64,000 nt of DNA from Pseudomonadota bacterium (lineage in GTDB: Bacteria > Pseudomonadota > Gammaproteobacteria > Xanthomonadales > SZUA-38), in contig JBCCCR010000001.1 in NCBI GenBank assembly GCA_039033415.1, forward strand, positions 124,001-188,000. The letters are read 5' to 3'. Below the pieces are notes generated by a model. It worked only from the letters and a program-made list of their open reading frames with translations, searched no databases and was not told the DNA's origin. Both the position numbers and the translations under genes were made by a program. Shown in pieces: positions 1 through 64,000 of the stretch (position 1 is its first letter; the number at the start of each line of letters is the position of its first letter).

Positions 1-152
1 CGCTAAAGCGACCCCAATAACCAACGCTGTTCGCCCGCGCCCCTTTCGGCTGCGTGCGTTTTGTCGTTGGCACGGAAAAATGCGCGGTTTTGGTGCCGGA
101 TTACGTTTATATAAGTAATGGCCCGATTCCGTAGCAGTGACGGCAGGAGAAT

Positions 153-1955
<1,803 letters not shown>

Positions 1956-2281
1956 GGTGCTGTCACGGTCCCGCTTGGTGGTTTTGCCAAGCGCGCCGGT
2001 GCCAGGTTTCAAGGCCTGCTCCCGTAGGGGCGGGCCTATTTTTGTGGCTCCGTTGCCGTTTTGGCGAGCCAGCACGCCGGCAACAGGGACGCCGTAAATA
2101 CGTCCCTGTAGGCTCAGCCTCGGCATCCATGCCTCGGATGCCCTGTTGTCGGCGCCCCGACTCCCCAAACCTGTATCCCGTTTGGCCTGAGTAAATCGGT
2201 CAACGCTGATCATCCGCGCTTCCATTTACTCTCGGCAAATATGCCCCATATCGACCTTAGGAAAAGCATTGGGTCCCGCAG
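1956..2281. other. Intergenic region downstream of rpoD with a perfect stem-loop
   Basis: A 326-bp stretch with no convincing gene. It holds a perfect 9-bp inverted repeat, ACAGGGACG (2083-2091) and CGTCCCTGT (2101-2109), with a 9-nt AT-rich loop. Further short repeats flank it (gcctcggcatccatgcctcgg and gccggcaaca... gttgtcggc). The look is that of a dispersed REP-like palindrome rather than a simple terminator, because no T-run follows the stem. A weaker hairpin, GCTTGG/CCAAGC at 1973-1992, lies just after the rpoD stop. Confidence 0.45.
2083..2109. repeat. Perfect 9-bp inverted repeat (REP-like stem-loop)
   Basis: ACAGGGACG and CGTCCCTGT are exact reverse complements separated by ccgtaaata. 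Similar 'agggacGccGTAAATAcgtccct' elements are, from memory, scattered between genes in gammaproteobacterial genomes. Copy number in this genome cannot be judged from one window. Confidence 0.5.
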
Positions 2282-3043
2282 ATGTTTCGATGGTGGAAAA
2301 ACCGGCGCAGGCAGAAAATTCTTCGCGAGCATCCGATCGCTGAGGGCGAGTGGGCGGATACCGTTGCGGCTTTGCCGTTGCTTCAGCAGCTTGAACCGGC
2401 CCAGCTCGCTGAGCTTCGCGCCATGGCCACCTGGTTCATGCACGAGAAGGATTTTTATGGGGGCGGTGATATGGACGTGGTCCGCCCGGTGGAGCTTCTC
2501 ATCGCAGCGCAGTCCTGCCTGCCGGTGCTCAATATTGGCTACGAATGGCTAGAGGGCTGGTACTCCGTCTTTGTTTTTCCCGGCGCCTTTCGCAGCCGGC
2601 AAAGCTGGCGCAACCATATGGGGCTCGTAGATGACGACAAACGCGTGCTGGCGGGCGTCGCCTACCAAAAAGGTGGCATGGTGCTGAGCTGGAACAACGT
2701 CACGCATGATGTGGCCGACCCTGATGATGGCAATAACGTGATCATCCACGAGATTGCGCACAAGATTGATATGCGCAATGGCCCCGCTGACGGCTACCCA
2801 GCGCTGCACAAAGGAATGTCACGAGGGAAATGGGCCGACGTGATGCAGAAAGCCTTCGAGGATCTCAACAAACAGGCGCGGCGTGGACGCCCGCGAATCG
2901 ATCCTTATGGCGCTACGGAACCCGCTGAGTTTTTTGCCGTGACCTCCGAGTATTACTTCGAGAACCCCGACCGTCTTAAGGATGCCTACCCGGACGTCTA
3001 TAGTCAGCTGCACCAGTTCTACCGCGGCACTGCGGCTGCCTAA
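2282..3043 (+). CDS. mtfA: MtfA-family zinc-dependent peptidase (M90)
   Basis: A 253-aa homologue of E. coli MtfA (265 aa), a cytosolic zinc aminopeptidase. In enterics MtfA binds the glucose-regulation repressor Mlc and so affects the PTS glucose transporter. The sequence shows the zinc motif HEIAHKID (HExxH) at about residues 156-163 and the downstream Glu-containing segment TEPAEFFAVTSEYYFENP that completes the site in this family. The N-terminus (MFRWWKNRRRQKIL) is the usual basic helix. The gene stands alone between rpoD and the tRNA. Whether Mlc is the partner here is not known, so the regulatory role is inference from the family. Confidence 0.93.
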   Translation: MFRWWKNRRRQKILREHPIAEGEWADTVAALPLLQQLEPAQLAELRAMATWFMHEKDFYGGGDMDVVRPVELLIAAQSCLPVLNIGYEWLEGWYSVFVFPGAFRSRQSWRNHMGLVDDDKRVLAGVAYQKGGMVLSWNNVTHDVADPDDGNNVIIHEIAHKIDMRNGPADGYPALHKGMSRGKWADVMQKAFEDLNKQARRGRPRIDPYGATEPAEFFAVTSEYYFENPDRLKDAYPDVYSQLHQFYRGTAAA

Positions 3044-3082
3044 AGACCCGTGGACTGATGCCCTGTGCCGCAGGCAATCGGG

Positions 3083-3088
3083 TACAAT
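3083..3088 (+). promoter_or_regulatory. Probable -10 element of the tRNA-Ile promoter
   Basis: TACAAT (5/6 to TATAAT) lies 11 nt before the mature tRNA 5' end. No clear -35 hexamer is present at 16-18 bp, so the assignment rests on the -10 match and position. Confidence 0.4.
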
Positions 3089-3099
3089 AAGCGCTGGTC

Positions 3100-3424
3100 G
3101 GGCCCTTAGCTCAGTTGGTTAGAGCAGGGGACTCATCTTCATGGTGCGCCTGTCTGGTAACAGGCAGGATGAACGGGATGAATTCAGGGAAACCTTCACG
3201 GCAGCAGGCCGCTGGCAACCCTGAGCCAAGCCGCGGGTACACCCGCGGAAGGTGCAGAGACTACCTGAGGGCTGGCGCCCGCCGCCGAGCGCCCTTAATC
3301 ACAGGCTAGAGCGTCCCGCACCCTGGCAACCGAGCTCAGGGTGGTGAGATAGTCCAACGCCCGGTGGAAACACCGGGGCACGTGAATCCCTTGGTCGTAG
3401 GTTCAAGTCCTACAGGGCCCACCA
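3100..3424 (+). tRNA. tRNA-Ile(CAU) interrupted by a group I intron
   Basis: Exon 1 is 3100-3136 and exon 2 is 3385-3424. Joined, they fold into a standard tRNA: acceptor GGGCCCT/AGGGCCC, D-arm GCTC/GAGC, anticodon stem GGGGA/TCCCT with loop CTCATAA, T-arm GTAGG-TTCAAGT-CCTAC, discriminator A, and encoded CCA (3422-3424). The anticodon is CAU. The body resembles E. coli tRNA-Ile2 (ileX) far more than a methionine tRNA (no C1-A72 mismatch, no three G-C initiator pairs). It therefore should be the isoleucine tRNA whose C34 is changed to lysidine by TilS to read AUA. The intron sits between positions 36 and 37, so the gene is functional only after splicing. Confidence 0.9.
3137..3384 (+). ncRNA. 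Self-splicing group I intron in the anticodon loop of tRNA-Ile(CAU)
   Basis: A 248-nt insertion exactly after anticodon nucleotide U36. The exon triplet CAU can pair with an internal guide GUG (3144-3146), giving the U-G wobble at the 5' splice site. The intron ends in G (3384). Further signs: a P2 hairpin GCCTG/CAGGC (3148-3165), P4 CAGGG/CCCTG (3185-3189 and 3219-3223), a P6 hairpin built on CCGCGGGT/ACCCGCGG (about 3230-3248), and the core P7 strands GCAGAGACTAC (about 3254) and GAGATAGTCC (about 3346). The layout, tRNA host and insertion point match the small Azoarcus tRNA-Ile intron (established family knowledge). There is no room for a homing endonuclease. Confidence 0.88.
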
Positions 3425-3430
3425 ATTTTC
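3380..3430 (+). repeat. Left attachment-site repeat (51 bp, 3' end of tRNA-Ile)
   Basis: Positions 3380-3430 reappear at 10457-10507 with a single mismatch (GGTCG versus GGACG). The repeat covers the last 5 nt of the intron (acgtg), the whole 3' exon with CCA, and 6 nt beyond. Duplication of a tRNA 3' end is the standard trace of tyrosine-recombinase integration. This side keeps the functional gene. Confidence 0.88.
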
Positions 3431-3526
3431 AAATGTAAGGTCCTAAGACCTCTTGCCGAGATCCACAAAGGGTTCACCCACGGACCTTCTCATAGCCATG
3501 TTACTGGAGAGTTGGGCCTTGCGATC

Positions 3527-4156
3527 TCATCCGACTCTGACTTGTTTGATGACCAGTCCGCCAGCCAAAAAAGTAACAATCAGAATCAATGTGCCAAGAG
3601 TCGACAGGGTCGGCACGCTAATGGGCGCCGCCCCTAGAACGGACCAGACGCCACCGCTCCCTACTGTGGTACCGGCAAGGGCGTAATCTGGGTCTGCCAT
3701 ATCGGGCAGAGCAATCTCACAAGAGGGCGGCTGGCATGGCGCATTCCGAAATGCTTCGATAATCCATCCGCTTCCATCATTGCGGCTAGCGGTGAGTAAA
3801 CCGTCTACGGTCCCGGTAGCAGTTGTCGGAACCGGCAGCGACCAAAGCAGTATTCGCCATTCCGTTATATTGCCACTAACGTCAGTGCTTATCTCAAACC
3901 GCCGGATGGAAGTGTTGGCCGGCGTGTAATCTCGAACTGTGTCGGAAAACCGAAAGTCAACGAGTAACGCATCGACATCCTGGAGCATCAAGCCCGATGC
4001 CAACGGGTTCGCCGTTGTAAATTCACCAGTCACACGAGTCCCTGCAGAGAATATTCCTGGATTGGCGTTACTAAATGGCTGGCCGACATACTCGTAGGTT
4101 GCTCCAATAGACAGCGGAGACAAAAGAAGGGCAGAAATCAGTAAAAGGACTCTCAA
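3527..4156 (-). CDS. Secreted protein with C-terminal IPTL-CTERM-type sorting segment
   Basis: A 209-aa protein of unknown role. It begins with a signal peptide (LRVLLLISALLLSPLSIGA) and ends with VPTLST, a single hydrophobic helix and a short weakly basic tail (KQVRVG). That is the arrangement of the IPTL-CTERM tripartite domain found on surface proteins. The middle part (about 20-175) has no recognised domain; two Cys residues (NAPCQPPSCE) could form a disulfide. The start is TTG at 4156, 8 nt after GAGGAGG; the reading frame is open further upstream, but only this start gives both a ribosome site and a signal peptide at the N-terminus. The gene occupies the place where the missing part of the integrase should be, against the tRNA. 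Confidence 0.7.
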   Translation of the reverse strand: MRVLLLISALLLSPLSIGATYEYVGQPFSNANPGIFSAGTRVTGEFTTANPLASGLMLQDVDALLVDFRFSDTVRDYTPANTSIRRFEISTDVSGNITEWRILLWSLPVPTTATGTVDGLLTASRNDGSGWIIEAFRNAPCQPPSCEIALPDMADPDYALAGTTVGSGGVWSVLGAAPISVPTLSTLGTLILIVTFLAGGLVIKQVRVG

Positions 4157-4413
4157 AGTGAAAACCTCCTCTCGGATTCGTGGTTGACTCTCACGACGGC
4201 GATCCCAAAACACGGTCTCGTATTCTGGCTGCAAGGGTAGCTTAGGCGCTCGCCAAACTGCCGTATCCATCAGAACTCTGACTTCAGCTTGTCTGCGAGT
4301 TCCGCAGCCTGCATTTTGTTGGTAGTCCCAAGGCTTTGGTGTTTGCGTCGATGATCCGGTGCCGTGAACCGGACCCACCAGGTGCCGCGTTTCCCTCGTT
4401 GGTAGATTTGCAT
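4153..4413 (-). pseudogene. Remnant of a tyrosine-recombinase integrase (N-terminal part only)
   Basis: The ATG at 4413 follows AAGGAGA. The first 47 codons read like the N-terminal arm-binding region of a phage-type integrase (MQIYQRGKRGTWWVRFTAPD, then QSLGTTNKMQAAELADKLKS). An in-frame TGA follows at 4272. Reading through it, the frame continues in integrase style (WIRQFGERLSYP, GIAVVRVNHESE) to a second stop at 4153. There the IPTL-CTERM gene begins, overlapping the last codons. The core-binding and catalytic (R-H-R-Y) domains are absent. An intact gene of about 1 kb would have ended close to the tRNA, the usual place for an integrase. Confidence 0.72.
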
Positions 4414-4607
4414 GAATGCATTCTCCTTCTTGATCGGCGCGGCGACCGCTCGGGGCCAGTATAGCCCCGCACGAAATCCAGCACGTCGTCGCGCAGAAAT
4501 ACCCATGACCGCCCAACGCGGCGACCCGGCAATCGGCCAGCCCGCGCGTGACGCTTGACGGTCTCGCTACAGCAATGAAGGAGCCGTGCTGCCTCGGCAA
4601 CTCCCAC
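4284..4607 (-). CDS. Excisionase-like helix-turn-helix DNA-binding protein
   Basis: The first 50 residues match the small MerR-like/excisionase fold: VAEAARLLHCCSETVKRH as the helix-turn-helix, then RAGRLPGRRVGRSWVF, the beta-wing that contacts DNA. Proteins of this type normally end soon after the wing (about 60-70 aa). Here the frame runs on for 50 more low-complexity basic residues over the integrase start, suggesting that the original stop was lost or frameshifted. The GTG start at 4607 lacks a good ribosome site; the open frame upstream carries the more typical SLPTVGVAEAA, so the true start may be slightly upstream. It would have acted as recombination directionality factor or integrase regulator. 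Function today is doubtful. Confidence 0.6.
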   Translation of the reverse strand: MGVAEAARLLHCCSETVKRHARAGRLPGRRVGRSWVFLRDDVLDFVRGYTGPERSPRRSRRRMHSCKSTNEGNAAPGGSGSRHRIIDANTKALGLPTKCRLRNSQTS

Positions 4608-5106
4608 GGTAGGGAGCGAATTTGAAGTGGGTGTCAGGTCTTCTATGGTGCTAAATCAAGTTGGTTAGTGTTTCTGACCGATCCGTCTTCGAGAAAAACG
4701 AACCCCTGCCGAGGCAGTGATGGTCTGTGGGACACCAATCCCAGTCACCTGACGGGCCTGAGTATCAGGCCAGGCGGATGCTGCCCGTAGGACATATTGT
4801 CCGCCCTTATGGCCAGCTTAAGATGCAAGCTGGCGAGGTTGAGTAATGGCAAAAGCGTATTGACCTCCTTAAGAAGTTGACCGAAATCGAGTTGAAAGAA
4901 CCGCAATGCGGCGAATTGGAACCCGGCCGAAGCCGCGTTAGGACCGAAGTCCGAAAGTGCCTCAGTTCCGCTAAGGCGCCGGTTGTGATTTGTACGGTAG
5001 CAGCAGATCACTCGCCCGTCCCGCGAAAAGTCCGGGTAGAAGTAGCCGGGGTAAACGCTTGACAAGCCGCGTCACTACCCGTAAGGCTAGTGACGCGACC
5101 AAGACC
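4608..5106. other. Intergenic stretch in the island without a confident gene
   Basis: About 500 bp between the excisionase-like gene and the subtilase gene. Two overlapping short frames exist (4745-5065 minus, 4877-5062 plus). Neither shows a domain, a ribosome site or a signal peptide. A perfect 8-bp hairpin, GCCAGCTT/AAGCTGGC, lies at 4812-4834, and a strong hairpin lies next to the subtilase stop (separate entry). It may be decayed coding sequence. Confidence 0.4.
5069..5096 (-). terminator. Hairpin downstream of the subtilase gene
   Basis: GCGTCACTA (5069-5077) and TAGTGACGC (5088-5096) form a perfect 9-bp stem with a 10-nt loop, 10 bp beyond the subtilase stop codon. No clear T-run follows on the minus strand, so termination may be weak, or the hairpin may protect the mRNA 3' end. 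Confidence 0.5.
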
Positions 5107-7674
5107 CTATTGCGCTTCCACGGCTACGGGTTGTGAGATCCTTACTCTGATTTGGTCGTAGATTGGTATTGAAGTTTCTTCGGGCACCTCAAGAGTCACG
5201 ACCAGGGCATAGGGAATTTCCGTGTCCAGCCTCGAAGCCCCAGCGGCGCAATTCACAGATATCGGGAGTGTTGGGTTATCCGGCAGATCCACGACGATAT
5301 CCCTTGTCATGATCTCATGTTGGACGGTGCCACGCCTTACTGTCCGGTGGTCTGCTTCAGTTCGCTGGACCCTCAATGGATTTTTTGCGGAAGCGGGAAT
5401 ATCAGCCCACAAATTCGCTTTCCGATAATTCTGTACTTTGCCGTTACACGGAGTTAGCCAAGCCAATGTGACGATGACCCGTCGCTCAACAAAGATTCCC
5501 CCTAACGCCCGAGGTATTGGAATTTGGAACTGATGGCCTTCCTCTGATGCTATCCAGCCTGTCCTAATCATCGTGGCTCTCTGCTCTGCGGAGCCAAGAG
5601 TTCTCGCGACATCAGCACATCCGTAGCCAAGAAAGCAGGTTATTGGATCGCGAATCGTGCGAACCGTAACCTCATTCTTTATCAGGAGTTCTCTGATTTT
5701 GCTCTCATCCGGTCCCCAGCTGGCCCCGTGAATTAGTAAAGCCTTCATCAGACAAACCTCTTCGGCTCTGCTTAGTCCTCTTGTTTCCCTATTTGGACCG
5801 ATCACGGCCTCGTAGATCTGCGCTGCGGCTCTCGTCGCTAAGGCCGCCGAGTTGCTCGAACCTCGGGTGTGACCAGCGCCAGCGCCACCTGCCCTCGCTG
5901 GCAAGGCAACATAATGCCCCGGTGGTGCCAGATTGTTCTGCGGTAACAGAGTTGTGGTCTCACCATTTCCATCAAGACGCAGGGCGTAAAAGATTCGCCC
6001 AGCTGGGAACAAGACCTCTGGTTTCGTGGATCGGTTCATACCCGCCGAGATGGTCAAAGTTGCGCATGGCAACACCGCGTTTCCGATTGGGTCGTAAACG
6101 TCAGCAACTTGCAGTGGGGCTGAAAGATCTGAGTGCACCGGTCCGACAGTGACCGCATTTACACTCTCGGCTGGGCTCATAATTCGTCTATTCTGTCTAT
6201 CTTCATAAAGTGCCTGTAGCACCAGTTCTTCGCGTTCTTCGTTCGTGATTTCGCGAAAACGTTGTCGAGTTAGCGGAAGAACTATCGGCCCTGCATGGTT
6301 GCCAGCGCTAACCACGAACAAAACTTTGTGTTTCCAAGATAGCCAGTCAAGCAGCCGAGCGCAGGGGCTCATCTCGCGGTAGAAAAGACGATTCGGGTCT
6401 CCGATTGACAAGTTGATTATGCGAACTTCTGGAGACCCGCCGGGCGAGCCGTCAGGTTGCTCGAATATCCTAGTAACCGCCCGGTGTATCAGATCCACAA
6501 GCAGTTCGTCCTCCGGGACGACTTCGGGTGGAGGCGTCACAAAAGAGTGAGTGGACGGTTTGAGAATTGGCCTAACGTATATTCTTCGAGTAGAGGGCTC
6601 GCCCGCGGCTGATTTGTCTCCGTGCACGATAAGCGACGCCATAGCAGACCCATGGCGTCGGGAGGCCGCAGGATAGGAATCGGCCCAGTCGTCTGCATCG
6701 TCTAATGAAATAAACCCATCCAGCCAAGGGTGGCCAGCTGGCAGCCCGTCCAATAGTGCAACGATTGGCTCCGCTTCCGGATCTGATGGCTGGCCGGTGG
6801 GCTCTTCGATATTGACATGCGACGCGGAGATATTCGCAGCAGACTGCCCAACGCTCCGGAAGTAGAGGATCTCGTCTGCCAGCGCCAAATCCACCTGGTC
6901 AGCGTTTTCCAGTAACTGTCGTATCTGAGATTCCGGCATATGGACGAGAGCTGCTTGGTATTCGATGCTCTGAATGTCGGCCGTTTTTGCGCAGGTGCCA
7001 CCCATTTCTTCAACGAGTTGCTGAACACTGGCAAGTTTCCTGTTCCTGATCCTCGGATCGCGAGAGAAAACGAGTTCCAATTCTACTGGGATTATTTGCT
7101 GCCCAACCGCGAGTCTGCTCCTCCAGTCTTGGATGACCTCGGGATTCAACCGGTCGTTCGCGTTCCAAAATCTAATTTTGCGCGTCCTTTCAAAAACATC
7201 TTTAAACGCTCCCAATCCCCAGGGCAGTTTCCTCTCTTGCTGCCAGGTTTCCCAAAGCGACAACAGCTGGACGATTGCGGATTGGTCGGCCATCGAAAGG
7301 TAAAGTCGTCCCCCGAGGAGGCGCGTTGGGTCATCGGTGCGAAAAAAATCGTCGTCTGGCTCGATGTCCTCCGCTATACCCTCAGATAGCCATCGAAGCT
7401 GGGATCGCCTAAGTGCGTTGAAAAAGTTATCAACCGCGCCAACGGTCTCAATCACTAGTACTTTCTCAGGTGTCAGACCATTTGCCCGAGTCACCCAAAA
7501 AGCTTGTCTGTTATCGAGTGTGTCTCTTAGCCTACGAAAAACTGGGCCGATTCTTTCTTGTTGCCGGGAGCGGTTAGGAGTATTCGTTTTGTCGCCGCCT
7601 CCGGTTCTTTTTCTGCGTGCCCCTTCGTCAGGAGGCTGGAGCCATAAGTGCGGAAGCTGGTTACGGTCAGCCAT
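5107..7674 (-). CDS. Subtilase (S8 serine protease) of an AAA+/subtilase pair
   Basis: An 855-aa predicted cytoplasmic serine protease with no signal peptide or membrane segment. The S8 catalytic triad is complete: Asp309 in VALLDG, His341 in RRHGSAMASL, Ser607 in RGSSNSAALATRAA. The oxyanion Asn459 lies in VVSAGNHAG. The first 300 residues form an uncharacterised domain, and about 200 residues follow the catalytic Ser. The N-terminus is Arg/Lys-rich. The start overlaps the end of the AAA+ ATPase gene by 8 bp, which indicates coupled translation and a joint function, with the ATPase likely controlling or feeding the protease. Such cytosolic subtilase/AAA+ pairs recur in bacterial accessory regions; I know of no settled biochemical role for this one. 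A role in phage defence or regulated cell death is inference. Confidence 0.85.
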   Translation of the reverse strand: MADRNQLPHLWLQPPDEGARRKRTGGGDKTNTPNRSRQQERIGPVFRRLRDTLDNRQAFWVTRANGLTPEKVLVIETVGAVDNFFNALRRSQLRWLSEGIAEDIEPDDDFFRTDDPTRLLGGRLYLSMADQSAIVQLLSLWETWQQERKLPWGLGAFKDVFERTRKIRFWNANDRLNPEVIQDWRSRLAVGQQIIPVELELVFSRDPRIRNRKLASVQQLVEEMGGTCAKTADIQSIEYQAALVHMPESQIRQLLENADQVDLALADEILYFRSVGQSAANISASHVNIEEPTGQPSDPEAEPIVALLDGLPAGHPWLDGFISLDDADDWADSYPAASRRHGSAMASLIVHGDKSAAGEPSTRRIYVRPILKPSTHSFVTPPPEVVPEDELLVDLIHRAVTRIFEQPDGSPGGSPEVRIINLSIGDPNRLFYREMSPCARLLDWLSWKHKVLFVVSAGNHAGPIVLPLTRQRFREITNEEREELVLQALYEDRQNRRIMSPAESVNAVTVGPVHSDLSAPLQVADVYDPIGNAVLPCATLTISAGMNRSTKPEVLFPAGRIFYALRLDGNGETTTLLPQNNLAPPGHYVALPARAGGAGAGHTRGSSNSAALATRAAAQIYEAVIGPNRETRGLSRAEEVCLMKALLIHGASWGPDESKIRELLIKNEVTVRTIRDPITCFLGYGCADVARTLGSAEQRATMIRTGWIASEEGHQFQIPIPRALGGIFVERRVIVTLAWLTPCNGKVQNYRKANLWADIPASAKNPLRVQRTEADHRTVRRGTVQHEIMTRDIVVDLPDNPTLPISVNCAAGASRLDTEIPYALVVTLEVPEETSIPIYDQIRVRISQPVAVEAQ

Positions 7675-8662
7675 TCAGTTGAGTTTGATCTGGCGCTTTA
7701 GGCCGGGCCTGCCACTGGCCCAACTTTCTCTTCACGATTTCAGGTATGTCCGCGTCGGGTGACTCGAGCAGGCATCTCCGCCGTACATCACGAGTAAAGT
7801 CTTCAAGCTCTGCAAAGCTAAGCCCATTCAGCTTGTCTGCCAAAGTGCGAGGAGACAGGCCAAGAGGCGAATTCAGTTGGTTTTCGAACTTGGAAAACCA
7901 CGATATCCGCTGTTTTCTAGAAGGCATCGGCAGACATAAACGCAACTCAAAGCGGCGCCAAACAGCCCGGTCTAAGAGTTCATCGTGGTTGCTTGCAACA
8001 ACCACAACGACGTGACTCGGGAGGGCGTCTAGTTGTAGCAGTAGCGAGCTGACGACACGCTTGATCTCTCCCGAATCGTTAGCATCGCCGCGCTCTTTCC
8101 CAATTGCATCAAACTCGTCAAAGAACAACACGCACTTTCTCGTCGAGGCAAACTCGATTACCGCGCGAAGCCTGTCGTTGGTCTCACCGAGATATTTCCC
8201 GATCAATCCCTCATATCGAACAACGATCATGGGTACCATAAGTTCAAAAGCGATTGCTTCGGCCAGAGAGGTTTTTCCGGTGCCAGGGGGCCCGATGCAC
8301 ATTACTCTGTGGCGCGGCTCTTCGCCGTGGGCACGAAGAAGATCTGAGCGATGCTGCTCCTCGATTAGCTCGCTAACATTGGCCGAGAGCGTCCTGGGTA
8401 GCACCAAATCCGTAAGTTTTCGCTCGGGGTCGATCTGATGAACGAGCCTATTGATTCGGTTGTCCCAGCCCGCCTGAACGGCTCCCACCTTGTGCCCGTG
8501 GTCATGGTGGTCATTCAAGATAGAGGCGAGTCTGTCGGCAAGAACGTTATGCCTTTTGGATCTTTCATCCGCGATCAGACTCTCCACTGTCCGCTTGAAG
8601 GCCGCCCTGTCTCCAGTGCGCTCGGCTTTTACAAGGTTGGTGAGGAGATCTGCTCTGGCCAT
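7667..8662 (-). CDS. AAA+ ATPase partner of the subtilase
   Basis: A 331-aa single-domain AAA+ protein. Walker A is GPPGTGKT (124-131), Walker B is VLFFDE (178-183), sensor 1 is VVVVVASN, and LDRAVWRRFE carries the arginine-finger region typical of classical FtsH/CDC48-type AAA modules. A pore-loop-like segment, YEGLIGKYLGET, follows strand 2. The N-terminal 110 residues are helical and unlike known adaptor domains. It is the first gene of the minus-strand operon and overlaps the subtilase start. By analogy with other AAA+/protease pairs it could unfold substrates or act as an ATP-driven switch for the protease (inference). It begins 99 bp from the divergent HTH gene. Confidence 0.85.
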   Translation of the reverse strand: MARADLLTNLVKAERTGDRAAFKRTVESLIADERSKRHNVLADRLASILNDHHDHGHKVGAVQAGWDNRINRLVHQIDPERKLTDLVLPRTLSANVSELIEEQHRSDLLRAHGEEPRHRVMCIGPPGTGKTSLAEAIAFELMVPMIVVRYEGLIGKYLGETNDRLRAVIEFASTRKCVLFFDEFDAIGKERGDANDSGEIKRVVSSLLLQLDALPSHVVVVVASNHDELLDRAVWRRFELRLCLPMPSRKQRISWFSKFENQLNSPLGLSPRTLADKLNGLSFAELEDFTRDVRRRCLLESPDADIPEIVKRKLGQWQARPKAPDQTQLNG

Positions 8663-8706
8663 CGTCGGCTATCTTTTCACAATTGAGTTTGGGGCGCACA
8701 TATCGT

Positions 8707-8735
8707 TTGACTTAGTTACCCATTGGGTAAATAAT
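8707..8735 (+). promoter_or_regulatory. Divergent-region promoter and palindromic operator
   Basis: TTGACT (8707-8712) and AATAAT (8730-8735) are spaced 17 bp apart, both 5/6 to consensus, and read toward the HTH gene. The spacer is filled by TTACCCATTGGGTAA (8716-8730), a perfect 7-1-7 palindrome. Its position would let a bound repressor block polymerase. The adjacent HTH protein is the obvious candidate, giving autorepression and possibly joint control of the divergent AAA+/subtilase operon. Confidence 0.65.
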
Positions 8736-8761
8736 AACTGTGTTCACAAGACATAGCTCAA

Positions 8762-9397
8762 ATGCCGGCAGTCAATCCAAATCCAAAGGAAATTCGGGAA
8801 GCAAGAGTACAGTTGCTCTTGTCCAGGCGAGAGGCTGCAGATCTGATACACATGACTGAGAGGGCTTGGATCAAGTACGAATCCGGCGAACGACGAATGC
8901 ACCCCCAGCATTGGACAGGCTGGAAAGTTGCGGCTGGACTGGAGTCTCGGATCCCTAGACGAATTCATAAGTACCTCGCTGATGACGGCGAAAGTTGCGT
9001 AGTTGTGATCTCGGGTTCGAAGCCACGGGTCGTATTTGGGCGCCCGGGAAAGCGATCGGATTTGCCGCAACTAGAGGTCGATCGACTATTTATGGCGTTA
9101 AGAGCCTTCGGGAGAAGCGAGACCGACGCGGAGAGTGAAAGAGTCTTCGAAATCGCGGATGGATTTGGAATACGCCAAACTCGGCACCGTGCGCTGAGGT
9201 TTGCTGAGCGGCTAAAACCCTTCGTTTCCGATGAACCCGAATTGGCTGTTGTCGGAAGAAAAGCGACCATCGACAATTCCGAAATTGAATTCACGATCGG
9301 TTGCTATCGGGAGGAATCTAACGAGTACAAATTGTTAGGCAGTTCTACCAGCTGTTGGGTTTCTGCCCAGAGAGTTTTCCCAGCCCCTTCTCGTTAA
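8762..9397 (+). CDS. Xre-like HTH regulator of the island system
   Basis: A 211-aa protein. Residues about 8-58 form a Cro/C1-type helix-turn-helix: EIREARVQLLLSRREAADLI, then TERAWIKYESGERRMHP (recognition helix region) and HWTGWKVAAGL. Residues about 70-211 have no recognised fold and contain a well-spaced mix of beta and helical stretches. It could be a ligand-sensing domain or the antitoxin part of a pair with the next gene, which starts 4 bp after its stop. A perfect palindrome lies in its own promoter. Role as autorepressor and controller of the divergent protease operon is inference from position. Confidence 0.72.
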   Translation: MPAVNPNPKEIREARVQLLLSRREAADLIHMTERAWIKYESGERRMHPQHWTGWKVAAGLESRIPRRIHKYLADDGESCVVVISGSKPRVVFGRPGKRSDLPQLEVDRLFMALRAFGRSETDAESERVFEIADGFGIRQTRHRALRFAERLKPFVSDEPELAVVGRKATIDNSEIEFTIGCYREESNEYKLLGSSTSCWVSAQRVFPAPSR

Positions 9398-9401
9398 CGT
9401 C

Positions 9402-10337
9402 ATGGCTGGCCTTTCAGAAGACGCGAGGCTTTTGGCTCTTCACATTGCTTCATCCAACGATACTGGTCGTGAATCCCCAATGTCTTGGGAGGAAATCGCG
9501 CAGAGCTGTAGTTCGGTCGAGCAAATCAAATTGGTGGAAGCAATTTATGAACTTCAGCAATCTGGGCTCGTTCGGCTTAGCAACTCCATAAACGTACGAG
9601 ACGGCATATACAGCCTGCGGCCAGCTATTACGCTTTTCCAACAATTCGATCTCGAGGCAAATGGATTTGACTTTGACGAGGACGTAGTGACGCTGGCAAC
9701 GCTCCTCCTTGAGGACAATTCTTTGGGTAACGCAGAAGCACTTCACCGGTCTACTGGCTGGCCAGTAAGGAGGTTTAACCCGCCTTTTGCGCGAATCTTG
9801 AGCGCAGTACATCCTGGTCATGTGCGCCAGACGGTCTCCCCTCGATATCCTTCGCTTGGCCTCTCAATCGGACCTGGCGACATCGTGTCGCTTAGACGAC
9901 TAATCGAATCAATCCAAACTCGTGAGTCTCAACTTAAGGAGGCAGCGAAGAATCGATTGCTTCAGGGTGTCGAACGAGTCGAACTGGCGCTTCGAGCATT
10001 GCTCGTAGATACCTTTGGCAATGATCTAAAGACTATCCCGAAAACGGTGTTTGAGAAGGCAAAGGATCGAATGCGGGGTTCGAATCTGGCCGCATTAGAT
10101 TTGGTGGGACTCGTCGAATATCTAACGTTGGGCGAGCTCTTCTCAACTATTCGGCGCAAGACGATTTGGCCAATGCTTCAGCTGCAGGAAAACAAAGACA
10201 CCTTTTCGAGGAGATCTGAGCAACTAATGAAACTAAGGAATTGTCTGAGTCACAACCGGGCTCCAAGCGAGGTGGAAAGGCTCGAAGGCGAAGCGGCCAT
10301 AATCTGGTTCCTATCAGTCCTGGCGGTCGAGACCTAG
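9402..10337 (+). CDS. Winged-helix protein with C-terminal HEPN-type domain
   Basis: A 311-aa protein with two visible parts. Residues about 5-75 look like a winged helix (SEDARLLALHIASSND, WEEIAQSCSSVEQIKLVEAI, SGLVRLS). Residues about 175-305 are all-helical and carry R279-x4-H284 in KLRNCLSHNR, close to the C-terminus. That is the R-x4-6-H signature of HEPN ribonucleases and of the Swt1-like HEPN group (established knowledge). The gene follows the HTH regulator by 4 bp and is surely co-transcribed. If active it would cut RNA; if not, the HEPN fold may serve as a dimerisation or sensor module. I cannot name the family precisely. Confidence 0.65.
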   Translation: MAGLSEDARLLALHIASSNDTGRESPMSWEEIAQSCSSVEQIKLVEAIYELQQSGLVRLSNSINVRDGIYSLRPAITLFQQFDLEANGFDFDEDVVTLATLLLEDNSLGNAEALHRSTGWPVRRFNPPFARILSAVHPGHVRQTVSPRYPSLGLSIGPGDIVSLRRLIESIQTRESQLKEAAKNRLLQGVERVELALRALLVDTFGNDLKTIPKTVFEKAKDRMRGSNLAALDLVGLVEYLTLGELFSTIRRKTIWPMLQLQENKDTFSRRSEQLMKLRNCLSHNRAPSEVERLEGEAAIIWFLSVLAVET

Positions 10338-10789
10338 CCCACGGGCCATTCTTGGTCCCGAGAGCCTGTTGCATAGTGTTTTCTGAAGTTGCAATTTGAC
10401 TGAGCGGTCGCCGCTAACTAATTGAATTTACTGGCTTGATATCGATTTCGGTTAGAACGTGAATCCCTTGGACGTAGGTTCAAGTCCTACAGGGCCCACC
10501 AATTTTCGCCTTTTTTCTCAGTGGTTTACAGGCGCGCTTCCCGGTTGGGTTCGAGACCCCGCGGACTCGTCGTTTCGCTGGCGGCAGACCCACCTATGAC
10601 CAATTTTCGAGGGAACTGACCACATTTCCTTCAGCGCGCGACTGAGCGTGTGGACCCACTTGTGGTCAAGTTTGATCCGAAATTCCTGCGAAGTGCGCCT
10701 CATTAACCAACGCCCCAAAATGACTGGCGCAAACGGAGCCACACCCAGTGAATAGCTATCCCATTTCCCCTTCCGTAGGAGGGGTTGCC
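10338..10789. other. Right end of the island and upstream region of the repeat protein
   Basis: Apart from the right tRNA repeat (10457-10507), nothing coding is convincing. A minus-strand frame at 10518-10742 lacks any recognisable domain. A T-run (ttttttc) follows the repeat. The strong ribosome site TAGGAGGGG for the next gene lies at 10776-10784. Confidence 0.4.
10457..10507 (+). repeat. Right attachment-site repeat (tRNA-Ile 3' fragment)
   Basis: A copy of 3380-3430 with one substitution, which falls in the variable loop. It lacks the 5' half of the tRNA and so is not a gene. It begins with acgtg, the last five bases of the group I intron, instead of the ctcat expected from an uninterrupted tRNA. 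That shows that the attachment site carried by the element came from an intron-bearing tRNA. Confidence 0.88.
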
Positions 10790-13177
10790 ATGGTGCTTGT
10801 CGTGCTGGCAGCGTTTTCCATCAGCAGCGCTGCGCTGGCCGTCGTTGACTCGGACTTGGCGGGTCCGCCCGGCAGCGAGTCTTTTGGCATGAGCGTACTG
10901 GTGCTGGCCAACGGAAACTACGCCGCAACCGATCCGGATTTTGATGCCGAAGGCGTAGAGAACGTGGGTGCGGTGTACCTGTTTGACGGCGCTACCGATA
11001 CGATCATCAGCACATTGACTGGCTCCGGTGCCGACGACCGGGTGGGCTCTGACGGACTGCTGGCGGTCGGGAGCAGTAACTTTGTGGTGTCCAGCTCGGA
11101 GTGGAATGAGCGGCGCGGCGCAGTCACTTTCGTTAACGGCGAGACCGGTCTATCCGCCATAGTTTCAAGCACCAACAGCTTGGTGGGCTCAGCCCCTGGC
11201 GATGTCGTAGGCCAAACGTTTTTCAGTGGTTTTGGAAGCGGGGTGCCATCCGCAAAACGGTTGAGCAACGGCCACTATGTGGTCGAGTCTGTCCGTTGGT
11301 CCGGAGGGCCGGACTTGGCCGGCGCGGTGACCTGGGGCGACGGCGAAGCCGGCGTGACGGGAGAGATTACGCCCGGCAACAGTCTGGTCGGCGGTGCCGA
11401 AGGCGACATCATTCAGCTGATTCGATCGCTGGACAACGGGAACTACTTGGTTGGCTCTGATTCCTGGGATGCCGGCAGCGTTGAGGACGTCGGCGCCGTG
11501 GCCTGGGCATCCGGCAACGGTGGCAGCGTTGGCCTGATTAGCGGGGCAAACAGCCTGATTGGGTCACAGGCGGATGACCGGGTGGGACGCAATCGGGGCG
11601 TGATCGATCTGGGGAATGGCCATTACGTTGTGAGGAGTCCGCAGTGGAGCGGCGGAGGCCCATCCCGGGCCGGTGCCGTAACCTGGGGCAACGGTGAAAA
11701 CGGTGCAACTGTGGGCACGGTATCGGACGCCAATAGCCTCGTTGGGGCTAGCGCCAATGAGCAGCTCGGTGGCGACGTAGTGGGGTTGACCGACGGTGAC
11801 TACCTGGTGGTGACTCGCAACTGGAATGCATCCCCAAGCCTGCTCGGCGTCGGCGCCGTGGCCTACGCGCCAGGCAACGGCGGACTAGCGGGCACAATTG
11901 GCGTCGGCAACAGTCTGGTTGGCGTCTCAGGCAATGACGGTGCAGGAATTTCGGCCTTTGCCCTGGACAATGGGCATTACGTTGTTTCCATGCCCGGGTG
12001 GGACGATGCCGCCAACGGGTATACGGATGCCGGAGCCGTGATCTGGGGCGACGGCGATGCGGGCATAACGGGGCCAGTCACCGCGGCGGGCAGCCTGGTG
12101 GGCAACCGCGATGAGGCGCGGGTAGGTTCCAATCTCGGCGGAGAGGCCATTACGCCGCTGCGCAACGGCAACTACGTGATCAACAGCCCGCGCTGGAAAA
12201 ACACCCAAGACGAGATCGTAGGCGCGGCGACCTGGATGGACGGGTCAGGACCCGCCAGTGGAACGGTGAGCACCGCCAACAGCCTGCACGGGCAGGCGCC
12301 GGAAGACGGCATCGGCCGGGCCACCGTCGCCCTCACCAACGGTAACTACGTGGTGGTGGGTGGCGAGGAAAGCCGATTCGATCTTGATCACGTGACCTGG
12401 GGTAGCGGCACCGGGGGCCTGGCTGGGCCGGTGGACGAAACCAGGAGCCTGGTGCTGGGCAGCGGCGGTGGTGAAATCGGGACCGTGGTTGCGCTGGCGA
12501 ACGGGCACTACGTTGTACTCAGCCCGTTCTGGGAGGACGCGAGCACGGACGCCGACGTTGGCGCCATTACCTGGGGCAACGGAGAGGATGGATCAACCGT
12601 TGGCACGCTGGGAATCGGCAACAGCCTTATTGGCGCCCAGGCCCTGGACCGAATAAGCGCTGGGGACCGCGTCCTGCTTGCCAACGGGAGTCTGCTACAG
12701 ACCAGCGTTTTTTTCAGCAACGGTGCGGAAACGGAGGCGGGAGCCATTACCTGGATTGCCGGTGATCAGCCGACGACTGGCGTCGTCGGTATCGACAACA
12801 GTGTGATCGGAAGCAGCGCAAACGATCAGCTTGGACAGTATTCGCTCTGCTTCAACACGGGCATCGTGGGGTGCGGTTCCTACGGCGAATTGCCCGATGG
12901 CGACTGGCTGGTGGCCAGCAGCAGATTCGATGACGGCAGCGAGGTCGATGCCGGGGCGGTGGTGCGAGTATCCGGCACCGGGCCAACCACGGGAACAGTC
13001 ACGGAGGACAATGCGGCAATTGGCAGCTCTGCGACCTTTATCGGCAGACTGCCGCGACAGATTCTGCTGACGAAAAGCCAGAAGTTTCCGCTTGCTACCG
13101 GATCCAACAGCATTCTGATCCTGAATCTTTCTGAAGACGCAGATACTCTATTCCGGGACAGTTTTGAGAGCCCATGA
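10790..13177 (+). CDS. Secreted protein made of about eleven 65-70-residue repeats
   Basis: About 795 aa. A hydrophobic N-terminus (VLVVLAAFSISSAALA) resembles a signal peptide. The rest is a tandem repeat of roughly 65-70 residues with the pattern L-x-NGxYVVxSPxW ... GAVTWGxGxxG ... NSLVGSxxxDxVG. The repeat resembles the 'repeat of unknown function' group found in large surface proteins (I believe Pfam DUF5650, unverified) and is probably a beta-structured surface or adhesion module. The C-terminus is LFRDSFESP, a short tail shared in style with the protein at 56634-58844 and common in this bacterial group. The frame is open to a GTG at 10748, but the ATG at 10790 sits behind a perfect AGGAGG site and is preferred. 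Confidence 0.78.
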   Translation: MVLVVLAAFSISSAALAVVDSDLAGPPGSESFGMSVLVLANGNYAATDPDFDAEGVENVGAVYLFDGATDTIISTLTGSGADDRVGSDGLLAVGSSNFVVSSSEWNERRGAVTFVNGETGLSAIVSSTNSLVGSAPGDVVGQTFFSGFGSGVPSAKRLSNGHYVVESVRWSGGPDLAGAVTWGDGEAGVTGEITPGNSLVGGAEGDIIQLIRSLDNGNYLVGSDSWDAGSVEDVGAVAWASGNGGSVGLISGANSLIGSQADDRVGRNRGVIDLGNGHYVVRSPQWSGGGPSRAGAVTWGNGENGATVGTVSDANSLVGASANEQLGGDVVGLTDGDYLVVTRNWNASPSLLGVGAVAYAPGNGGLAGTIGVGNSLVGVSGNDGAGISAFALDNGHYVVSMPGWDDAANGYTDAGAVIWGDGDAGITGPVTAAGSLVGNRDEARVGSNLGGEAITPLRNGNYVINSPRWKNTQDEIVGAATWMDGSGPASGTVSTANSLHGQAPEDGIGRATVALTNGNYVVVGGEESRFDLDHVTWGSGTGGLAGPVDETRSLVLGSGGGEIGTVVALANGHYVVLSPFWEDASTDADVGAITWGNGEDGSTVGTLGIGNSLIGAQALDRISAGDRVLLANGSLLQTSVFFSNGAETEAGAITWIAGDQPTTGVVGIDNSVIGSSANDQLGQYSLCFNTGIVGCGSYGELPDGDWLVASSRFDDGSEVDAGAVVRVSGTGPTTGTVTEDNAAIGSSATFIGRLPRQILLTKSQKFPLATGSNSILILNLSEDADTLFRDSFESP

Positions 13178-13294
13178 TGAGCAAGGCGATCTCCCTGGCT
13201 TGAAGTGCTCGGTTGCCCGCCGGACGGCGCCAAACAGCTTTTGCTCAACCAGCGGTTGACGGAGCGACGCCAGGCCTAGTCGCGAACAAAACCA

Positions 13295-13819
13295 CTAGCG
13301 CACCGGGTCCGGGCAGTACTCGCGCCGGCCGCACCCGACGCAATGATCCCCCAGATAAAGCTGATCCAGTTCCGCCATTAACCCACTGATTACCTGCCGA
13401 TCGTCGGTGAGTATGCCCGCCTCAAAATTGCGCCGGTGGGCTGACTTCGCCCCGATGCCCGCGCCGGTCAAATTGGCGGAGCCCACATAAGCCAGGTGGG
13501 CATCCACAATGATGACCTTCATGTGCATGCGAGGGCAGAGGATTCGCTCGAACCGGTCGCTTTCGATTAGCTCAGGAAAGCGATCGAAGTCCTCGCGAAA
13601 TCGGGGGCCGGGCTCTTTGGCATGGATGAGGCGCAGATCGACACCTCTTGAAACCAGGTCCGCGAGCACAGAAAGGAAAGGCACAAACCTCTTGCCGGTG
13701 CCGGCCACATGCAGGTCCTTGATGTCGGCTGTGGCGATCCACAGGAATCGCTGCGCCGACGGGATAACTTCCGTGATGACCTTGGCGTAGTGCGCCTCGT
13801 TGAGTATCAGCTCCTGCAT
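13295..13819 (-). CDS. Phospholipase D-like protein with one HKD motif
   Basis: A 174-aa protein with a single HxK(x4)D motif in HMKVIIVD followed by AYVGSANLTGAG, the signature of the PLD superfamily. PLD-type nucleases with one motif act as homodimers (family knowledge). There is no signal peptide, so a cytoplasmic nuclease or phosphodiesterase is more likely than a secreted lipase. The C-terminus has CVGCGRREYC, a Cys cluster that could bind a metal. Next to it on the same strand is the M24 peptidase homologue, 73 bp upstream, with no evident functional link. Substrate unknown. Confidence 0.75.
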   Translation of the reverse strand: MQELILNEAHYAKVITEVIPSAQRFLWIATADIKDLHVAGTGKRFVPFLSVLADLVSRGVDLRLIHAKEPGPRFREDFDRFPELIESDRFERILCPRMHMKVIIVDAHLAYVGSANLTGAGIGAKSAHRRNFEAGILTDDRQVISGLMAELDQLYLGDHCVGCGRREYCPDPVR

Positions 13820-13892
13820 TCAGCCACTCGCCGCTTATCATCGAAGCTGGTTGGCAAACGGCGTTCGCTTGCTGGAAAAAATTTTCACCTCG

Positions 13893-15245
13893 CTAAACCA
13901 TGATCGTCTGATTGCCGATGTCGTGAATCGGCTCGCTGCCATCGGCTGTGATCAACATCAGATCTTCGAGGTGAGCAGAACCACCGACGCCTGACTCGAT
14001 CAGCGGGCAGTCGATGCTGAGAATCATGCCGGGTTCCAGGACGATGTCTTCCCGAGGGGGCAGGCTGCCGTAGCCAACATGGTCCGTGTGATACATGCCA
14101 ACGCTATGCGGCGCGAACGGCACGTTATAGCGCTTGTTGGCACTGCGCAGCGCTTTGGTACCCAGGGCATTAATCTCCGAAAACTTCATGCCGGGCCGCA
14201 GTTTCTCGCGAATGCTGTCCCAGCCGATCGCCAGAGCGCTGGCCGCGTCACGCATAGATTTGCGCGGCTCGCCGACAAAAACTGTCCGGCCGTAATCACC
14301 GTGGTAGCCCTGATATTCGCTGACGCAGTCGATGAGAAAAGCCTGTCCATCCCGGAACGTATCCTCGTAAAGCTCATCGCTGGTTCGGTCCACCACCATA
14401 AAAACGCCCCGCTGACCCCGGCGCGCTGCGGCCGCAAAAAACTCCGCCCGCAGATCCCGATAGCCGCCCCCGGCCCGCACGGTTTTCACCGCTTCGATCG
14501 CGGCCGCAACGTTGCCCGCGGAGGCCATCCGCATCAGCTGAATTTCGGTTTCAGATTTCACCGGTCGAATTCGACGTAAGGCGTCCTCAGCGCTGACCGT
14601 AGTGACTTCCGCTGCGGCCTTGGCCAGCGATGCTTCGACGTGCGCATGGTCCACGGCAATCCGGCCACGAGACAAGCCCAGATCCTGCAGCGCTTTGGCC
14701 AGTGCTTTGTCCATGCTGGCAAAGCTGCCCAGTTCACTGACCTGAGCATGGGTTGCGCCCAGGCGGTCGCGCTCGATGTGGTCGAGTGCAACCTCGCTCC
14801 GGTCGGGAAACAGATCCAGCGAAGCTCCCGGAGATTGTCCTTTGTCCGGCGCCTGTCCGGGAAAGGCAAAAATATACGCCGGAATATCGGAATGCTTCAG
14901 CACGTCCGAAAGCGTGTAGTAGTAGCTGAAGGCCGGCGTGACAATCGCCAGGCGTTCGGTCTCCCGGCGAGTGACGATGGCCAGGCTGCTTGGCGGGTAT
15001 CCCATGCGGGTCACAACCGGCCGACTGCCAGTAGCCTGCTGAAAATTGGCCCCATCACCCAGAACCAGGGCGTCGATACCGAGTTCGGCCATGACTCGAT
15101 CTGCCTGCGCAAAATTCATGCGGGGCCCAAGAACTGGCGGGTGTAGCGCCGATGGATTGGTGGACGTGTCAGCGGCAAAGGAGACTGGCAGGGTGGAGGC
15201 CAGTCCTGCAGCGGTGATCGAACCCAGGGCATGACGACGATTCAT
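13893..15245 (-). CDS. Exported M24-family metallopeptidase (Xaa-Pro aminopeptidase-like)
   Basis: 450 aa. The N-terminus MNRRHALGSITAAGLASTLP has a twin-arginine-like signal (RR followed by a hydrophobic stretch), so export is likely. The creatinase-type N-terminal domain covers about 40-200 and the pita-bread catalytic domain about 210-445. The five metal ligands are visible: two Asp in FLIDCVSEYQGYHGDYGRT, His in PHSVGMYHTDH, Glu in LEPGMILSID, and Glu in HLEDLMLI. It should cleave N-terminal residues before proline from peptides in the periplasm, or act on related small amides; the exact substrate is not clear. A creatinase or dipeptidase role is possible within the same fold. Confidence 0.85.
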   Translation of the reverse strand: MNRRHALGSITAAGLASTLPVSFAADTSTNPSALHPPVLGPRMNFAQADRVMAELGIDALVLGDGANFQQATGSRPVVTRMGYPPSSLAIVTRRETERLAIVTPAFSYYYTLSDVLKHSDIPAYIFAFPGQAPDKGQSPGASLDLFPDRSEVALDHIERDRLGATHAQVSELGSFASMDKALAKALQDLGLSRGRIAVDHAHVEASLAKAAAEVTTVSAEDALRRIRPVKSETEIQLMRMASAGNVAAAIEAVKTVRAGGGYRDLRAEFFAAAARRGQRGVFMVVDRTSDELYEDTFRDGQAFLIDCVSEYQGYHGDYGRTVFVGEPRKSMRDAASALAIGWDSIREKLRPGMKFSEINALGTKALRSANKRYNVPFAPHSVGMYHTDHVGYGSLPPREDIVLEPGMILSIDCPLIESGVGGSAHLEDLMLITADGSEPIHDIGNQTIMV

Positions 15246-15391
15246 ATTGACTGCCTCTTAAGTTTACTTGTCGTGCCTCTCGATCAGGGCACCAGCGCCT
15301 GTTCATTGTAATCATCCTGTGCTGATGCTGATACACGCGGACGCCGGTGCTTGTCACCGCCAGAGGGTTAGGTCTCGGCGCGTTTTACGAG

Positions 15392-17656
15392 CTACATCGA
15401 CAGGTACTTTTTGCGCTCTCGGTCCGCCCCTTGGTTGAGTGACTCAACCACGGCCGTAAAATCGGGATCATCCCGGATCGGATCGTAGATCGGGTTTAGG
15501 TGAAACCACCATTCGTAGAGGAAGCCGCCTTCGACTACCTGTTCCAGTTCCCGAATAGCGCGTTCGTGGTCGCCCTTCAGCATAAGCAGCTCAGCGTACT
15601 CGTCGGGGTTGTCAATATCGCCCACCCGCTGAGTCCTCCGGTTTTCATGGATGGTCTGGCAGTCTGAGAGCAACGCTTCGGCTTTCTGGGTTTCGCCGGC
15701 GCGCCGAAACAACGCGGCGGCGGCCAACGAAAAATTACAGTTGTTGCGCTGCGAGAAAAAATTGTCCAGCTCAGCCGAATAGGCGTTGAGGAAGAACTCC
15801 AGCGCTGCCGCCTCTTGACCAGACCACCACAGTAGCTCGCCGACCCAAGCGTCCCATTTCGCCAGGCCCGGATCGGTTTCCAGGGCAGCGAGCAGCGTCT
15901 CGGCGGCGGCCTGCTTATCCCCGCCCAACAGCATTCGAAAAGCCTTGCCGCTGACCGGGGTCATATCCGGCAGCGGAAAATCCAGCAGTTTCAGTTCGGA
16001 AAGGTAGATGGCGCTTTGGATCTGATACCGGGGATTCTGGGTGGACTCCCATAGGTCTACCTGGATCCGGGCAGCCTCAGCCAGCCGACCCTGGAATCGC
16101 AGGGCGGAACCGAGGACACCGGCAAAATGGGTATAGTCAGGAAATCGTGATGACGCCCGTTCGGCCGCCGCCAGCGCCTCTTCTCCGCGCCTCCGGCGCA
16201 TCAGCGAAAAAACGTAGTTGCTGCTGACGCTCGGCGATAGTGGGTCGAGGATGTAAGCCTGGTCGATCACCTCAAACGACTCTTGCCAGGCGCCGGCGTG
16301 AACCAGCGCGATGTACAGGAGGTGTCGAGCGTTAGCGACGTTAGGATTTAGGTCGAGGGCCTTTCGATAGGCCGCGATAGAATCCAGCTCGTTTCCCCGC
16401 ATACCCTGCAGATAGCCCTGCGCCACAAAAGCTTCTGCCAGCTTCGGGGCCAGCTCCAGCGCTAAATCAATATGGGGTTTTGCCCCAAGGGCGAACTCGC
16501 CTTTCGTCAATCCGGAAGACCGGCTGTACTGGAACATCTTCGTCATCGCCAGCAAGGCCCAGCCCGGCGCGAACGTTGCGTCACGCTCCGTGACCTGCGC
16601 GGCCAGTTTCTCGGCGGTGACATTCCCTTTGCCACGTTGAGCAAACTGGTACTGGGCGCGCAGATAAAGATCGTAGGTCTCCGGATCGGTAGTCGGCGAT
16701 TGAATCGCTGGCACGTCGCCACCGGAGGCCAGGGCTTTTGCGACTTCCTGTGCCACTTCATCCTGGATGGCAAAAATGTCCGCCAGCTCCCGGTCAAACT
16801 GCGCAACCCAGAGGCTTTCTCCTGACGCTGTGTCCACCAGATGGGTATCGATCCGCACGCGATTGCCGGCCTTTCTGACGGAGCCCTCGAGGACGGTGTC
16901 GACGTTTAGTGCTTTGGCGATCTCTGCCAGCGGTGTGTCTTTGCCTTTGTAGAAAAACGACGAGGTGCGCGAAACGACGTGCAGGTTAGTCTCCCGGGCC
17001 AGCAGGTTGAGGACCTCTGAGGCGAGGCCGTCAGAAAAGTAGTCCTGATCGCTGTCGGGTGACATGTCTGCAAAAGCCAGCACCGCAATCGACCGGTACG
17101 TTTTTTCGGCTGGGTCCGACCGCGCTGTCTGGCCCTGCGGTTCGGGTTCGCTGTTGCGGGACACAAACCACCCAACCCCGGCGGCGCCAAGTAGTAGTAG
17201 GAAAGCGCCCGCTATCCAGGCGTTGCTTCTGGAGCTGGGTTTAGGCGCCGCTACTCGCTTGCTGTCTGGAGCTGTACCTCCCTCAAGCGTCTTCACCAGC
17301 GCAGCAAAGGTGTCGTCACTGCCTGAGCCGCGCCACTGCGAAAAATCCAGCGCATGTAGCTGCATAAAGCCCATGGGAGGCTCGCGCCCGTCCAGCGAAA
17401 TAGCCTTCAACTTTCCGGCGCGGGCAGCGATCGTCGCCTCGTCTCTGACCCAGTTCGAACGGTTGGCTCTCTCAGACCAGCAGACAATCACGTGTTTCGC
17501 GCTCGTGAGTTCGCGTTCGATCTCATCGGAAAACTCTGAGCCGGCATGGATCTCCCGATCCCACCAGACGGAGATGCCGTGCTCCTCCAGAGCGTCGGCC
17601 AGCGGGGCTACCCGACTGCGATCGTCGTGGGCGTAGGAGATGAAAACGTCAGCCAT
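15392..17656 (-). CDS. TIR domain - membrane helix - TolB-like - TPR protein
   Basis: 754 aa. Residues 1-110 form a TIR domain (DVFISYAHDD, GISVWWDREI, VIVCWSERANRSNWVRDE). A single membrane helix follows at about 145-165 (WIAGAFLLLLGAAGVGWFV). Then comes a TolB-like segment (AVLAFADMSPDSDQDYFSDG ... VLEGSVRKAGNRVRIDTHL) at about 190-310, then TPR repeats to the end. The TIR domain therefore faces the cytoplasm and the TPR part the periplasm. TIR domains in bacteria may be protein-interaction modules or NAD-cleaving enzymes. The WxRDE segment retains the region where the catalytic Glu lies, but activity is not proven. Related TolB/TPR proteins carry a DNA-binding or cyclase domain at the N-terminus, suggesting a signalling role. 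A sister lacking TIR is at 30173-32059. Confidence 0.82.
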   Translation of the reverse strand: MADVFISYAHDDRSRVAPLADALEEHGISVWWDREIHAGSEFSDEIERELTSAKHVIVCWSERANRSNWVRDEATIAARAGKLKAISLDGREPPMGFMQLHALDFSQWRGSGSDDTFAALVKTLEGGTAPDSKRVAAPKPSSRSNAWIAGAFLLLLGAAGVGWFVSRNSEPEPQGQTARSDPAEKTYRSIAVLAFADMSPDSDQDYFSDGLASEVLNLLARETNLHVVSRTSSFFYKGKDTPLAEIAKALNVDTVLEGSVRKAGNRVRIDTHLVDTASGESLWVAQFDRELADIFAIQDEVAQEVAKALASGGDVPAIQSPTTDPETYDLYLRAQYQFAQRGKGNVTAEKLAAQVTERDATFAPGWALLAMTKMFQYSRSSGLTKGEFALGAKPHIDLALELAPKLAEAFVAQGYLQGMRGNELDSIAAYRKALDLNPNVANARHLLYIALVHAGAWQESFEVIDQAYILDPLSPSVSSNYVFSLMRRRRGEEALAAAERASSRFPDYTHFAGVLGSALRFQGRLAEAARIQVDLWESTQNPRYQIQSAIYLSELKLLDFPLPDMTPVSGKAFRMLLGGDKQAAAETLLAALETDPGLAKWDAWVGELLWWSGQEAAALEFFLNAYSAELDNFFSQRNNCNFSLAAAALFRRAGETQKAEALLSDCQTIHENRRTQRVGDIDNPDEYAELLMLKGDHERAIRELEQVVEGGFLYEWWFHLNPIYDPIRDDPDFTAVVESLNQGADRERKKYLSM

Positions 17657-17888
17657 AGGCCTGATCTATCCACATCCACCTGCGGGAACTGAGCTTGGTG
17701 ATCGAAGGCGCTCCAAGTCGTTTTGCGGTGCGCGCCGGCTGCTGCGGCAAAGTGAATTCCAATTCTTAGAGAACTAACAGGGACTTATGATAAACCCAAT
17801 CGGCTTTGATCGAACATGCCGGTAGCCCCGCGAGCCGATCAGCCGCAAAGCGAGGTACCCAGAGTCTAGAGCGACCGCCTATGCCGCG

Positions 17889-20800
17889 CTAGCGCCAGTT
17901 CACCGCCATCGTGTTGTCCTGACTATTGCGATCAATTCTTTTAAGGAAAGGGTCCACCGTGACGAAGGCCGGGCGACTGTCGCTCGACAGCGTCAGCGTC
18001 GCTTTGCCGCCCGTGAGTTGGTGTTGACTGATTTGTACGGCGTCTGAAGATGATAGCGGTGCGTCCGGGTGTACGTTGAGTAAGCCGACGTCAATTAGCT
18101 CGTTCATTTCAACCTGCGTGCTGCGTCCGGAACCTGAAGCCTGGAATTTCCCCGACAGAATCGTCACGTCAATCTGATAGCGCCCGGTTGGAAGTTGATG
18201 ACCGGTCGCGGACTCGACGCTGAAATCGTACAGGGTGATATGTTCGAAGCTGTCGGCGATGAACTGACGTGTGGGTGCATCCGCCTCGCGCCTGAGCTCT
18301 CCAAGTAGGTCAAGTACCGTCGCAAACCGTGCGTCCTCGTCGCGAAACGCAGCGAGCAGTCTTCTCAAGGCGCGGTGCATGCGTTCTGCTCCAAGCATGT
18401 CCTGAAGCGCATACAGAATAAGCCCGCCTTTTTGATAGTGGATGTAAGGCTTGTTTTCCGCCCGCATCAACACCTGCTCTTCGTCGACTTCGTTGCTGCG
18501 GCCTCTCAGATAGCGATCGAGTTCCCACTTGAGAAAGCGTCTGAGATAGGCGTCACCATAGCGGTCGCGGATCAGCATATAGGCAGAATACTGAGCCAGC
18601 GATTCGGACAGAACCGTGCCGCCTTTCACGTTCGCTGGCGCCAGCTGGTGCCCCCACCACTGATGGGCAAGCTCGTGTGCCGTCACCGAGTACACGTAAT
18701 CGATGGCACTTTTGCTGCGAAGATCGGCCACAAATCCAATGTCTTCAGAGTATGGAATGGTGTTGGCGAAGCTCTGCGCAAACCGAACGTAGCGAGGGAA
18801 CTCGATGATGCGCAGCTGCGGATACTGATAAGGGCCGAAAGCCGTGCCGAAAAAATCCAGCGAGTGCTTTACGGCTTCAACCATCCGCTCGACGTTCATC
18901 CAATGCTCGGGATGATGGTAGACCTCGATAGAGACGCCGTTGTGAGATTCGCGGTGAATCGCGTAACGGCCTGATTGAATCGCAAAGTAATTCAGGACCG
19001 GCGTTTGTGTTTGATACTCGAAGTACCGGCGCCCATCCTGTTGCCATTGGCGAACGAGTTTGCCTGGCGCAATGGCTGTCTGTTCGCTAGTGGTCGACAG
19101 CGTCGTATGGAGGCGCACTTTATGTACATCAGCGCCGAGATAGGTGCGCCAATACTGTGAATCATCTTCGAGTGCCGCCAGCCGCTTCGTTTCATCGAGC
19201 CCTCGCTGCGCGCGCTCTGCGCGATCGGTCAGCTCCTGATCAGCGTCATAGCCAATGCGCGGAAGTAGCTCCTGGTTATTGATGAATGTGCCGTTACCCA
19301 CCGCTCGGCTATCCACCTGGCTCTCCTTGAATCCGCGATTCACCCGATCAACAGAGAACCACAACATCCGTTCATCGCCGGGCATCAGCGGGTCCGTCAA
19401 CGCGATTTGGATGGCGGCGAGATGGGGAAAGCTTTGGGCAACCTTGCTCCCCTCGAGACGGTATTCGACGGTGTTCCTGGGATCCCAGCTCAGCAACATC
19501 TCTTTAAGGGGCAGATCGGTTTCATTGCGCAAGAGGTAATGGCCTTGGACGACAATTCGGCGGGAACCCGGAAACAGATCGGCGCTGATCTTTACGTCTC
19601 GAATGATCGGCGGTCGCTGTGCTTCGAACCGCTTGAGGGTGCGCTCATAATCTGCACGCCAGTCAAGCACGCGATCTGAACTCTCATAGTCGTTGAGGAT
19701 ATTGGTGTTGTAGTAAATGAAGCCGCCAGTTACGGAAGCAAGGCCAAGAAGCGCGACGAGGGCAAAAACGCCTCGCCTTCCGACGGATTGTTTTGCAACG
19801 CGAAACCGTAAGGTGAAGCTTGGACTCAAACCTCGCGGCCACATGCCATAGCCGGCGATGGCCAACCCGCCGGCGACGAGAGACCAGTAAACGTTGTAAG
19901 CGACTAGCGAAGGCAGAAAATGCCCCAGCCCGTTCATGTCCGAATAGATGGCCTCAGGCCCTTCTGAGTAACGCCAAAGGTGATGTTCCAGGCCTAGCTG
20001 GGGCGCCACCAGGCTGGCAACGACGTAGCCTGCAAAGATCGCCATGCCCACATACTTTCCGGGGCTTAGGGTCTGAATCAGCAGCGACAAGACCGCGATT
20101 AGCATCGCCGGCAGCAGATATTGCAGCGTGAGGGTTTGTAGATAGACCCACCATTCGTAACGGTGCCAGCCCGTGGCCGTCTGGTACACCGTGGCGATCG
20201 CCACACCCACCATCAGCAGCCCGATGATAACGGTCCAGAGCGCCACAAGTTTAGGCAGGAAGAGCTTTCCGTTGCTGACGGGCGTAGCATCGATCAGGAG
20301 GTCCATGCCCGTTTGTCGTTCACGCCAGGTGGTCTCCGCGGCGTAGTAGCTCAACACGATCAATATCAACAAGGACATCGATCCCTGGATCGTTTCGGAC
20401 AACATTCTCGTCAGCGGCCAGCTGCGCGTGGCGTAGTAGCTATCGCCCGCGATGAGGCCGGCAATCAGCATGAAGCTCGTCAGCAGGCTGAGGATCAGAA
20501 AACTCGGGCTGCCGATGACCTGGATCACCTCGAGTCGCGTTCGAGCGAGGAACTGGACCCATCCACTTGGCCAATTCGTACCCGAACCCGGTTTTGAGGT
20601 TGGCGTTCCATTCGAGGCAGGGGTTTTACGTTGCCGAACGCGCCGGCGGCCGCCGCGCGCCTCCTTGCGCTCGTTGTGAAACCGGGACAGGAGCGCCAGC
20701 GTGCAGCCAGCAACGCTGAACCAGATCCATCGATTGAGGCTGACTAAGCCGGAGAACGAAACCAGCCGCGAGTTCTTTTCCTCGGCGGTCCAGTAGCGGG

Positions 20801-21461
20801 TCGCTTCCGCAAAAGCGCTGAAGCCAAAGGGATCCAGCAGCGCGGCTAGCGATCGCGAGTCGGGGTTGTCCAGCAGAACACTGGCTACCTCATAGACAAC
20901 AAAAAAGCCGACCAACCCAAGATACATCCCCATCATCGAACGCAGCACGCGGGCGAGGGCAAAAAGCATGACCGCGCAGAACCAGAGGTTTGGCAGGACA
21001 AAGACGACGTACGTCCAGATCAGGGGAGCGAGCGTGAACGGGCCTCGCTGGTCCTGTGAAACCTCAGGCCAGTAGGTTCCTGCCACGCTGCCGATGGAGA
21101 CGGCGAGGAACGCCAGGAAGCACACGGCCGTGGCGCCATTTAGCTGACCCCAAAGCCGGGCTGATGCCGGGATGGAGGTTGCCAACATCAGGCCGTCCAT
21201 ACGGTGGGCGCGGTCCCTTGTGGCAGCGCGACCGATGAAGTGGCCAACCATGAACATCGCGATGATGCTTAGCGTCAGGTGGGTCATGGTGACGGCATAG
21301 GGGCCGTTCACCAGCGTTGTGATCCCGCGCGCGCGCTGAATATCTTCTGACGAAGTAGCAAAAAATCCGGCGGTCAACAGCAGGAGGAAAGTGACAGCAA
21401 AGGCCGGTTGTTTGGTTTGATAACCGACCTCGAACCGAAGCAGCTCGAGAAACCGGGTCAT
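17889..21461 (-). CDS. ABC-2 permease fused to an M1-family aminopeptidase
   Basis: 1190 aa. The N-terminal ~560 residues contain about twelve membrane helices of ABC-2 permease type in two blocks, separated by a basic loop (ERKEARGGRRRVRQRK). The C-terminal half is an M1 metallopeptidase domain with the zinc site HELAHQWWGHQL and the third ligand Glu 18 residues later (LSESLAQ). The GxMEN substrate-binding motif of classical M1 enzymes is not visible at its expected place (about RIIEFPRYVRFAQS), so peptide specificity may differ or be lost. The start overlaps the ATPase gene stop by 4 bp. The pair likely forms an exporter with an extracytoplasmic peptidase part; substrate unknown. Confidence 0.86.
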   Translation of the reverse strand: MTRFLELLRFEVGYQTKQPAFAVTFLLLLTAGFFATSSEDIQRARGITTLVNGPYAVTMTHLTLSIIAMFMVGHFIGRAATRDRAHRMDGLMLATSIPASARLWGQLNGATAVCFLAFLAVSIGSVAGTYWPEVSQDQRGPFTLAPLIWTYVVFVLPNLWFCAVMLFALARVLRSMMGMYLGLVGFFVVYEVASVLLDNPDSRSLAALLDPFGFSAFAEATRYWTAEEKNSRLVSFSGLVSLNRWIWFSVAGCTLALLSRFHNERKEARGGRRRVRQRKTPASNGTPTSKPGSGTNWPSGWVQFLARTRLEVIQVIGSPSFLILSLLTSFMLIAGLIAGDSYYATRSWPLTRMLSETIQGSMSLLILIVLSYYAAETTWRERQTGMDLLIDATPVSNGKLFLPKLVALWTVIIGLLMVGVAIATVYQTATGWHRYEWWVYLQTLTLQYLLPAMLIAVLSLLIQTLSPGKYVGMAIFAGYVVASLVAPQLGLEHHLWRYSEGPEAIYSDMNGLGHFLPSLVAYNVYWSLVAGGLAIAGYGMWPRGLSPSFTLRFRVAKQSVGRRGVFALVALLGLASVTGGFIYYNTNILNDYESSDRVLDWRADYERTLKRFEAQRPPIIRDVKISADLFPGSRRIVVQGHYLLRNETDLPLKEMLLSWDPRNTVEYRLEGSKVAQSFPHLAAIQIALTDPLMPGDERMLWFSVDRVNRGFKESQVDSRAVGNGTFINNQELLPRIGYDADQELTDRAERAQRGLDETKRLAALEDDSQYWRTYLGADVHKVRLHTTLSTTSEQTAIAPGKLVRQWQQDGRRYFEYQTQTPVLNYFAIQSGRYAIHRESHNGVSIEVYHHPEHWMNVERMVEAVKHSLDFFGTAFGPYQYPQLRIIEFPRYVRFAQSFANTIPYSEDIGFVADLRSKSAIDYVYSVTAHELAHQWWGHQLAPANVKGGTVLSESLAQYSAYMLIRDRYGDAYLRRFLKWELDRYLRGRSNEVDEEQVLMRAENKPYIHYQKGGLILYALQDMLGAERMHRALRRLLAAFRDEDARFATVLDLLGELRREADAPTRQFIADSFEHITLYDFSVESATGHQLPTGRYQIDVTILSGKFQASGSGRSTQVEMNELIDVGLLNVHPDAPLSSSDAVQISQHQLTGGKATLTLSSDSRPAFVTVDPFLKRIDRNSQDNTMAVNWR

Positions 21462-22327
21462 TGCACGCTCTTCAGCGTATGAAAATAGACGTCTTCGAGG
21501 TCTGGTTCAGCTAGCTCGAACCCCTCACCAGGCAGCTGATCAGCCAGCAGTCGAACGACCGGCTCCCCGGCCCTGAGGCGGGTAGCGATATGGCGGGGGT
21601 CCGCGGTTGCGGTGTTCAGCTGCTGATGGGGCACGCGCTTGCGCCAGAGCCTGCCGCGGAGCTGATCGACCAGCGCCGCGGGCGAGCCCATGGCTCGAAC
21701 GCGCCCGTCGACGAGTACGGCAACCTCCGAGCAGAGTTCTTCGACATCGTCGACGATGTGCGTCGACAGGATCACCACTTTGTCTCGAGAGAGTTCGGCC
21801 AGCAGCGCGTGAAAGCGATTTCGTTCGGCCGGGTCCAGCCCGGCCGTCGGCTCATCGACGATGATCAGGTTTGGGTTTCCCAGCAAAGCCTGCGCGATGC
21901 CAAAACGCTGCCGCATGCCGCCGGAGAATGCACTGACGGATCGATGCCTCTCGTCAAACAGGTTGGTTCGATGGAGCAGCCCTTCGACGTGCCGCTGGCG
22001 GTTCGACTTCTCGGTCAGTCCTTTAAGAATGGCGAGGTGCTCGAGGAGCTTAATGGCGCTGATTCTTGGATAGACGCCAAAATCCTGCGGCAGGTATCCC
22101 AAGGATTGTCTGACGGATTCCGGATCCTGGAGTAAATCGATGTCGTTAAAGCGGATCGTGCCACTGGTTGGCTGCTGCAGCGTGGCGAGCGTGCGCATCA
22201 GGGTCGACTTGCCCGCGCCATTCGGACCCAGCAGTCCGAAAAGGCCAGGACGGATCGTCAGATTTACCCGATCGAGGGCGGTGGGCCCGTTTTTATAGGT
22301 TTTTGTGACCGAGGAGATGGTTAACAC
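21458..22327 (-). CDS. ABC transporter ATP-binding protein
   Basis: 289 aa. Walker A GPNGAGKST, ABC signature FSGGMRQRFGIAQAL, Walker B LIIVDEPTAGLDP and the H-loop VVILSTHIVDD are all intact. The C-terminal ~75 residues after the nucleotide-binding domain are specific to the ABC-2/CcmA-like exporter type. It powers the permease-peptidase fusion encoded next, with which it overlaps by 4 bp. It lies 39 bp after the MarR regulator gene in the same direction, forming a three-gene operon. Confidence 0.9.
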   Translation of the reverse strand: MLTISSVTKTYKNGPTALDRVNLTIRPGLFGLLGPNGAGKSTLMRTLATLQQPTSGTIRFNDIDLLQDPESVRQSLGYLPQDFGVYPRISAIKLLEHLAILKGLTEKSNRQRHVEGLLHRTNLFDERHRSVSAFSGGMRQRFGIAQALLGNPNLIIVDEPTAGLDPAERNRFHALLAELSRDKVVILSTHIVDDVEELCSEVAVLVDGRVRAMGSPAALVDQLRGRLWRKRVPHQQLNTATADPRHIATRLRAGEPVVRLLADQLPGEGFELAEPDLEDVYFHTLKSVQ

Positions 22328-22366
22328 GTGTCTTCGCTCCTGATGGGCTGAACGGTCAGCAAGGCC

Positions 22367-22846
22367 TCAAGTTCCAATGAGCGTGTCGGCCATTCGCTCA
22401 GACAACGGCGTGGCCACCAGGATCTGGTCGGCTCGCTGGACGACCTGATCAAGGTCCATGGCAAGCTCTTCGAACAGGTGCCGGTAGGCGTCCATCAGCA
22501 GCGGTAAAAACCGCTGCAGTTTCTCGCCCTCCTCTTGTCCCGCGTTGGTTAGCTCGATCAGGCTTCGTCGTCCGTCGCTCGGGTCAGGTGTCGAAACGGC
22601 AAAGTCGTGCTTGTACAGCCAGCTCAATCGCTGTGCCGTGAGCTGATGTGAGTACCGCAGGCGCTGAGCAATATCGGCTTGCGAGCAGGGCCCTTCCGAA
22701 TAGAGGAGCTGCACGATGCCCATCGTTTTGGTCACGATACGGATTCCACGTCCAGTCATGGCGTCCGCCATCTGGGCGTACAGTCGGTCGGATAGCTGAG
22801 TTACGCGCCAGGCGAACGCAGCATTGGTGTCGAGAAATTGGACCAC
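22367..22846 (-). CDS. MarR-family transcriptional regulator of the ABC/M1 operon
   Basis: 159 aa, the typical MarR length. A winged helix spans about residues 40-105: GIVQLLYSEGPCSQADIAQR as the first helices, YSHQLTAQRLSWLYKH as recognition helix, and the wing STPDPSDGRRSLIELT. The GTG start is preferred because an in-frame ATG is absent upstream; the ribosome site is poor. It is the first gene of the operon with the ATPase and the permease-peptidase. A large palindrome just upstream fits autorepression. MarR proteins usually release DNA on binding small aromatic or toxic molecules, so the exporter may be inducible by such a compound. Confidence 0.85.
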   Translation of the reverse strand: MVQFLDTNAAFAWRVTQLSDRLYAQMADAMTGRGIRIVTKTMGIVQLLYSEGPCSQADIAQRLRYSHQLTAQRLSWLYKHDFAVSTPDPSDGRRSLIELTNAGQEEGEKLQRFLPLLMDAYRHLFEELAMDLDQVVQRADQILVATPLSERMADTLIGT

Positions 22847-22867
22847 AAGCGGATTACTGAAGAGTTC

Positions 22868-22903
22868 ATTTAAGCAACATATTGCGCAATATATTGTTTA
22901 AAT
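22868..22903 (-). promoter_or_regulatory. Large palindromic operator upstream of the MarR gene
   Basis: The half-sites ATTTAAGCAACATATTGC (22868-22885) and GCAATATATTGTTTAAAT (22886-22903) are reverse complements at 16 of 18 positions and abut without a spacer. The centre lies about 40 bp before the GTG start. The AT-rich two-fold symmetric site is as expected for a MarR dimer, or for two dimers side by side. Confidence 0.75.
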
Positions 22904-23138
22904 GCAAGAGTTAATGGCACCGATGGCGACGGGATGCGAATGGCATACCGCATGCTCGACTCAAGAACCGGCCGGTGCCGTCCGCTCCAACTGAGGCGCT
23001 GAGTTGGCCAGATTGGAATGAGCCTCGCTGGCTTCAAGCAGTTTTCGTTCAGCACTGGTTGCTAACGATTTTCATTTCGATTAGCGTCTCAAGCTAAGCC
23101 AAAGCCGTGGGCACCCTCCCTTTTTGCCTGACAGCGAC
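22904..23138. other. Intergenic region before the two-component system
   Basis: About 235 bp between divergent genes. It contains an imperfect inverted repeat, GCTAACGA ... TCGATTAGC (about 23061-23085), around ttttcattt. That could be an operator for the response regulator or an iron-type regulator. No further gene is seen. Confidence 0.35.
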
Positions 23139-23840
23139 ATGCCAAAGCAGTTCGCCAAAAAAAAACCGCGCATTTTGATCGTCGAGGATGATCAGGTGCT
23201 CAACGAACAGATCGCTGGTCTGATTCAGGGCATGGGTTACGACGTTGATCAGTGTTTCGACGGGGAAAAAGGGCTCGCTGCTGCTGCCAAAATGCAGCAC
23301 GCGTTGATCATTTTGGACGTGATGCTGCCCGGCCGCGACGGACTCTCGCTGCTGAGTATATTGCGCAAGTCGAGCAGCAAACCCGTGATCATTGTGTCAG
23401 CCAGGCACGCTGAGGAAGAGCGAATCCGCGGCCTGAGCGCCGGCGCTGACGACTATCTTGCCAAGCCGTTTAACGTCGAAGAGCTGAAGCTACGGATCGA
23501 CGCGGTGCTGAGGCGCACGCGAGTCACTGAGCCTGAGGACCGTGACCAGCAGGAGCTGGACGGGTTGACGATCGATCGGCGCCGGCAAGAGGTCCGGGCG
23601 CATGGTCAGCTGGTCGAGCTTACGCCGACGCAGCAGAGCCTGCTGTGGACCCTGCTTCGCAATAAGGACGAAGTTCTTCCAAAGCCTTACCTCTATGCGG
23701 CCGTGCTGGACAGAAGCTACAGCAGCTATGATCGCAGTCTGGATATGCACCTGAGTCGGGTGCGGCGAAAGCTCAACGAGGCCGGGTGGACGGGCTCGAG
23801 ACTAAAGACCGTTCACGGAAAAGGCTACTGCCTGCGATGA
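23139..23840 (+). CDS. OmpR-family response regulator (RstA-like)
   Basis: 233 aa from the ATG at 23139 (a TTG five codons earlier is possible). The receiver domain covers about 9-122 with the acidic pair in IVEDD, the phosphoacceptor Asp in IILDVMLPG, Thr/Ser replaced by Ser in IIVSA, and Lys in YLAKPF. A winged-helix output domain follows (about 140-233; LTPTQQSLLWTLLRNKDEVL, SYDRSLDMHLSRVRRKL, TVHGKGYCLR). Its stop overlaps the kinase start (ATGA). The pair is RstAB-like in layout. Targets are likely to include the downstream TonB receptor locus, by position only. Confidence 0.88.
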   Translation: MPKQFAKKKPRILIVEDDQVLNEQIAGLIQGMGYDVDQCFDGEKGLAAAAKMQHALIILDVMLPGRDGLSLLSILRKSSSKPVIIVSARHAEEERIRGLSAGADDYLAKPFNVEELKLRIDAVLRRTRVTEPEDRDQQELDGLTIDRRRQEVRAHGQLVELTPTQQSLLWTLLRNKDEVLPKPYLYAAVLDRSYSSYDRSLDMHLSRVRRKLNEAGWTGSRLKTVHGKGYCLR

Positions 23841-25201
23841 ACCGTAGACTCTTTTGGAAACTATGCGCCGTAATCTGCGTTGGCGTTGTCGCCCTGTTTT
23901 ACCTGATCGACATTGCGGTTTCGCGCGTCGAAAACGATATGAGCACGATTGCGGAGGTGGATCGGAATGAGCTCAATCAGTGGCGCGACACCGCCGAGAA
24001 AATGGTACAGACCGGGAATATCGCGACGCTCGAGACCTGGCTGCGTGAACTTCGAGAGACAGAGGAAATTTCCGCTTTAGTCGCGCGGGCGGAAATCACG
24101 CACATCGCTGGCGATACGGCTGAAGCTCACCGCTACACGGGCTACAACATGGGCCGGAACATCGAGTGGGCCGTGCACCTTTGGTTCGAGAACAGCCCGA
24201 TCATGGAGCTGCCCTTTGTGGGCGGCGGCGGCAGCCTGCTCATTGAGCTGCCGAGCCGCATGTTGCCGGGGTCCTACTGGAAGCAGACGCAAATCGCCCT
24301 GCAGATTTTTCTGCCGCTGCTGGTCCTGATCCTCCTGGTTATCGTGCTGTACTCACACATCATGGCGCCGCTGCGGCAGCTGCAGCAGGCAACCCGAAGC
24401 TTCAGCGATGGCCAGTTTGATGTTCGGGTTGGGGACCTGCTGGGATCACGAGATGATGAGCTCGCCCAGCTGGCCAAAACGTTCGACCAGATGGCCGACC
24501 GCCTCAGCGATCTTTTTACCACCCAGCGACAGCTGATTACGGATCTGTCACACGAGCTGCGTACCCCTCTTACCCGCCTCGATATCGCTGTTGAAAATCT
24601 AAAGACCGAACTGAATTCCGGTAGCCTGGAGCAGAGTCAGGAAAAGCTGGACCGTATCCACCGCGAGTCGCGGCATATCCGCAAGCTGGTCGACGATACG
24701 CTGACCTTTGCGTGGCTCAAGAACGAGGCGCCGAGTCTCGAACGCGAAAAGCTCGACCTGGTTGATCTGCTCGAGGTGCTGATCGAAGACGCGCAGTTTG
24801 AATACCCGGATCGCATCATTGCGGCCGACCTTCCCGGCTCGGCTGATGTAGAGGACTCGAACCACCGTGCGTTGGGACAAGCGCTGGAGAATATCCTGCG
24901 GAACGCACTTCGCTACACGCCGCAGGGAAAGACGGTTTCGATCAACCTGGCCCGGCGCCACGAACGCTACGATATCGAGATCTGCGACGAAGGTCCTGGC
25001 GTTCCTGAACAGCACCTGCGGTCGATTTTTAGGCCGTTTTTCCGGGTGGAGTCGTCACGCCCAGCGTCGGGCTCGAGCTTCGGTCTTGGCCTGGCGCTGG
25101 CCCGCCGTCAGCTTGCCGCGATTGCCGCCGGGGTGCGCGCAACCAATCTCCGTGAAGGTGGACTCCAGATTACGGTTTCCGTGCCGCAACGCGTGATGTA
25201 A
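23837..25201 (+). CDS. Sensor histidine kinase (RstB-like)
   Basis: 454 aa from the ATG that overlaps the regulator stop. Membrane helix 1 at about 5-25 (LFWKLCAVICVGVVALFYLI), a periplasmic sensor part of about 135 residues, membrane helix 2 (IFLPLLVLILLVIVLY), a HAMP domain, and the HisKA box with phosphoacceptor His in LSHELRTPLTRL. The ATPase boxes follow: N (NILRNALRYTP), G1 (DEGPGVP), F (FRPFFRVE) and G2 (FGLGLALAR). All catalytic motifs are intact. The signal is unknown. It is cognate to the preceding regulator. Confidence 0.9.
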   Translation: MNRRLFWKLCAVICVGVVALFYLIDIAVSRVENDMSTIAEVDRNELNQWRDTAEKMVQTGNIATLETWLRELRETEEISALVARAEITHIAGDTAEAHRYTGYNMGRNIEWAVHLWFENSPIMELPFVGGGGSLLIELPSRMLPGSYWKQTQIALQIFLPLLVLILLVIVLYSHIMAPLRQLQQATRSFSDGQFDVRVGDLLGSRDDELAQLAKTFDQMADRLSDLFTTQRQLITDLSHELRTPLTRLDIAVENLKTELNSGSLEQSQEKLDRIHRESRHIRKLVDDTLTFAWLKNEAPSLEREKLDLVDLLEVLIEDAQFEYPDRIIAADLPGSADVEDSNHRALGQALENILRNALRYTPQGKTVSINLARRHERYDIEICDEGPGVPEQHLRSIFRPFFRVESSRPASGSSFGLGLALARRQLAAIAAGVRATNLREGGLQITVSVPQRVM

Positions 25202-25235
25202 CAAATGTAAAAGTGCTCCTCTTTCGGGCCGCGGA

Positions 25236-25254
25236 TAGGAATAATTCTTATTTA
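25236..25254 (+). promoter_or_regulatory. Fur-box-like site before the siderophore receptor
   Basis: AATAATTCTTATTT (25240-25253) differs by one base from the AATAATTCTCATTT half that recurs in iron-regulated siderophore-receptor promoters, and is itself symmetric around TTC. It lies 27-44 bp before the receptor start. Iron repression by Fur is therefore plausible but not shown. Confidence 0.45.
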
Positions 25255-25279
25255 GCTGTCGGCAACGCGGGAGAGAGTG

Positions 25280-27415
25280 ATGGAAGATTCGAAGCTAAGA
25301 CTGCACAGATCAACGCTCGCCATTGCGATCATGGCCACACTGCAGGCCAATGCGCAAAACGCGACTAGTCAGAGCGATGCGCGCGAGGAGGACAGCGCCG
25401 CCCTAGAAGAAATAGTGGTCATCGGGCGTTACCAGCAGTCGCTGATCGACCGGATTCCCATACCGCCGAATGAACTGCCCTTCACGCTGAACGTTGTCGA
25501 CAGAGATTTTCTGGACGCACGGAATTTCACCCGGCCGATTGAAGCGCTGACCACGCTGCCAAATTTGACTCGCGCTGAAGATCGGCAGGGCACGGGTACA
25601 ACACGCTTTATCTCCCGAGGCTTCGAGGCCCCTACGCTGGTTGATAACCGTGTTCAGAACGGATTTCGTGGATCGGGAGCGCGCGACGATTCGTTTGTCG
25701 AGCGATATGAGGTTCTGAAAGGACCGGCCTCTATTGCCTCTGGGCCCGTCGGCGCTGGGGGGATCGTTAATACGGTGACGAAAGTGCCGCGCGCAAACCG
25801 CTCCGGCGAGCTCAAACTACGCGCAGACCAGTTCGGCAGTATCGGTGGCGACTTTGATTTTAATGCCGGCGCGATTGATGGCTCTGATACGGTGTTGTTC
25901 CGGGTTAGCGGCGCCTATCGCGACTTTCAGTTTGACGCCGATACGGTTGGCCGGGAAACGACCGCAGTCCGGCCAGTTGTCACGTTTAATCTCGGTGCCT
26001 CGACGTCGATCAAGGTGAATCTCGACTACACCAATCACGACGTCACGCCAGCATCGGGTTTCCCCCTCACTCAGAGTGGCGACATTCCGGCAGGTATCGA
26101 CTCCGGGACCTTCGCCGGTTACGCCAACAGCGAAGGTGAGGTTACGGACACGCTGCTGGGCCTCGTGCTTGAACACGAGTTCCTGGATAACCTCAAGCTC
26201 ACCTTACGAGGCAGCCAGCAGGATACGGATTTTGACTACGTCAATACCTCGGGCCTTTATAACTACGCTCGCAGTGACGCCGGCTTGGAAACACTTTACG
26301 GATTTCCCAACACGGCGATAACCGAGTCGGAGGCAACGTTCGTGGACGCCCAGCTTGCCTATACAGCCGACTTCTGGGGGCGGGAGCAGAACTTTGTGGT
26401 GGGCGTCGCCAGCAGTGACAACTCGTTCTCCCGCTTCTTCAACGCCTATACCTATGATGGGCCTTACGCGCTGTCAGACATTGATCAGCCTCGCTTTGGT
26501 GACGGTGGTTCCGGCGAAGCGGCGCCTTTCACGCTGTTTGATCAGTCGCTGAGGTCGGTCCTTGCGGAAGCCGCGCTGCGCCCCAGCGAAAAGCTGACCG
26601 TCGTCGCGGGTATCCGCTACGACGAGCTGGATGAGGAAACCACCAATTTCCGTGGTCCGCGCTCGTTCGTTTCAGATTATGACGACAGCGAGGTGACCTT
26701 TCGGCTCGGTGGCACCCTGGAAGCCTCTGAGAACACCAACTTCTACGCGAGCTTTGCGCAGGCCTTTGTGCCGCAGTTTGGACTCCGGCGCGATAACTCC
26801 CCGGTTCAGGCCGAGACCTCTGATGGCTTTGAATTCGGCACCAAAGGAGACGCTTTTGGCGGGGCGTTCAATTATCAGGCGGCTATATTTCAAACGACCC
26901 GCAAGAATGTTGCTTTGAACGACCCGAGCAACGGACCCGACGAGTTTTTTGTCGTCAACGCAGGCGAGGTCGACGTTCAGGGCCTCGAGTTCACCGGCAG
27001 CTACGTGGGCTATGAGGGGCTTCAGGTAACGGTAGCCTTCGGCTACACCGATATCGATATTGCCGAGGCCGGTGACGACGAACTCACGCCGCCCGTCTTC
27101 CCGGAAGTTACGGGGAGTCTCTATGCCGACTATGTGCTCCAGTCCGGAGCGCTTGAAGGCCTGAGCATCGGTGCCGGGTTTCGCTATGTGGGTGATCGCG
27201 ACGGCCCGGTCGTCACCTGGGACAGCTACACGATCGCCGACCTCAATCTTGCTTATCCAATCAATGACCGGCTGGGCCTTTCCTTTAATCTGCTTAACTT
27301 CACCGATGAAGAGTACATAGAGAATACGGTATTTAATCCAGTTAACCGGCTGAGCGGAGGGGCGGTCTTGGGTCCTCCGAGGACCGCCGTTGTCACCTTG
27401 AAGTGGGGTTTTTAG
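25280..27415 (+). CDS. TonB-dependent siderophore-type receptor
   Basis: 711 aa. A signal peptide ends around ATLQANAQ. A TonB-box-like segment (ALEEIVVIGRY) follows, then the plug domain (about 55-175) with the siderophore-receptor hallmarks FISRGFEAPTLVDNR, YEVLKGPASIASG and PVGAGGIVNTVTK. A 22-strand barrel runs to the end and closes with the aromatic terminus VVTLKWGF. The plug style is that of FhuE/FecA-type ferric-siderophore receptors. The following PepSY protein and a Fur-like site support iron uptake. The exact ligand cannot be told. Confidence 0.87.
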   Translation: MEDSKLRLHRSTLAIAIMATLQANAQNATSQSDAREEDSAALEEIVVIGRYQQSLIDRIPIPPNELPFTLNVVDRDFLDARNFTRPIEALTTLPNLTRAEDRQGTGTTRFISRGFEAPTLVDNRVQNGFRGSGARDDSFVERYEVLKGPASIASGPVGAGGIVNTVTKVPRANRSGELKLRADQFGSIGGDFDFNAGAIDGSDTVLFRVSGAYRDFQFDADTVGRETTAVRPVVTFNLGASTSIKVNLDYTNHDVTPASGFPLTQSGDIPAGIDSGTFAGYANSEGEVTDTLLGLVLEHEFLDNLKLTLRGSQQDTDFDYVNTSGLYNYARSDAGLETLYGFPNTAITESEATFVDAQLAYTADFWGREQNFVVGVASSDNSFSRFFNAYTYDGPYALSDIDQPRFGDGGSGEAAPFTLFDQSLRSVLAEAALRPSEKLTVVAGIRYDELDEETTNFRGPRSFVSDYDDSEVTFRLGGTLEASENTNFYASFAQAFVPQFGLRRDNSPVQAETSDGFEFGTKGDAFGGAFNYQAAIFQTTRKNVALNDPSNGPDEFFVVNAGEVDVQGLEFTGSYVGYEGLQVTVAFGYTDIDIAEAGDDELTPPVFPEVTGSLYADYVLQSGALEGLSIGAGFRYVGDRDGPVVTWDSYTIADLNLAYPINDRLGLSFNLLNFTDEEYIENTVFNPVNRLSGGAVLGPPRTAVVTLKWGF

Positions 27416-27451
27416 TTTGCCGTATCTCGTCAGTCCCAACGAGCAACGTTC

Positions 27452-28930
27452 ATGCCGCGCACCCTGACTGCGGAGCAGTGGTACAACCGCGGTTATGAGC
27501 TCAAGCGCGCCGGAGACGCATCCGGTGCGCTTCATGCGTTCAGGGAGTCCATTAAGCTCAACGCGCACGTGGCGGCGCCCTGGATCGGTTTGGCCCAGCT
27601 CCTCGAGGCCAACAATCAGCTGGAAGACGCAAGGCAATGCCTGCTACGAGCCGTCAACGCTGACCCCCAAGACTCCCTGGCGCGCCGCCTGCTGGCGTCT
27701 TCTCATCAGGCCCTGGGTTTTGTGGTGGAGGCAAGGCGCGAGTTTCAGTTGTCGCTGAAGCTCGACCCCGATTCTGCGCCTGCCTATTTTGGGCTGGGTC
27801 AGCTGCTGGAGGACCTGGGTGAACCTCAGCAGGCCGCCGAAGCCTATCGCAGGGCGGTGAGTCTGGATCCAGAAAAGCCCGCTGCGCTGGCGAGCCTGCT
27901 CGGCTTGAGCAGGCAGGTCGATGTGTCGTCAGAAATAGATCAGGCCAGTCGTACCCTGCCGCAGCTCACGCCGGGCGACAAAGCGCTGCTGGCCTACGGT
28001 CTGGGCAAAGCCTACGAGCAGCAGGAAAACTATGCAGCGGCCTTCCAGGCTTACGAAACGGCTAACAGAGCAAGGCAGGCAATCGCAGGAAGGTTTGACC
28101 GCCGACGCTTCGACGCCCGTCTCGAAAAGATGATCACCATATTTTCGGCGGACTTCTTTTCTGCGAGGCAGAGCTGGGGAGACTCTTCGGAGCGCCCGGT
28201 TTTTATCGTGGGTTTGCCGCGGTCGGGTACAACGTTGACCGAACAGGTGGTGGGATCTCATCCCGAATGTTTCGGTGCCGGCGAGCTCAATACGCTGACC
28301 GACCTTGCGACGGGCACGCCGGACCGTCTGGGCATCGCCGATCCTCCGTGGCCTGACTGTGCCGTCAGACTCGGCGAACGGCAGATCGCCGATCTGGGGA
28401 AGGAATACGTCGCAAGGGCATCGATCCGCGCGCCAGCGGAGGCGCACCGGGTGGTCGACAAACAGCCGCTCAATTTCTGGCATCTCGGCCTGGTGGCCAT
28501 GGCACTGCCGAACGCGCGAATCATTCACTGTACCCGTGACATTCGGGACTGTGGTCTGTCGATTTACACGCACAATTTCAATCATCAGCAGGCTTGGTCT
28601 ACTGACCTCGACGATATCGCGTATTACTGGCGTGGATATCGGAAGCTGATGGAACACTGGGCAAAGGTAACCGGCCTGCGCATCGTGGAGGCCCGCTACG
28701 AAGAGACGGTTTCCAGCCTGAAGGTCAGCGCGGAAGGACTGCTGAAGTTTCTGGGCTTGCCTTGGAACGACAATGTGTTGAGCTTTCACCAAAACGATCG
28801 TGCGGTACAAACACCCAGCCGTTGGCAGGTCAGGCAGCCGGTATATCAAACCTCGATGGCGCGGTGGACGCGCTATGAGAAACAGCTTACCCCGCTGGTA
28901 AAAGCTGCCGCATGTCCCGTCGCCCCGTAA
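27452..28930 (+). CDS. TPR-containing sulfotransferase
   Basis: 492 aa. The N-terminal ~215 residues are tetratricopeptide repeats (WYNRGYELKRAGDASGALHA, SAPAYFGLGQLLEDLGEPQQ). The C-terminal part is a PAPS-dependent sulfotransferase with the 5'-phosphosulfate loop in FIVGLPRSGTTLTEQ and the 3'-phosphate site in HCTRDIRDCGLS. It could sulfate a peptide or small molecule. It is placed 36 bp after the siderophore receptor and overlaps or touches the PepSY gene, an arrangement repeated in related bacteria (from memory). Whether it modifies a siderophore, the receptor or something else is unknown. Confidence 0.85.
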   Translation: MPRTLTAEQWYNRGYELKRAGDASGALHAFRESIKLNAHVAAPWIGLAQLLEANNQLEDARQCLLRAVNADPQDSLARRLLASSHQALGFVVEARREFQLSLKLDPDSAPAYFGLGQLLEDLGEPQQAAEAYRRAVSLDPEKPAALASLLGLSRQVDVSSEIDQASRTLPQLTPGDKALLAYGLGKAYEQQENYAAAFQAYETANRARQAIAGRFDRRRFDARLEKMITIFSADFFSARQSWGDSSERPVFIVGLPRSGTTLTEQVVGSHPECFGAGELNTLTDLATGTPDRLGIADPPWPDCAVRLGERQIADLGKEYVARASIRAPAEAHRVVDKQPLNFWHLGLVAMALPNARIIHCTRDIRDCGLSIYTHNFNHQQAWSTDLDDIAYYWRGYRKLMEHWAKVTGLRIVEARYEETVSSLKVSAEGLLKFLGLPWNDNVLSFHQNDRAVQTPSRWQVRQPVYQTSMARWTRYEKQLTPLVKAAACPVAP

Positions 28931-29004
28931 GGACACGGCTCGACCCCGTCGCGCGAGGCCGTTCGCCGGGTTTCGGCGGTACCGTGGATCACCGGCGTCG
29001 CGCT

Positions 29005-30156
29005 ATGGGTGCTCGCCTGCGTTCGATCCTATTTTGGTCCCATCTGATCGTCGGTTTGGGTGTGGGAACGTTCGTGCTAATCATGTCGGCAACCGGTGTC
29101 GTTCTGACCTATGAGCGACAGATCGCCGAGTGGGCGGAGCAGCGAGAGGACGTGGCGGTTGCTGAGTCTGCGGCCCTGCTGTCACTAGATCAGCTCATTG
29201 CGCAATCGCTCGAACGCTACCCTGAGGAAGACCACATCTTCATCAGGGTCGTGAATCGACAGGGAGCTGCGATCCCCGTGTGGGCCGGGCCCAACGGCAA
29301 TCTGATTCACCCGGTGACCGGTGATGTTCTTCGGGCAGGCCGCGGCGCCGTCGGTGAGTTCTTCGATTTTGTGACGCGCCTTCACCGATGGCTGGCTGTT
29401 GAGGGTAAGCGCTATGACGCTGCTCGGGCTGTGATGAACTACTGCAATTTGCTGTTTCTGTTTCTGATCGTCAGCGGCATTTATCTGTGGTTGCCCCGTC
29501 TCTGGCGCTGGTCGGTGCTGAGGTCGCAAATGCTGCTGAATCGTCGTGCCGTGAGCTCGAAAGCCCGAGATTACAATTGGCATCACGTCTTCGGGTTCTG
29601 GGCCTTGCCGCCGTTACTATTCATCGCTCTCTCCGCAACGGTACTTTACTTTCCCTGGGCGGTTTCGGCGCTCTACGGTGCCTACGGAGAGTCAGCTCCC
29701 GCAGGCCAGGAGCGGGGTGCGCATGACCATGGTGCGATCATCGGTAAGACAAGCTATGCATCGATGTTGGCAACCGCTGTGGAACACGCGCATGCCAATG
29801 GTGCCCGGGACTGGTATTCAATTTGGGTAGAGACCGGATCGGGTCCGGACCAGGCGGAGTTTTATATCGACCGCAGCATCGGCAATCGACCACAGCTGGC
29901 CTATGAGCTTAAGATGAATATCAACAGCGGCAGGATCATTGAGGTTAAACGCCACAACGACTGGTCTCCAGCGGACCAGGCATGGGATCTGGCGCGCTTC
30001 GGTCATACCGGCGAATGGTGGGGTGTCGCGGGCCAGACAATCGCCGGCCTCGCATCGCTTGCGGCCTGTATTTTGGTCTACACAGGAATGGCTCTTGCCT
30101 GGCGGCGGCTGGTTGGGCCGCGATTGAGGCGCGCCGAGAAGACGGCTCGGGGTTAG
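29005..30156 (+). CDS. PepSY-domain membrane protein (putative ferric-siderophore reductase type)
   Basis: About 383 aa from the ATG at 29005. The frame is open to an ATG at 28912 that overlaps the sulfotransferase stop by 19 bp, and a GTG at 28984 is also possible. The 29005 start puts the first membrane helix (LFWSHLIVGLGVGTFVLIMS) at the expected distance from the N-terminus. Four membrane helices and periplasmic PepSY segments are seen, with the conserved His in HRWLAV, HHVFGFWALPPLLFIALSA and TGEWWGVAGQ. Proteins of this type sit beside TonB siderophore receptors and several act in iron release by reduction (family knowledge). The role here is inference. Confidence 0.8.
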   Translation: MGARLRSILFWSHLIVGLGVGTFVLIMSATGVVLTYERQIAEWAEQREDVAVAESAALLSLDQLIAQSLERYPEEDHIFIRVVNRQGAAIPVWAGPNGNLIHPVTGDVLRAGRGAVGEFFDFVTRLHRWLAVEGKRYDAARAVMNYCNLLFLFLIVSGIYLWLPRLWRWSVLRSQMLLNRRAVSSKARDYNWHHVFGFWALPPLLFIALSATVLYFPWAVSALYGAYGESAPAGQERGAHDHGAIIGKTSYASMLATAVEHAHANGARDWYSIWVETGSGPDQAEFYIDRSIGNRPQLAYELKMNINSGRIIEVKRHNDWSPADQAWDLARFGHTGEWWGVAGQTIAGLASLAACILVYTGMALAWRRLVGPRLRRAEKTARG

Positions 30157-30172
30157 GGGAAGAGGCCGCTCG

Positions 30173-32059
30173 CTAGCCCTCCTGGGCACAGTCCACTGTG
30201 TCGCCAACCCAGACACACTCGTCGGGCGGGACCCCGGATTCACGGTAAAATTCGAGCAATCCGGATACCTCTAGAAGTTCGTTGAATCTCGGGTGTTTTC
30301 GAAGTCTCAACATCGGCGGCCCCCAAAACGCCTTGGAGATTCCACCCCAGTATGTTTCTTCGCTCAGTACTCGGTTAACGATATCGTCAGTCATATCGAA
30401 CGAGGCGAGCATCAGGATAACGGCCGGATCGCTTCCCCAGTTGGCGCTAAGCTCTCTAAACTCAGCTCTTACCGGCGCCCGCGCCGACTCGTCTTTCGCT
30501 TGCGCGTAGCCATCGAGTATCCCGTCGAAGGCCGCCTCGAAAGGCGTCATTTCACCGACAACCGCGCCGCGATGAATGGTTAGCGCTTCTGCCCAGTTGC
30601 CCTTCAACATCTGACAGAGAATCCGCGATGTAATCCCAAATTCATGACCCAGCGCCGCACCCTTCCGGGCCGGCGCATCGAGCGATTCACAGTCGCCAAG
30701 CGTCAGGTAACCTCCTGCGGTGTTGACGTTAGCGCCGGGCGACATCGGATCGAGGCGTAACGCCAAATCATTTTGTATGGCTACCCGGTCCAGATAACCC
30801 AGGTCCTGGAGGTGCTCTGCGTACCATAAGTTGATCGTGGCGTCGCTCGGATCAATTCCGATCCCTTTCTGATACAGGCGTTCCGCTTCCGACCAGTGAC
30901 CCCGCATTCGAGCGATGTCGGCCAGCGCTGAGTACGGGTCTACGAGCAAAGGGTCCAGAGCCAGAGCGTTCTGAGCGTGTTCCGCTGCGTTGGTAAACAC
31001 TTCGTGAGTCAGGAGATCCCACGCTTCCGTTGATTCGATCAAGGCATAAGACGGGAGCGTGATGTAGGCATTAGCCAGCGCAGCCTCGGCTCGAGCGAAG
31101 TTGGGCTCGAGCTCGATGGCGCGCATGAGGTGTTTGATCGCATTACGAATATTCTCTTCGCCGCGGCGCGCCCAAAGCGTTGTCCCGATCAGAAATTCTT
31201 CATAAGCCTCTGGATTTGCAGTCGCCTCAAAGATGGTGTCGATTTCCGTGCTGGTCTCATCGCCAACAGCAACCTTCAGGGCGGCCGCAATCTTGCGGGT
31301 AATCCCGGCCTGCAGCGCGAAGGCGTCGCGGAGCTCCTGTGAATAGCTTGCGCTCCAGAGCCGCTTGTCGGTTCGTACATCAACCAGCGCGGCTTCAACG
31401 CGGACGTTGTCTTGATAGCGCCTGACTGAACCCTCGACGATGTGATCCACGCTCAACGCGGCAGCAATCTCTCCGATGCTGCGGCCGCTGTTTCGAAAAG
31501 CAAACGCGGAGGTCCGCGACGCCACTCGAAGCTGGTCTACCCGGTGGAGAGCCGTCATCAGCTCTGTAGCCACGCCATCTGCGAGATGCTGCTGATCCTG
31601 GTTCGGGCTCATGTCCACGAAGGGCAACACCGCAATCGAAAGGCGGCCAGGAATCGACTCGATGGCCACCGCCTGATTGGCTGGTTCATCGATGGATTCC
31701 GGGGCGCTCAGTCTTGTCTGGCCGAGAAACGTTACCGCTGCTAAGCACAACCCAACCGCCAGCAGCGCGGCGAAAGCCTGATTCAGGCGACGACGAACAT
31801 GGGCTTGATCAGCTTGGCTACGCTGATCCCCCTCATCGCGCCGCAGTCCGTCCGGACCAAGCTCAAACGCCCACGCGGTAATCGCCGCGATGGGCAGCCC
31901 GACAAGCAGTAGCACCAGCAAGGTCCGCATGGCCCAGGGCGGTGCATCAAAGTTGTCGAAGACGATATCGCCGACCTGCGCGATTGCCCACGCGCCGACA
32001 ACATAGGCAGCGCTCACGCGGAACACGTTTCGGCGTTTAAGTTCGGCTAGGAAGGACAT
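30173..32059 (-). CDS. TolB-like TPR membrane protein
   Basis: 628 aa. A short basic N-terminus (FLAELKRRNVFRVSAAYVVG) is followed by two to three membrane helices (about 15-65 and 90-110). A TolB-like segment (AVLPFVDMSPNQDQQHLADG ... EGSVRRYQDNVRVEAALV) and TPR repeats (about 290-600) follow. It shares the FxDMSP-xxDQ core and domain order with the TIR protein at 15392-17656, but lacks the TIR domain. The family is widespread in this bacterial group, and its members often carry a cytoplasmic signalling domain; this one does not. Function unknown, possibly a membrane-anchored scaffold. Confidence 0.78.
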   Translation of the reverse strand: MSFLAELKRRNVFRVSAAYVVGAWAIAQVGDIVFDNFDAPPWAMRTLLVLLLVGLPIAAITAWAFELGPDGLRRDEGDQRSQADQAHVRRRLNQAFAALLAVGLCLAAVTFLGQTRLSAPESIDEPANQAVAIESIPGRLSIAVLPFVDMSPNQDQQHLADGVATELMTALHRVDQLRVASRTSAFAFRNSGRSIGEIAAALSVDHIVEGSVRRYQDNVRVEAALVDVRTDKRLWSASYSQELRDAFALQAGITRKIAAALKVAVGDETSTEIDTIFEATANPEAYEEFLIGTTLWARRGEENIRNAIKHLMRAIELEPNFARAEAALANAYITLPSYALIESTEAWDLLTHEVFTNAAEHAQNALALDPLLVDPYSALADIARMRGHWSEAERLYQKGIGIDPSDATINLWYAEHLQDLGYLDRVAIQNDLALRLDPMSPGANVNTAGGYLTLGDCESLDAPARKGAALGHEFGITSRILCQMLKGNWAEALTIHRGAVVGEMTPFEAAFDGILDGYAQAKDESARAPVRAEFRELSANWGSDPAVILMLASFDMTDDIVNRVLSEETYWGGISKAFWGPPMLRLRKHPRFNELLEVSGLLEFYRESGVPPDECVWVGDTVDCAQEG

Positions 32060-32383
32060 CTAACAGTGCTCAAAAAGACCCATGGCCAAAGCCCAATGGC
32101 CAAGCGTCTGTCCACGGCGGAGGAGATCCACACTGAATAATCCAAGGGGCTTCGATGGCAAACGTTATCAGAATAATCGCTCGAGACGAAACGTCCAGCT
32201 CGTGCGGGGAAAACCGACGTCGTTTGGAACGATCAGCGCGATTTGTTCGCTTTTCAATTGCACGGCATTGGGTAAAGGGAGGGCCGCTAGGGGGGCGTGA
32301 TCAATCGCCGCTCAACGGTCTCTGACAAGCCTGCGCACGGTCGCATGCACATGGAAGATCAGTTAGCACATTGGAGGCACACA
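32060..32383. other. Divergent intergenic region
   Basis: 324 bp between the TolB-like gene (minus) and the secreted protein (plus). It contains a short direct repeat ATGGCCAA at about 32081 and 32095. A longer frame for the secreted protein reaches back to 32297, but the strong ribosome site at 32372-32377 makes it non-coding. No RNA gene is recognised. Confidence 0.35.
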
Positions 32384-33013
32384 ATGAAACAAGCAAAGAA
32401 GACGCAAATTCGTTTTACAAATTGGGTTCGGTTTCCGCTAATCGCCCTGGGGCTGATGGCCTTCGCCGGCCACTCCCTGGCGCTTGAACTGGGCCAAACC
32501 AGCACCCGCGCAGTGTATCTGGCGCCAGGTGGTAAAGGTTCTCCCTACATCGACGTCGCGGCAAGCGCCGAGCTGCGGGGCGTCCGGACGCTGGCCGGCG
32601 ACGTAGTCACAACCTGGGAAATCTTCGGTGGCATCGAGCCTACCCCTTTCCGGGTCGTTATTCCCGAGGAATGCTTTGAGCCCGAAGAGGCTTCGCTCCA
32701 GGTGCGCTTCTACCGAAGCTGCGGTGTCCGGGCCGCCCTGGAGTCTCCTGAGGTGGGCGAAATCGAGATATCTATCCAGGCCTTCACTGCCGTTCTGACC
32801 AAACGTTCTGGCTACGTACGCCTGGCGATCACGGCTGCCATCGATACCCGCACGGAGGTCGGCGACGTGGCGGCTCTGGTGCTGGGCACGATCGGAGGTG
32901 GAAAACAAACCGTGTCGATCGGTCAGTCAAGCGCTGCGCGGCTGCCCAGCGGGATCGAGGTTTTTGGCTTTGACCCGCAGCCGGAACCCCCGGCCGGACT
33001 CGATCGATTCTGA
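32384..33013 (+). CDS. Secreted protein with PQPEPP-type C-terminal tail
   Basis: 209 aa from the ATG at 32384, which follows TTGGAGG by 6 nt. A basic N-terminus and signal peptide (FPLIALGLMAFAGHSLA) precede a mature domain of about 170 residues that is mostly beta in character. It has two Cys (EECFEPEE, YRSCGVR) about 22 residues apart that may form a disulfide. The protein ends in FGFDPQPEPPAGLDRF. Similar FDPQPEPP tails occur in many otherwise unrelated secreted bacterial proteins of unknown role (from memory). I do not recognise the family. A strong terminator follows. Confidence 0.65.
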   Translation: MKQAKKTQIRFTNWVRFPLIALGLMAFAGHSLALELGQTSTRAVYLAPGGKGSPYIDVAASAELRGVRTLAGDVVTTWEIFGGIEPTPFRVVIPEECFEPEEASLQVRFYRSCGVRAALESPEVGEIEISIQAFTAVLTKRSGYVRLAITAAIDTRTEVGDVAALVLGTIGGGKQTVSIGQSSAARLPSGIEVFGFDPQPEPPAGLDRF

Positions 33014-33027
33014 TCCGTTTAATCTGT

Positions 33028-33055
33028 CGGGCGCCCGGGAACGGGCGCCCGTTTT
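33028..33055 (+). terminator. Rho-independent terminator of the secreted-protein gene
   Basis: CGGGCGCCCG (33028-33037), loop ggaa, CGGGCGCCCG (33042-33051), then TTTT. The 10-bp GC-only stem with a tetraloop and T-run is a textbook terminator. Confidence 0.9.
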
Positions 33056-33113
33056 GTTGATGGCTGTGTCTGGCGATGCTGCTACTGCCGCTTACGCTCT
33101 CGCTTCTGTGCAG

Positions 33114-33866
33114 CTATGAAAACCCCAAGCCACCGTTGATATCCACACTGGTGCCGGTGAGAAAGCTCGATTCGCTGGAGGCCAGATAGGTCACCAGATC
33201 TGCGACCTCCTCAGCCTGTCCTTCGCGGCGCAACGGCGTCGACGCCGCCACGTTTTTCCTCACCGCATCTTTGGTGAACTCATCATGGAAGGTGGTGCTG
33301 ATCATGCCGGGGCATACGCAGTTCACTCGAATTCCTGAGGGGCCCAGCTCCTTGGCCAAGCCGCGCGTCATGGTCATCACGGCGCCTTTTGAGGTCGCGT
33401 AGGCAATGGCCCCGGGGCCGCCGCCGTCACGCCCGGCCAGGGAAGACAGGTTCACGATTGACCCGCCGTCAGTCATCAGGGGCACCATCTTTTTGCAGGC
33501 AAGGAACACGCTGTTGAGGTTGAGTTTGATCACTTGATCGAAAAAATCCTCGTCCATTTCGGCAAGGGTCTTGCGGGCGACCAGCCCACCCACAACGTTC
33601 ACCAGCACCGCAACACGTTCGCCGAAGGCGTTGACCGTCGCGCTAACAAGATTGTTCACATCGCTGGCCTGGGTCATATCACCTCCCACCGCGATAGCCG
33701 TTCCTCCCGCGTCGGTAATCTCCTTCACGGTTTCCGCGCCTTTTGCCTCGTTGTTGTAATAGTTGACGACAACCTTCGCGCCCGCCGCGGCGAGCTTGAG
33801 CGACACGGCTTTTCCGATATCGCGTGAGCCGCCGGTCACCACGGCTACTTTGTCCTTAAGATCCAT
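33114..33866 (-). CDS. SDR-family reductase, probable DEH reductase of alginate catabolism
   Basis: 250 aa, a classical short-chain dehydrogenase. The nucleotide site is TGGSRDIG (11-18). The catalytic set is Asn in LNLNSVF, Ser in NLSSLAG, and Tyr/Lys in YATSK. NADPH use is suggested by no acidic residue at the end of strand 2 (VVVNYYNN). It is the last gene of the minus-strand operon with two beta-helix lyase-type proteins, 36 bp after the PL6 gene. In alginate-degrading bacteria an SDR of this kind reduces 4-deoxy-L-erythro-5-hexoseulose uronate (DEH) to KDG. Assignment rests on family plus context. Confidence 0.8.
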   Translation of the reverse strand: MDLKDKVAVVTGGSRDIGKAVSLKLAAAGAKVVVNYYNNEAKGAETVKEITDAGGTAIAVGGDMTQASDVNNLVSATVNAFGERVAVLVNVVGGLVARKTLAEMDEDFFDQVIKLNLNSVFLACKKMVPLMTDGGSIVNLSSLAGRDGGGPGAIAYATSKGAVMTMTRGLAKELGPSGIRVNCVCPGMISTTFHDEFTKDAVRKNVAASTPLRREGQAEEVADLVTYLASSESSFLTGTSVDINGGLGFS

Positions 33867-33902
33867 GAGTTGTTTCCCCTGTTGTTGATGAGCGCTGCAA
33901 AA

Positions 33903-36143
33903 TCAGTTCGGGCGGCTGACGCCGAACGGCTTGATCACAGGCGCGGTGGTTTGTGTGTATTGGTTTTCAGACATACGGGTAATAGGATCGCCGACGGTTT
34001 CGACGACCCGAATAGGCTGGCTCGTGGTCAAAGTGTTCTGGCTTAGCGTTGCGACCTGAACACCATGAAGAAATACTGAGGCGTGACTTTTGTTGCGTTT
34101 GCCGTTGCCCACGTTGGACAAGCGATTCCCGCTAAACAGAAAATGTGGACCGAAGGTGCTTTCGTCGGTTCCGCCGCGATAGACGCTGGCCACGGTCTTT
34201 TCAATATTCTCGAACCTCGAATCGGCGATGGTGATGTACTCGGCGTTGTAGATGCCAAGGTCGTCCGTTTCCTGGTCCAGCGCCACAACATGACCGGAGA
34301 TCTCGGCAAAACGCGACGCGCGAATTACGATCTGGTTCGCAAAGGTATGTTTCGAGACTTTGAGAAAATTGAAGGAGTGATTGGTGTTGAGGTTTTCAAC
34401 ATGGACATCGTTCACCACGACATCGTAATTCGACAGCAGGGAATACCGGCTCGTGCGGATCACCGAGTTGTCGTAGGCGTCGGGTGCGGCGGAACCGTCC
34501 ACCGCTAGCCGCTCCAGCTTGAGGCTCCCACCTTCGCCAAGCTCAAACAGTGTGGTTCTTTCGAAGTGAAGGGTTGGCCGCGCTGATTGTCCACTTTTTG
34601 CCCTGACGGTTAGCGGCTTATCGATCGCGATAAGCCGCGTGCTGACATAGTCTCCGGCTTCCAGTTCAACGATGTCACCGGGTGCTGCCTCCGCCACGGC
34701 GGCGGCAAGAGTATCTTGCCCGGGAGCAATCACGTGGATGCGTCCCGTATCGAAACGGTCAGCAAACCCCGCTTTGGGGTACCAGCTAACGCCGGTCTCG
34801 CCGCGTGGCAGAATTTTGAGCGCCGGGCTGACGCCAGCCGTTTTGTGCTGCTCGGGATACAGTAAACCGTTGTCGGATTCGGTCAGCGTTACCGACGTGT
34901 CTATGAAGCCATCCACTTCGGGCGTGGCCGTTGAGCCCGATACCACGTTTCCTTCGAAGCGAATGCCGCTGATATCGTCGTGGACCGCAATGAAGGCCGT
35001 AGGATCGTGATGAACCATGAGGTTATTGCGAAAAGCAGTAGAAATCGGAACCGCGCTTCTTTCCTCGTCACTACCCGCAGCAAACTCCACGTGATCGCTA
35101 TCGATAATGGTGTTGTGCTCCACCAGTGAGTCCTCCACCTGGTGGTAGCGATTGATCGGCGAGTCGGGGACGCCGTTCATGACCACTAAGGCCCCGCCAA
35201 ACCGATAGCCTTTGAGGCCAGTAAGATAGTTGTTTCGAATCGTCTGTCGCTTGTTGATCAGGCGAATGCCGCCCGTGTGCGGAACGCCATTGCCGAGAAA
35301 GATATTGTTTTCGATGAGATTGTCGTTGCCGTGCCGAAGGGTGAGTGTGCCCTGGGACTCGAAAAATACGTTCCCGCGGAACACGTTGTGACCCGACTTG
35401 CTGGAGATGATCTCCACCTCGCCATTGCACCGATCGAAGTAGTTGTTCTCGACGGTCGTGTAAGAGTTGGTCAGGGAATACTTGCTGGTCCCGATTCGGA
35501 GCGTCTCACCGCCGTTTGAGCCCAACGATTGACGAGGCCCAAAGTAGTTGTGGTCGATCAAATGGTGATTATTTTGGCTGGACTCAGAGTTCAGCTTCAC
35601 CGCCATGGTCACGCCAGCGTTGCTTTTGCCTTCAATATGATTGTGGTCAAAGCGATTGTTGCGGCCATACATCATCACCCAAAAGTCCCGCTCATGGCGC
35701 TGCGGGTTGTTGAAGTGGTCGATGACGGTGTCGGTAACCCGCGAATGATTGGCGAGCTGGTCATGGCTTTGTCGAAAGGAAATGACCTCATTGGTCGGCG
35801 TGTAGCCGTCGCGAAAAACCAAGCCGCTGACCACCAGGTACTCGCCGGCCAGCCGGAGGTTGGACACGCCTGAGATGATCACTTTGCTGCGGGTCTCGGC
35901 GGTAAGCGTGATCGGTTTCTGCTCGGTACCAACGCCGGTGAAAAGCATCTCGAAATCTCGCCAAACGCCGTTAGCCATTGTGATGGTGTCACCGGGCTGG
36001 GCGGCCCCGACCGCCTCGCTGAATTCCTGTTGGGTTCGCACGAGAGCGTCAGCCTGCAGTGACCCTGCGGCTGTGAGCAGGAAAGCGGCACACCAGCGAG
36101 CAACTGCGCTTCCACACGGGCGGACGTCAATTCTTTGGGTCAT
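33903..36143 (-). CDS. Polysaccharide lyase family 6 (chondroitinase-B-like), probable alginate lyase
   Basis: 746 aa with a signal peptide (VARWCAAFLLTAAGSLQADA). The N-terminal ~400 residues are a right-handed parallel beta-helix of PL6 type. The catalytic pair is visible: Lys in EIISSKSGHN and Arg in TLTLRHGND, 21 residues apart, as in chondroitinase B (Lys250/Arg271). A second beta-helix domain (about 420-740) makes it a two-domain PL6 enzyme like the longer alginate lyases. It would cut alginate by beta-elimination outside the cytoplasm. Its start overlaps the upstream gene by 4 bp (coupled translation). Confidence 0.88.
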   Translation of the reverse strand: MTQRIDVRPCGSAVARWCAAFLLTAAGSLQADALVRTQQEFSEAVGAAQPGDTITMANGVWRDFEMLFTGVGTEQKPITLTAETRSKVIISGVSNLRLAGEYLVVSGLVFRDGYTPTNEVISFRQSHDQLANHSRVTDTVIDHFNNPQRHERDFWVMMYGRNNRFDHNHIEGKSNAGVTMAVKLNSESSQNNHHLIDHNYFGPRQSLGSNGGETLRIGTSKYSLTNSYTTVENNYFDRCNGEVEIISSKSGHNVFRGNVFFESQGTLTLRHGNDNLIENNIFLGNGVPHTGGIRLINKRQTIRNNYLTGLKGYRFGGALVVMNGVPDSPINRYHQVEDSLVEHNTIIDSDHVEFAAGSDEERSAVPISTAFRNNLMVHHDPTAFIAVHDDISGIRFEGNVVSGSTATPEVDGFIDTSVTLTESDNGLLYPEQHKTAGVSPALKILPRGETGVSWYPKAGFADRFDTGRIHVIAPGQDTLAAAVAEAAPGDIVELEAGDYVSTRLIAIDKPLTVRAKSGQSARPTLHFERTTLFELGEGGSLKLERLAVDGSAAPDAYDNSVIRTSRYSLLSNYDVVVNDVHVENLNTNHSFNFLKVSKHTFANQIVIRASRFAEISGHVVALDQETDDLGIYNAEYITIADSRFENIEKTVASVYRGGTDESTFGPHFLFSGNRLSNVGNGKRNKSHASVFLHGVQVATLSQNTLTTSQPIRVVETVGDPITRMSENQYTQTTAPVIKPFGVSRPN

Positions 36144-37828
36144 GGGTTTGAGCCCTCGGCCTGGCGGCGCTGATTTTTTTGATAATCATAAAGAGACGGG
36201 ACGTCCCGCAATTTCTGGTTGAGCAGCTCGACGTAGGGTGCTGGACGATAGTCGAGCTTGAATTCGCGGTTGCCGTGAAGTCCAACAATTCTTGCCATCG
36301 GGCCCTCGTCCAGCCCCTGCACCGTGACAACCTCATCAGCGTAAGCTCCGCCGGTGATCAGCACCTTCAAGTTCCAGGTTGTGTTGTATGCGCCATGACC
36401 CGGCTGCCAGTATCCGGCACCGCTCCCGTCAAAAACCGGCGTGACCGGTCCATTTTCTTTACGCGTCGCCTGGATGTGCAGCGTGACGTTGTCATACAGG
36501 TTTTGATGGTTGGCGCCAGCATGTTGATCCAGCGTCGGCGTCGCAAAGACCTCGGCGTTCTTGTAGACACACTTTGTGGACTGCGTATTAAACGTCAGAG
36601 AGTGCAGCACGGGATTCATGATGGCCACATTTTCCGCCAGCACGTTGTGAACATTCCCCATATGCACCGCGTAGTGCGCACGTCTTGAGCCGTCAGACAA
36701 AATGTCTCGATAGGTGAGGTTGGCGCTGTTGTAGCTGAGAATGCCGCTATCGGCGTTGGTAATATGGAGATTGCGCGCCCACGAATCGAACGCGCTGGTG
36801 AAGTAGATGCCGTTATAACCACGCTCCAGGTGATGACCGAAATACGGCGAGTCCGGAAACGCGAGGTGGAGGTCTTCAATCCCGACATGTTCCAGTCCCT
36901 CCCAGGCTGCGAGCTGGGCGGGAATCGAGTCTCCGGCGTCGTGAAGCAACGGGTCGGCCAGTTGTACTCGAGTCCCATCGACCTTAGCCACTCGCGAGGT
37001 CTGACGCACCAGTGGCCGCTTAGGGAACGACCAATGGTGCGAACCCGCCCGCCTGAACTCCGACCCGTAAAGCGACTTCACAATGGGCGCATCAGGCCCG
37101 GTCCGGTTGATCCACTGCACCTGAACAATGTCACCGGCCTGAAGGTTGGATTTCTTTGCGAGGACCATGTCTTGTGCGCCTCGTTTACCGCTGGCGATAT
37201 CCGCTAGCTTGGGAATCGCGGGATCATACTCAACCAGATAGGGAGCGGGGCGGGTTCCTGGCTTCTGGATCCAGATAAAGCCACCGCTCCAGGAGTATTC
37301 AGAAAAGTAGTCATTGAGGTTTTTGGCAGGTTCCACCTGGCGCTTGTCGAGCTTGACGAGATACTGCCGCAGCTCCTTAAGAGACTCGCTCTTATCTACC
37401 TGGTCAAGCGGGCGCGGAAAATACAGGCGAGTGCCGCCGTCACCCTGCCCAGAACCCTGCAGAACAAAATCTGACCGTTCGATCCGTAACACTTCCGAGA
37501 TCCGGTATTGGCCAGCTGCGAAGCGCACGATGACCGGTCCATCGACCGTTTTGGCGTGTTCAATCGCTGCCAGAATCGCTTTGGAATCATCGACGCCGTC
37601 ATTCGCTATGGCGCCAAAATCATCAACGTTGATGACGGCTCCCGCGGCCTTCGGCAGGTCGCTGGAACCGTTTCGAAAGCCAGCGAACGAGAAGTCAGGG
37701 AGGTAATGGTCACCCCTTAATGTCTCCACGGACAATAATGAGGGTGGCCGCTGATCCGTTGCCAGTGCCGGCTGCCCCAGCATGCCGGCAAGCAGGGGGA
37801 GCAAGGCGAATTTTGATAAAAAAGACAT
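36140..37828 (-). CDS. Secreted beta-helix protein, putative uronan lyase
   Basis: 562 aa with a signal peptide (FALLPLLAGMLGQPALA). The segment INVDDFGAIANDGVDDSKAI followed by VRFAAGQYRISEVL is the start of a pectate-lyase-superfamily (Pectate_lyase_3) parallel beta-helix. The helix continues with ladder-like repeats (VGIEDLHLAFPDS, ARNLHITNADSG, VLAENVAIMNP). It does not match PL6 or PL17 and I cannot assign a CAZy family. It is the first gene of the operon, 4-bp overlapped with the PL6 gene and opposite the alginate-type TonB receptor. Likely a periplasmic or outer-membrane enzyme acting on alginate or a related uronan; catalytic residues cannot be named. Confidence 0.72.
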   Translation of the reverse strand: MSFLSKFALLPLLAGMLGQPALATDQRPPSLLSVETLRGDHYLPDFSFAGFRNGSSDLPKAAGAVINVDDFGAIANDGVDDSKAILAAIEHAKTVDGPVIVRFAAGQYRISEVLRIERSDFVLQGSGQGDGGTRLYFPRPLDQVDKSESLKELRQYLVKLDKRQVEPAKNLNDYFSEYSWSGGFIWIQKPGTRPAPYLVEYDPAIPKLADIASGKRGAQDMVLAKKSNLQAGDIVQVQWINRTGPDAPIVKSLYGSEFRRAGSHHWSFPKRPLVRQTSRVAKVDGTRVQLADPLLHDAGDSIPAQLAAWEGLEHVGIEDLHLAFPDSPYFGHHLERGYNGIYFTSAFDSWARNLHITNADSGILSYNSANLTYRDILSDGSRRAHYAVHMGNVHNVLAENVAIMNPVLHSLTFNTQSTKCVYKNAEVFATPTLDQHAGANHQNLYDNVTLHIQATRKENGPVTPVFDGSGAGYWQPGHGAYNTTWNLKVLITGGAYADEVVTVQGLDEGPMARIVGLHGNREFKLDYRPAPYVELLNQKLRDVPSLYDYQKNQRRQAEGSNP

Positions 37829-37960
37829 ATAAATCAGTATTTAATAAGATTCAACGGTTTGGGTTCTGCTCGAGTTCGATCTTTTTTCACCATAACCTGC
37901 GGCCTGGTGGGCGGCAACTCCTTCTCATTGAGCGATTTGTGGCCGTGTTTTTTGAGCATA

Positions 37961-37988
37961 TTGACACCGGTGACATGAAACGTATACT
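37961..37988 (+). promoter_or_regulatory. Strong promoter with LacI-type operator before the TonB receptor
   Basis: TTGACA (37961-37966), 16 bp, TATACT (37983-37988). TGACACCGGTGACA (37962-37975), a near-perfect CpG-centred palindrome, covers the -35 box and spacer. The same element occurs at 41333-41346. A CG-centred 14-mer of this form is typical for LacI-family repressors; the locus encodes one at 42325. It may also control the divergent lyase operon. Confidence 0.82.
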
Positions 37989-38053
37989 CCATCTTCACAA
38001 AAACACCAATCATCCACTTTTGGGGTGGCACTAATGGCCAGAGGGGCAATTCA

Positions 38054-40963
38054 GTGAAATATCAACGTAGCATTACCGCGCTCGCTATTGCCGGATCGAC
38101 ACTCGCTCTGTCGCCGACGGCAATCGCGCAAGACGAAGAGTTGGAAGAAGTTATTGTCACCGGCATTCGAGCGTCGCTAAGAACCGCAATCAACCAGAAG
38201 CGAAACTCGGAAGAGTTGATTGAGGTGATCGTGGCGCAGGACATCGGGAAGCTTCCCGACCAGAACCTGGCCGAGGTGCTGGAGAACGTGACGGGCATCC
38301 AGATTACCCGTACCGCTGGCGTCGGTACCGGGGTTCAGATCCGCGGTACTAACGCGAACCGCATCGAGTTCAACGGTGTGTCCACGGTGGGTTCCGGTTC
38401 CGGCCGCAGCGGCATCGACTTCGAGGACGTTAATCCGGCGATCATTTCCGCCGTCGAGGTGATCAAGTCGCCAGATGCTGGAACCATTGAGGGTTCGGTG
38501 GGCGGAACCATCAATCTCAAAACCATCCGTCCACTTCAGCTCAAAGAGACGCTTGGTTCCATCAGGCTCCAGGCTGAAGACAGCAGCCTCAGTACCGAAA
38601 GCCTGCAGCCGCGGGTGTCCGGGGCTTTTGGTGACAGCTGGTCAACCGACGCGGGTGAGTTCGGGTTTGTCATCAGTGGCAGCTACACCGAGCAAGAGGC
38701 GGTGTCGTTTCGGCCGCGAACAGACCGGGACAACATCTCCCGGCCGCCCGGCGCGTCGCCAAGTGAGTTTCTTGGGATCCAGTTTCTGGTGCAGGAGCAG
38801 GAAAACTTCGACTTTGAAACGGCCAACATCGCAACCACCTTCGAGTGGGCGCCGCGAGATAACCTCAGCTTTCACTTCGACGCGGTCATTAACCGGCAGG
38901 ACCGAAGCCAGGACAGTTATCGGTTGCAGGCGTCCGGCGTCAGCACGCTAAGAAACATTAGCATCCCAACCGATTTTGAGACCGTGGATTTTGGTATCGG
39001 TCCGGGACAATTCCCCGCGGCCCTGCGAGGGTTTCTAGAGCCCGATCTTGCTAACGATGATGATGATCCAAACCTTCGGTTCTCCAGCGACACAGGGTCC
39101 CGGGTTACGGATAGCGATATTTTCGCCATCGGCGGCGACTGGCAGGGTGATCGGTGGCTCGCCAGCTTTGAGTTGGCAACCACCCAGTCGGATACGGTGA
39201 ATCCAAACCTGAGCACAACGCTGAACTTTCTGAACCCGAACTGCCCGCAGGACGGGACCAGCAACGACAACTGTGTGCCCTTTGTTTACGACCTGTCAGG
39301 CGGGACCCTTTCCTGGGGTATCAACTTCGATTCTCCTTTCGCGCCAACGACTGCGTCCTTAACCGATCCGGCCAACGTCGTGCTCGACCAGGTGATCTTC
39401 GGTCGCAACACAACTGAGAACGAAGAAAATGCCGTGCGCTTTGACTTCGAATATGACTTCGACTGGAACGGCATTCAGACGCTCGAATTTGGCTACCGGT
39501 ACAACGAATCGTCCAGTCGATTCAACGATGTCGAAGATCGCATTGGCGGCTTTAGCCGGCTGGTAGACAGCCCGAGCGGAACGCTGTTTGCTGATCTGCT
39601 TGTGCCGGGTCCAAACAACTACGGTGACGGTGACGGCCGGTCTCTCTTTATCAGCGACTTCCTGCTGGTTGATCCCGATCGAGCGTTTTCCGATCCGAAC
39701 GGCACGCTCGCGATCCTGCAGGACGCGGTGATTGCCCACGATCCGGAAAGCCCGGACATTCTCAATCCGGTTTCCGACGAAAACTCCTTCTACGATGTCA
39801 GTGAAGACACCACAGCCATTTACGCGCAGGCAAACTTCGAGCGGGGAATCTTTCGAGGAAATCTTGGTGTGCGCTACATCGACACCGAGATCGACTCCGT
39901 CGCCTTCGGGCCCGAGGACGCCAACGGTGTGCGGTCGCTGCAGTCCACCAAAGGAAGCTACGATTTCTTCCTGCCGCGGCTGAACGTTGTTGCCGACGTC
40001 CGGGAGGACGTGGTGATTCGCTTCGGCTACAGCTCGGATATCCGGCGACCAAATTTCAGTGACCTCAACACCGGCTTCACCTTCGACGTTCAAGAGAACT
40101 CCGTCGTCGCGCTTGGGAATCCCGGTCTAGAGCCTGAGGAAGTGGACTCAATCGATCTGGCCGTGGAGTGGTACTTCGCCGATTCGGCCGTCGTCAGTCT
40201 CGGATATTTCGAAAAAGACCGAACGAATATTTTCGGCATCGACTTTGAAGGTGCGGCCCTGTTCGAAGACCCCAACAGCACGAGTGGGCTCTCTCGGGAA
40301 ACCGATCCTTCGTGTCCCGGTGGCGGTATCTTCAATCCGATTGTCATCCCGAATGTTTTGGGTGATCCGGACACCATGGGTCTGTGTGTTGACTTCACGA
40401 TCCCCGGCAACGATCCGGCAACGACCACTCAGAAAGGATTTGAGTTTGCCTTCCAGTATGATCTTTCGAGCTTCGAGGAGCGCCTCGGCTGGGCGTCTGG
40501 CTTCGGCGTAGTCGCGAACTACACCCACCAGGATTTCAGCGGCGGTTCGGCTGAAGACTGCACGTCAGGTCGTGGTCTCCAGGTTCTTGGCGAGGTGTGT
40601 CAGCCAAGAGGTCTGCTCGACTTCTCGGAGGACGCTTATAACTTCACTCTGTTCTATGAGAAATATGGTCTCTCAGCCCGGGCGCGGTACACGTGGCGGG
40701 AGGGCTTCCGCACACAGGACTTTGGCGGCGGCGCTAACACGAGCGGCAGCAGCACCTTCAGCTTTCCGGTCAATACCCTGGATCGAGGTCAGCTGAACGC
40801 CAGCATCCAATATGCGGTCACGGAAAACCTGACGCTCAACCTGGATGGCGTTAACTTGACCGAGGAGCGTATCGACCAGCATTGCGTTGCTGAAACCGGG
40901 CCGCTGTGTTTCGTCGGCCTGCCGGATCGACGCGTTGTCATCGGTGCCACCTACCGGTTCTAA
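38054..40963 (+). CDS. TonB-dependent receptor for (alginate) oligosaccharides
   Basis: 969 aa. A signal peptide ends at LSPTAIAQ. The TonB box region is LEEVIVTGIRASLRTAINQK and the plug domain carries DIGKLPDQNLAEVLENVTGI. This N-terminal style marks the large carbohydrate-type receptors of Xanthomonadales, Alteromonadales and Caulobacterales, as opposed to the siderophore type. The barrel ends with VVIGATYRF. GTG is the start codon. A LacI-regulated promoter lies in front, and alginate lyases flank it on both sides, so alginate oligomers are the likely ligand. A rho-independent terminator follows. Ligand assignment is by context. Confidence 0.88.
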   Translation: MKYQRSITALAIAGSTLALSPTAIAQDEELEEVIVTGIRASLRTAINQKRNSEELIEVIVAQDIGKLPDQNLAEVLENVTGIQITRTAGVGTGVQIRGTNANRIEFNGVSTVGSGSGRSGIDFEDVNPAIISAVEVIKSPDAGTIEGSVGGTINLKTIRPLQLKETLGSIRLQAEDSSLSTESLQPRVSGAFGDSWSTDAGEFGFVISGSYTEQEAVSFRPRTDRDNISRPPGASPSEFLGIQFLVQEQENFDFETANIATTFEWAPRDNLSFHFDAVINRQDRSQDSYRLQASGVSTLRNISIPTDFETVDFGIGPGQFPAALRGFLEPDLANDDDDPNLRFSSDTGSRVTDSDIFAIGGDWQGDRWLASFELATTQSDTVNPNLSTTLNFLNPNCPQDGTSNDNCVPFVYDLSGGTLSWGINFDSPFAPTTASLTDPANVVLDQVIFGRNTTENEENAVRFDFEYDFDWNGIQTLEFGYRYNESSSRFNDVEDRIGGFSRLVDSPSGTLFADLLVPGPNNYGDGDGRSLFISDFLLVDPDRAFSDPNGTLAILQDAVIAHDPESPDILNPVSDENSFYDVSEDTTAIYAQANFERGIFRGNLGVRYIDTEIDSVAFGPEDANGVRSLQSTKGSYDFFLPRLNVVADVREDVVIRFGYSSDIRRPNFSDLNTGFTFDVQENSVVALGNPGLEPEEVDSIDLAVEWYFADSAVVSLGYFEKDRTNIFGIDFEGAALFEDPNSTSGLSRETDPSCPGGGIFNPIVIPNVLGDPDTMGLCVDFTIPGNDPATTTQKGFEFAFQYDLSSFEERLGWASGFGVVANYTHQDFSGGSAEDCTSGRGLQVLGEVCQPRGLLDFSEDAYNFTLFYEKYGLSARARYTWREGFRTQDFGGGANTSGSSTFSFPVNTLDRGQLNASIQYAVTENLTLNLDGVNLTEERIDQHCVAETGPLCFVGLPDRRVVIGATYRF

Positions 40964-41003
40964 GAAAACCGGCGGTTGACATGCGATCGCTGAAGTAAGA
41001 AAT

Positions 41004-41030
41004 GCCCCGGCGCTGGTCGGGGCTTTTTTT
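41004..41030 (+). terminator. Rho-independent terminator after the TonB receptor
   Basis: GCCCCG (41004-41009), loop gcgctggt, CGGGGC (41018-41023), then seven T. It ends the receptor transcript, so the downstream operon needs its own promoter. Confidence 0.88.
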
Positions 41031-41331
41031 GGCCTTGCTTCCATCGTAGATCGTCTCCGGTGTCACCCCCAGCAGCTTGCATCGAGCCTGCTTTTGACCT
41101 TGAGTCAATTGTCTATAAAGACAATATGGTCGATGGAACGCGGCCGAGCTGGTTTCATGGGTTGTAGCATCGAATCGCGTAACGACAGCTTCGATAAGAA
41201 TTCGCCATCTATGGTTTTAAAAATAATAGGTTATGTGAATTCGAGCGACTACTTGCTCAGGTCCGCGTCGTCGAGAGCGCACTCCGGACCGTGGGCTGAG
41301 GAGGTAAAACAGACTGTCGCGATGTTGCTTA

Positions 41332-41359
41332 TTGACACCGGTGTCATTTTAGGTAAGCT
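41332..41359 (+). promoter_or_regulatory. Promoter with perfect LacI-type operator for the uronate operon
   Basis: TTGACA (41332-41337), 16 bp, TAAGCT (41354-41359). TGACACCGGTGTCA (41333-41346) is a perfect 14-bp palindrome over the -35 and spacer. The design is the same as at 37961-37988. It would switch on the operon from the MhpD-like gene through the PL17 lyase when an alginate breakdown product binds the repressor. Confidence 0.85.
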
Positions 41360-41446
41360 GATCTTCACAACAGTCCCAACCGTCGCTTCCCGGTCGGCTT
41401 TACAAAAAATCTCGGGACGCTGAGCGTCCGAAAACGGAATGCCAGG

Positions 41447-42289
41447 ATGCCATTGCCCAAAAATAATTCGAATACGCAGACCTACCTGGCGCCCAAGCTT
41501 GATCAAATCTCTAAGGCGTTGGTGTCTGCAAGGCTTGGCGCCAGTCCGCTTGCCGAGTTTCCGGGTGAGCTTCCAGCAACGCTAGATGATGCCTACGCTG
41601 TTCAGGACGCCTCCATCGCACGATGGCCGGACCGAGTGGCCGGCTGGAAGGTGGGCATGGTGGCCGAGGAGCTCCGCGCAAAGCTCGGAGCCACCCGCCT
41701 CGCCGGACCGATCTTCGAGCCGACGGTGTTCGCGATTGAGCCCGAGGAGACCCGATCGATGTCGATCTATCGCGGCGGGTTTGCCGCCGTTGAGGCTGAA
41801 TTTGTCCTCCAGCTGGCTGACATCATCGAGCCCTCGGGGGCGGTCTATTCTGACCAGGACCTCCTGGATCGGATTGCCGGTCTGCATATCGCCGCTGAGA
41901 TCGCGAGCAGCCCCATGGCTGATGTTAATCGCCTCGGTCCGTGCTGTGTGGTCTGCGATTTCGGCAACAATGCCGGTCTGCTGGTGGGTCCAAGCATCGC
42001 CGACTGGAGCCAACGTCACCTCGACGAGTTGACTGCTAAGACGATCGTTGATGATGCCACGGTCGGTGCCGCTGATGCTGGTGTCATTGACGGTGGCCCG
42101 CTGCAAGCCTTGCGGTTTCTGGTTGAATTGTGCGCCACCCGGGGGCTGACGTTAGCACAGGGCACCTACGTTTCCTGTGGCGCGGTAACCGGGATTCACG
42201 ACGTCACCACCGATTCCAGTGCTCGTTTGGACTTCGGCGTCTTCGGCAGTTTCGACGTGAAGTTTGATCCCGTGCAGCCAAGGTCGTAG
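41447..42289 (+). CDS. MhpD / fumarylacetoacetate-hydrolase superfamily protein
   Basis: 280 aa, similar in length and motif order to 2-keto-4-pentenoate hydratases. The Lys-containing strand VAGWKVGMVAEE, the metal site segment VEAEFVLQLAD and the Glu in HIAAEIASS, and the late GTYVSCGAVTGIHDV are visible. The family hydrates or cleaves 2-keto acids with a divalent metal. It is the first gene of the LacI-controlled operon, upstream of the repressor gene. The classical alginate route has no step that needs a hydratase, so a side product or an alternative 2-keto-3-deoxy acid route is possible. Substrate unknown. Confidence 0.75.
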   Translation: MPLPKNNSNTQTYLAPKLDQISKALVSARLGASPLAEFPGELPATLDDAYAVQDASIARWPDRVAGWKVGMVAEELRAKLGATRLAGPIFEPTVFAIEPEETRSMSIYRGGFAAVEAEFVLQLADIIEPSGAVYSDQDLLDRIAGLHIAAEIASSPMADVNRLGPCCVVCDFGNNAGLLVGPSIADWSQRHLDELTAKTIVDDATVGAADAGVIDGGPLQALRFLVELCATRGLTLAQGTYVSCGAVTGIHDVTTDSSARLDFGVFGSFDVKFDPVQPRS

Positions 42290-42324
42290 CGTGGCCCTCG
42301 GGTCAGACGTAAAGAGAGCGATCA

Positions 42325-43446
42325 GTGGCGCGTACTAGTCGAAAAGCTGCAGTCGATTTCAAAGCTGCCGCCCGCGAATGGGCAGAAAACAACAAAGACG
42401 GCAGGAAGCCGACCATCAAAGACGTCGCGGAGCTGGCACGCGTATCAAAGAAAACGGTCTCGCGAGTCATCAACAATTCTCCGCTGGTCAACGACGCGAC
42501 GCGCAAAGGCATCCAGGGTTTGATCCGGGACATCGGGTATCAGCCCGACCCTCAAGCACGCGGCCTGGCCACGCGTCGGTCTTATCTGGTCGGGATGATT
42601 TACGACAACCCGACACCGCAGTACGTCGTCAATATCCAGCTTGGCATCCTCGATGTCCTGAGAAATACCGGATTTGAGCTGGTGGTGCATCCGTGTGATC
42701 GAAAGAGTGACACGTTCATTGAGGATGCCCGCCGGTTCATCGAGGTGCAGAAACTTTTTGGTGTGATCCTGACGCCGTCCGTGTCTGAGGATGAGCGCCT
42801 CGCTGAGGTGATCCGCGAGCTTGGCTGTGCCTACATCCGAATCGCTTCGGTCGCGCTGGATATGGAGCGTCGGATGATTGTCACCAATGACCGGGTCGGC
42901 TCGAGGGAGGCGGCACGCCATCTGGCAAAACAAGGTCACAAGCGAATTGCGATCATTGCCGGACGAAGGAGCTTTCGGTCAGCGCATGAACGTCGCGCCG
43001 GCTTCGAGGAAGGCCTTGCGGAGTTTGGCATCTCCGTACCACCCGAATTCATTCTTCAAGGGGATTACACGTTCGAATCCGGTCTTGCCTTGGGGTCAGC
43101 CATTTTGGATCTCGATCCTGCACCTACCGCGGTGTTTGCCTCCAACGACGAGATGGCGGCCGGCGTGATGCAGGCCTTGCACGTTGCCGGACAAACGCCC
43201 CCGGACTCACTGTCAGTCGTCGGATTTGACGACTTTGAAACGGCCACCCGCGTCTGGCCCCGCCTGACGACGGTTCGAACCCCCGCGAGAGAAATCGGCA
43301 TGCTCGCGGCAGAACGACTGTTTGAATTTGATGATGAAAGTCCCAGTGCCGGCGGCCGAAATCAGACAACCCCACGACTGATCGAACGAGATTCAACCCG
43401 AATCCCCGCAGACTTTCGGCACCGGTCGGAGCCAGAGAGCCTGTGA
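42325..43446 (+). CDS. LacI-family regulator of the alginate locus
   Basis: 373 aa with a GTG start behind aaagagag. A basic N-terminal extension of about 28 residues precedes the headpiece: TIKDVAELARVSKKTVSRVI (HTH) and LATRRSYLVGMI after the hinge helix. The periplasmic-binding-protein-like sensor domain covers about 90-345 (VFASNDEMAAGVMQAL, LSVVGFDDFETATRVWPRLT). It is embedded in the operon it probably controls. Two TGACACCGGTGTCA-type palindromes over promoters at 37961 and 41332 are the likely operators. The inducer is probably KDG, DEH or a close product (inference). Confidence 0.88.
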   Translation: MARTSRKAAVDFKAAAREWAENNKDGRKPTIKDVAELARVSKKTVSRVINNSPLVNDATRKGIQGLIRDIGYQPDPQARGLATRRSYLVGMIYDNPTPQYVVNIQLGILDVLRNTGFELVVHPCDRKSDTFIEDARRFIEVQKLFGVILTPSVSEDERLAEVIRELGCAYIRIASVALDMERRMIVTNDRVGSREAARHLAKQGHKRIAIIAGRRSFRSAHERRAGFEEGLAEFGISVPPEFILQGDYTFESGLALGSAILDLDPAPTAVFASNDEMAAGVMQALHVAGQTPPDSLSVVGFDDFETATRVWPRLTTVRTPAREIGMLAAERLFEFDDESPSAGGRNQTTPRLIERDSTRIPADFRHRSEPESL

Positions 43447-43504
43447 AAACACAGCCACGCCCGTCGGCGGCGATCCATAAGCCAATCACCAAGAGAGCTC
43501 ATTA

Positions 43505-44347
43505 ATGTACGCAAAAACCTATCAGGCCAGTCACCCGGACATGATGAAGAATGTCAGCAATGACGATCTGCGTGAGCGCTACCTGGTTACGGGTATGTTC
43601 GAGACCGATCAAATCAAGCTCAACTACTCGCAGATTGAACGGATGGTGATCGGTGGTGCTTCGCCGGTGTCTCAATCCGTCGCCCTGCCAGCGCAGAGCG
43701 AACCGGTCAGTGGTGCTCCCTTTTTGGAGCGGCGCGAACTCGGCGTCGTCAACGTCGGCGGCGGCAGCGGCAGCATTACGGTGGACGGTGAATCTTTCTC
43801 AATGAAGCCGAGGGACGGCCTTTACGTTCCCATGGGGTGCGAGACGGTCGTCTTCGAAAGCGACAGCAGTGACAATCCGGCGCGTTACTACCTCGCTTCC
43901 ACACCCGCTCACGCGCGTTTTGAACTGGTCAAGATATCCATTGATGATGCGGTGCCGCTCAAGCTGGGCGGGCTGGAGACATCCAATGATCGGACCATCT
44001 ACCAATATATTGTGCCGGAGACATGCCAATCTGCTCAGCTGCTGTTGGGGCTGACTATCCTCAACCCAGGCAGCGTGTGGAACACGATGCCACCCCACCT
44101 GCACGATCGACGGTCCGAGTTCTATTTTTACTTTGAGCTGGGTGATGACGAGCGGGTATTCCATTTTATGGGCGAGCCGGACTCCCTGCGCCATATCGTT
44201 GTCCGTGACTCGGAGGCCGTTATCTCACCACCCTGGTCCATCCACATGGGTTGCGGCAACGCCAACTATTCTTTCATCTGGGCAATGGGCGGAGAGAACC
44301 TCGACTATACCGACATGAACGCCCTCGATATTTCTCAGCTGAAGTAG
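43505..44347 (+). CDS. kduI: 5-keto-4-deoxyuronate isomerase
   Basis: 280 aa, the usual KduI length (E. coli 278). It isomerises 5-keto-4-deoxyuronate to 3-deoxy-D-glycero-2,5-hexodiulosonate. The N-terminal signature [20 protein letters not shown] and the zinc-binding stretch [20 protein letters not shown] (two His and a Glu) are intact. The gene is followed after 1 bp by kduD. KduI/KduD are classic for pectin-derived uronates and occur in many uronan loci. Here they would feed KDG into the same KdgK/KdgA steps. Confidence 0.95.
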
Positions 44348-44348
44348 C

Positions 44349-45116
44349 ATGGCGGCGCACAGCCCACAGTTCAGTCTTGATGGAAAGGTCGCGCTGGTCA
44401 CCGGCGCCAATACCGGCCTCGGGCAGGCCATGGCGGTGGCGTTGGCTAACGCGGGCGCCGGCGTCGCCCTGGTCGGTCGATCCGAACCCAAGGAAACGGA
44501 ATCGCTGATTCGCCAGGCTGGCGGCCAATCGGCGGTCGTGATGGCGGATCTCAGCCGATCCGAGGTTGTCGCTTCGGTGGTGAGCGACGCCGAAAGCGCG
44601 TTGGGACCGATCGATATTCTGGTCAACAACGCGGGGATCATCCGCCGGGAGGAGGCGCTCGATTTTTCGGAGCTGGACTGGGATGACGTCCTGTCGACGA
44701 ATCTTAAGGTGCCCTTTTTCCTCGCTCAGGCGGTGGCAAAGTCATTGGTCGCTGGCAATCGGGGCGGCAAGATCATCAACGTGGCATCTCTGCTGTCATT
44801 CCAGGGCGGCATCCGGGTTGCGTCTTACACCGCCAGCAAAAGTGGTCTGGCCGGTCTGACCCGTCTTTTGGCCAATGAATGGGCTGCCCGAGGCATCAAC
44901 GTTAACGCGATCGTGCCCGGCTATTTTGCAACCAATAACACCACCGCGCTGCGCGCCGACAATGAGCGCAATCGGCAGATTCTTGAGCGAATTCCGGCCG
45001 GTCGGTGGGGCGATCCGGCTGACCTGGGTGGCGCGGCCGTGTTTCTTGCGTCCCAGGCGTCGGACTATGTCCACGGTACGTTGCTGCCGGTGGACGGCGG
45101 CTGGCTCGGCCGATGA
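44349..45116 (+). CDS. kduD: 2-dehydro-3-deoxy-D-gluconate 5-dehydrogenase (SDR)
   Basis: 255 aa SDR. The nucleotide site is TGANTGLGQAM, the catalytic Tyr/Lys is YTASKSGLAG, and the family segment VNAIVPGYFATNNTTALRAD is a KduD hallmark. NADH-type binding is suggested by VGRSEPKE after strand 2. It catalyses reduction of the diketo acid made by KduI to KDG. The start is one base after kduI and the stop overlaps the TRAP binding-protein start (ATGA). Distinct from the second SDR at 33114, which is probably the DEH reductase. Confidence 0.93.
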   Translation: MAAHSPQFSLDGKVALVTGANTGLGQAMAVALANAGAGVALVGRSEPKETESLIRQAGGQSAVVMADLSRSEVVASVVSDAESALGPIDILVNNAGIIRREEALDFSELDWDDVLSTNLKVPFFLAQAVAKSLVAGNRGGKIINVASLLSFQGGIRVASYTASKSGLAGLTRLLANEWAARGINVNAIVPGYFATNNTTALRADNERNRQILERIPAGRWGDPADLGGAAVFLASQASDYVHGTLLPVDGGWLGR

Positions 45117-46111
45117 TTCGGCGCCGTGAACTCTTACTTGCTCCGCTGCTGCTGGCCGGCTGCGGTGATCGCAAGAGCGCACGGCCGCTTTTTGCCGCGG
45201 ACTCACAGCCCGACGATTATCCAACCACTCAGGGAATCCATGCGATCGACCGGCTGCTCAACGAGCGGACCAACGGTGAAATGCGAGTTCGCGTTTACCC
45301 CGGCGGCCAGATGGGCGCCGAAAAGGACACCCTGGAAATCGCGGTTTTTGGCGGGCTCGATTTAACTCGGGTCAACCTGGCCCCCATCAATTCGATAGTT
45401 CCGGAAACGATCGTGTTGGCATTGCCCTTTCTTTTCCGCTCAATCGCGCATTCCCGAGCTGCGTTCGATGGAGAAGTCGGGCGAAAAATTCTCCACGCTA
45501 TGATGCCTTACGGACTCCGAGGCATGTGCTACTACGATTCTGGCGCCAGGTCCTTTTACAACAACAAGCGCCCGATCTATACGCCCGACGACATCGCCGG
45601 CATGAAAATTCGGGTTCAAAACTCAGACATTTACGTGGCGATGATGCAGGCCCTCGGCGCTAACCCCACGCCGATTCCCTACGGCGAGGTTTACCAGTCG
45701 CTGGTGCAGGGTGTGGTCGATGGTGCTGAGAACAACTACCCATCTTATGAGAGCTCCCGTCATTTCGAGGCCGCGGGACACTACAGCCTGACTCGGCACG
45801 TTATGGCTCCGGAAGTATTGGTGGCTTCACGACGCAGCTGGGATCGAATGACGCCCGAGGAGCAGGACTACCTGCAGGCCGCGGCGTCCGATTCCGTGCC
45901 GATCATGCGCGAGCTGTGGGACGCGAGGGTTGGCGTTTCCAGGCAACGGGTCATCGACCGCGGCGTTGAGGTTGTTGAAAACGTCGACCACTCGGCGTTT
46001 GCCGAAAAAATGCTGCCCGTCTGGGACCGGTTTGTCGTCAGCCCCGAGATGCGAGCGCTGGTTGAAGAGATTGTCGGGTTGGACGAGACGCGGGGTGTCC
46101 AAAGTGCGTAG
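45113..46111 (+). CDS. TRAP transporter substrate-binding lipoprotein (DctP family)
   Basis: 332 aa. The lipobox LLLAGC (Cys about 17) shows a lipoprotein instead of the more common free periplasmic form. The DctP fold is clear: MRVRVYPGGQMGAEKDTLEI and the ligand-binding core GMKIRVQNSDIYVAMMQALG with the conserved Arg that pairs with the ligand carboxylate, then PIPYGEVYQSLVQGVVDGAE. Together with the two following permeases it would import a carboxylated sugar, most likely the monomeric or dimeric alginate product. Overlap with kduD and with the Q subunit shows a tight operon. Confidence 0.92.
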   Translation: MIRRRELLLAPLLLAGCGDRKSARPLFAADSQPDDYPTTQGIHAIDRLLNERTNGEMRVRVYPGGQMGAEKDTLEIAVFGGLDLTRVNLAPINSIVPETIVLALPFLFRSIAHSRAAFDGEVGRKILHAMMPYGLRGMCYYDSGARSFYNNKRPIYTPDDIAGMKIRVQNSDIYVAMMQALGANPTPIPYGEVYQSLVQGVVDGAENNYPSYESSRHFEAAGHYSLTRHVMAPEVLVASRRSWDRMTPEEQDYLQAAASDSVPIMRELWDARVGVSRQRVIDRGVEVVENVDHSAFAEKMLPVWDRFVVSPEMRALVEEIVGLDETRGVQSA

Positions 46112-46601
46112 CGTTTTGACCAGCGCGAGCGGGTCGATCAGCGTTTTTGCCAAATGGTTTGCGGCAATCGGTCTTTTGATCATGACCGCCATCATCGCGC
46201 TGCAGGTATTTTCGCGCTATGTGCTCAACGACAGCCCGGCTTGGGCTGAGCAGGCGGCGCTGCTGCTGATGATTTGGTATGTCTTTATCGCGGCAGCGGC
46301 AGGCGTCCGCGAGGGTTTTCATATCCGTATCGCGGTATTCGCTGAAAATCTCCCGGCGCGGCTACGTCACCCGGTGCTGTTGCTGGCCCACCTGGTTGTC
46401 ATGGTGTTCGGCGCGGCAATGGCCTTCTTTGGTATTCAGCTTGCCCAGGAAACCTGGCAGCACGTCATCCCAACCTTAGGCATTTCCCGGGGGTTTGCCT
46501 ATCTCCCGATCTCTATTTCCGGCTTCCTAATCACCGCATTTGCCGCTGAGCAGCTAGCCGCCGAATGGCGCCAGACCGAGGTGAAAAAGCGATGGAACTG
46601 A
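46104..46601 (+). CDS. TRAP transporter small permease (DctQ family)
   Basis: 165 aa from a GTG that overlaps the DctP stop by 8 bp; the open frame extends further upstream over the DctP gene but without a family match. Four membrane helices are seen, with the DctQ signature ALQVFSRYVLNDSPAWAEQA near helix 1-2. It couples the binding protein to the large DctM subunit in the sodium-dependent importer. Confidence 0.9.
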   Translation: MRSVLTSASGSISVFAKWFAAIGLLIMTAIIALQVFSRYVLNDSPAWAEQAALLLMIWYVFIAAAAGVREGFHIRIAVFAENLPARLRHPVLLLAHLVVMVFGAAMAFFGIQLAQETWQHVIPTLGISRGFAYLPISISGFLITAFAAEQLAAEWRQTEVKKRWN

Positions 46602-47872
46602 TGGTGCTGCTCGGCGTTCTGCTGGTGTTGCTGCTGCTCGGCGTGCCGGTAGCCTTTGCGCTCGGCGCGGCCTCCCTGGCGACCTTCTACCTGCTGGACA
46701 TTCCGCTGATCGTGGGTTTCCAACGTATGGCCGCCAGCATGAATATCTTCGCGCTCATGGCCATTCCCTTTTTTGTGTTCGCCGGTGACCTGATGCACCG
46801 GGCGGGTATCGCGGAGCGGTTGATCCGGGTTGCGGACGCGGCGCTGGGACGCACCCGTGGGGGACTCGGTCAGGTTGATGTCGGTGCCTCCATGATGTTC
46901 GGCGCGGTTTCCGGTTCGGCCATTGCCAGCGTCTCAGCCATCGGTTCAACACTGGGGCCGATGATGAAAGAAAAGGGTTATGACGCGGACTATGTGGTGA
47001 ACGTTTCCGCCACCTCTGCGATCACGGGCCTGCTGATCCCGCCGTCACACAACATGATCATCTACGCCGCGGCGGCCGGTGAGAGCATCTCGCTGGCCGA
47101 CCTGTTCCTGGCCGGGATCATCCCAGGCGTTTTGACCGGATTACTCCTGATGGTTGCCGCCTACCTGGTTGCGGTTAAGCGCGACTATCCGCGTGGAGCA
47201 TTCCCCGGCTGGCGGGCCTTCTTGCTGGCATTTGCGGCAGCGATTCCCGGACTGATGGCCGCCGCAATTATTGTTGTCGGGGTTCTGTCCGGCATCTTCA
47301 CGCCGACCGAGTCGGCGGGGATTGCAGTGGTTTACACCATCGCGGTTGCGCTGTTTGTGTATCGCTCGCTGACCTGGGAGCGGTTTGTTGCCGCCACCAC
47401 GGCATCGGTGCGAACCACGGCCATGGTCATGATTGTCATCGGCGCTGCTGGCGCCTTTGGCTGGCTGCTGGCGCTGCTGCAGGCGCCAACCCAGCTTGCC
47501 GATTTGCTGCGAGGCATCACCGAAAATCCGATCTTGCTGCTGCTGCTCATCAATATTGTGCTGCTGGTCCTGGGCACGTTTATGGACATGGCGCCGCTGA
47601 TCATCATCACCACCCCCATTTTTCTGCCGATGGCGACGGAACTGGGCATGGATCCGGTTCAGTTCGGCATCATGTTGCTGCTCAACCTGGGGATTGGGCT
47701 GGTGACCCCGCCGGTAGGCGCGGTCCTGTTTGTTGGCTGCGCGATTGGCAAAATTCCAATCGAGCAAACGGTTAAGACCATGTGGCCCTTTTACGGCGCG
47801 CTGGTCCTGGCGCTGGTTGCGGTCATCTACGTGCCGTCACTGTCGATGTGGCTGCCCGGGCTCCTGAACTGA
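46592..47872 (+). CDS. TRAP transporter large permease (DctM family)
   Basis: 426 aa from the ATG at 46592, overlapping the DctQ stop by 10 bp. About twelve membrane helices of the ion-transporter superfamily. DctM signature stretches include FFVFAGDLMHRAGIAERLIR, MMFGAVSGSAIASVSAIGS, IPPSHNMIIYAAAAG and LLLNLGIGLVTPPVGAVLFV. It is the translocating subunit for the substrate captured by the DctP-type lipoprotein. A weak gap of about 97 bp separates it from the aldolase gene. Confidence 0.93.
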   Translation: MELMVLLGVLLVLLLLGVPVAFALGAASLATFYLLDIPLIVGFQRMAASMNIFALMAIPFFVFAGDLMHRAGIAERLIRVADAALGRTRGGLGQVDVGASMMFGAVSGSAIASVSAIGSTLGPMMKEKGYDADYVVNVSATSAITGLLIPPSHNMIIYAAAAGESISLADLFLAGIIPGVLTGLLLMVAAYLVAVKRDYPRGAFPGWRAFLLAFAAAIPGLMAAAIIVVGVLSGIFTPTESAGIAVVYTIAVALFVYRSLTWERFVAATTASVRTTAMVMIVIGAAGAFGWLLALLQAPTQLADLLRGITENPILLLLLINIVLLVLGTFMDMAPLIIITTPIFLPMATELGMDPVQFGIMLLLNLGIGLVTPPVGAVLFVGCAIGKIPIEQTVKTMWPFYGALVLALVAVIYVPSLSMWLPGLLN

Positions 47873-47969
47873 CGACAGGGCGGCACGCAGCGTTGACCCA
47901 CTCCGCGTGGCGCCTTTCTCGTAGCTGTTCTCGGCGACACCGGATGATCAATTTTACAAGAGAGAAGAC

Positions 47970-48611
47970 ATGACGATTCACGAACTGCTTAGCCAAAGCC
48001 CGGTCGTGCCGCTGGTACAGGCAGATGATCCTGAGGTCGCCGTTGAGGTCGCCCGCGCCCTGGCCGTCGGCGGTTTAAGGGTTGCAGAAGTGGTGTTCCG
48101 GACCGATCGGGCGCTCGAGTGCCTCAAAGCGGTAGCCGATCATGTCCCCGAAATGGTTGCAGGCGCCGGGACCGTGCTCAATCGCGAACAGGCACAGGCA
48201 GCCTTGGATAACGGAGCGCAGTTTCTCGTATCCCCAGGTCTGGATGACGGCGTGGTGGAAACGGCTCAGCGCCTTGGTGTGCCGGTTTTTCCCGGCATCA
48301 TGACGCCAACCGAGGCGCAGCGAGCGACCAACCTCGGGCTGGATACGGTCAAATTTTTTCCGGCATCGATCGCGGGCGGTGTGCCCGCGCTGAAGGCTTT
48401 GGCAAGCGTCTTTCGCCAGCTTCGCTTCATGCCAACCGGGGGCGTCAGCCCGGCCAATCTGGCTGAGTTTCTTCGAGTGCCCGCGGTGATCGCCTGCGGC
48501 GGCAGTTGGCTGACGCCTGCCGACGCGATCGCGGCGGGGGATTTCGACGCGGTAACCACACTCGCAGCGCAGGCGTTAGAGCTCGCGCGCGACGCAGAGA
48601 GGACATCCTGA
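47970..48611 (+). CDS. kdgA: 2-dehydro-3-deoxy-phosphogluconate (KDPG) aldolase
   Basis: 213 aa, the normal length of Eda/KdgA trimeric class I aldolases. Glu in [16 protein letters not shown], and the Schiff-base Lys in [10 protein letters not shown] are all present, as is the phosphate-binding MPTGGVS. It splits KDPG to pyruvate and glyceraldehyde-3-phosphate, the last step of the alginate route. AAGAGAGAAG forms the ribosome site. The stop shares one base with the kinase start. Confidence 0.95.
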
Positions 48612-49639
48612 TGGGAAAATTTTTGACCTTTGGCGAAATCATGCTGCGGCTCAAAGCTCCGGGCCACGAGCGATTCTTTCAGTCGCCCACCCTCGAGGCC
48701 ACGTTCGGCGGGGGCGAGTCGAACGTGGCGGTGGCGCTGGCTAACTACGGCCTGGACGCCGGCTTTGTCACCGCACTCCCGGATAACGATATTGCTGAAG
48801 CATGCATGCGAGAGGTGCGAGGATTTGGTGTCGACGTCGGCGCTATTCGGCGTAGCGGCGACCGCATGGGAATCTACTTCCTCGAAGGCGGCGCTAACCA
48901 GCGCCCGAGCAAGGTCATCTACGACCGGTCCCGCTCGTCGATTGCTGAATGTGGTCCTGGCGATTTTGAGTGGTCGAAGATTTTTGCCGGCGCTGAGTGG
49001 TTTCACATCACGGGCATTACGCCCGCGCTTTCCCAATCGGCCGCGGATTTGTCGCTGGAGGCCTGTCAGGCCGCCAAGGATGCCGGGGTAACCGTCTCGT
49101 GCGATTTCAACTTTCGCGGCAAGCTTTGGAAATATGGCAAGACGGCGCCGGAGGTGATGCGGGAACTGGTTCGCTATGTCGACGTCGGTATCGCCAACGA
49201 GGAGGACTGCCAGAAATCGCTGGGGATTTCTGCCGATGTCGATGTGCATACGGGAGAACTCGACAGCGCGAAGTACGAGGCCCTGTCGCAAAAGGTGCTC
49301 GACACCTATCCCGATATGTCGATCATCGCCATTACGCTGCGGGAAAGCCGCAGTGCAGACACCAACGGCTGGTCAGCATGCTTGCGAGACAGCGACGGTT
49401 TTAAGCTCTCACGGCACTACGAAATCACAGACATTATCGACCGAGTTGGCGGTGGAGACAGCTTTGCCTCGGGACTGATCGCCGGGCTCAAGCTTCACAG
49501 CGATCGTCAGCAGGCGCTCGAATTCGCCGTTGCCGCGAGCTGCCTAAAGCATTCGATTTCAGGCGACTTCAACCGCGTTTCAAAGGCCGAGGTTGAGAAC
49601 CTGATGGGCGGTGACGCTTCGGGCCGCGTGCAGCGCTAA
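48611..49639 (+). CDS. kdgK: 2-keto-3-deoxygluconate (KDG) kinase
   Basis: 342 aa PfkB-family sugar kinase. The substrate-binding N-terminus [14 protein letters not shown] and [12 protein letters not shown], and the ATP/anion-hole motif [16 protein letters not shown] with the catalytic Asp are intact. ATG at 48611 overlaps the aldolase TGA by one base; the longer open frame upstream lies in the aldolase gene and is rejected. It phosphorylates KDG to KDPG. The context with aldolase, KduI/D and alginate lyases makes KDG the near-certain substrate. Confidence 0.94.
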
Positions 49640-49647
49640 GCGTTCAG

Positions 49648-51930
49648 ATGAAATCGAAAGAGCCCGGTACGGCTCGACGCAGCCGCCTACGGATTTGGCT
49701 GGTTGTGGCGGGCCTTTTGTTCCCGCTCCTGTGTGTCTCGTCAGATCGGCCAGGTTTGCTGCTGACTGAGGATGGCGTCCGAATCATCCGCTCGCAGCTC
49801 GGCAGCGTACCGCTGTTTGATGCCTCGCTGGCGGCGGTCAAGCGTGAGGTCGATCGGGAAATCGCAGCGGGCATCGAGACGCCGATCCCCAAAGACTTTT
49901 CCGGTGGCTACACGCATCAGCGTCACAAACAAAACTTCTTTACCGCTCAAAAGGCGGGCGTCCTCTACCAGATCCTTCAGGACGCCAAATACGCGATATA
50001 CGTCCGCGACATGTTGTTGCAGTACGAAAGTCTGTACAAAACGTTGCCGCTGCATCCGCAGGAACGTTCGTATGCCCGAGGTCGACTGTTCTGGCAATGC
50101 CTGAATGACAGCAACTGGCTTGTGTATATGAGCCAGGCTTACGACACGATTTACGACTTCCTGTCTGAGGCGGAACGAACACGGCTCGAGGACAACCTGT
50201 TCCGACCCTTTGCTGACTTCCTGTCGATCGAAAATCCTCAGTTTTTCAATCGGGTTCACAACCACAGTACCTGGGGCAATGCTGCGGTTGGCATGATCGG
50301 TCTGGTGATGGACGATCAGGAGCTGATTGAGCGTGCCCTTTACGGCGTCAACGACGACGCCCCGGATAGCTCAGCCCGGGATAACGACGGCGGCTTTATC
50401 CGCGTTGAGGGGCAAAAGGCGGGGTTTCTCGCCAATGTCGACGCCCCATTTTCGCCCGATGGCTACTACACCGAGGGCCCGTACTATCAGCGCTATGCCA
50501 TGTATCCGTTTCTGGTGTTTGCCCAGGGGCTGAATAACCTCAAGCCAGAGGTGGCGATCCTTAAGCACAAAGACGGTGTGCTGCTCAATGCGGTCGATGC
50601 GCTGCTCACGCTCGCGGATGCAGACGGGGAGTTCTTTCCGCTCAACGATGGGCAGAAAGGTATGTCCTACGATGCCCGCGAGCTGGTGACCGCGGTGAAT
50701 ATCGCTTACCACCTCGGTGGGAGGAATCCTCAGCTATTGAGCCTCGCTGGTCAGCAGGGGCGAGTCTTGCTGGATGACACCGGCATCGCCGTGGCTATGG
50801 CGGTGAGAGACGGCAAAGCTGAGCCTTTTCAGAAGTTATCAGTGAACCTGTCTGATGGACCCGAAGGTCGTCAAGGGGGTGTTGCGGTCCTCCGTCAGGG
50901 TGATGAGGATCTGACGCTGGTCTTCAAGTATTCCGCGCAGGGGCTCAGCCACGGGCACTACGACAAGCTCTCTTATTCGCTCTACGAACGGGGTACTGAG
51001 GTTCTGCAGGACTACGGCTTGGTCCGCTTCGTCAATATTGGTCAGAAGGGTGGGGGCAACTACCTGCCGGAGAACGCTTCCTGGGCGAAGCAGACCATCG
51101 CCCACAACACGGTGATTCAGAACGAAACATCCCATTTTGGCGGGGCCTACGAAATCGGCAGCCAACACCATTCGGTGCTGCATTTTTATGACGCTTCCGA
51201 TCCCGGCATACAGATTGTCAGCGCGACGGATGAGAACGCCTATCCGGGAATGAAAATGCACCGCACGGTGGCGCTTATTGGCGACGAGACTCTCGATCGG
51301 CCATACCTGCTGGATGTCTTTCGACTGACCGCCAGCGCCAGCAACCGTTACGACCTGCCTTTCTACTTTGCAGGGCAGGTCATCAGTACCAACTTTGCTT
51401 TTTCGACCCCGTCTACGCTCGAACCGCTGGGCGCCAACCATGGCTACCAACACCTGTATCTCGAGGGTCAGGGTGAGCCCTCGTCGGGCAGTAGCCAGAT
51501 GACCTGGTTGAACCATGGTCGTTTCTACACGCTGACGACGGCGACGCTGCCGAACGACACGTTGCTGTTCACCCGGATTGGTGCCAACGACCCGAGCTTC
51601 AATTTGCGTCGCGATCCCGGCTTTATGGTGCGACGTGACGAAGCCGGCGAGACGGTTTTTGCGTCGCTAGTGGAGAGCCACGGCAGCTACAGCCCCGTGT
51701 CTGAGCTTGCGCTGAACGCAACCAGCGATGTCGAGGATCTTGCGGTTACCATCAACAATGAAGCGTATACCGTCGTGACCATCCGGAAGACGGATGGTCC
51801 CTCCAGCATGCTGATCATCGCAAATGCGGATGCCTCAGCTGACACCGACCATCAGCTCGAGATCGACGGGCGGCTTGTCCAGTGGTCCGGACCCTACAAG
51901 TTCTTTCCACGCGTCGAGAGGCGCAGGTAA
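49648..51930 (+). CDS. PL17 exo-oligoalginate lyase
   Basis: 760 aa, similar to Alg17C of Saccharophagus (about 736 aa). A signal peptide or membrane anchor (IWLVVAGLLFPLLCVSS) precedes the alpha/alpha toroid (about 40-390), which contains the catalytic Asn-His in FFNRVHNHSTWGNAAVG and the catalytic Tyr region DGYYTEGPYYQRYAM. The C-terminal half is the beta-sandwich heparinase-II/III-like domain (FKYSAQGLSHGHYDKLSYSL). It releases unsaturated monouronates from oligoalginate, which become DEH. It begins 9 bp after kdgK and ends the operon. Confidence 0.92.
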   Translation: MKSKEPGTARRSRLRIWLVVAGLLFPLLCVSSDRPGLLLTEDGVRIIRSQLGSVPLFDASLAAVKREVDREIAAGIETPIPKDFSGGYTHQRHKQNFFTAQKAGVLYQILQDAKYAIYVRDMLLQYESLYKTLPLHPQERSYARGRLFWQCLNDSNWLVYMSQAYDTIYDFLSEAERTRLEDNLFRPFADFLSIENPQFFNRVHNHSTWGNAAVGMIGLVMDDQELIERALYGVNDDAPDSSARDNDGGFIRVEGQKAGFLANVDAPFSPDGYYTEGPYYQRYAMYPFLVFAQGLNNLKPEVAILKHKDGVLLNAVDALLTLADADGEFFPLNDGQKGMSYDARELVTAVNIAYHLGGRNPQLLSLAGQQGRVLLDDTGIAVAMAVRDGKAEPFQKLSVNLSDGPEGRQGGVAVLRQGDEDLTLVFKYSAQGLSHGHYDKLSYSLYERGTEVLQDYGLVRFVNIGQKGGGNYLPENASWAKQTIAHNTVIQNETSHFGGAYEIGSQHHSVLHFYDASDPGIQIVSATDENAYPGMKMHRTVALIGDETLDRPYLLDVFRLTASASNRYDLPFYFAGQVISTNFAFSTPSTLEPLGANHGYQHLYLEGQGEPSSGSSQMTWLNHGRFYTLTTATLPNDTLLFTRIGANDPSFNLRRDPGFMVRRDEAGETVFASLVESHGSYSPVSELALNATSDVEDLAVTINNEAYTVVTIRKTDGPSSMLIIANADASADTDHQLEIDGRLVQWSGPYKFFPRVERRR

Positions 51931-51961
51931 CGCCCTGCCGGGTCGCCAATCAGCCCGCCAG

Positions 51962-53317
51962 TTACTGCGTGGTATGGGCCGAGCGGGTTGCCCGGTCGCT
52001 GGCCATACCGCTTCCATCGCGAGCGGGAGCTGGCGGGCGTGAGTGGATCGTAGGCTGATGCCAGGGACAGGCTACGCCCAGGTTTTCAGCGACGGCCATC
52101 GCCGATTTGACGGCACTTTCGAGCAACGGGATGCCGTGTGACGCGTAGGAACCACAAAACCAGATGCGCCGATCGGGCTGTTGATGGAGCGTCGCCAGGC
52201 GCTTGAGCCCCCTGAGCGAAGTTGCGTTCACGATCGGTCTTTCAAACTCCGCTTGGCCAAGGACCCGCGATGGCTCCGGTTCGATCACCGGATTCCAGGT
52301 TTGAAAAATCGGACGTGGCCCGGGCATCTCCTGAATCGCGTTCATCCAGATGGTCGCCATGGGAGCCGCATCGTCTTGCGCCAGCAGAAAATTCACCGGG
52401 GCCCAGCGCGACTCACCGCCCGGCGGCGCCAGCCGGGGATCGGTGTGAACGATGACCCGACTCGGTTCATAGGTAAAGCAGTCCAGCACGTCTTGCTCGT
52501 CTGTCGATGGATCCTCGAGAAGCTGCACCGCCTGATTGGCTTGCGCCGCAACGACAACGTGATCAAACGTCTCTGTATCGTCGGGAGTTCTGATCGAAAC
52601 ACCGTCACCTGTTCGGGTAATACCGACAACCTGAGAACGAAGATGAACCTGCTTCGCCGGGGAGGACAGGCGTTTGACCACTTCTTGGGTTCCATCGGTC
52701 ACGCGCCGGACCGCTGACAGCAGCAGACCGCTGTTGATGTACTCGAGAATCACGCGGGCCGGATAAGCTTTGACGCTGTCGTGGCTGCAGGTGCAGATCG
52801 CGGCATAGGCCGGGTAGAGAAACCCTTCCGCAAAATCCTTGGAATAGTCATTTTCTGCCAGATAGTCCTCGAGCGTCATCTCATCGGGGATGCCGTCCGC
52901 CAGCGACTTCGGCGCCTTCCGAGAAAGTCGCAAGATCTCCCAGCCGATTCGCAGGGCTTTAGGTTTGAAAGATCCCGCGCCTTTTAGAAACGGTACTGAG
53001 CGGCGACCCAGTCGATAATTGCTGTAGCGAAAGTAGGAATTTTCGTTGAGGGCGCCGAAAGAGGCTGCATAGTTGATGGCCTCAGACTGAATGCCAAGCT
53101 GCTGATAGAGTGCGGTCAGATTGGGATAGAACCCAGAAAAAAACACGCGCAGCGGGACGTCGATGCGGGCACGATTGGATTCATCCACAACGTCGAGCGA
53201 CCGGGCGTCCATCCCCAGATGATCGTGCTTTTCAAAGAGGGTGACGTCATGCGCCCGACCCAGGAGCCAGGCGGCGCTCAGCCCGGCGATGCCGCTGCCG
53301 ACAACCGCAATCTTCAT
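51962..53317 (-). CDS. FAD-dependent amine-oxidase-family oxidoreductase
   Basis: 451 aa from the ATG at 53317, which overlaps the preceding UbiA-like gene stop by 4 bp. The Rossmann signature is KIAVVGSGIAGLSAAWLL, then the ribose-binding acidic FEKHDHLGM. The family of NAD(P)-binding Rossmann-like proteins with this C-terminal RIWFCGSYASHGIPLLESAV includes desaturases and oxidases of lipids, carotenoids and quinone-like rings. Paired with a UbiA prenyltransferase homologue it may modify a prenylated ring or a lipid. In related bacteria a cyclopropane-synthase-type gene often sits beside this oxidoreductase (from memory), but none is here. Substrate unknown. Confidence 0.78.
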   Translation of the reverse strand: MKIAVVGSGIAGLSAAWLLGRAHDVTLFEKHDHLGMDARSLDVVDESNRARIDVPLRVFFSGFYPNLTALYQQLGIQSEAINYAASFGALNENSYFRYSNYRLGRRSVPFLKGAGSFKPKALRIGWEILRLSRKAPKSLADGIPDEMTLEDYLAENDYSKDFAEGFLYPAYAAICTCSHDSVKAYPARVILEYINSGLLLSAVRRVTDGTQEVVKRLSSPAKQVHLRSQVVGITRTGDGVSIRTPDDTETFDHVVVAAQANQAVQLLEDPSTDEQDVLDCFTYEPSRVIVHTDPRLAPPGGESRWAPVNFLLAQDDAAPMATIWMNAIQEMPGPRPIFQTWNPVIEPEPSRVLGQAEFERPIVNATSLRGLKRLATLHQQPDRRIWFCGSYASHGIPLLESAVKSAMAVAENLGVACPWHQPTIHSRPPAPARDGSGMASDRATRSAHTTQ

Positions 53318-54276
53318 GGCGACCCGCTCAGCAGCAACACGCCGATCCAGGCGCACAGAAACCAGACCTGACTGGCGGAAACCGAAATCATAAAACGCTT
53401 GCAGCTAGCGAAATTGGAAGCGTCCGCCCGCTTGACGTTTCCTGACAGCATAACGCCCGCCAGCAACAGCGCCGCGGGCATAACGATGATCAAAAGATCC
53501 GTCGGCGTCAGGTCCAGCTTTGCCACGACGGTACACAGATACGCCAGCGTCAGCAGCATGAGCACAGCCTTTCGTGCGTGAGGTTCACCTCGCCGGACTG
53601 GAAGCGTTCTCTTGTCACCCGCTTTGTCCGACGGATAGTCCGGCAGCGCCGTGACGATGTTGCCAGCATGAAAGAGCAGGAACAGCGGCACCAGGGCGGG
53701 CCACGGAAACCCTTGGAGCGACCCGTATTGAAGATAGAAGCCGACCAGCGGCAGCAAGACGCCACATCCCAAACCCTGCAGCATCTCGCCGTGCCCGCGA
53801 TAGGACAGCCTCAGCGGCTTCGAGTTGTAGGCCCAGCAGAGCGTAACCGCCAGCGCCGCGCCTAGCGGGAACCAGGGCCGATCGAGATAGATCCCCAGCC
53901 AACCCGCTAAACCAAGGAGACAAAGGAGCGCCAACCGGGCGCCGATCAGCAGATCCTGGGGCTCAAGCTTGCCCTCCGGAAGCACTCGCGAACCGCCCGA
54001 AAGAAAGTACTGATCGTTGGTCCTGTCGACGGCTTCGTCGGCGTAGTCGTTTAGATACAAGAGGTAAACCTGATAGACCACACCGAACAGTAGCGCGTAG
54101 AGAAAAAACGTCAAACTCAGCGCCCCGTGCGTGCGGAAGGCAAACGCCTGCCCTAGAAAGAGAGGCACGAAGATCATGGGGTGCGCGATCGGTCGGGCCG
54201 CCTGAACCCACGGACGAATTCGGGCCCGAGGGCTGGCTGCAGGTTTCAACGTGCGCAAATCCAGCAGCGGCGGCAA
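53314..54276 (-). CDS. UbiA-family prenyltransferase
   Basis: 320 aa with about eight to nine membrane helices. Both Asp-rich motifs that bind the prenyl diphosphate via magnesium are present: NDYADEAVD (about 77-85) and DYPSDKAGD (about 213-221). It resembles the MenA-like branch in its TMs and second motif. It would attach an isoprenoid chain to an aromatic or other acceptor. It is translationally coupled to the FAD oxidoreductase, suggesting a two-step pathway. It is unlikely to be the housekeeping UbiA or MenA, given the partner, but that cannot be excluded. Confidence 0.82.
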   Translation of the reverse strand: MPPLLDLRTLKPAASPRARIRPWVQAARPIAHPMIFVPLFLGQAFAFRTHGALSLTFFLYALLFGVVYQVYLLYLNDYADEAVDRTNDQYFLSGGSRVLPEGKLEPQDLLIGARLALLCLLGLAGWLGIYLDRPWFPLGAALAVTLCWAYNSKPLRLSYRGHGEMLQGLGCGVLLPLVGFYLQYGSLQGFPWPALVPLFLLFHAGNIVTALPDYPSDKAGDKRTLPVRRGEPHARKAVLMLLTLAYLCTVVAKLDLTPTDLLIIVMPAALLLAGVMLSGNVKRADASNFASCKRFMISVSASQVWFLCAWIGVLLLSGSP

Positions 54277-54348
54277 GCCTGCCTGTCTGAAGCCAGGAAG
54301 TGACTGGGGATTGATTGTCCGACCATCGCCATACGGTGCTTTGTCACG

Positions 54349-54921
54349 TCAGGCCTTCGGCAAGGACGCTGCGAAATCGTCAACAGCGCGAGCTGATGCG
54401 AGTCGTATGAAACGGATGTGCCGCCAGCGCTTCTCCTCCTGCCAGGCTAACGTCTGCCGTCGCTTTCTTTCATGCTGAGTGACGATCCACCACAGCAGCG
54501 ATTCCTCGCCGCGCCAGAACTTGAGCTGGGTCCAGAAGTCTTCTCTATTGGTCCCCCACAGCAGCTCTTTAGTCCGCCAGCGACGCCAGGATCGACGCAG
54601 CATTCTTGCCACCAGCTGTCCCCTGGGCAGATCCAGCCACACCAGCGTCTCAAGCCGCGGCCAGAAGACGTTTTGAGAAAACCGACTGTATGACCCGGCC
54701 ACGACCCAGCGATCACTGTTGGTGGCATCCGCAATCCGTCGCTCGAATTCCGCTGGGTCGGTGGCGTTCAGTCCAACCCAGTTCGGCTGCCAGTTGATGG
54801 CGTCCAGCTCAACCAGCGGATAGTCGAGCGCAGTGGCAAGCGAGGCCGCCAGCGTACTTTTGCCCGAACAGCTGTTGCCGAACACGTGAATGCGTTGGCC
54901 GAGGTGATGACAGGTATCCAA
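54349..54921 (-). CDS. P-loop kinase-like protein (adenylate kinase/topology-modulation type)
   Basis: 190 aa. The P-loop is GNSCSGKST (about 15-23), with VELDAINWQPNW after strand 2 and WVVAGSYSRF as in FlaR/topology-modulation-like nucleotide kinases. An Arg-rich lid follows (ARMLRRSWRRWRTKELLWG). Proteins of this type are small NTP-binding enzymes with unclear substrates; a dNMP or other small phosphoacceptor is possible. It stands 73 bp upstream of the UbiA gene on the same strand with no evident link. Confidence 0.78.
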   Translation of the reverse strand: MDTCHHLGQRIHVFGNSCSGKSTLAASLATALDYPLVELDAINWQPNWVGLNATDPAEFERRIADATNSDRWVVAGSYSRFSQNVFWPRLETLVWLDLPRGQLVARMLRRSWRRWRTKELLWGTNREDFWTQLKFWRGEESLLWWIVTQHERKRRQTLAWQEEKRWRHIRFIRLASARAVDDFAASLPKA

Positions 54922-55135
54922 AATCCAATGCCGCCAGCTTTTCTTTGCTACCAGGAGATGAGACGGCCTCGCGTCTTGCCGAGTGGTTGGCCGTTTGGCT
55001 CTTACATTCTACCCAAGCCCTACCGGGGTCGCCGAGGTCAGCTCGCCATGAGCGCAGCCGCTTGCGTTACGCTGCGCCGTGATTGGCGTACAACTTGCAG
55101 TTCGCAACTCTTCGGAAAAAAGCGGGAAACGAATC

Positions 55136-56032
55136 ATGAGCAACACTAGCCGACTGCCTGCGTTGCGCTCCCTGCGAGCGTTTCAAATGGCGGGCAAACA
55201 CCTGAGCTTTAAGAAAGCTGCCGACGAGTTGTATCTCACGGCTTCGGCGGTCAGTCACCAGGTGAAAAACTTGGAAGCCTTTCTGGGGCTCGAACTGTTC
55301 TACCGAAAAACCCGGTCGATGGAATTGACCCCAGCGGGCCAGCAATATTTCCGTTACCTGGACGGCATGTTTGCCCGACTTGAAACAGAAACGCACCAAT
55401 TGTGGGCAGAATACGGTCGCCGCATGATTCGGCTGTGTGTGCCTCCGTTTTTCGCCAGCGAAATTCTTCTGCCGAAGATGGCTGAGTTCCAGTCCATCAT
55501 GCCCGACACCGATATCCGGGTCAGCACCCAGCCGAGCCTGATGAAAGAACATCCGGCGGATGTGGATCTGTCCGTTCTGCTCGGCAACGGCGAATGGACA
55601 GATCTGGTGACGTACCCCTTGTTCGAGCGCCGGCTGGTGGTGGCCGCCGCGCCGAAGCTGCTGAAGAAATTTGATCGCTCGACCGAGCGCAGCCTTGACG
55701 GACAGGTGCTGATCATTCACGAAAATCGGCCTAGCGCTTGGAGCAACTGGGCGGCGGCCCGCGGCGTGGATACGCCCAAAGCGGGCAAGATCCTGCGCTT
55801 CGACTCCATGTCCTCGGTGGTCCAGGCGACGGTCCAGGGACTGGGATTCGCCATTGTGTCCTGGCCTCTAAGCCGCCGGTGGTTCGAGTCCAACGCGCTG
55901 GGCCGGGCTTTCGCCGATGAGTGGCCGACAGGTGAGCACTTCTACCTCGCCTATCGCCCCGGTGACCCGGAGCGCCTGGAAATAGTTGGTCTGGTCGACT
56001 GGATCAGGAATAGCTTTAACGAAGACGCATGA
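55136..56032 (+). CDS. LysR-family transcriptional regulator (GcvA-like)
   Basis: 298 aa from the ATG at 55136; the frame is open to 55079 but the chosen start has aagcggga upstream and gives the usual N-terminus. The HTH (about 8-66) has LPALRSLRAFQMAGKHLSFK, ASAVSHQVKNLEAFLG and the wing MELTPAGQQYF, as in GcvA-type regulators. The effector domain covers about 95-298. GcvA-like members control amino-acid metabolism or beta-lactamase genes in other bacteria. Here no obvious target is adjacent, except the small secreted protein downstream. Confidence 0.88.
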   Translation: MSNTSRLPALRSLRAFQMAGKHLSFKKAADELYLTASAVSHQVKNLEAFLGLELFYRKTRSMELTPAGQQYFRYLDGMFARLETETHQLWAEYGRRMIRLCVPPFFASEILLPKMAEFQSIMPDTDIRVSTQPSLMKEHPADVDLSVLLGNGEWTDLVTYPLFERRLVVAAAPKLLKKFDRSTERSLDGQVLIIHENRPSAWSNWAAARGVDTPKAGKILRFDSMSSVVQATVQGLGFAIVSWPLSRRWFESNALGRAFADEWPTGEHFYLAYRPGDPERLEIVGLVDWIRNSFNEDA

Positions 56033-56135
56033 ATTTTTTTGCTCCCTGACCCCTAAAAAACGCGTTTGTTGGGGCTCCCTGTCCTGCCTAACCTTGCACC
56101 GGTGATTCGAGCATCTAGTCAACGGGAGACAAGTG

Positions 56136-56492
56136 ATGAGCAAATTGAAGCATGCAGCAATGGGATGTGCCCTGGCTCTGTCAGCAGCAGGTGCGCAGGC
56201 CGCTCAGGTCAAAGATGGCATGAAAGCCTGTGCCGACGCGCTGGTTGAACAGCTTGCAGAAACCCGGCCGGTTTCCAGCAACTACGCCATGGGTCAGGGT
56301 CGCGGTTTCATCAACGAACGGGATCGCCTGCGTCCGAGAGAGTCGTTTGAAATGAACGCCCGCAGCGCTACAAGCCATGAGGTGATTGCACGAGTCGATT
56401 GTATTGTGAACAACCGCGCGGAGGTACTCGAACTCAAGGGTCTGCCGCTGGCGGCGCAAGACGTCAGCCCAAAGGCTGACGCTATTCGCTAA
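56136..56492 (+). CDS. Small secreted protein of unknown function
   Basis: 118 aa. Signal peptide MSKLKHAAMGCALALSAAGA followed by QA. The mature part is about 95 residues with two Cys (MKACADAL, RVDCIVNN) that may form one disulfide and a central segment SFEMNARSATSHEVIARVDC that reads like paired beta-strands. No known domain is recognised. The gene has a ribosome site GGGAGAC and lies 100 bp after the LysR gene; it could be that regulator's target. Confidence 0.65.
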   Translation: MSKLKHAAMGCALALSAAGAQAAQVKDGMKACADALVEQLAETRPVSSNYAMGQGRGFINERDRLRPRESFEMNARSATSHEVIARVDCIVNNRAEVLELKGLPLAAQDVSPKADAIR

Positions 56493-56633
56493 GCGCTGCG
56501 GGCGGCGCGTTGTTCGAGGTCAGTAGAGCGGCTCTGCCTGGCAAGGTTTCAGGGAGAGCCGCGCTGGCCTACTCACCGCCGCGCGGCGTTGATCAACGTC
56601 GAGGCAACACTACGGATCGCGTTGTCTCGTGCT

Positions 56634-58844
56634 TCACCGGGATTCGAAACCACCGGCGAAGATCAGCGACTGAACAACTTCAAGCTGAACGCCCTCAACG
56701 TCGGTGTCAGTGATCTGCACGGTGAGCGATCCGTCAGTTCCGCCACCTTTCACGACACGGCTGTTTTTCGGCACGCTGGTGGGGCCGCTGATGCTGAATG
56801 ACCGCGTCAGCCGTGGAACGAGCGTATAGCTGCCCGCGAACAGGGCGCTGGTCACGTATTGGCCCCTGCCGCTAGAGACCGTCGACCAGGCGCCAACGCT
56901 GTTTCCTGATGCGTCGAACACATCCACTGTCAGTCGCACGGGCAGTCCGGTGGCGGTATCGATAATCTGGCCGGAGATGGTTGGGCCAGGATTCAGTGCG
57001 AAGTCGATACCCGACACGTCAGCACCGGCGATCGTGACGTTGCTGCCACTGGATGGGTCACAGAAATCCTGCATACAGTTGCTTGGGTTGCCAAAAACCT
57101 GGCCGAAAAAGCCAAGCCCGTTGAAGCCGAATGCACCTAACGTCACACGGCCACCGTCTTTGACCACGACCCGGTAATCACCATCGGGCAGGCCGCCGGT
57201 GGTATAGGTACCGTTACTGTCGGTGTTTTCCAGCGCCACCCGCTGACCGGCGGGCGTGAAAATTTCGACGTTTCGGTTCCGCAGGGGCGTACCGCTCGTC
57301 GCGTCCGTGACGGTGCCGGAAAGCGTGAATCCCTGGTTCAGCGCAAAGTCGATGTTGGGGGTGACCGCCCCTGCGGTCAGGGTCACCGGGGTGGCGAGAC
57401 CTAAATCGCAGGCCAGCCCAGCGCAGTCGATCCCGCTGAACGCCTGATCAGCGAAGTTGCCGCCCAGGAAGCTGGCGGCTCCCTGGCCGGTAATACTCTG
57501 CGATCGGAACGGCAGTCCGGTCGTCACAATGTAGTTGCCGGGCTCAACGCCGTCAGCCGTTGAGATCGTGCCCGCTGCGTCGATCACCCCACCACCAGCG
57601 ACTTCGCCGGATGTCGTCAGAATTGCGATGGCAATGGCGTTATTGCCATTGATGGCGGCGCCGGTTGCCGCATCGGTCACCTGGCCTGTGATCTTGCCTC
57701 CCCGATTCAGCGAAAAGTTCTGAACCACAGGCGATCCAGGCAGCAGCGTGACCGGTACACCTTCTCCACGATCGCAGCCGGCAAAGGGGCAGCGGGACGT
57801 GTCGTTCAAAATACGAAGCAGGTCGGTCGTGGTGGACGGCTGGGGATCAATTTCCAGGATATAGCTGCCCGACAGTCCTTCGATGCGGTAGCTGGAGTCA
57901 AAGGTGGGTCCGAAGGCGTCGCTGAATACGGCAAAGGTCGCCAGCTGCAAACCATCGTCCGGGGTCCAGATCCGAATGAAGGTAAATTCCGGGTCCGATA
58001 TGGGTAGGCCGGTGGCGGCATCCAGGATCTGCCCCGTCATCAGCGCTCCGGGCTCCATCACAAAATCAATGGCGGTAACCGGCACGCCAGTGCTGACGGT
58101 GATAGGGGTTGTGGCAGTAATCACGCAGCTCAGGTATTCGCAGGTGAATCCGCTGTAGGCCTGCGAGACGAAGTTGCCGTAGGGCAGCGGCTCGGTGATG
58201 AACTGGTCGACACCCGCGCCGGCGAAATAGGTTCCCGCCTTCAAGGCGTAATCGAACGTGTAGTTTCCGGCGCCGTCCGTGAAGGTGGTGCCGAGCGCGC
58301 GGAGGCGTTCAAACGGCTCATCGGTAAAGATCTGCACAGGAACGTCAGCGAGTGGGCCCCCGGCTGAGGCGGTGACGTTGCCACCGAAGGACGCCCCCGG
58401 GGCCACACTAAAGTTCTGGGTGATGGTTGCTCCGGCGGTGACGGGAATGGCCCCGACAAACTCCGGGTCATTGCTGTCATCGAGCTCACAGAACAGGAAG
58501 CAATCGACCAAGCCCGTGGTGTCGCCGGCGCGCGCCGGTTCGTGGGTTTCAGAAACGATTTCGAGCAGAATTTCGTTAACCACGACGGCGGGGGTCGTGT
58601 CTTCGCGCGGCGTCGCAAACCCAGAAGGGTCAACGGTCACCGTCAGCGTGTAGTTGCCTGCGCTGTCGGTAAAAGCGAAGTCCAGCCCCGGCCCCGTGTA
58701 GAGCGTGGTGTCGGCGATGGCAACCGTCACGTTGGGGACAGGGTTGCCCGTACCTACCTCGGTGACCGTGCCGCTGATGGTGGCGGTCTGGGCGACGGCT
58801 TGGGTGGAAAGAAAGCACAGCAAAAGAAAGGTGACACGATTCAT
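56634..58844 (-). CDS. Secreted protein with tandem carboxypeptidase-regulatory-like domains
   Basis: 736 aa from the ATG at 58844, giving the signal peptide NRVTFLLLCFLSTQAVAQ; the frame is open further upstream but without such a start. The mature protein is built of about six CarboxypepD_reg-like beta-sandwich repeats (ISGTVTEVGTGNPVPNVTVA, GGKITGQVTDAATGAAINGN, ISGQIIDTATGLPVRLTVDV). Such domains serve as spacers in surface and secreted proteins. The C-terminus is LIFAGGFESR, the same style of tail as the repeat protein at 10790-13177. No enzymatic domain is seen. Confidence 0.8.
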   Translation of the reverse strand: MNRVTFLLLCFLSTQAVAQTATISGTVTEVGTGNPVPNVTVAIADTTLYTGPGLDFAFTDSAGNYTLTVTVDPSGFATPREDTTPAVVVNEILLEIVSETHEPARAGDTTGLVDCFLFCELDDSNDPEFVGAIPVTAGATITQNFSVAPGASFGGNVTASAGGPLADVPVQIFTDEPFERLRALGTTFTDGAGNYTFDYALKAGTYFAGAGVDQFITEPLPYGNFVSQAYSGFTCEYLSCVITATTPITVSTGVPVTAIDFVMEPGALMTGQILDAATGLPISDPEFTFIRIWTPDDGLQLATFAVFSDAFGPTFDSSYRIEGLSGSYILEIDPQPSTTTDLLRILNDTSRCPFAGCDRGEGVPVTLLPGSPVVQNFSLNRGGKITGQVTDAATGAAINGNNAIAIAILTTSGEVAGGGVIDAAGTISTADGVEPGNYIVTTGLPFRSQSITGQGAASFLGGNFADQAFSGIDCAGLACDLGLATPVTLTAGAVTPNIDFALNQGFTLSGTVTDATSGTPLRNRNVEIFTPAGQRVALENTDSNGTYTTGGLPDGDYRVVVKDGGRVTLGAFGFNGLGFFGQVFGNPSNCMQDFCDPSSGSNVTIAGADVSGIDFALNPGPTISGQIIDTATGLPVRLTVDVFDASGNSVGAWSTVSSGRGQYVTSALFAGSYTLVPRLTRSFSISGPTSVPKNSRVVKGGGTDGSLTVQITDTDVEGVQLEVVQSLIFAGGFESR

Positions 58845-59009
58845 AGGTATTTCCCTATATCCATACTGACTCGTAGGGACAATATACCAGTAGACCGCAC
58901 GGTTTGCCGGCGAAAGTTCGAAAAGGACCTTCACGACTGGGGGCGTTGAAGGACTGACCAGGAGCCGGTCGAGGTGCCGTCCCCATCGCGAAACCCGGCA
59001 GATGAATCG

Positions 59010-60428
59010 TTAGAGAATAACTTCCATGGGCGCCTCAAAACGCCGGCGCGCGACGATGAGCCCCACCAAAGCCAGCAGCGCGAGGTACGCTCCGGGGAGC
59101 AAGCTGCTCGTCAGAATGGTCCCCGCAGAGTCGTCTCGGAACGCAAAGTCTGGGATCGCTTTTGCGTCGGCAACCGACATGCGTTGTTTTGCCACAATCG
59201 CTGGCCCGACCTGTTCGGCCAGCGCCTGCAGTGCCTCCCTCGCCTGAGTTTGATACGCATGCTGACGGTCCGTATCGGCACCTGCGGCTGCGTTGAGAAT
59301 CTTTGCAGCGATCATCGCCGGGGACGCAAATTGGGTCAGCTGAATCAGGCGATCGCGCCGGGAGCGAGCGTCAACAAACGCTGCGAGTATCGGTGAGGTT
59401 CGTCGTTCTACCTCAACATTCTGAAGGAACGTGCCTCGATAGTAGTCAGGGACGGCTTCATCGCTGACCGTCAGCTCGGGATGATCAACAAGAAAGCCCG
59501 CGGTCAGCTGCGCCGTCTCGCGAGCAGCGTCACCCTGAGCCTCTCGCATCTCGGAGAGGTAAGCCAGTCGGGATGGCTGCGGGTAGAGCCGTTCCGCGGT
59601 CGTCGACACCACCCCCGGAATGCCCAGGGTCAGCACCGCCCAAGCCGTGATTAAGCAAGCGATCACCGCTTCGGATCGTTTGATGAAAGCAACACACAGA
59701 CTGATCAGCGCGAGCCAGAAAAGCAGGTAGATGCTGAGGCCCAGCGTAAACACGCCAAAACGTCCTAACCGCTCGCCAAAGGAAACGGAACCGGCGTTGA
59801 CGAAAAGAAAAACCAGAGCCACCAACGTCAGGCAGGCCCAAAGAATCGCCGCTCGCAGCAGCAACCTTGAAAACACCAGGCGACCCGGGCGGATCGGCTG
59901 GGCGGCAAGAATTCGAAGGCGCCCGCTATCGCGGTCGGCAGCGGCTGCGTCGAAGGTCAGTGCAATCATCAGCAGCGGCAAAAGCACCACCGCGACAAAA
60001 GCAAAGTCGAAGTTACCGAGTTGAACCAGCCCCGGGTTGTCGAACTGATAGTGTGGAAACAGGTTAACGGTGTTCGACCAGGCACCGATGGTTGCCGTTG
60101 TTGGATGTAGCTCAAATGCGCCCCGAGCAAAGTCTCCCAGCGGTGCCGGCGCCAGCGCAGCGGGTAAACGCAGATTGATGGGGCGGGCGTCGTAGGGTGA
60201 GGGTGTGGTCTCGCCGTTCTCAATTTGCTGGAGAGTCGCGAGCCACTTTGCGCGACTGTCGTCGACCGATTCCTGGTAAGCCGTGGCCTGCGCTACGCCG
60301 GTCTGCAGATGCCGCCCGCCGGCCCACAGCGCGTAAGCGGCGGCCAGCGTCAGCGTTGCCAGGGCGATGATGCCAACCGGTCGCAAAAACAGGGTTCGAA
60401 GTTCATGCTTGAGCAACATCCCGATCAT
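59010..60428 (-). CDS. ABC transporter permease (ABC-2, DUF3526-like)
   Basis: 472 aa. One N-terminal membrane helix (IIALATLTLAAAYALWAG), a long extracytoplasmic loop with FPHYQFDNPG, a block of about five membrane helices, a second large loop and a final helix. This is the layout of DUF3526-type ABC-2 permeases. It overlaps the upstream permease gene by 4 bp. It forms, with 60425-61846 and the ATPase 61843-62571, a heteromeric exporter. Substrate not known; in relatives such operons often accompany TonB receptors (from memory), which is not the case here. Confidence 0.85.
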   Translation of the reverse strand: MIGMLLKHELRTLFLRPVGIIALATLTLAAAYALWAGGRHLQTGVAQATAYQESVDDSRAKWLATLQQIENGETTPSPYDARPINLRLPAALAPAPLGDFARGAFELHPTTATIGAWSNTVNLFPHYQFDNPGLVQLGNFDFAFVAVVLLPLLMIALTFDAAAADRDSGRLRILAAQPIRPGRLVFSRLLLRAAILWACLTLVALVFLFVNAGSVSFGERLGRFGVFTLGLSIYLLFWLALISLCVAFIKRSEAVIACLITAWAVLTLGIPGVVSTTAERLYPQPSRLAYLSEMREAQGDAARETAQLTAGFLVDHPELTVSDEAVPDYYRGTFLQNVEVERRTSPILAAFVDARSRRDRLIQLTQFASPAMIAAKILNAAAGADTDRQHAYQTQAREALQALAEQVGPAIVAKQRMSVADAKAIPDFAFRDDSAGTILTSSLLPGAYLALLALVGLIVARRRFEAPMEVIL

Positions 60429-61846
60429 CGCGTCCGCTCCAGCGTCTGCGAACGGCGCATCGCCCAGGCCGCAAACCCGAGGGCGAACAGCAGCTGAGCG
60501 CCCAAAGTAAGGATCGGAACAGCGTACGCCTCCCTAAACTCTGACACTTTGGGCAGGGTGTAGGGAAAGTCTTCGATCGTTGCCCAAAAGTCTGGACTCG
60601 AAACGTACCTTCCACCCTGGTTGCCGGCGTGCAGGAGCATGTCCTCGTTCATCTGCTTAACAATCTTCCGCCGATGCTGCTCAGCGGCCCAGACAAAATG
60701 CTGATGATGGTAACGGTCGACGCCCGCTAACCCTGCAGAGAGTCTGTTCAGCGCCATGGTTGGCGATACCGCTGAGAACCACCCAAGCACGCTATCCTGG
60801 CTTGAATGACTGGCCGCCAGGCCATCATAAATTTCCTCGAAAAACGGATGAGCCACCTCTTCGCTTCGCTGGAGAGAAAAGGCCGAGTAGCTCACGGGCA
60901 GCTCTGCCTGGCTGCTGACATCATAAGAACTGAGCAGCTCGGCCAGCTCACGCTCCTTCAGAGCGGCGTCTCGACCGTATGCCCCGGCTGCCGCCGCAAG
61001 ATCACGGCGAATCTCTCTCGCTTCCGGCTGAGGGTGGAGCGTTGAAGCGACGTCCCCGGCAATGCGCGGGATCGCGATCACGGCGGCTCCCCAAATGACG
61101 AGCAGCGTCAGAAATGCTGACCGTCGTGACTGGCACAACGAGGACACAGCCAACGCTACCAGGACGTAGACCGCCAGGGTCGCTAGATACGCCAAGGTGA
61201 TGCCCCCGACCCGGAACGCCTGATCTGGGATGGGCACCAGGTGGGTCGCCTGGGAAACGGGTGCCAACGACAGCAACAAACCGGGAGTGAAGATCAGCAG
61301 CAGCCCCACCATTCCGGCAATAACTTTGCCCATGATGACGGACGTTGAAGACGCGCCGATGCTCAACAGCTGGCGCAGGGTGCCGTCTTCGCGCTCGCCC
61401 GCCACGACCGCGAACATGGCGCAGAAGATGATGAGCGGGCCAAAGATCTGCAGTATCCAGGCCGGGTTGAGATCGGCGAACTGCTGGAGATCGCTACGAT
61501 CCTCGGCACGCCGGTACACCGCCGGATTCTGTTTGTGGGCCTCCATCCACAGAGCGATACCAGCAAAATCGAGGCTGCCAGGGTCAAACAGCGCCAGCGA
61601 CGGAATCGGCTTGAACGCATAACGGGAGAAGTGCGCCGCCGCGTGGGGGTTACGTTCCCCCTGCGCGAGCCAGACTTCGCTATCCGCGGTGGCCGCTTCG
61701 ACGCGCTCGCGGTCAAAGGCCTCAACGCGCGCGTTCCCCATCAGGGCCGCTACAAACATCAGTGCGGTGGTCAGCAGGGTGAATGTAATCAGCATTCGGT
61801 TGCGAGCGAGGGTCCGAATCTCCTTGGAAATCATCACGCCGATCAT
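60425..61846 (-). CDS. ABC transporter permease (ABC-2, DUF3526-like)
   Basis: 473 aa from the ATG at 61846, overlapping the ATPase stop by 4 bp; the longer open frame upstream lies in the ATPase gene and is rejected. A helix at 20-40 (MLITFTLLTTALMFVAALMG), a long extracytoplasmic loop, five to six helices (IFGPLIIFCAMFAVVAGERE with the cytoplasmic coupling motif GEREDGTL), a second loop and a final helix. Paralogue of the following permease. Confidence 0.86.
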   Translation of the reverse strand: MIGVMISKEIRTLARNRMLITFTLLTTALMFVAALMGNARVEAFDRERVEAATADSEVWLAQGERNPHAAAHFSRYAFKPIPSLALFDPGSLDFAGIALWMEAHKQNPAVYRRAEDRSDLQQFADLNPAWILQIFGPLIIFCAMFAVVAGEREDGTLRQLLSIGASSTSVIMGKVIAGMVGLLLIFTPGLLLSLAPVSQATHLVPIPDQAFRVGGITLAYLATLAVYVLVALAVSSLCQSRRSAFLTLLVIWGAAVIAIPRIAGDVASTLHPQPEAREIRRDLAAAAGAYGRDAALKERELAELLSSYDVSSQAELPVSYSAFSLQRSEEVAHPFFEEIYDGLAASHSSQDSVLGWFSAVSPTMALNRLSAGLAGVDRYHHQHFVWAAEQHRRKIVKQMNEDMLLHAGNQGGRYVSSPDFWATIEDFPYTLPKVSEFREAYAVPILTLGAQLLFALGFAAWAMRRSQTLERTR

Positions 61847-62571
61847 GACGGGGCCCCCGCCTCGTCGTGCATGTGCGCCAGATAGACCTGCTCGATCTCG
61901 GTTGCTGACAGGCTGCTGGCTTCCAGCAGGTCGACCAAACGGCCGGCTTTCATGATGCCGATCCGTGATCCCACGTCCTTCGCGCGGAAGATGTCGTGGG
62001 TTGCCATCAGTACGGCTCGGCCCTCGTCTCGCATGCTCGCGAGCAGCGAGCAAAAATTATTGGCTGCGGCCGGGTCCAGGCCTGAGAGCGGCTCGTCGAG
62101 CAGCAGCGCCTGTGCGTTTTTGGCGAGAGCGATCGCTACCCCTACCTTTTGTCGCATGCCCTTGGAGTAGGTTGACGTTCGTCGTTGAGCATCCTCCGCG
62201 GGGAGCCCGGCCTCTTCCAGGTGGGCAATCAGTTCATCGCGTGAACGTTTCCCGCCGGCAAAGCGGTCGAAAAACTCCAGGTTCTCCAGCCCGCTCAGCT
62301 GCGGGTAAAGCGCAACCTGTTCGGGGATATAAGCAAGGTGGGCTTTGGTTTCGAGCGGCGCGGATGAGACCGATAGGCCGTTGACGGTTGCCTCGCCAGC
62401 CGTCGGTTCCAGAAATCCGAGAAACAGGTTGATGGTGGTCGTTTTACCGGCGCCGTTGGCGCCAAGCAGACATAATACCTCGCCACGAGCGACTTCAAGG
62501 TCCAATTCATGCAGTGCGACGGTTGAGCCGAAGTGTTTGGACAATCGGCTGGCTTTCAGCATGGCTTCCAT
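61843..62571 (-). CDS. ABC transporter ATP-binding protein
   Basis: 242 aa. Walker A GANGAGKTT, signature YSKGMRQKVGVAIAL, Walker B ALLLDEPLSGLDP and H-loop VLMATHDIFRAKDV are intact. The signature has SKGMRQ instead of the common SGGMRQ, as in some exporter-type ATPases. It is the first gene of the three-gene operon with the two permeases. A second in-frame ATG at 62562 is possible. Confidence 0.9.
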   Translation of the reverse strand: MEAMLKASRLSKHFGSTVALHELDLEVARGEVLCLLGANGAGKTTTINLFLGFLEPTAGEATVNGLSVSSAPLETKAHLAYIPEQVALYPQLSGLENLEFFDRFAGGKRSRDELIAHLEEAGLPAEDAQRRTSTYSKGMRQKVGVAIALAKNAQALLLDEPLSGLDPAAANNFCSLLASMRDEGRAVLMATHDIFRAKDVGSRIGIMKAGRLVDLLEASSLSATEIEQVYLAHMHDEAGAPS

Positions 62572-62753
62572 AAGACTCCCTTCACGCAGGGCTTGCAGCG
62601 CCGGTCAGCCCAGATCGACGTTATAACATAACGTTTCCTAGTGACGACGACCCTGATTCCCGCGGAGAGGAAAAGCCTGCTCTCGGCGTTGTTCGCTTTT
62701 GTCGGCGGTGGCATTAGATAAGGTATCAGCCAAATAGACCTGAGGTGGAGCGG

Positions 62754-64000
62754 ATGAAGTCGAAAGATCAGGTAGCGTTGACTCGTCGAGGCTTGCTGCG
62801 TCTCGGTGTAGCGGCAGGTGTTGCGGCGGCACTGCCCGGATTATTGGTGCCGCCCGGTTACGCCCAGTCGGCTTTAGCGCCCGCAAGTCCTGGGGCGCAT
62901 TCAAAGCGGGTGCTTGTGGTCGGCGCCGGTCTCGCCGGCCTGGCCGCAGCGCATGAGCTCACGCGTGCCGGCCACAACGTGACCGTGATCGAGGCCACAA
63001 GCCGACCCGGCGGCCGCGTTAGAACGCTGCGCCAGCCGTTTGCGGACGGGCTCTACGCGGAGGCCGGCGCGATGTTTGCTGGCGGGCCTCACATCACGCG
63101 GTACACCCAGGAGCTGGGGATTGATCTTGTACCGCCGAATTCCGGCGGCGGCGGGCAGCCGGGCATGGTCTACCACGTGGCTGGACAGCGTCTGATTACG
63201 CCAGAGCGAGACGGTGATCCCGTGGAACCATGGCCGTTTGCGCTGACCGACCAAGAGCGGAAGCTCGGGCGAAAGGGCCTCTTTGCCACCTATGTTGCTC
63301 CCTCGCTGCGTCAGGTGGGCAATCCTTATGAGGCGGGCTGGCCTGCGGCATCGATCAAAGCGCTGGACGATGTGTCCTTTGCTGATTTCCTCAAGAGTCA
63401 GGGCGCTTCTCCCGCCGCAATTTCCATACTGCGGCTCGAGACCTTTGATCTATTCGGCAAAGGTATCGAAAACCTGTCTGCGCTTTCCCACCTGCGAGAC
63501 TGGGCTGCCTATGCGCTGGAGGAGCCCGGCGGCGTCTTCGGCGTTGTTCCTGGCGGCACCGATCGTCTGCCCGAGGCATTCGCGTCCCGTCTTGCGGATC
63601 GGATTGAATACGGTGTCGAGGCGCTGCGGCTGGAGCAAGATGCTGACGGCGTCAGGGTGCACTGCCGCCGTGGCGGCCAAAACGAAGTGCTCACGGCTGA
63701 TCGGCTGGTCTGCACGCTGCCTTTTACCGTGCTGCGCCACCTCGACGTTGCGCCAGCGCTCAGCGCTGAGAAAGCCCGGGCGATCCGGACGCTGACTTAC
63801 TCGAGCATCACGCGGGTGTTTATTCAGGTGAAACGTCGCTTTTGGGAAAGTGATGGCTTGAGCGGCTTGGGCTGGGGTGATCGGCCGGTGCCGCGGGTGC
63901 TCATTCAGCCGATGGGCAAGCCGACCGATCGTGCCATTGTGGAAGCCCATACGGGCAAGGCCACCGGCCTTCGGCTGGCGGCGATGGACGAGGCCGAGCG
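62754..64000 (+). CDS. Tat-exported flavin amine oxidase (partial, runs off the window)
   Basis: The first 415 codons are visible, with no stop before the window end. The N-terminus has twin arginines (LTRRGLLRLGVAAGVAAALP), a Tat signal. The FAD-binding motif is RVLVVGAGLAGLAAAHEL followed by VIEATSRPGGRVRTL, as in monoamine oxidases. ATG at 62754 follows aggtggagcgg. It likely oxidises an amine in the periplasm with H2O2 release. It is divergent from the ABC operon. The 3' end and full length are not available. Confidence 0.88.
   Translation, partial: MKSKDQVALTRRGLLRLGVAAGVAAALPGLLVPPGYAQSALAPASPGAHSKRVLVVGAGLAGLAAAHELTRAGHNVTVIEATSRPGGRVRTLRQPFADGLYAEAGAMFAGGPHITRYTQELGIDLVPPNSGGGGQPGMVYHVAGQRLITPERDGDPVEPWPFALTDQERKLGRKGLFATYVAPSLRQVGNPYEAGWPAASIKALDDVSFADFLKSQGASPAAISILRLETFDLFGKGIENLSALSHLRDWAAYALEEPGGVFGVVPGGTDRLPEAFASRLADRIEYGVEALRLEQDADGVRVHCRRGGQNEVLTADRLVCTLPFTVLRHLDVAPALSAEKARAIRTLTYSSITRVFIQVKRRFWESDGLSGLGWGDRPVPRVLIQPMGKPTDRAIVEAHTGKATGLRLAAMDEAE

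Follow-up and report, generated by a model that had tools for sequence, protein, structure and literature searches.

A cluster of four genes in the 64,000-nucleotide stretch of DNA analysed here (the window) encodes a AAA+ ATPase, a subtilase, a helix-turn-helix (HTH) protein and a winged-helix (wH) protein with a putative HEPN domain. Does this cluster constitute a single novel defence system, as proposed in an earlier note on this DNA, or does it combine separate ones? The four open reading frames and their arrangement in two divergent operons were confirmed, with an 8-bp overlap between ietA and ietS, a divergent gap of 99 bp (8663-8761) and a gap of 4 bp between the HTH and HEPN genes:

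5107-7674, minus strand: ietS, subtilisin-like serine protease, 855 aa (ORF)
7667-8662, minus strand: ietA, AAA+ ATPase, 331 aa (ORF)
8762-9397, plus strand: XRE/MqsA-like HTH protein, 211 aa (ORF)
9402-10337, plus strand: wH-HEPN protein, 311 aa (ORF)

The best reading of the locus is one island with two defence modules, IetAS and a putatively autoregulated HTH/wH-HEPN pair. The AAA+/subtilase pair is already known as IetAS, the HTH/wH-HEPN pair is unnamed, and the N-terminal winged-helix domain of the HEPN protein was the unexpected finding.

An Integrative Island at an Intron-Split tRNA Gene

The cluster lies on a 7.1-kb integrative island at a tRNA gene split by a group I intron, in agreement with the tRNA-integrated island described earlier. 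The split CAU tRNA is presumably Ile2-like. The intron matched Rfam RF00028 at 3124-3377 (67.5 bits), and the joined exons were called as tRNA-Met(cat) by ARAGORN. Run on the window, ARAGORN misses this tRNA because the group I intron splits the gene, and the reading of a window without a tRNA was therefore rejected; with introns allowed, the program reported a 248-nt intron in the unjoined gene and read the anticodon as ctg. The island features are as follows:

3100-3424, plus strand: tRNA gene with CAU anticodon, target of the island (exon 1, 3100-3136; intron, 3137-3384; exon 2, 3385-3424)
3380-3430, plus strand: left att repeat, made up of the final 5 intron nucleotides, the 3' exon and the next 6 nt
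4270-4607, minus strand: excisionase-like HTH_17 ORF (4284-4607, E 1.2e-12) and truncated integrase N-terminus ORF (4270-4506)
10457-10507, plus strand: right att repeat

The att repeats are direct, 51 nt long and 98% identical copies of the tRNA 3' end that bound the cargo, as in an island remnant. Only an N-terminal stub of the integrase is present, not the complete tyrosine integrase of a self-integrating element. Since most of the integrase has been lost, the island can probably no longer move without help in trans. A sister species (G274) shares this tRNA and vehicle; its integrase is full-length (Phage_integrase, E 2.1e-28), and its cargo is different. The left vehicle part of our island (4277-5078) shares 95.5% identity with the sister element and the right part (10397-10509) shares 88% with its right end; between these vehicle-derived ends lies the cargo (5079-10396), which holds all four genes. 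In the sister cargo, a 991-aa protein gave weak AAA and cold-shock matches, in PADLOC only, and no match was found for a 668-aa protein, PADLOC included. The island is thereby an example of sister species carrying different cargo at one intron-split tRNA.

The AAA+/Subtilase Pair Is IetAS

The defence character proposed for the locus was supported. PADLOC models covered both proteins over nearly their whole length: IetA (PDLC04232) at E 2.8e-142 from position 1 to 323 of the 330 in the profile, and IetS (PDLC04233) at E 1.4e-277 from position 4 to 851 of 855. On these matches, the statement that no named system has this set of genes was rejected, as the AAA+/subtilase half carries the name IetAS. 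Domain matches of the Pfam type agreed (Peptidase_S8 for the subtilase, E 9e-15; AAA for the ATPase, E 4e-30). The catalytic triad of IetS (D309/H341/S607) was kept throughout an alignment of this protein with 17 relatives (18 of 18), and the ATPase has Walker A (GPPGTGKT) and Walker B (FFDEFD) motifs. With members of both families, the Asp/His/Ser triad in IetS and ietA directly before ietS, the pair is, on sequence grounds, IetAS, a named toxin-antitoxin/anti-phage pair; toxicity and anti-phage activity are putative here. The NCBIfam equivalog cut-offs for IteA and IteS were missed (226.5 of 510 bits and 66.4 of 900 bits), and the pair is therefore not placed in that narrower group.

Related pairs have been described elsewhere. 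SgiAT of SGI1 is reported as a functional toxin-antitoxin pair in which SgiT is always accompanied by SgiA (PMC5006074), an AAA-ATPase/subtilase pair is described in mycoplasma (PMC8562856), and in P. aeruginosa IetAS is reported to correlate with resistance to phages (PMC11878078).

Distribution of IetAS and the HTH/HEPN Pair

IetS matches were obtained in 20 of 274 class genomes and in 21 phylum genomes. The HEPN protein occurred in 1 of the 274, this genome, and in no other IetS-matching genome of either set (20 class, 21 phylum); beyond this genome, 1 of 299 genomes gave a match, confined to the wH part. Neighbourhoods of IetS matches were surveyed in 15 of the 19 other class genomes (the remaining four matched weakly), in 14 of the 20 other genomes of the phylum set and, for plasmids, in 12 of 64 records taken as IetS matches. 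No HTH or HEPN homologue was present in any of 36 IetAS neighbourhoods. Among 44 other IetAS-type neighbourhoods searched at E <= 1, one held a protein related to the wH part of the HEPN protein and none an HTH-protein relative. No relative matching the HEPN protein over its full length turned up in the collections searched (class genomes, viral_contigs, genome_contigs and phages among them), and profile-derived scans of viral_contigs likewise recovered none.

These results do not bear out the novel four-gene system, as IetAS occurs elsewhere without the HTH/HEPN genes and the four families were not found to co-occur. The earlier note had itself stated that its proposal would fall if the AAA+/subtilase pair were found almost always without the other two genes or if the set matched an already named system, and both are borne out here. 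The claimed new system is hence corrected to a known pair and an unnamed one.

The HTH Protein, a Predicted Promoter and the wH-HEPN Protein

The HTH protein gave weak, sub-threshold HTH matches only, within residues 5-52, including one to NCBIfam TIGR03830 over residues 8-47 (E 5.8e-5, under the cut-off), and its C-terminal 156 aa had no Pfam match. Assignment as MqsA or RmrA was considered; the match is sub-threshold and limited to the HTH part. Relatives in plasmids (3 records) covered the N-terminal part only, and the structure model (mean pLDDT 39.4) carries no confidence. Two features lie in the divergent gap:

8707-8735, plus strand: predicted sigma-70-like promoter of the HTH/HEPN pair (TTGACT-17-AATAAT)
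8712-8734, no strand assigned: 23-bp near-palindrome, TTAGTTACCCATTGGGTAAATAA, a candidate operator spanning spacer and -10

The promoter search of 8500-8900 found one promoter against a shuffle mean of 0.2, and none on the ietA side. The palindrome was not found elsewhere in the window, and when the 99-bp gap was shuffled 2000 times with dinucleotides preserved, 20 shuffles did as well (about 1%), which makes it only moderately rare.

The wH-HEPN protein comprises a winged-helix part (about residues 1-157), for which Pfam and NCBIfam contained no match to the N-terminal domain, and a helical, putative HEPN part (about 158-309). Its AlphaFold2 model had a mean pLDDT of 79.6, with the winged-helix half as the confident part and block values of 39-75 at residues 191-311. 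Winged-helix PDB chains aligned over 75-84 residues within 1-88 (Z 9.6, rmsd 2.2-2.8); Foldseek against PDB returned 570 matches at E <= 10 and none at E <= 0.001. The VIA-align structure comparison spans mainly residues 1-131, so the absence of HEPN families there is uninformative on the HEPN half. One motif was located in that half:

10236-10253, plus strand: HEPN Rx4H motif RNCLSH (residues 279-284; R279, H284)

RNCLSH lies within a predicted helix, aligns with RNQLAH of a Persicobacter relative, the one homologue found, and agrees with the HEPN motif as defined in PMC3710099 (Rx4-6H, polar residue after R). The HEPN part is 31% identical to the Persicobacter domain. Its Pfam match to Abi_2 was sub-threshold (E 0.012) and below every curated HEPN cut-off, and those of the Persicobacter domain to HEPN_RiboL-PSP (0.0013) and HEPN_Swt1 (0.0023) were also sub-threshold. 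The motif, the Persicobacter identity and these sub-threshold matches together suggest the HEPN assignment.

The Winged-Helix Domain Beside Other Immune Systems

Alphaproteobacterial records contain the wH domain either as a fusion with TIR or in the vicinity of SIR2, Gabija, CBASS-type and IetAS genes, so that it accompanies at least five unlike immune systems. Outside the window, the domain was present at 30 loci, which formed 17 groups at 70% identity; L163 and L164 were excluded as having no wH domain on scan, and L059, L062 and L073, 92-100% identical to a kept locus, were excluded from the 27 as near copies. An immune association was seen in 10 of the 17 groups, a raw tally, uncontrolled for background, of neighbours picked by eye, and the PADLOC scan of neighbours covered only part of these groups. 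Fusions to TIR were of the L027 type and in L162. At 9 of 14 loci the stand-alone wH gene came after the immune genes, and in one group (1/17) the neighbour was IetAS: in Mesorhizobium terrae a wH gene lies 519 bp before the pair, an independent wH and IetAS locus. The Gabija match in the L071 group was found in L071 only, of three members searched; L161 of the L068 group had no match to the seeds, and the matches of L065, L066 and L068 were partial and weaker. Aligned wH relatives lacked the HEPN part, and no WYL, STAS or kinase family was found in wH proteins (7 scanned by Pfam, 10 by NCBIfam).

We tentatively suggest, as a possibility rather than an expectation, that this 'RRFNP' N-terminal wH domain is an undescribed immunity plug-in, occurring by itself in the vicinity of Gabija, SIR2, CBASS-type and IetAS genes, in fusion proteins with TIR and, in the present locus, joined to a HEPN RNase behind its own repressor. 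It might be a sensor or licensing part shared by many effectors, possibly coupled to the neighbouring IetAS. Should these systems have the domain in common as sensor or regulator, a single assay could inform all five.

Two Probable Modules and the Alternatives

We consider it probable that two separate defence modules, IetAS and HTH/wH-HEPN, stand back to back on the 7.1-kb island. In the first, IetA would restrain the cytoplasmic subtilase IetS; when a phage infects or the pair is lost, IetS would be freed or directed to proteolyse targets, so that growth stops; such toxin and antitoxin roles have been shown by others for relatives. In the second, the HTH protein may repress its own promoter via the 8712-8734 palindrome, the wH-HEPN protein would act as an RNase effector, and its winged-helix half may sense or bind a partner or nucleic acid. 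This reading is favoured by the near-full-length IetA and IetS matches with intact active sites, the 36 IetAS neighbourhoods free of HTH and HEPN homologues, the att repeats with other cargo in the sister species, the overlap of palindrome and promoter, the HEPN motif and model, and the occurrence of wH by TIR, Gabija, SIR2 and CBASS-type genes. However, all four genes form one cargo block, which fits one unit equally, and the M. terrae wH gene may reflect a link to IetAS. The two-module reading is also weakened by the sub-threshold HEPN matches, the weak model at 191-311, the failed HTH model and a palindrome of moderate rarity.

A single system, in which the HTH and wH-HEPN proteins are dedicated to IetAS, the HTH protein regulating both operons and HEPN acting as second effector, would explain the divergent gap common to both operons, the M. 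terrae locus, and the finding that these four genes make up the cargo in which the sister elements differ. It appears quite improbable given the 43 of 44 and 44 of 44 IetAS-type neighbourhoods without HEPN-protein and HTH relatives, the absence of HEPN-protein matches from the other IetS-matching genomes of the class and phylum sets, and a frequency of wH by IetAS that a random pick among defence systems could yield. Both modules could instead be toxin-antitoxin pairs that stabilise an island without its integrase. One relative reportedly stabilises pTiC58. The SGI1 relative is described as stabilising its element in the presence of an IncA/C plasmid (PMC5006074), and the integrase of our island is truncated. 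We regard addiction in place of phage defence as unlikely, however, because an integrase-less island would hardly need an addiction module and IetAS is catalogued as anti-phage and reported to correlate with phage resistance (PMC11878078). A role of the wH-HEPN protein in transcription control or as an adaptor, its helical tail being catalytically silent and without RNase activity, would agree with the confident wH half of the model and with wH relatives that lack the HEPN part, but seems quite unlikely given the intact RNCLSH in a predicted helix and the aligned RNQLAH of its sole homologue.

Comparison With Known Systems

The AAA+/subtilase pair resembles IetAS (IetA/IetS of Agrobacterium pTiC58, NCBIfam IteA/IteS, SgiAT of SGI1) in its ATPase-then-S8-protease order, short overlap, near-full-length profile match, intact catalytic residues and carriage on a mobile island. 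It differs from the type sequences in belonging to the PDLC04232/04233 branch, far under the NCBIfam type-sequence cut-offs; within that branch, IetS is 28-40% identical to 17 others. The wH-HEPN protein shares with Abi2/Swt1-type HEPN proteins (PMC3710099) the Rx4H motif with N after R, and its closest HEPN relative, from Persicobacter, is carried on a GmrSD_N protein; unlike them, it has a winged-helix part without a curated Pfam family and a HEPN/Abi match below cut-off. The 2013 analysis of the superfamily (PMC3710099) lists HEPN domains fused to wHTH or to ParB/DUF262. CapW/BrxR (WYL) and CapK/CapS are reported as DNA-binding-type proteins recurring beside unrelated immune operons (PMC9122601, PMC9122588, PMC13373217), and the wH protein is likewise of DNA-binding type and recurrent by such operons. 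In contrast to these, the wH proteins scanned gave no WYL, STAS or kinase match, stand-alone wH genes often lie 3' of the immune genes, and the wH domain is also found fused to TIR and HEPN.

Attachment Site and Cargo of the Island

Reading of the open reading frames in the window bore out all four ORFs of the earlier note, with their strands, overlap and gaps, and its claim of a tRNA-integrated island held as well.

3100-3424, intron-split tRNA (exons 3100-3136 and 3385-3424, 77 nt when joined, anticodon CAU)
3124-3377, group I intron (Rfam match)
3380-3430 and 10457-10507, att repeats
5107-7674, minus strand, subtilase (IetS)
7667-8662, minus strand, AAA+ ATPase (IetA)
upstream of the HTH ORF, promoter TTGACT-17-AATAAT (sequence pattern)
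8762-9397, plus strand, HTH protein
9402-10337, plus strand, HEPN protein

The attachment site of the island is the group I intron-split CAU tRNA at 3100-3424, which we take to be Ile2. The 51-bp repeat, found again at 10457-10507, spans the 3' exon together with the five intron bases before it and six bases past it; since it takes in the intron end, integration would regenerate the 3' splice site. The G+C content of the four genes (0.507-0.539) is lower than that of the window (0.584).

In a sister species (G274) the split tRNA is 99% identical to that of the window, the att repeats lie 7595 bp apart, and the left end of the element matches window 4277-5078 with 95.5% identity. Its cargo (reverse complement 6928-12125 of G274:C1:138000-157000, L134) encodes two proteins: one of 991 aa, an AAA protein carrying cold-shock domains, and one of 668 aa with zero Pfam matches. 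Because the ends are alike and the cargo between them is not, the differing part is 5079-10396, which contains almost nothing besides the four genes. The expected place of the integrase body, 3431-4276, likewise differs: the G274 tyrosine integrase is full-length, and that of the window ends early, at 4270. Between the left att and this stub, a partial ORF (3527-4276) encodes a secreted-looking protein whose C-terminal tail is presumably IPTL-CTERM-like.

The G274 integrase had 12 further matches in 200 genomes of the order, and all 11 matches examined adjoin a tRNA gene, one of them with TIR-type genes next to it. At that locus (L151 5314-18001, G274, tRNA-Lys), TIR-domain genes and a match to PDC-M28B adjoin an integrase of the same family. 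The right att repeat of the window plus 53 bp beyond (10457-10560) aligns with the left inner end of the G274 element (94% over 105 columns), which suggests a former tandem insertion. Right of the island, 10748-13177 encodes an 809-aa protein with 12 DUF5650 stretches (E 1.4e-155).

The Subtilase Pair and Its Neighbors

The earlier note knew of no named system with this gene set, but in a PADLOC search the AAA+/subtilase pair was identified as IetA (PDLC04232) and IetS (PDLC04233), the models covering both proteins almost end to end. The NCBIfam IteA/IteS models scored far under their equivalog cut-offs, so on sequence grounds the pair is a diverged branch of the IetAS family. IetAS reportedly came into defence catalogues by way of Gao et al. 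2020. The proposed catalytic residues were recovered: S607, together with D309, H341 and N459, matches the alignment with 17 IetS relatives, Walker A and Walker B motifs are both in IetA, and RNCLSH occupies residues 279-284 of the HEPN protein.

A neighborhood search of the kind that the earlier note had proposed did not bear out a conserved co-occurrence of the four families. The IetS model matched 20/274 class genomes at E <= 0.001 (15 of those at E <= 1e-20), and at E <= 1e-30 it matched 21/299 phylum genomes. Among the 274 class genomes the HEPN protein was found in the source genome only; among the 299 phylum genomes it recurred in G359 (winged-helix part only) and the HTH protein in G342 and G381 (HTH part only), none of which is among the IetS-matching genomes. 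No HTH or HEPN homolog (E <= 1) was present in 36 IetAS neighborhoods, comprising 17 loci of 15 class-search genomes, 5 plasmid records and 14 phylum-search genomes, some on short contigs (L033 5.1 kb, L116 4.4 kb). Adding L165 and a further seven plasmid loci brought the total to 44, with a single match, the winged-helix gene on L165; that locus had been chosen on account of this gene before being counted. As the IetAS neighborhoods examined in class, phylum and plasmids otherwise have no HTH/HEPN homologs, the four-gene set is, as judged by sequence comparison, not a conserved system.

On L165 (4998-9770, Mesorhizobium terrae plasmid) the IetA/IetS pair comes after an RRFNP winged-helix gene. 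Two alphaproteobacterial plasmids (L169, L171) have a small hypothetical gene and then a DUF5677 gene downstream of IetS.

The HTH/HEPN Pair and a Winged-Helix Domain

The HTH promoter is overlapped by a 23-bp near-palindrome, equalled by 20/2000 shuffles. In the AlphaFold2 model of the HEPN protein, the winged-helix part is modelled with more confidence (block pLDDT 87-98 over residues 1-180, but 65 at 61-70), and winged-helix PDB chains match the model at Z 9.6; the helical part is less certain (39-82 from residue 181 on). Among 72,556 plasmid records the helical part had a single homolog, which forms the C-terminus of a Persicobacter protein with GmrSD_N at its start; the Pfam matches of this protein include HEPN families, under cut-off.

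The winged-helix domain is marked in alignment by GW..RRFNP, is rare (2/218 genomes in the class of G359), and its named records are alphaproteobacterial. Pfam gave nothing above cut-off for seven such proteins (best HypA, E 0.024), NCBIfam zero matches for ten, and PADLOC, scanned with three, one PDC-M14A match (E 6e-7) outside the winged-helix part. The domain stands alone or ends short proteins (about 170-270 aa), 540-aa proteins or, at the C-terminus, TIR proteins. On a Roseovarius plasmid (L163 3951-6631), a protein related to the 540-aa one but lacking the winged-helix end lies amid WYL, WGR and AbiH genes.

Immune-type genes at winged-helix loci
TIR fused to winged helix: L027, L060, L061, L162 (L162 also behind PDC-S21)
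PDC-S65 SIR2: L030, L067
Another SIR2: L065
Gabija: L056, L167, L071
CBASS-type TRIP13 and SAVED: L063
E2/JAB: L068
Mokosh-like helicase: L066
IetAS: L165

A same-strand immune-type gene lay nearby in 14/27 loci considered, and in 10/17 groups outside the window after collapsing at 70% identity; these are raw, uncontrolled tallies, so the association is a lead, not a statistic. At the remaining loci the few neighbors compared with a family library were one of L058 (no PADLOC match) and one of L069 (no Pfam match). At L055 a small XRE gene overlaps the start of the winged-helix gene, echoing the HTH/HEPN arrangement in the window. A word search of openly licensed literature returned no title or abstract start describing a domain of this kind next to Gabija, CBASS and TIR; shared regulators reported there beside immune systems are WYL proteins and CapK/CapS.

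Proposed Mechanism and Comparison With Known Systems

Gene content, active-site motifs, att sites, differing cargo, and the promoter and palindrome sequences are established directly for this locus. The protease would be toxic and neutralized by the ATPase, as others have shown for relatives, and phage may be the trigger. The HTH protein may repress its own promoter; the HEPN part could act as an RNase and the winged-helix part as a sensor. SgiAT of SGI1, an IetAS homolog, is a functional toxin-antitoxin pair whose toxin is the protease and in which SgiT always adjoins SgiA (PMC5006074), and a mycoplasma pair is reported to behave as a toxin-antitoxin like SgiAT (PMC8562856). For the Pf phages of P. 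aeruginosa, a correlation of IetAS with phage resistance has been described (PMC11878078).
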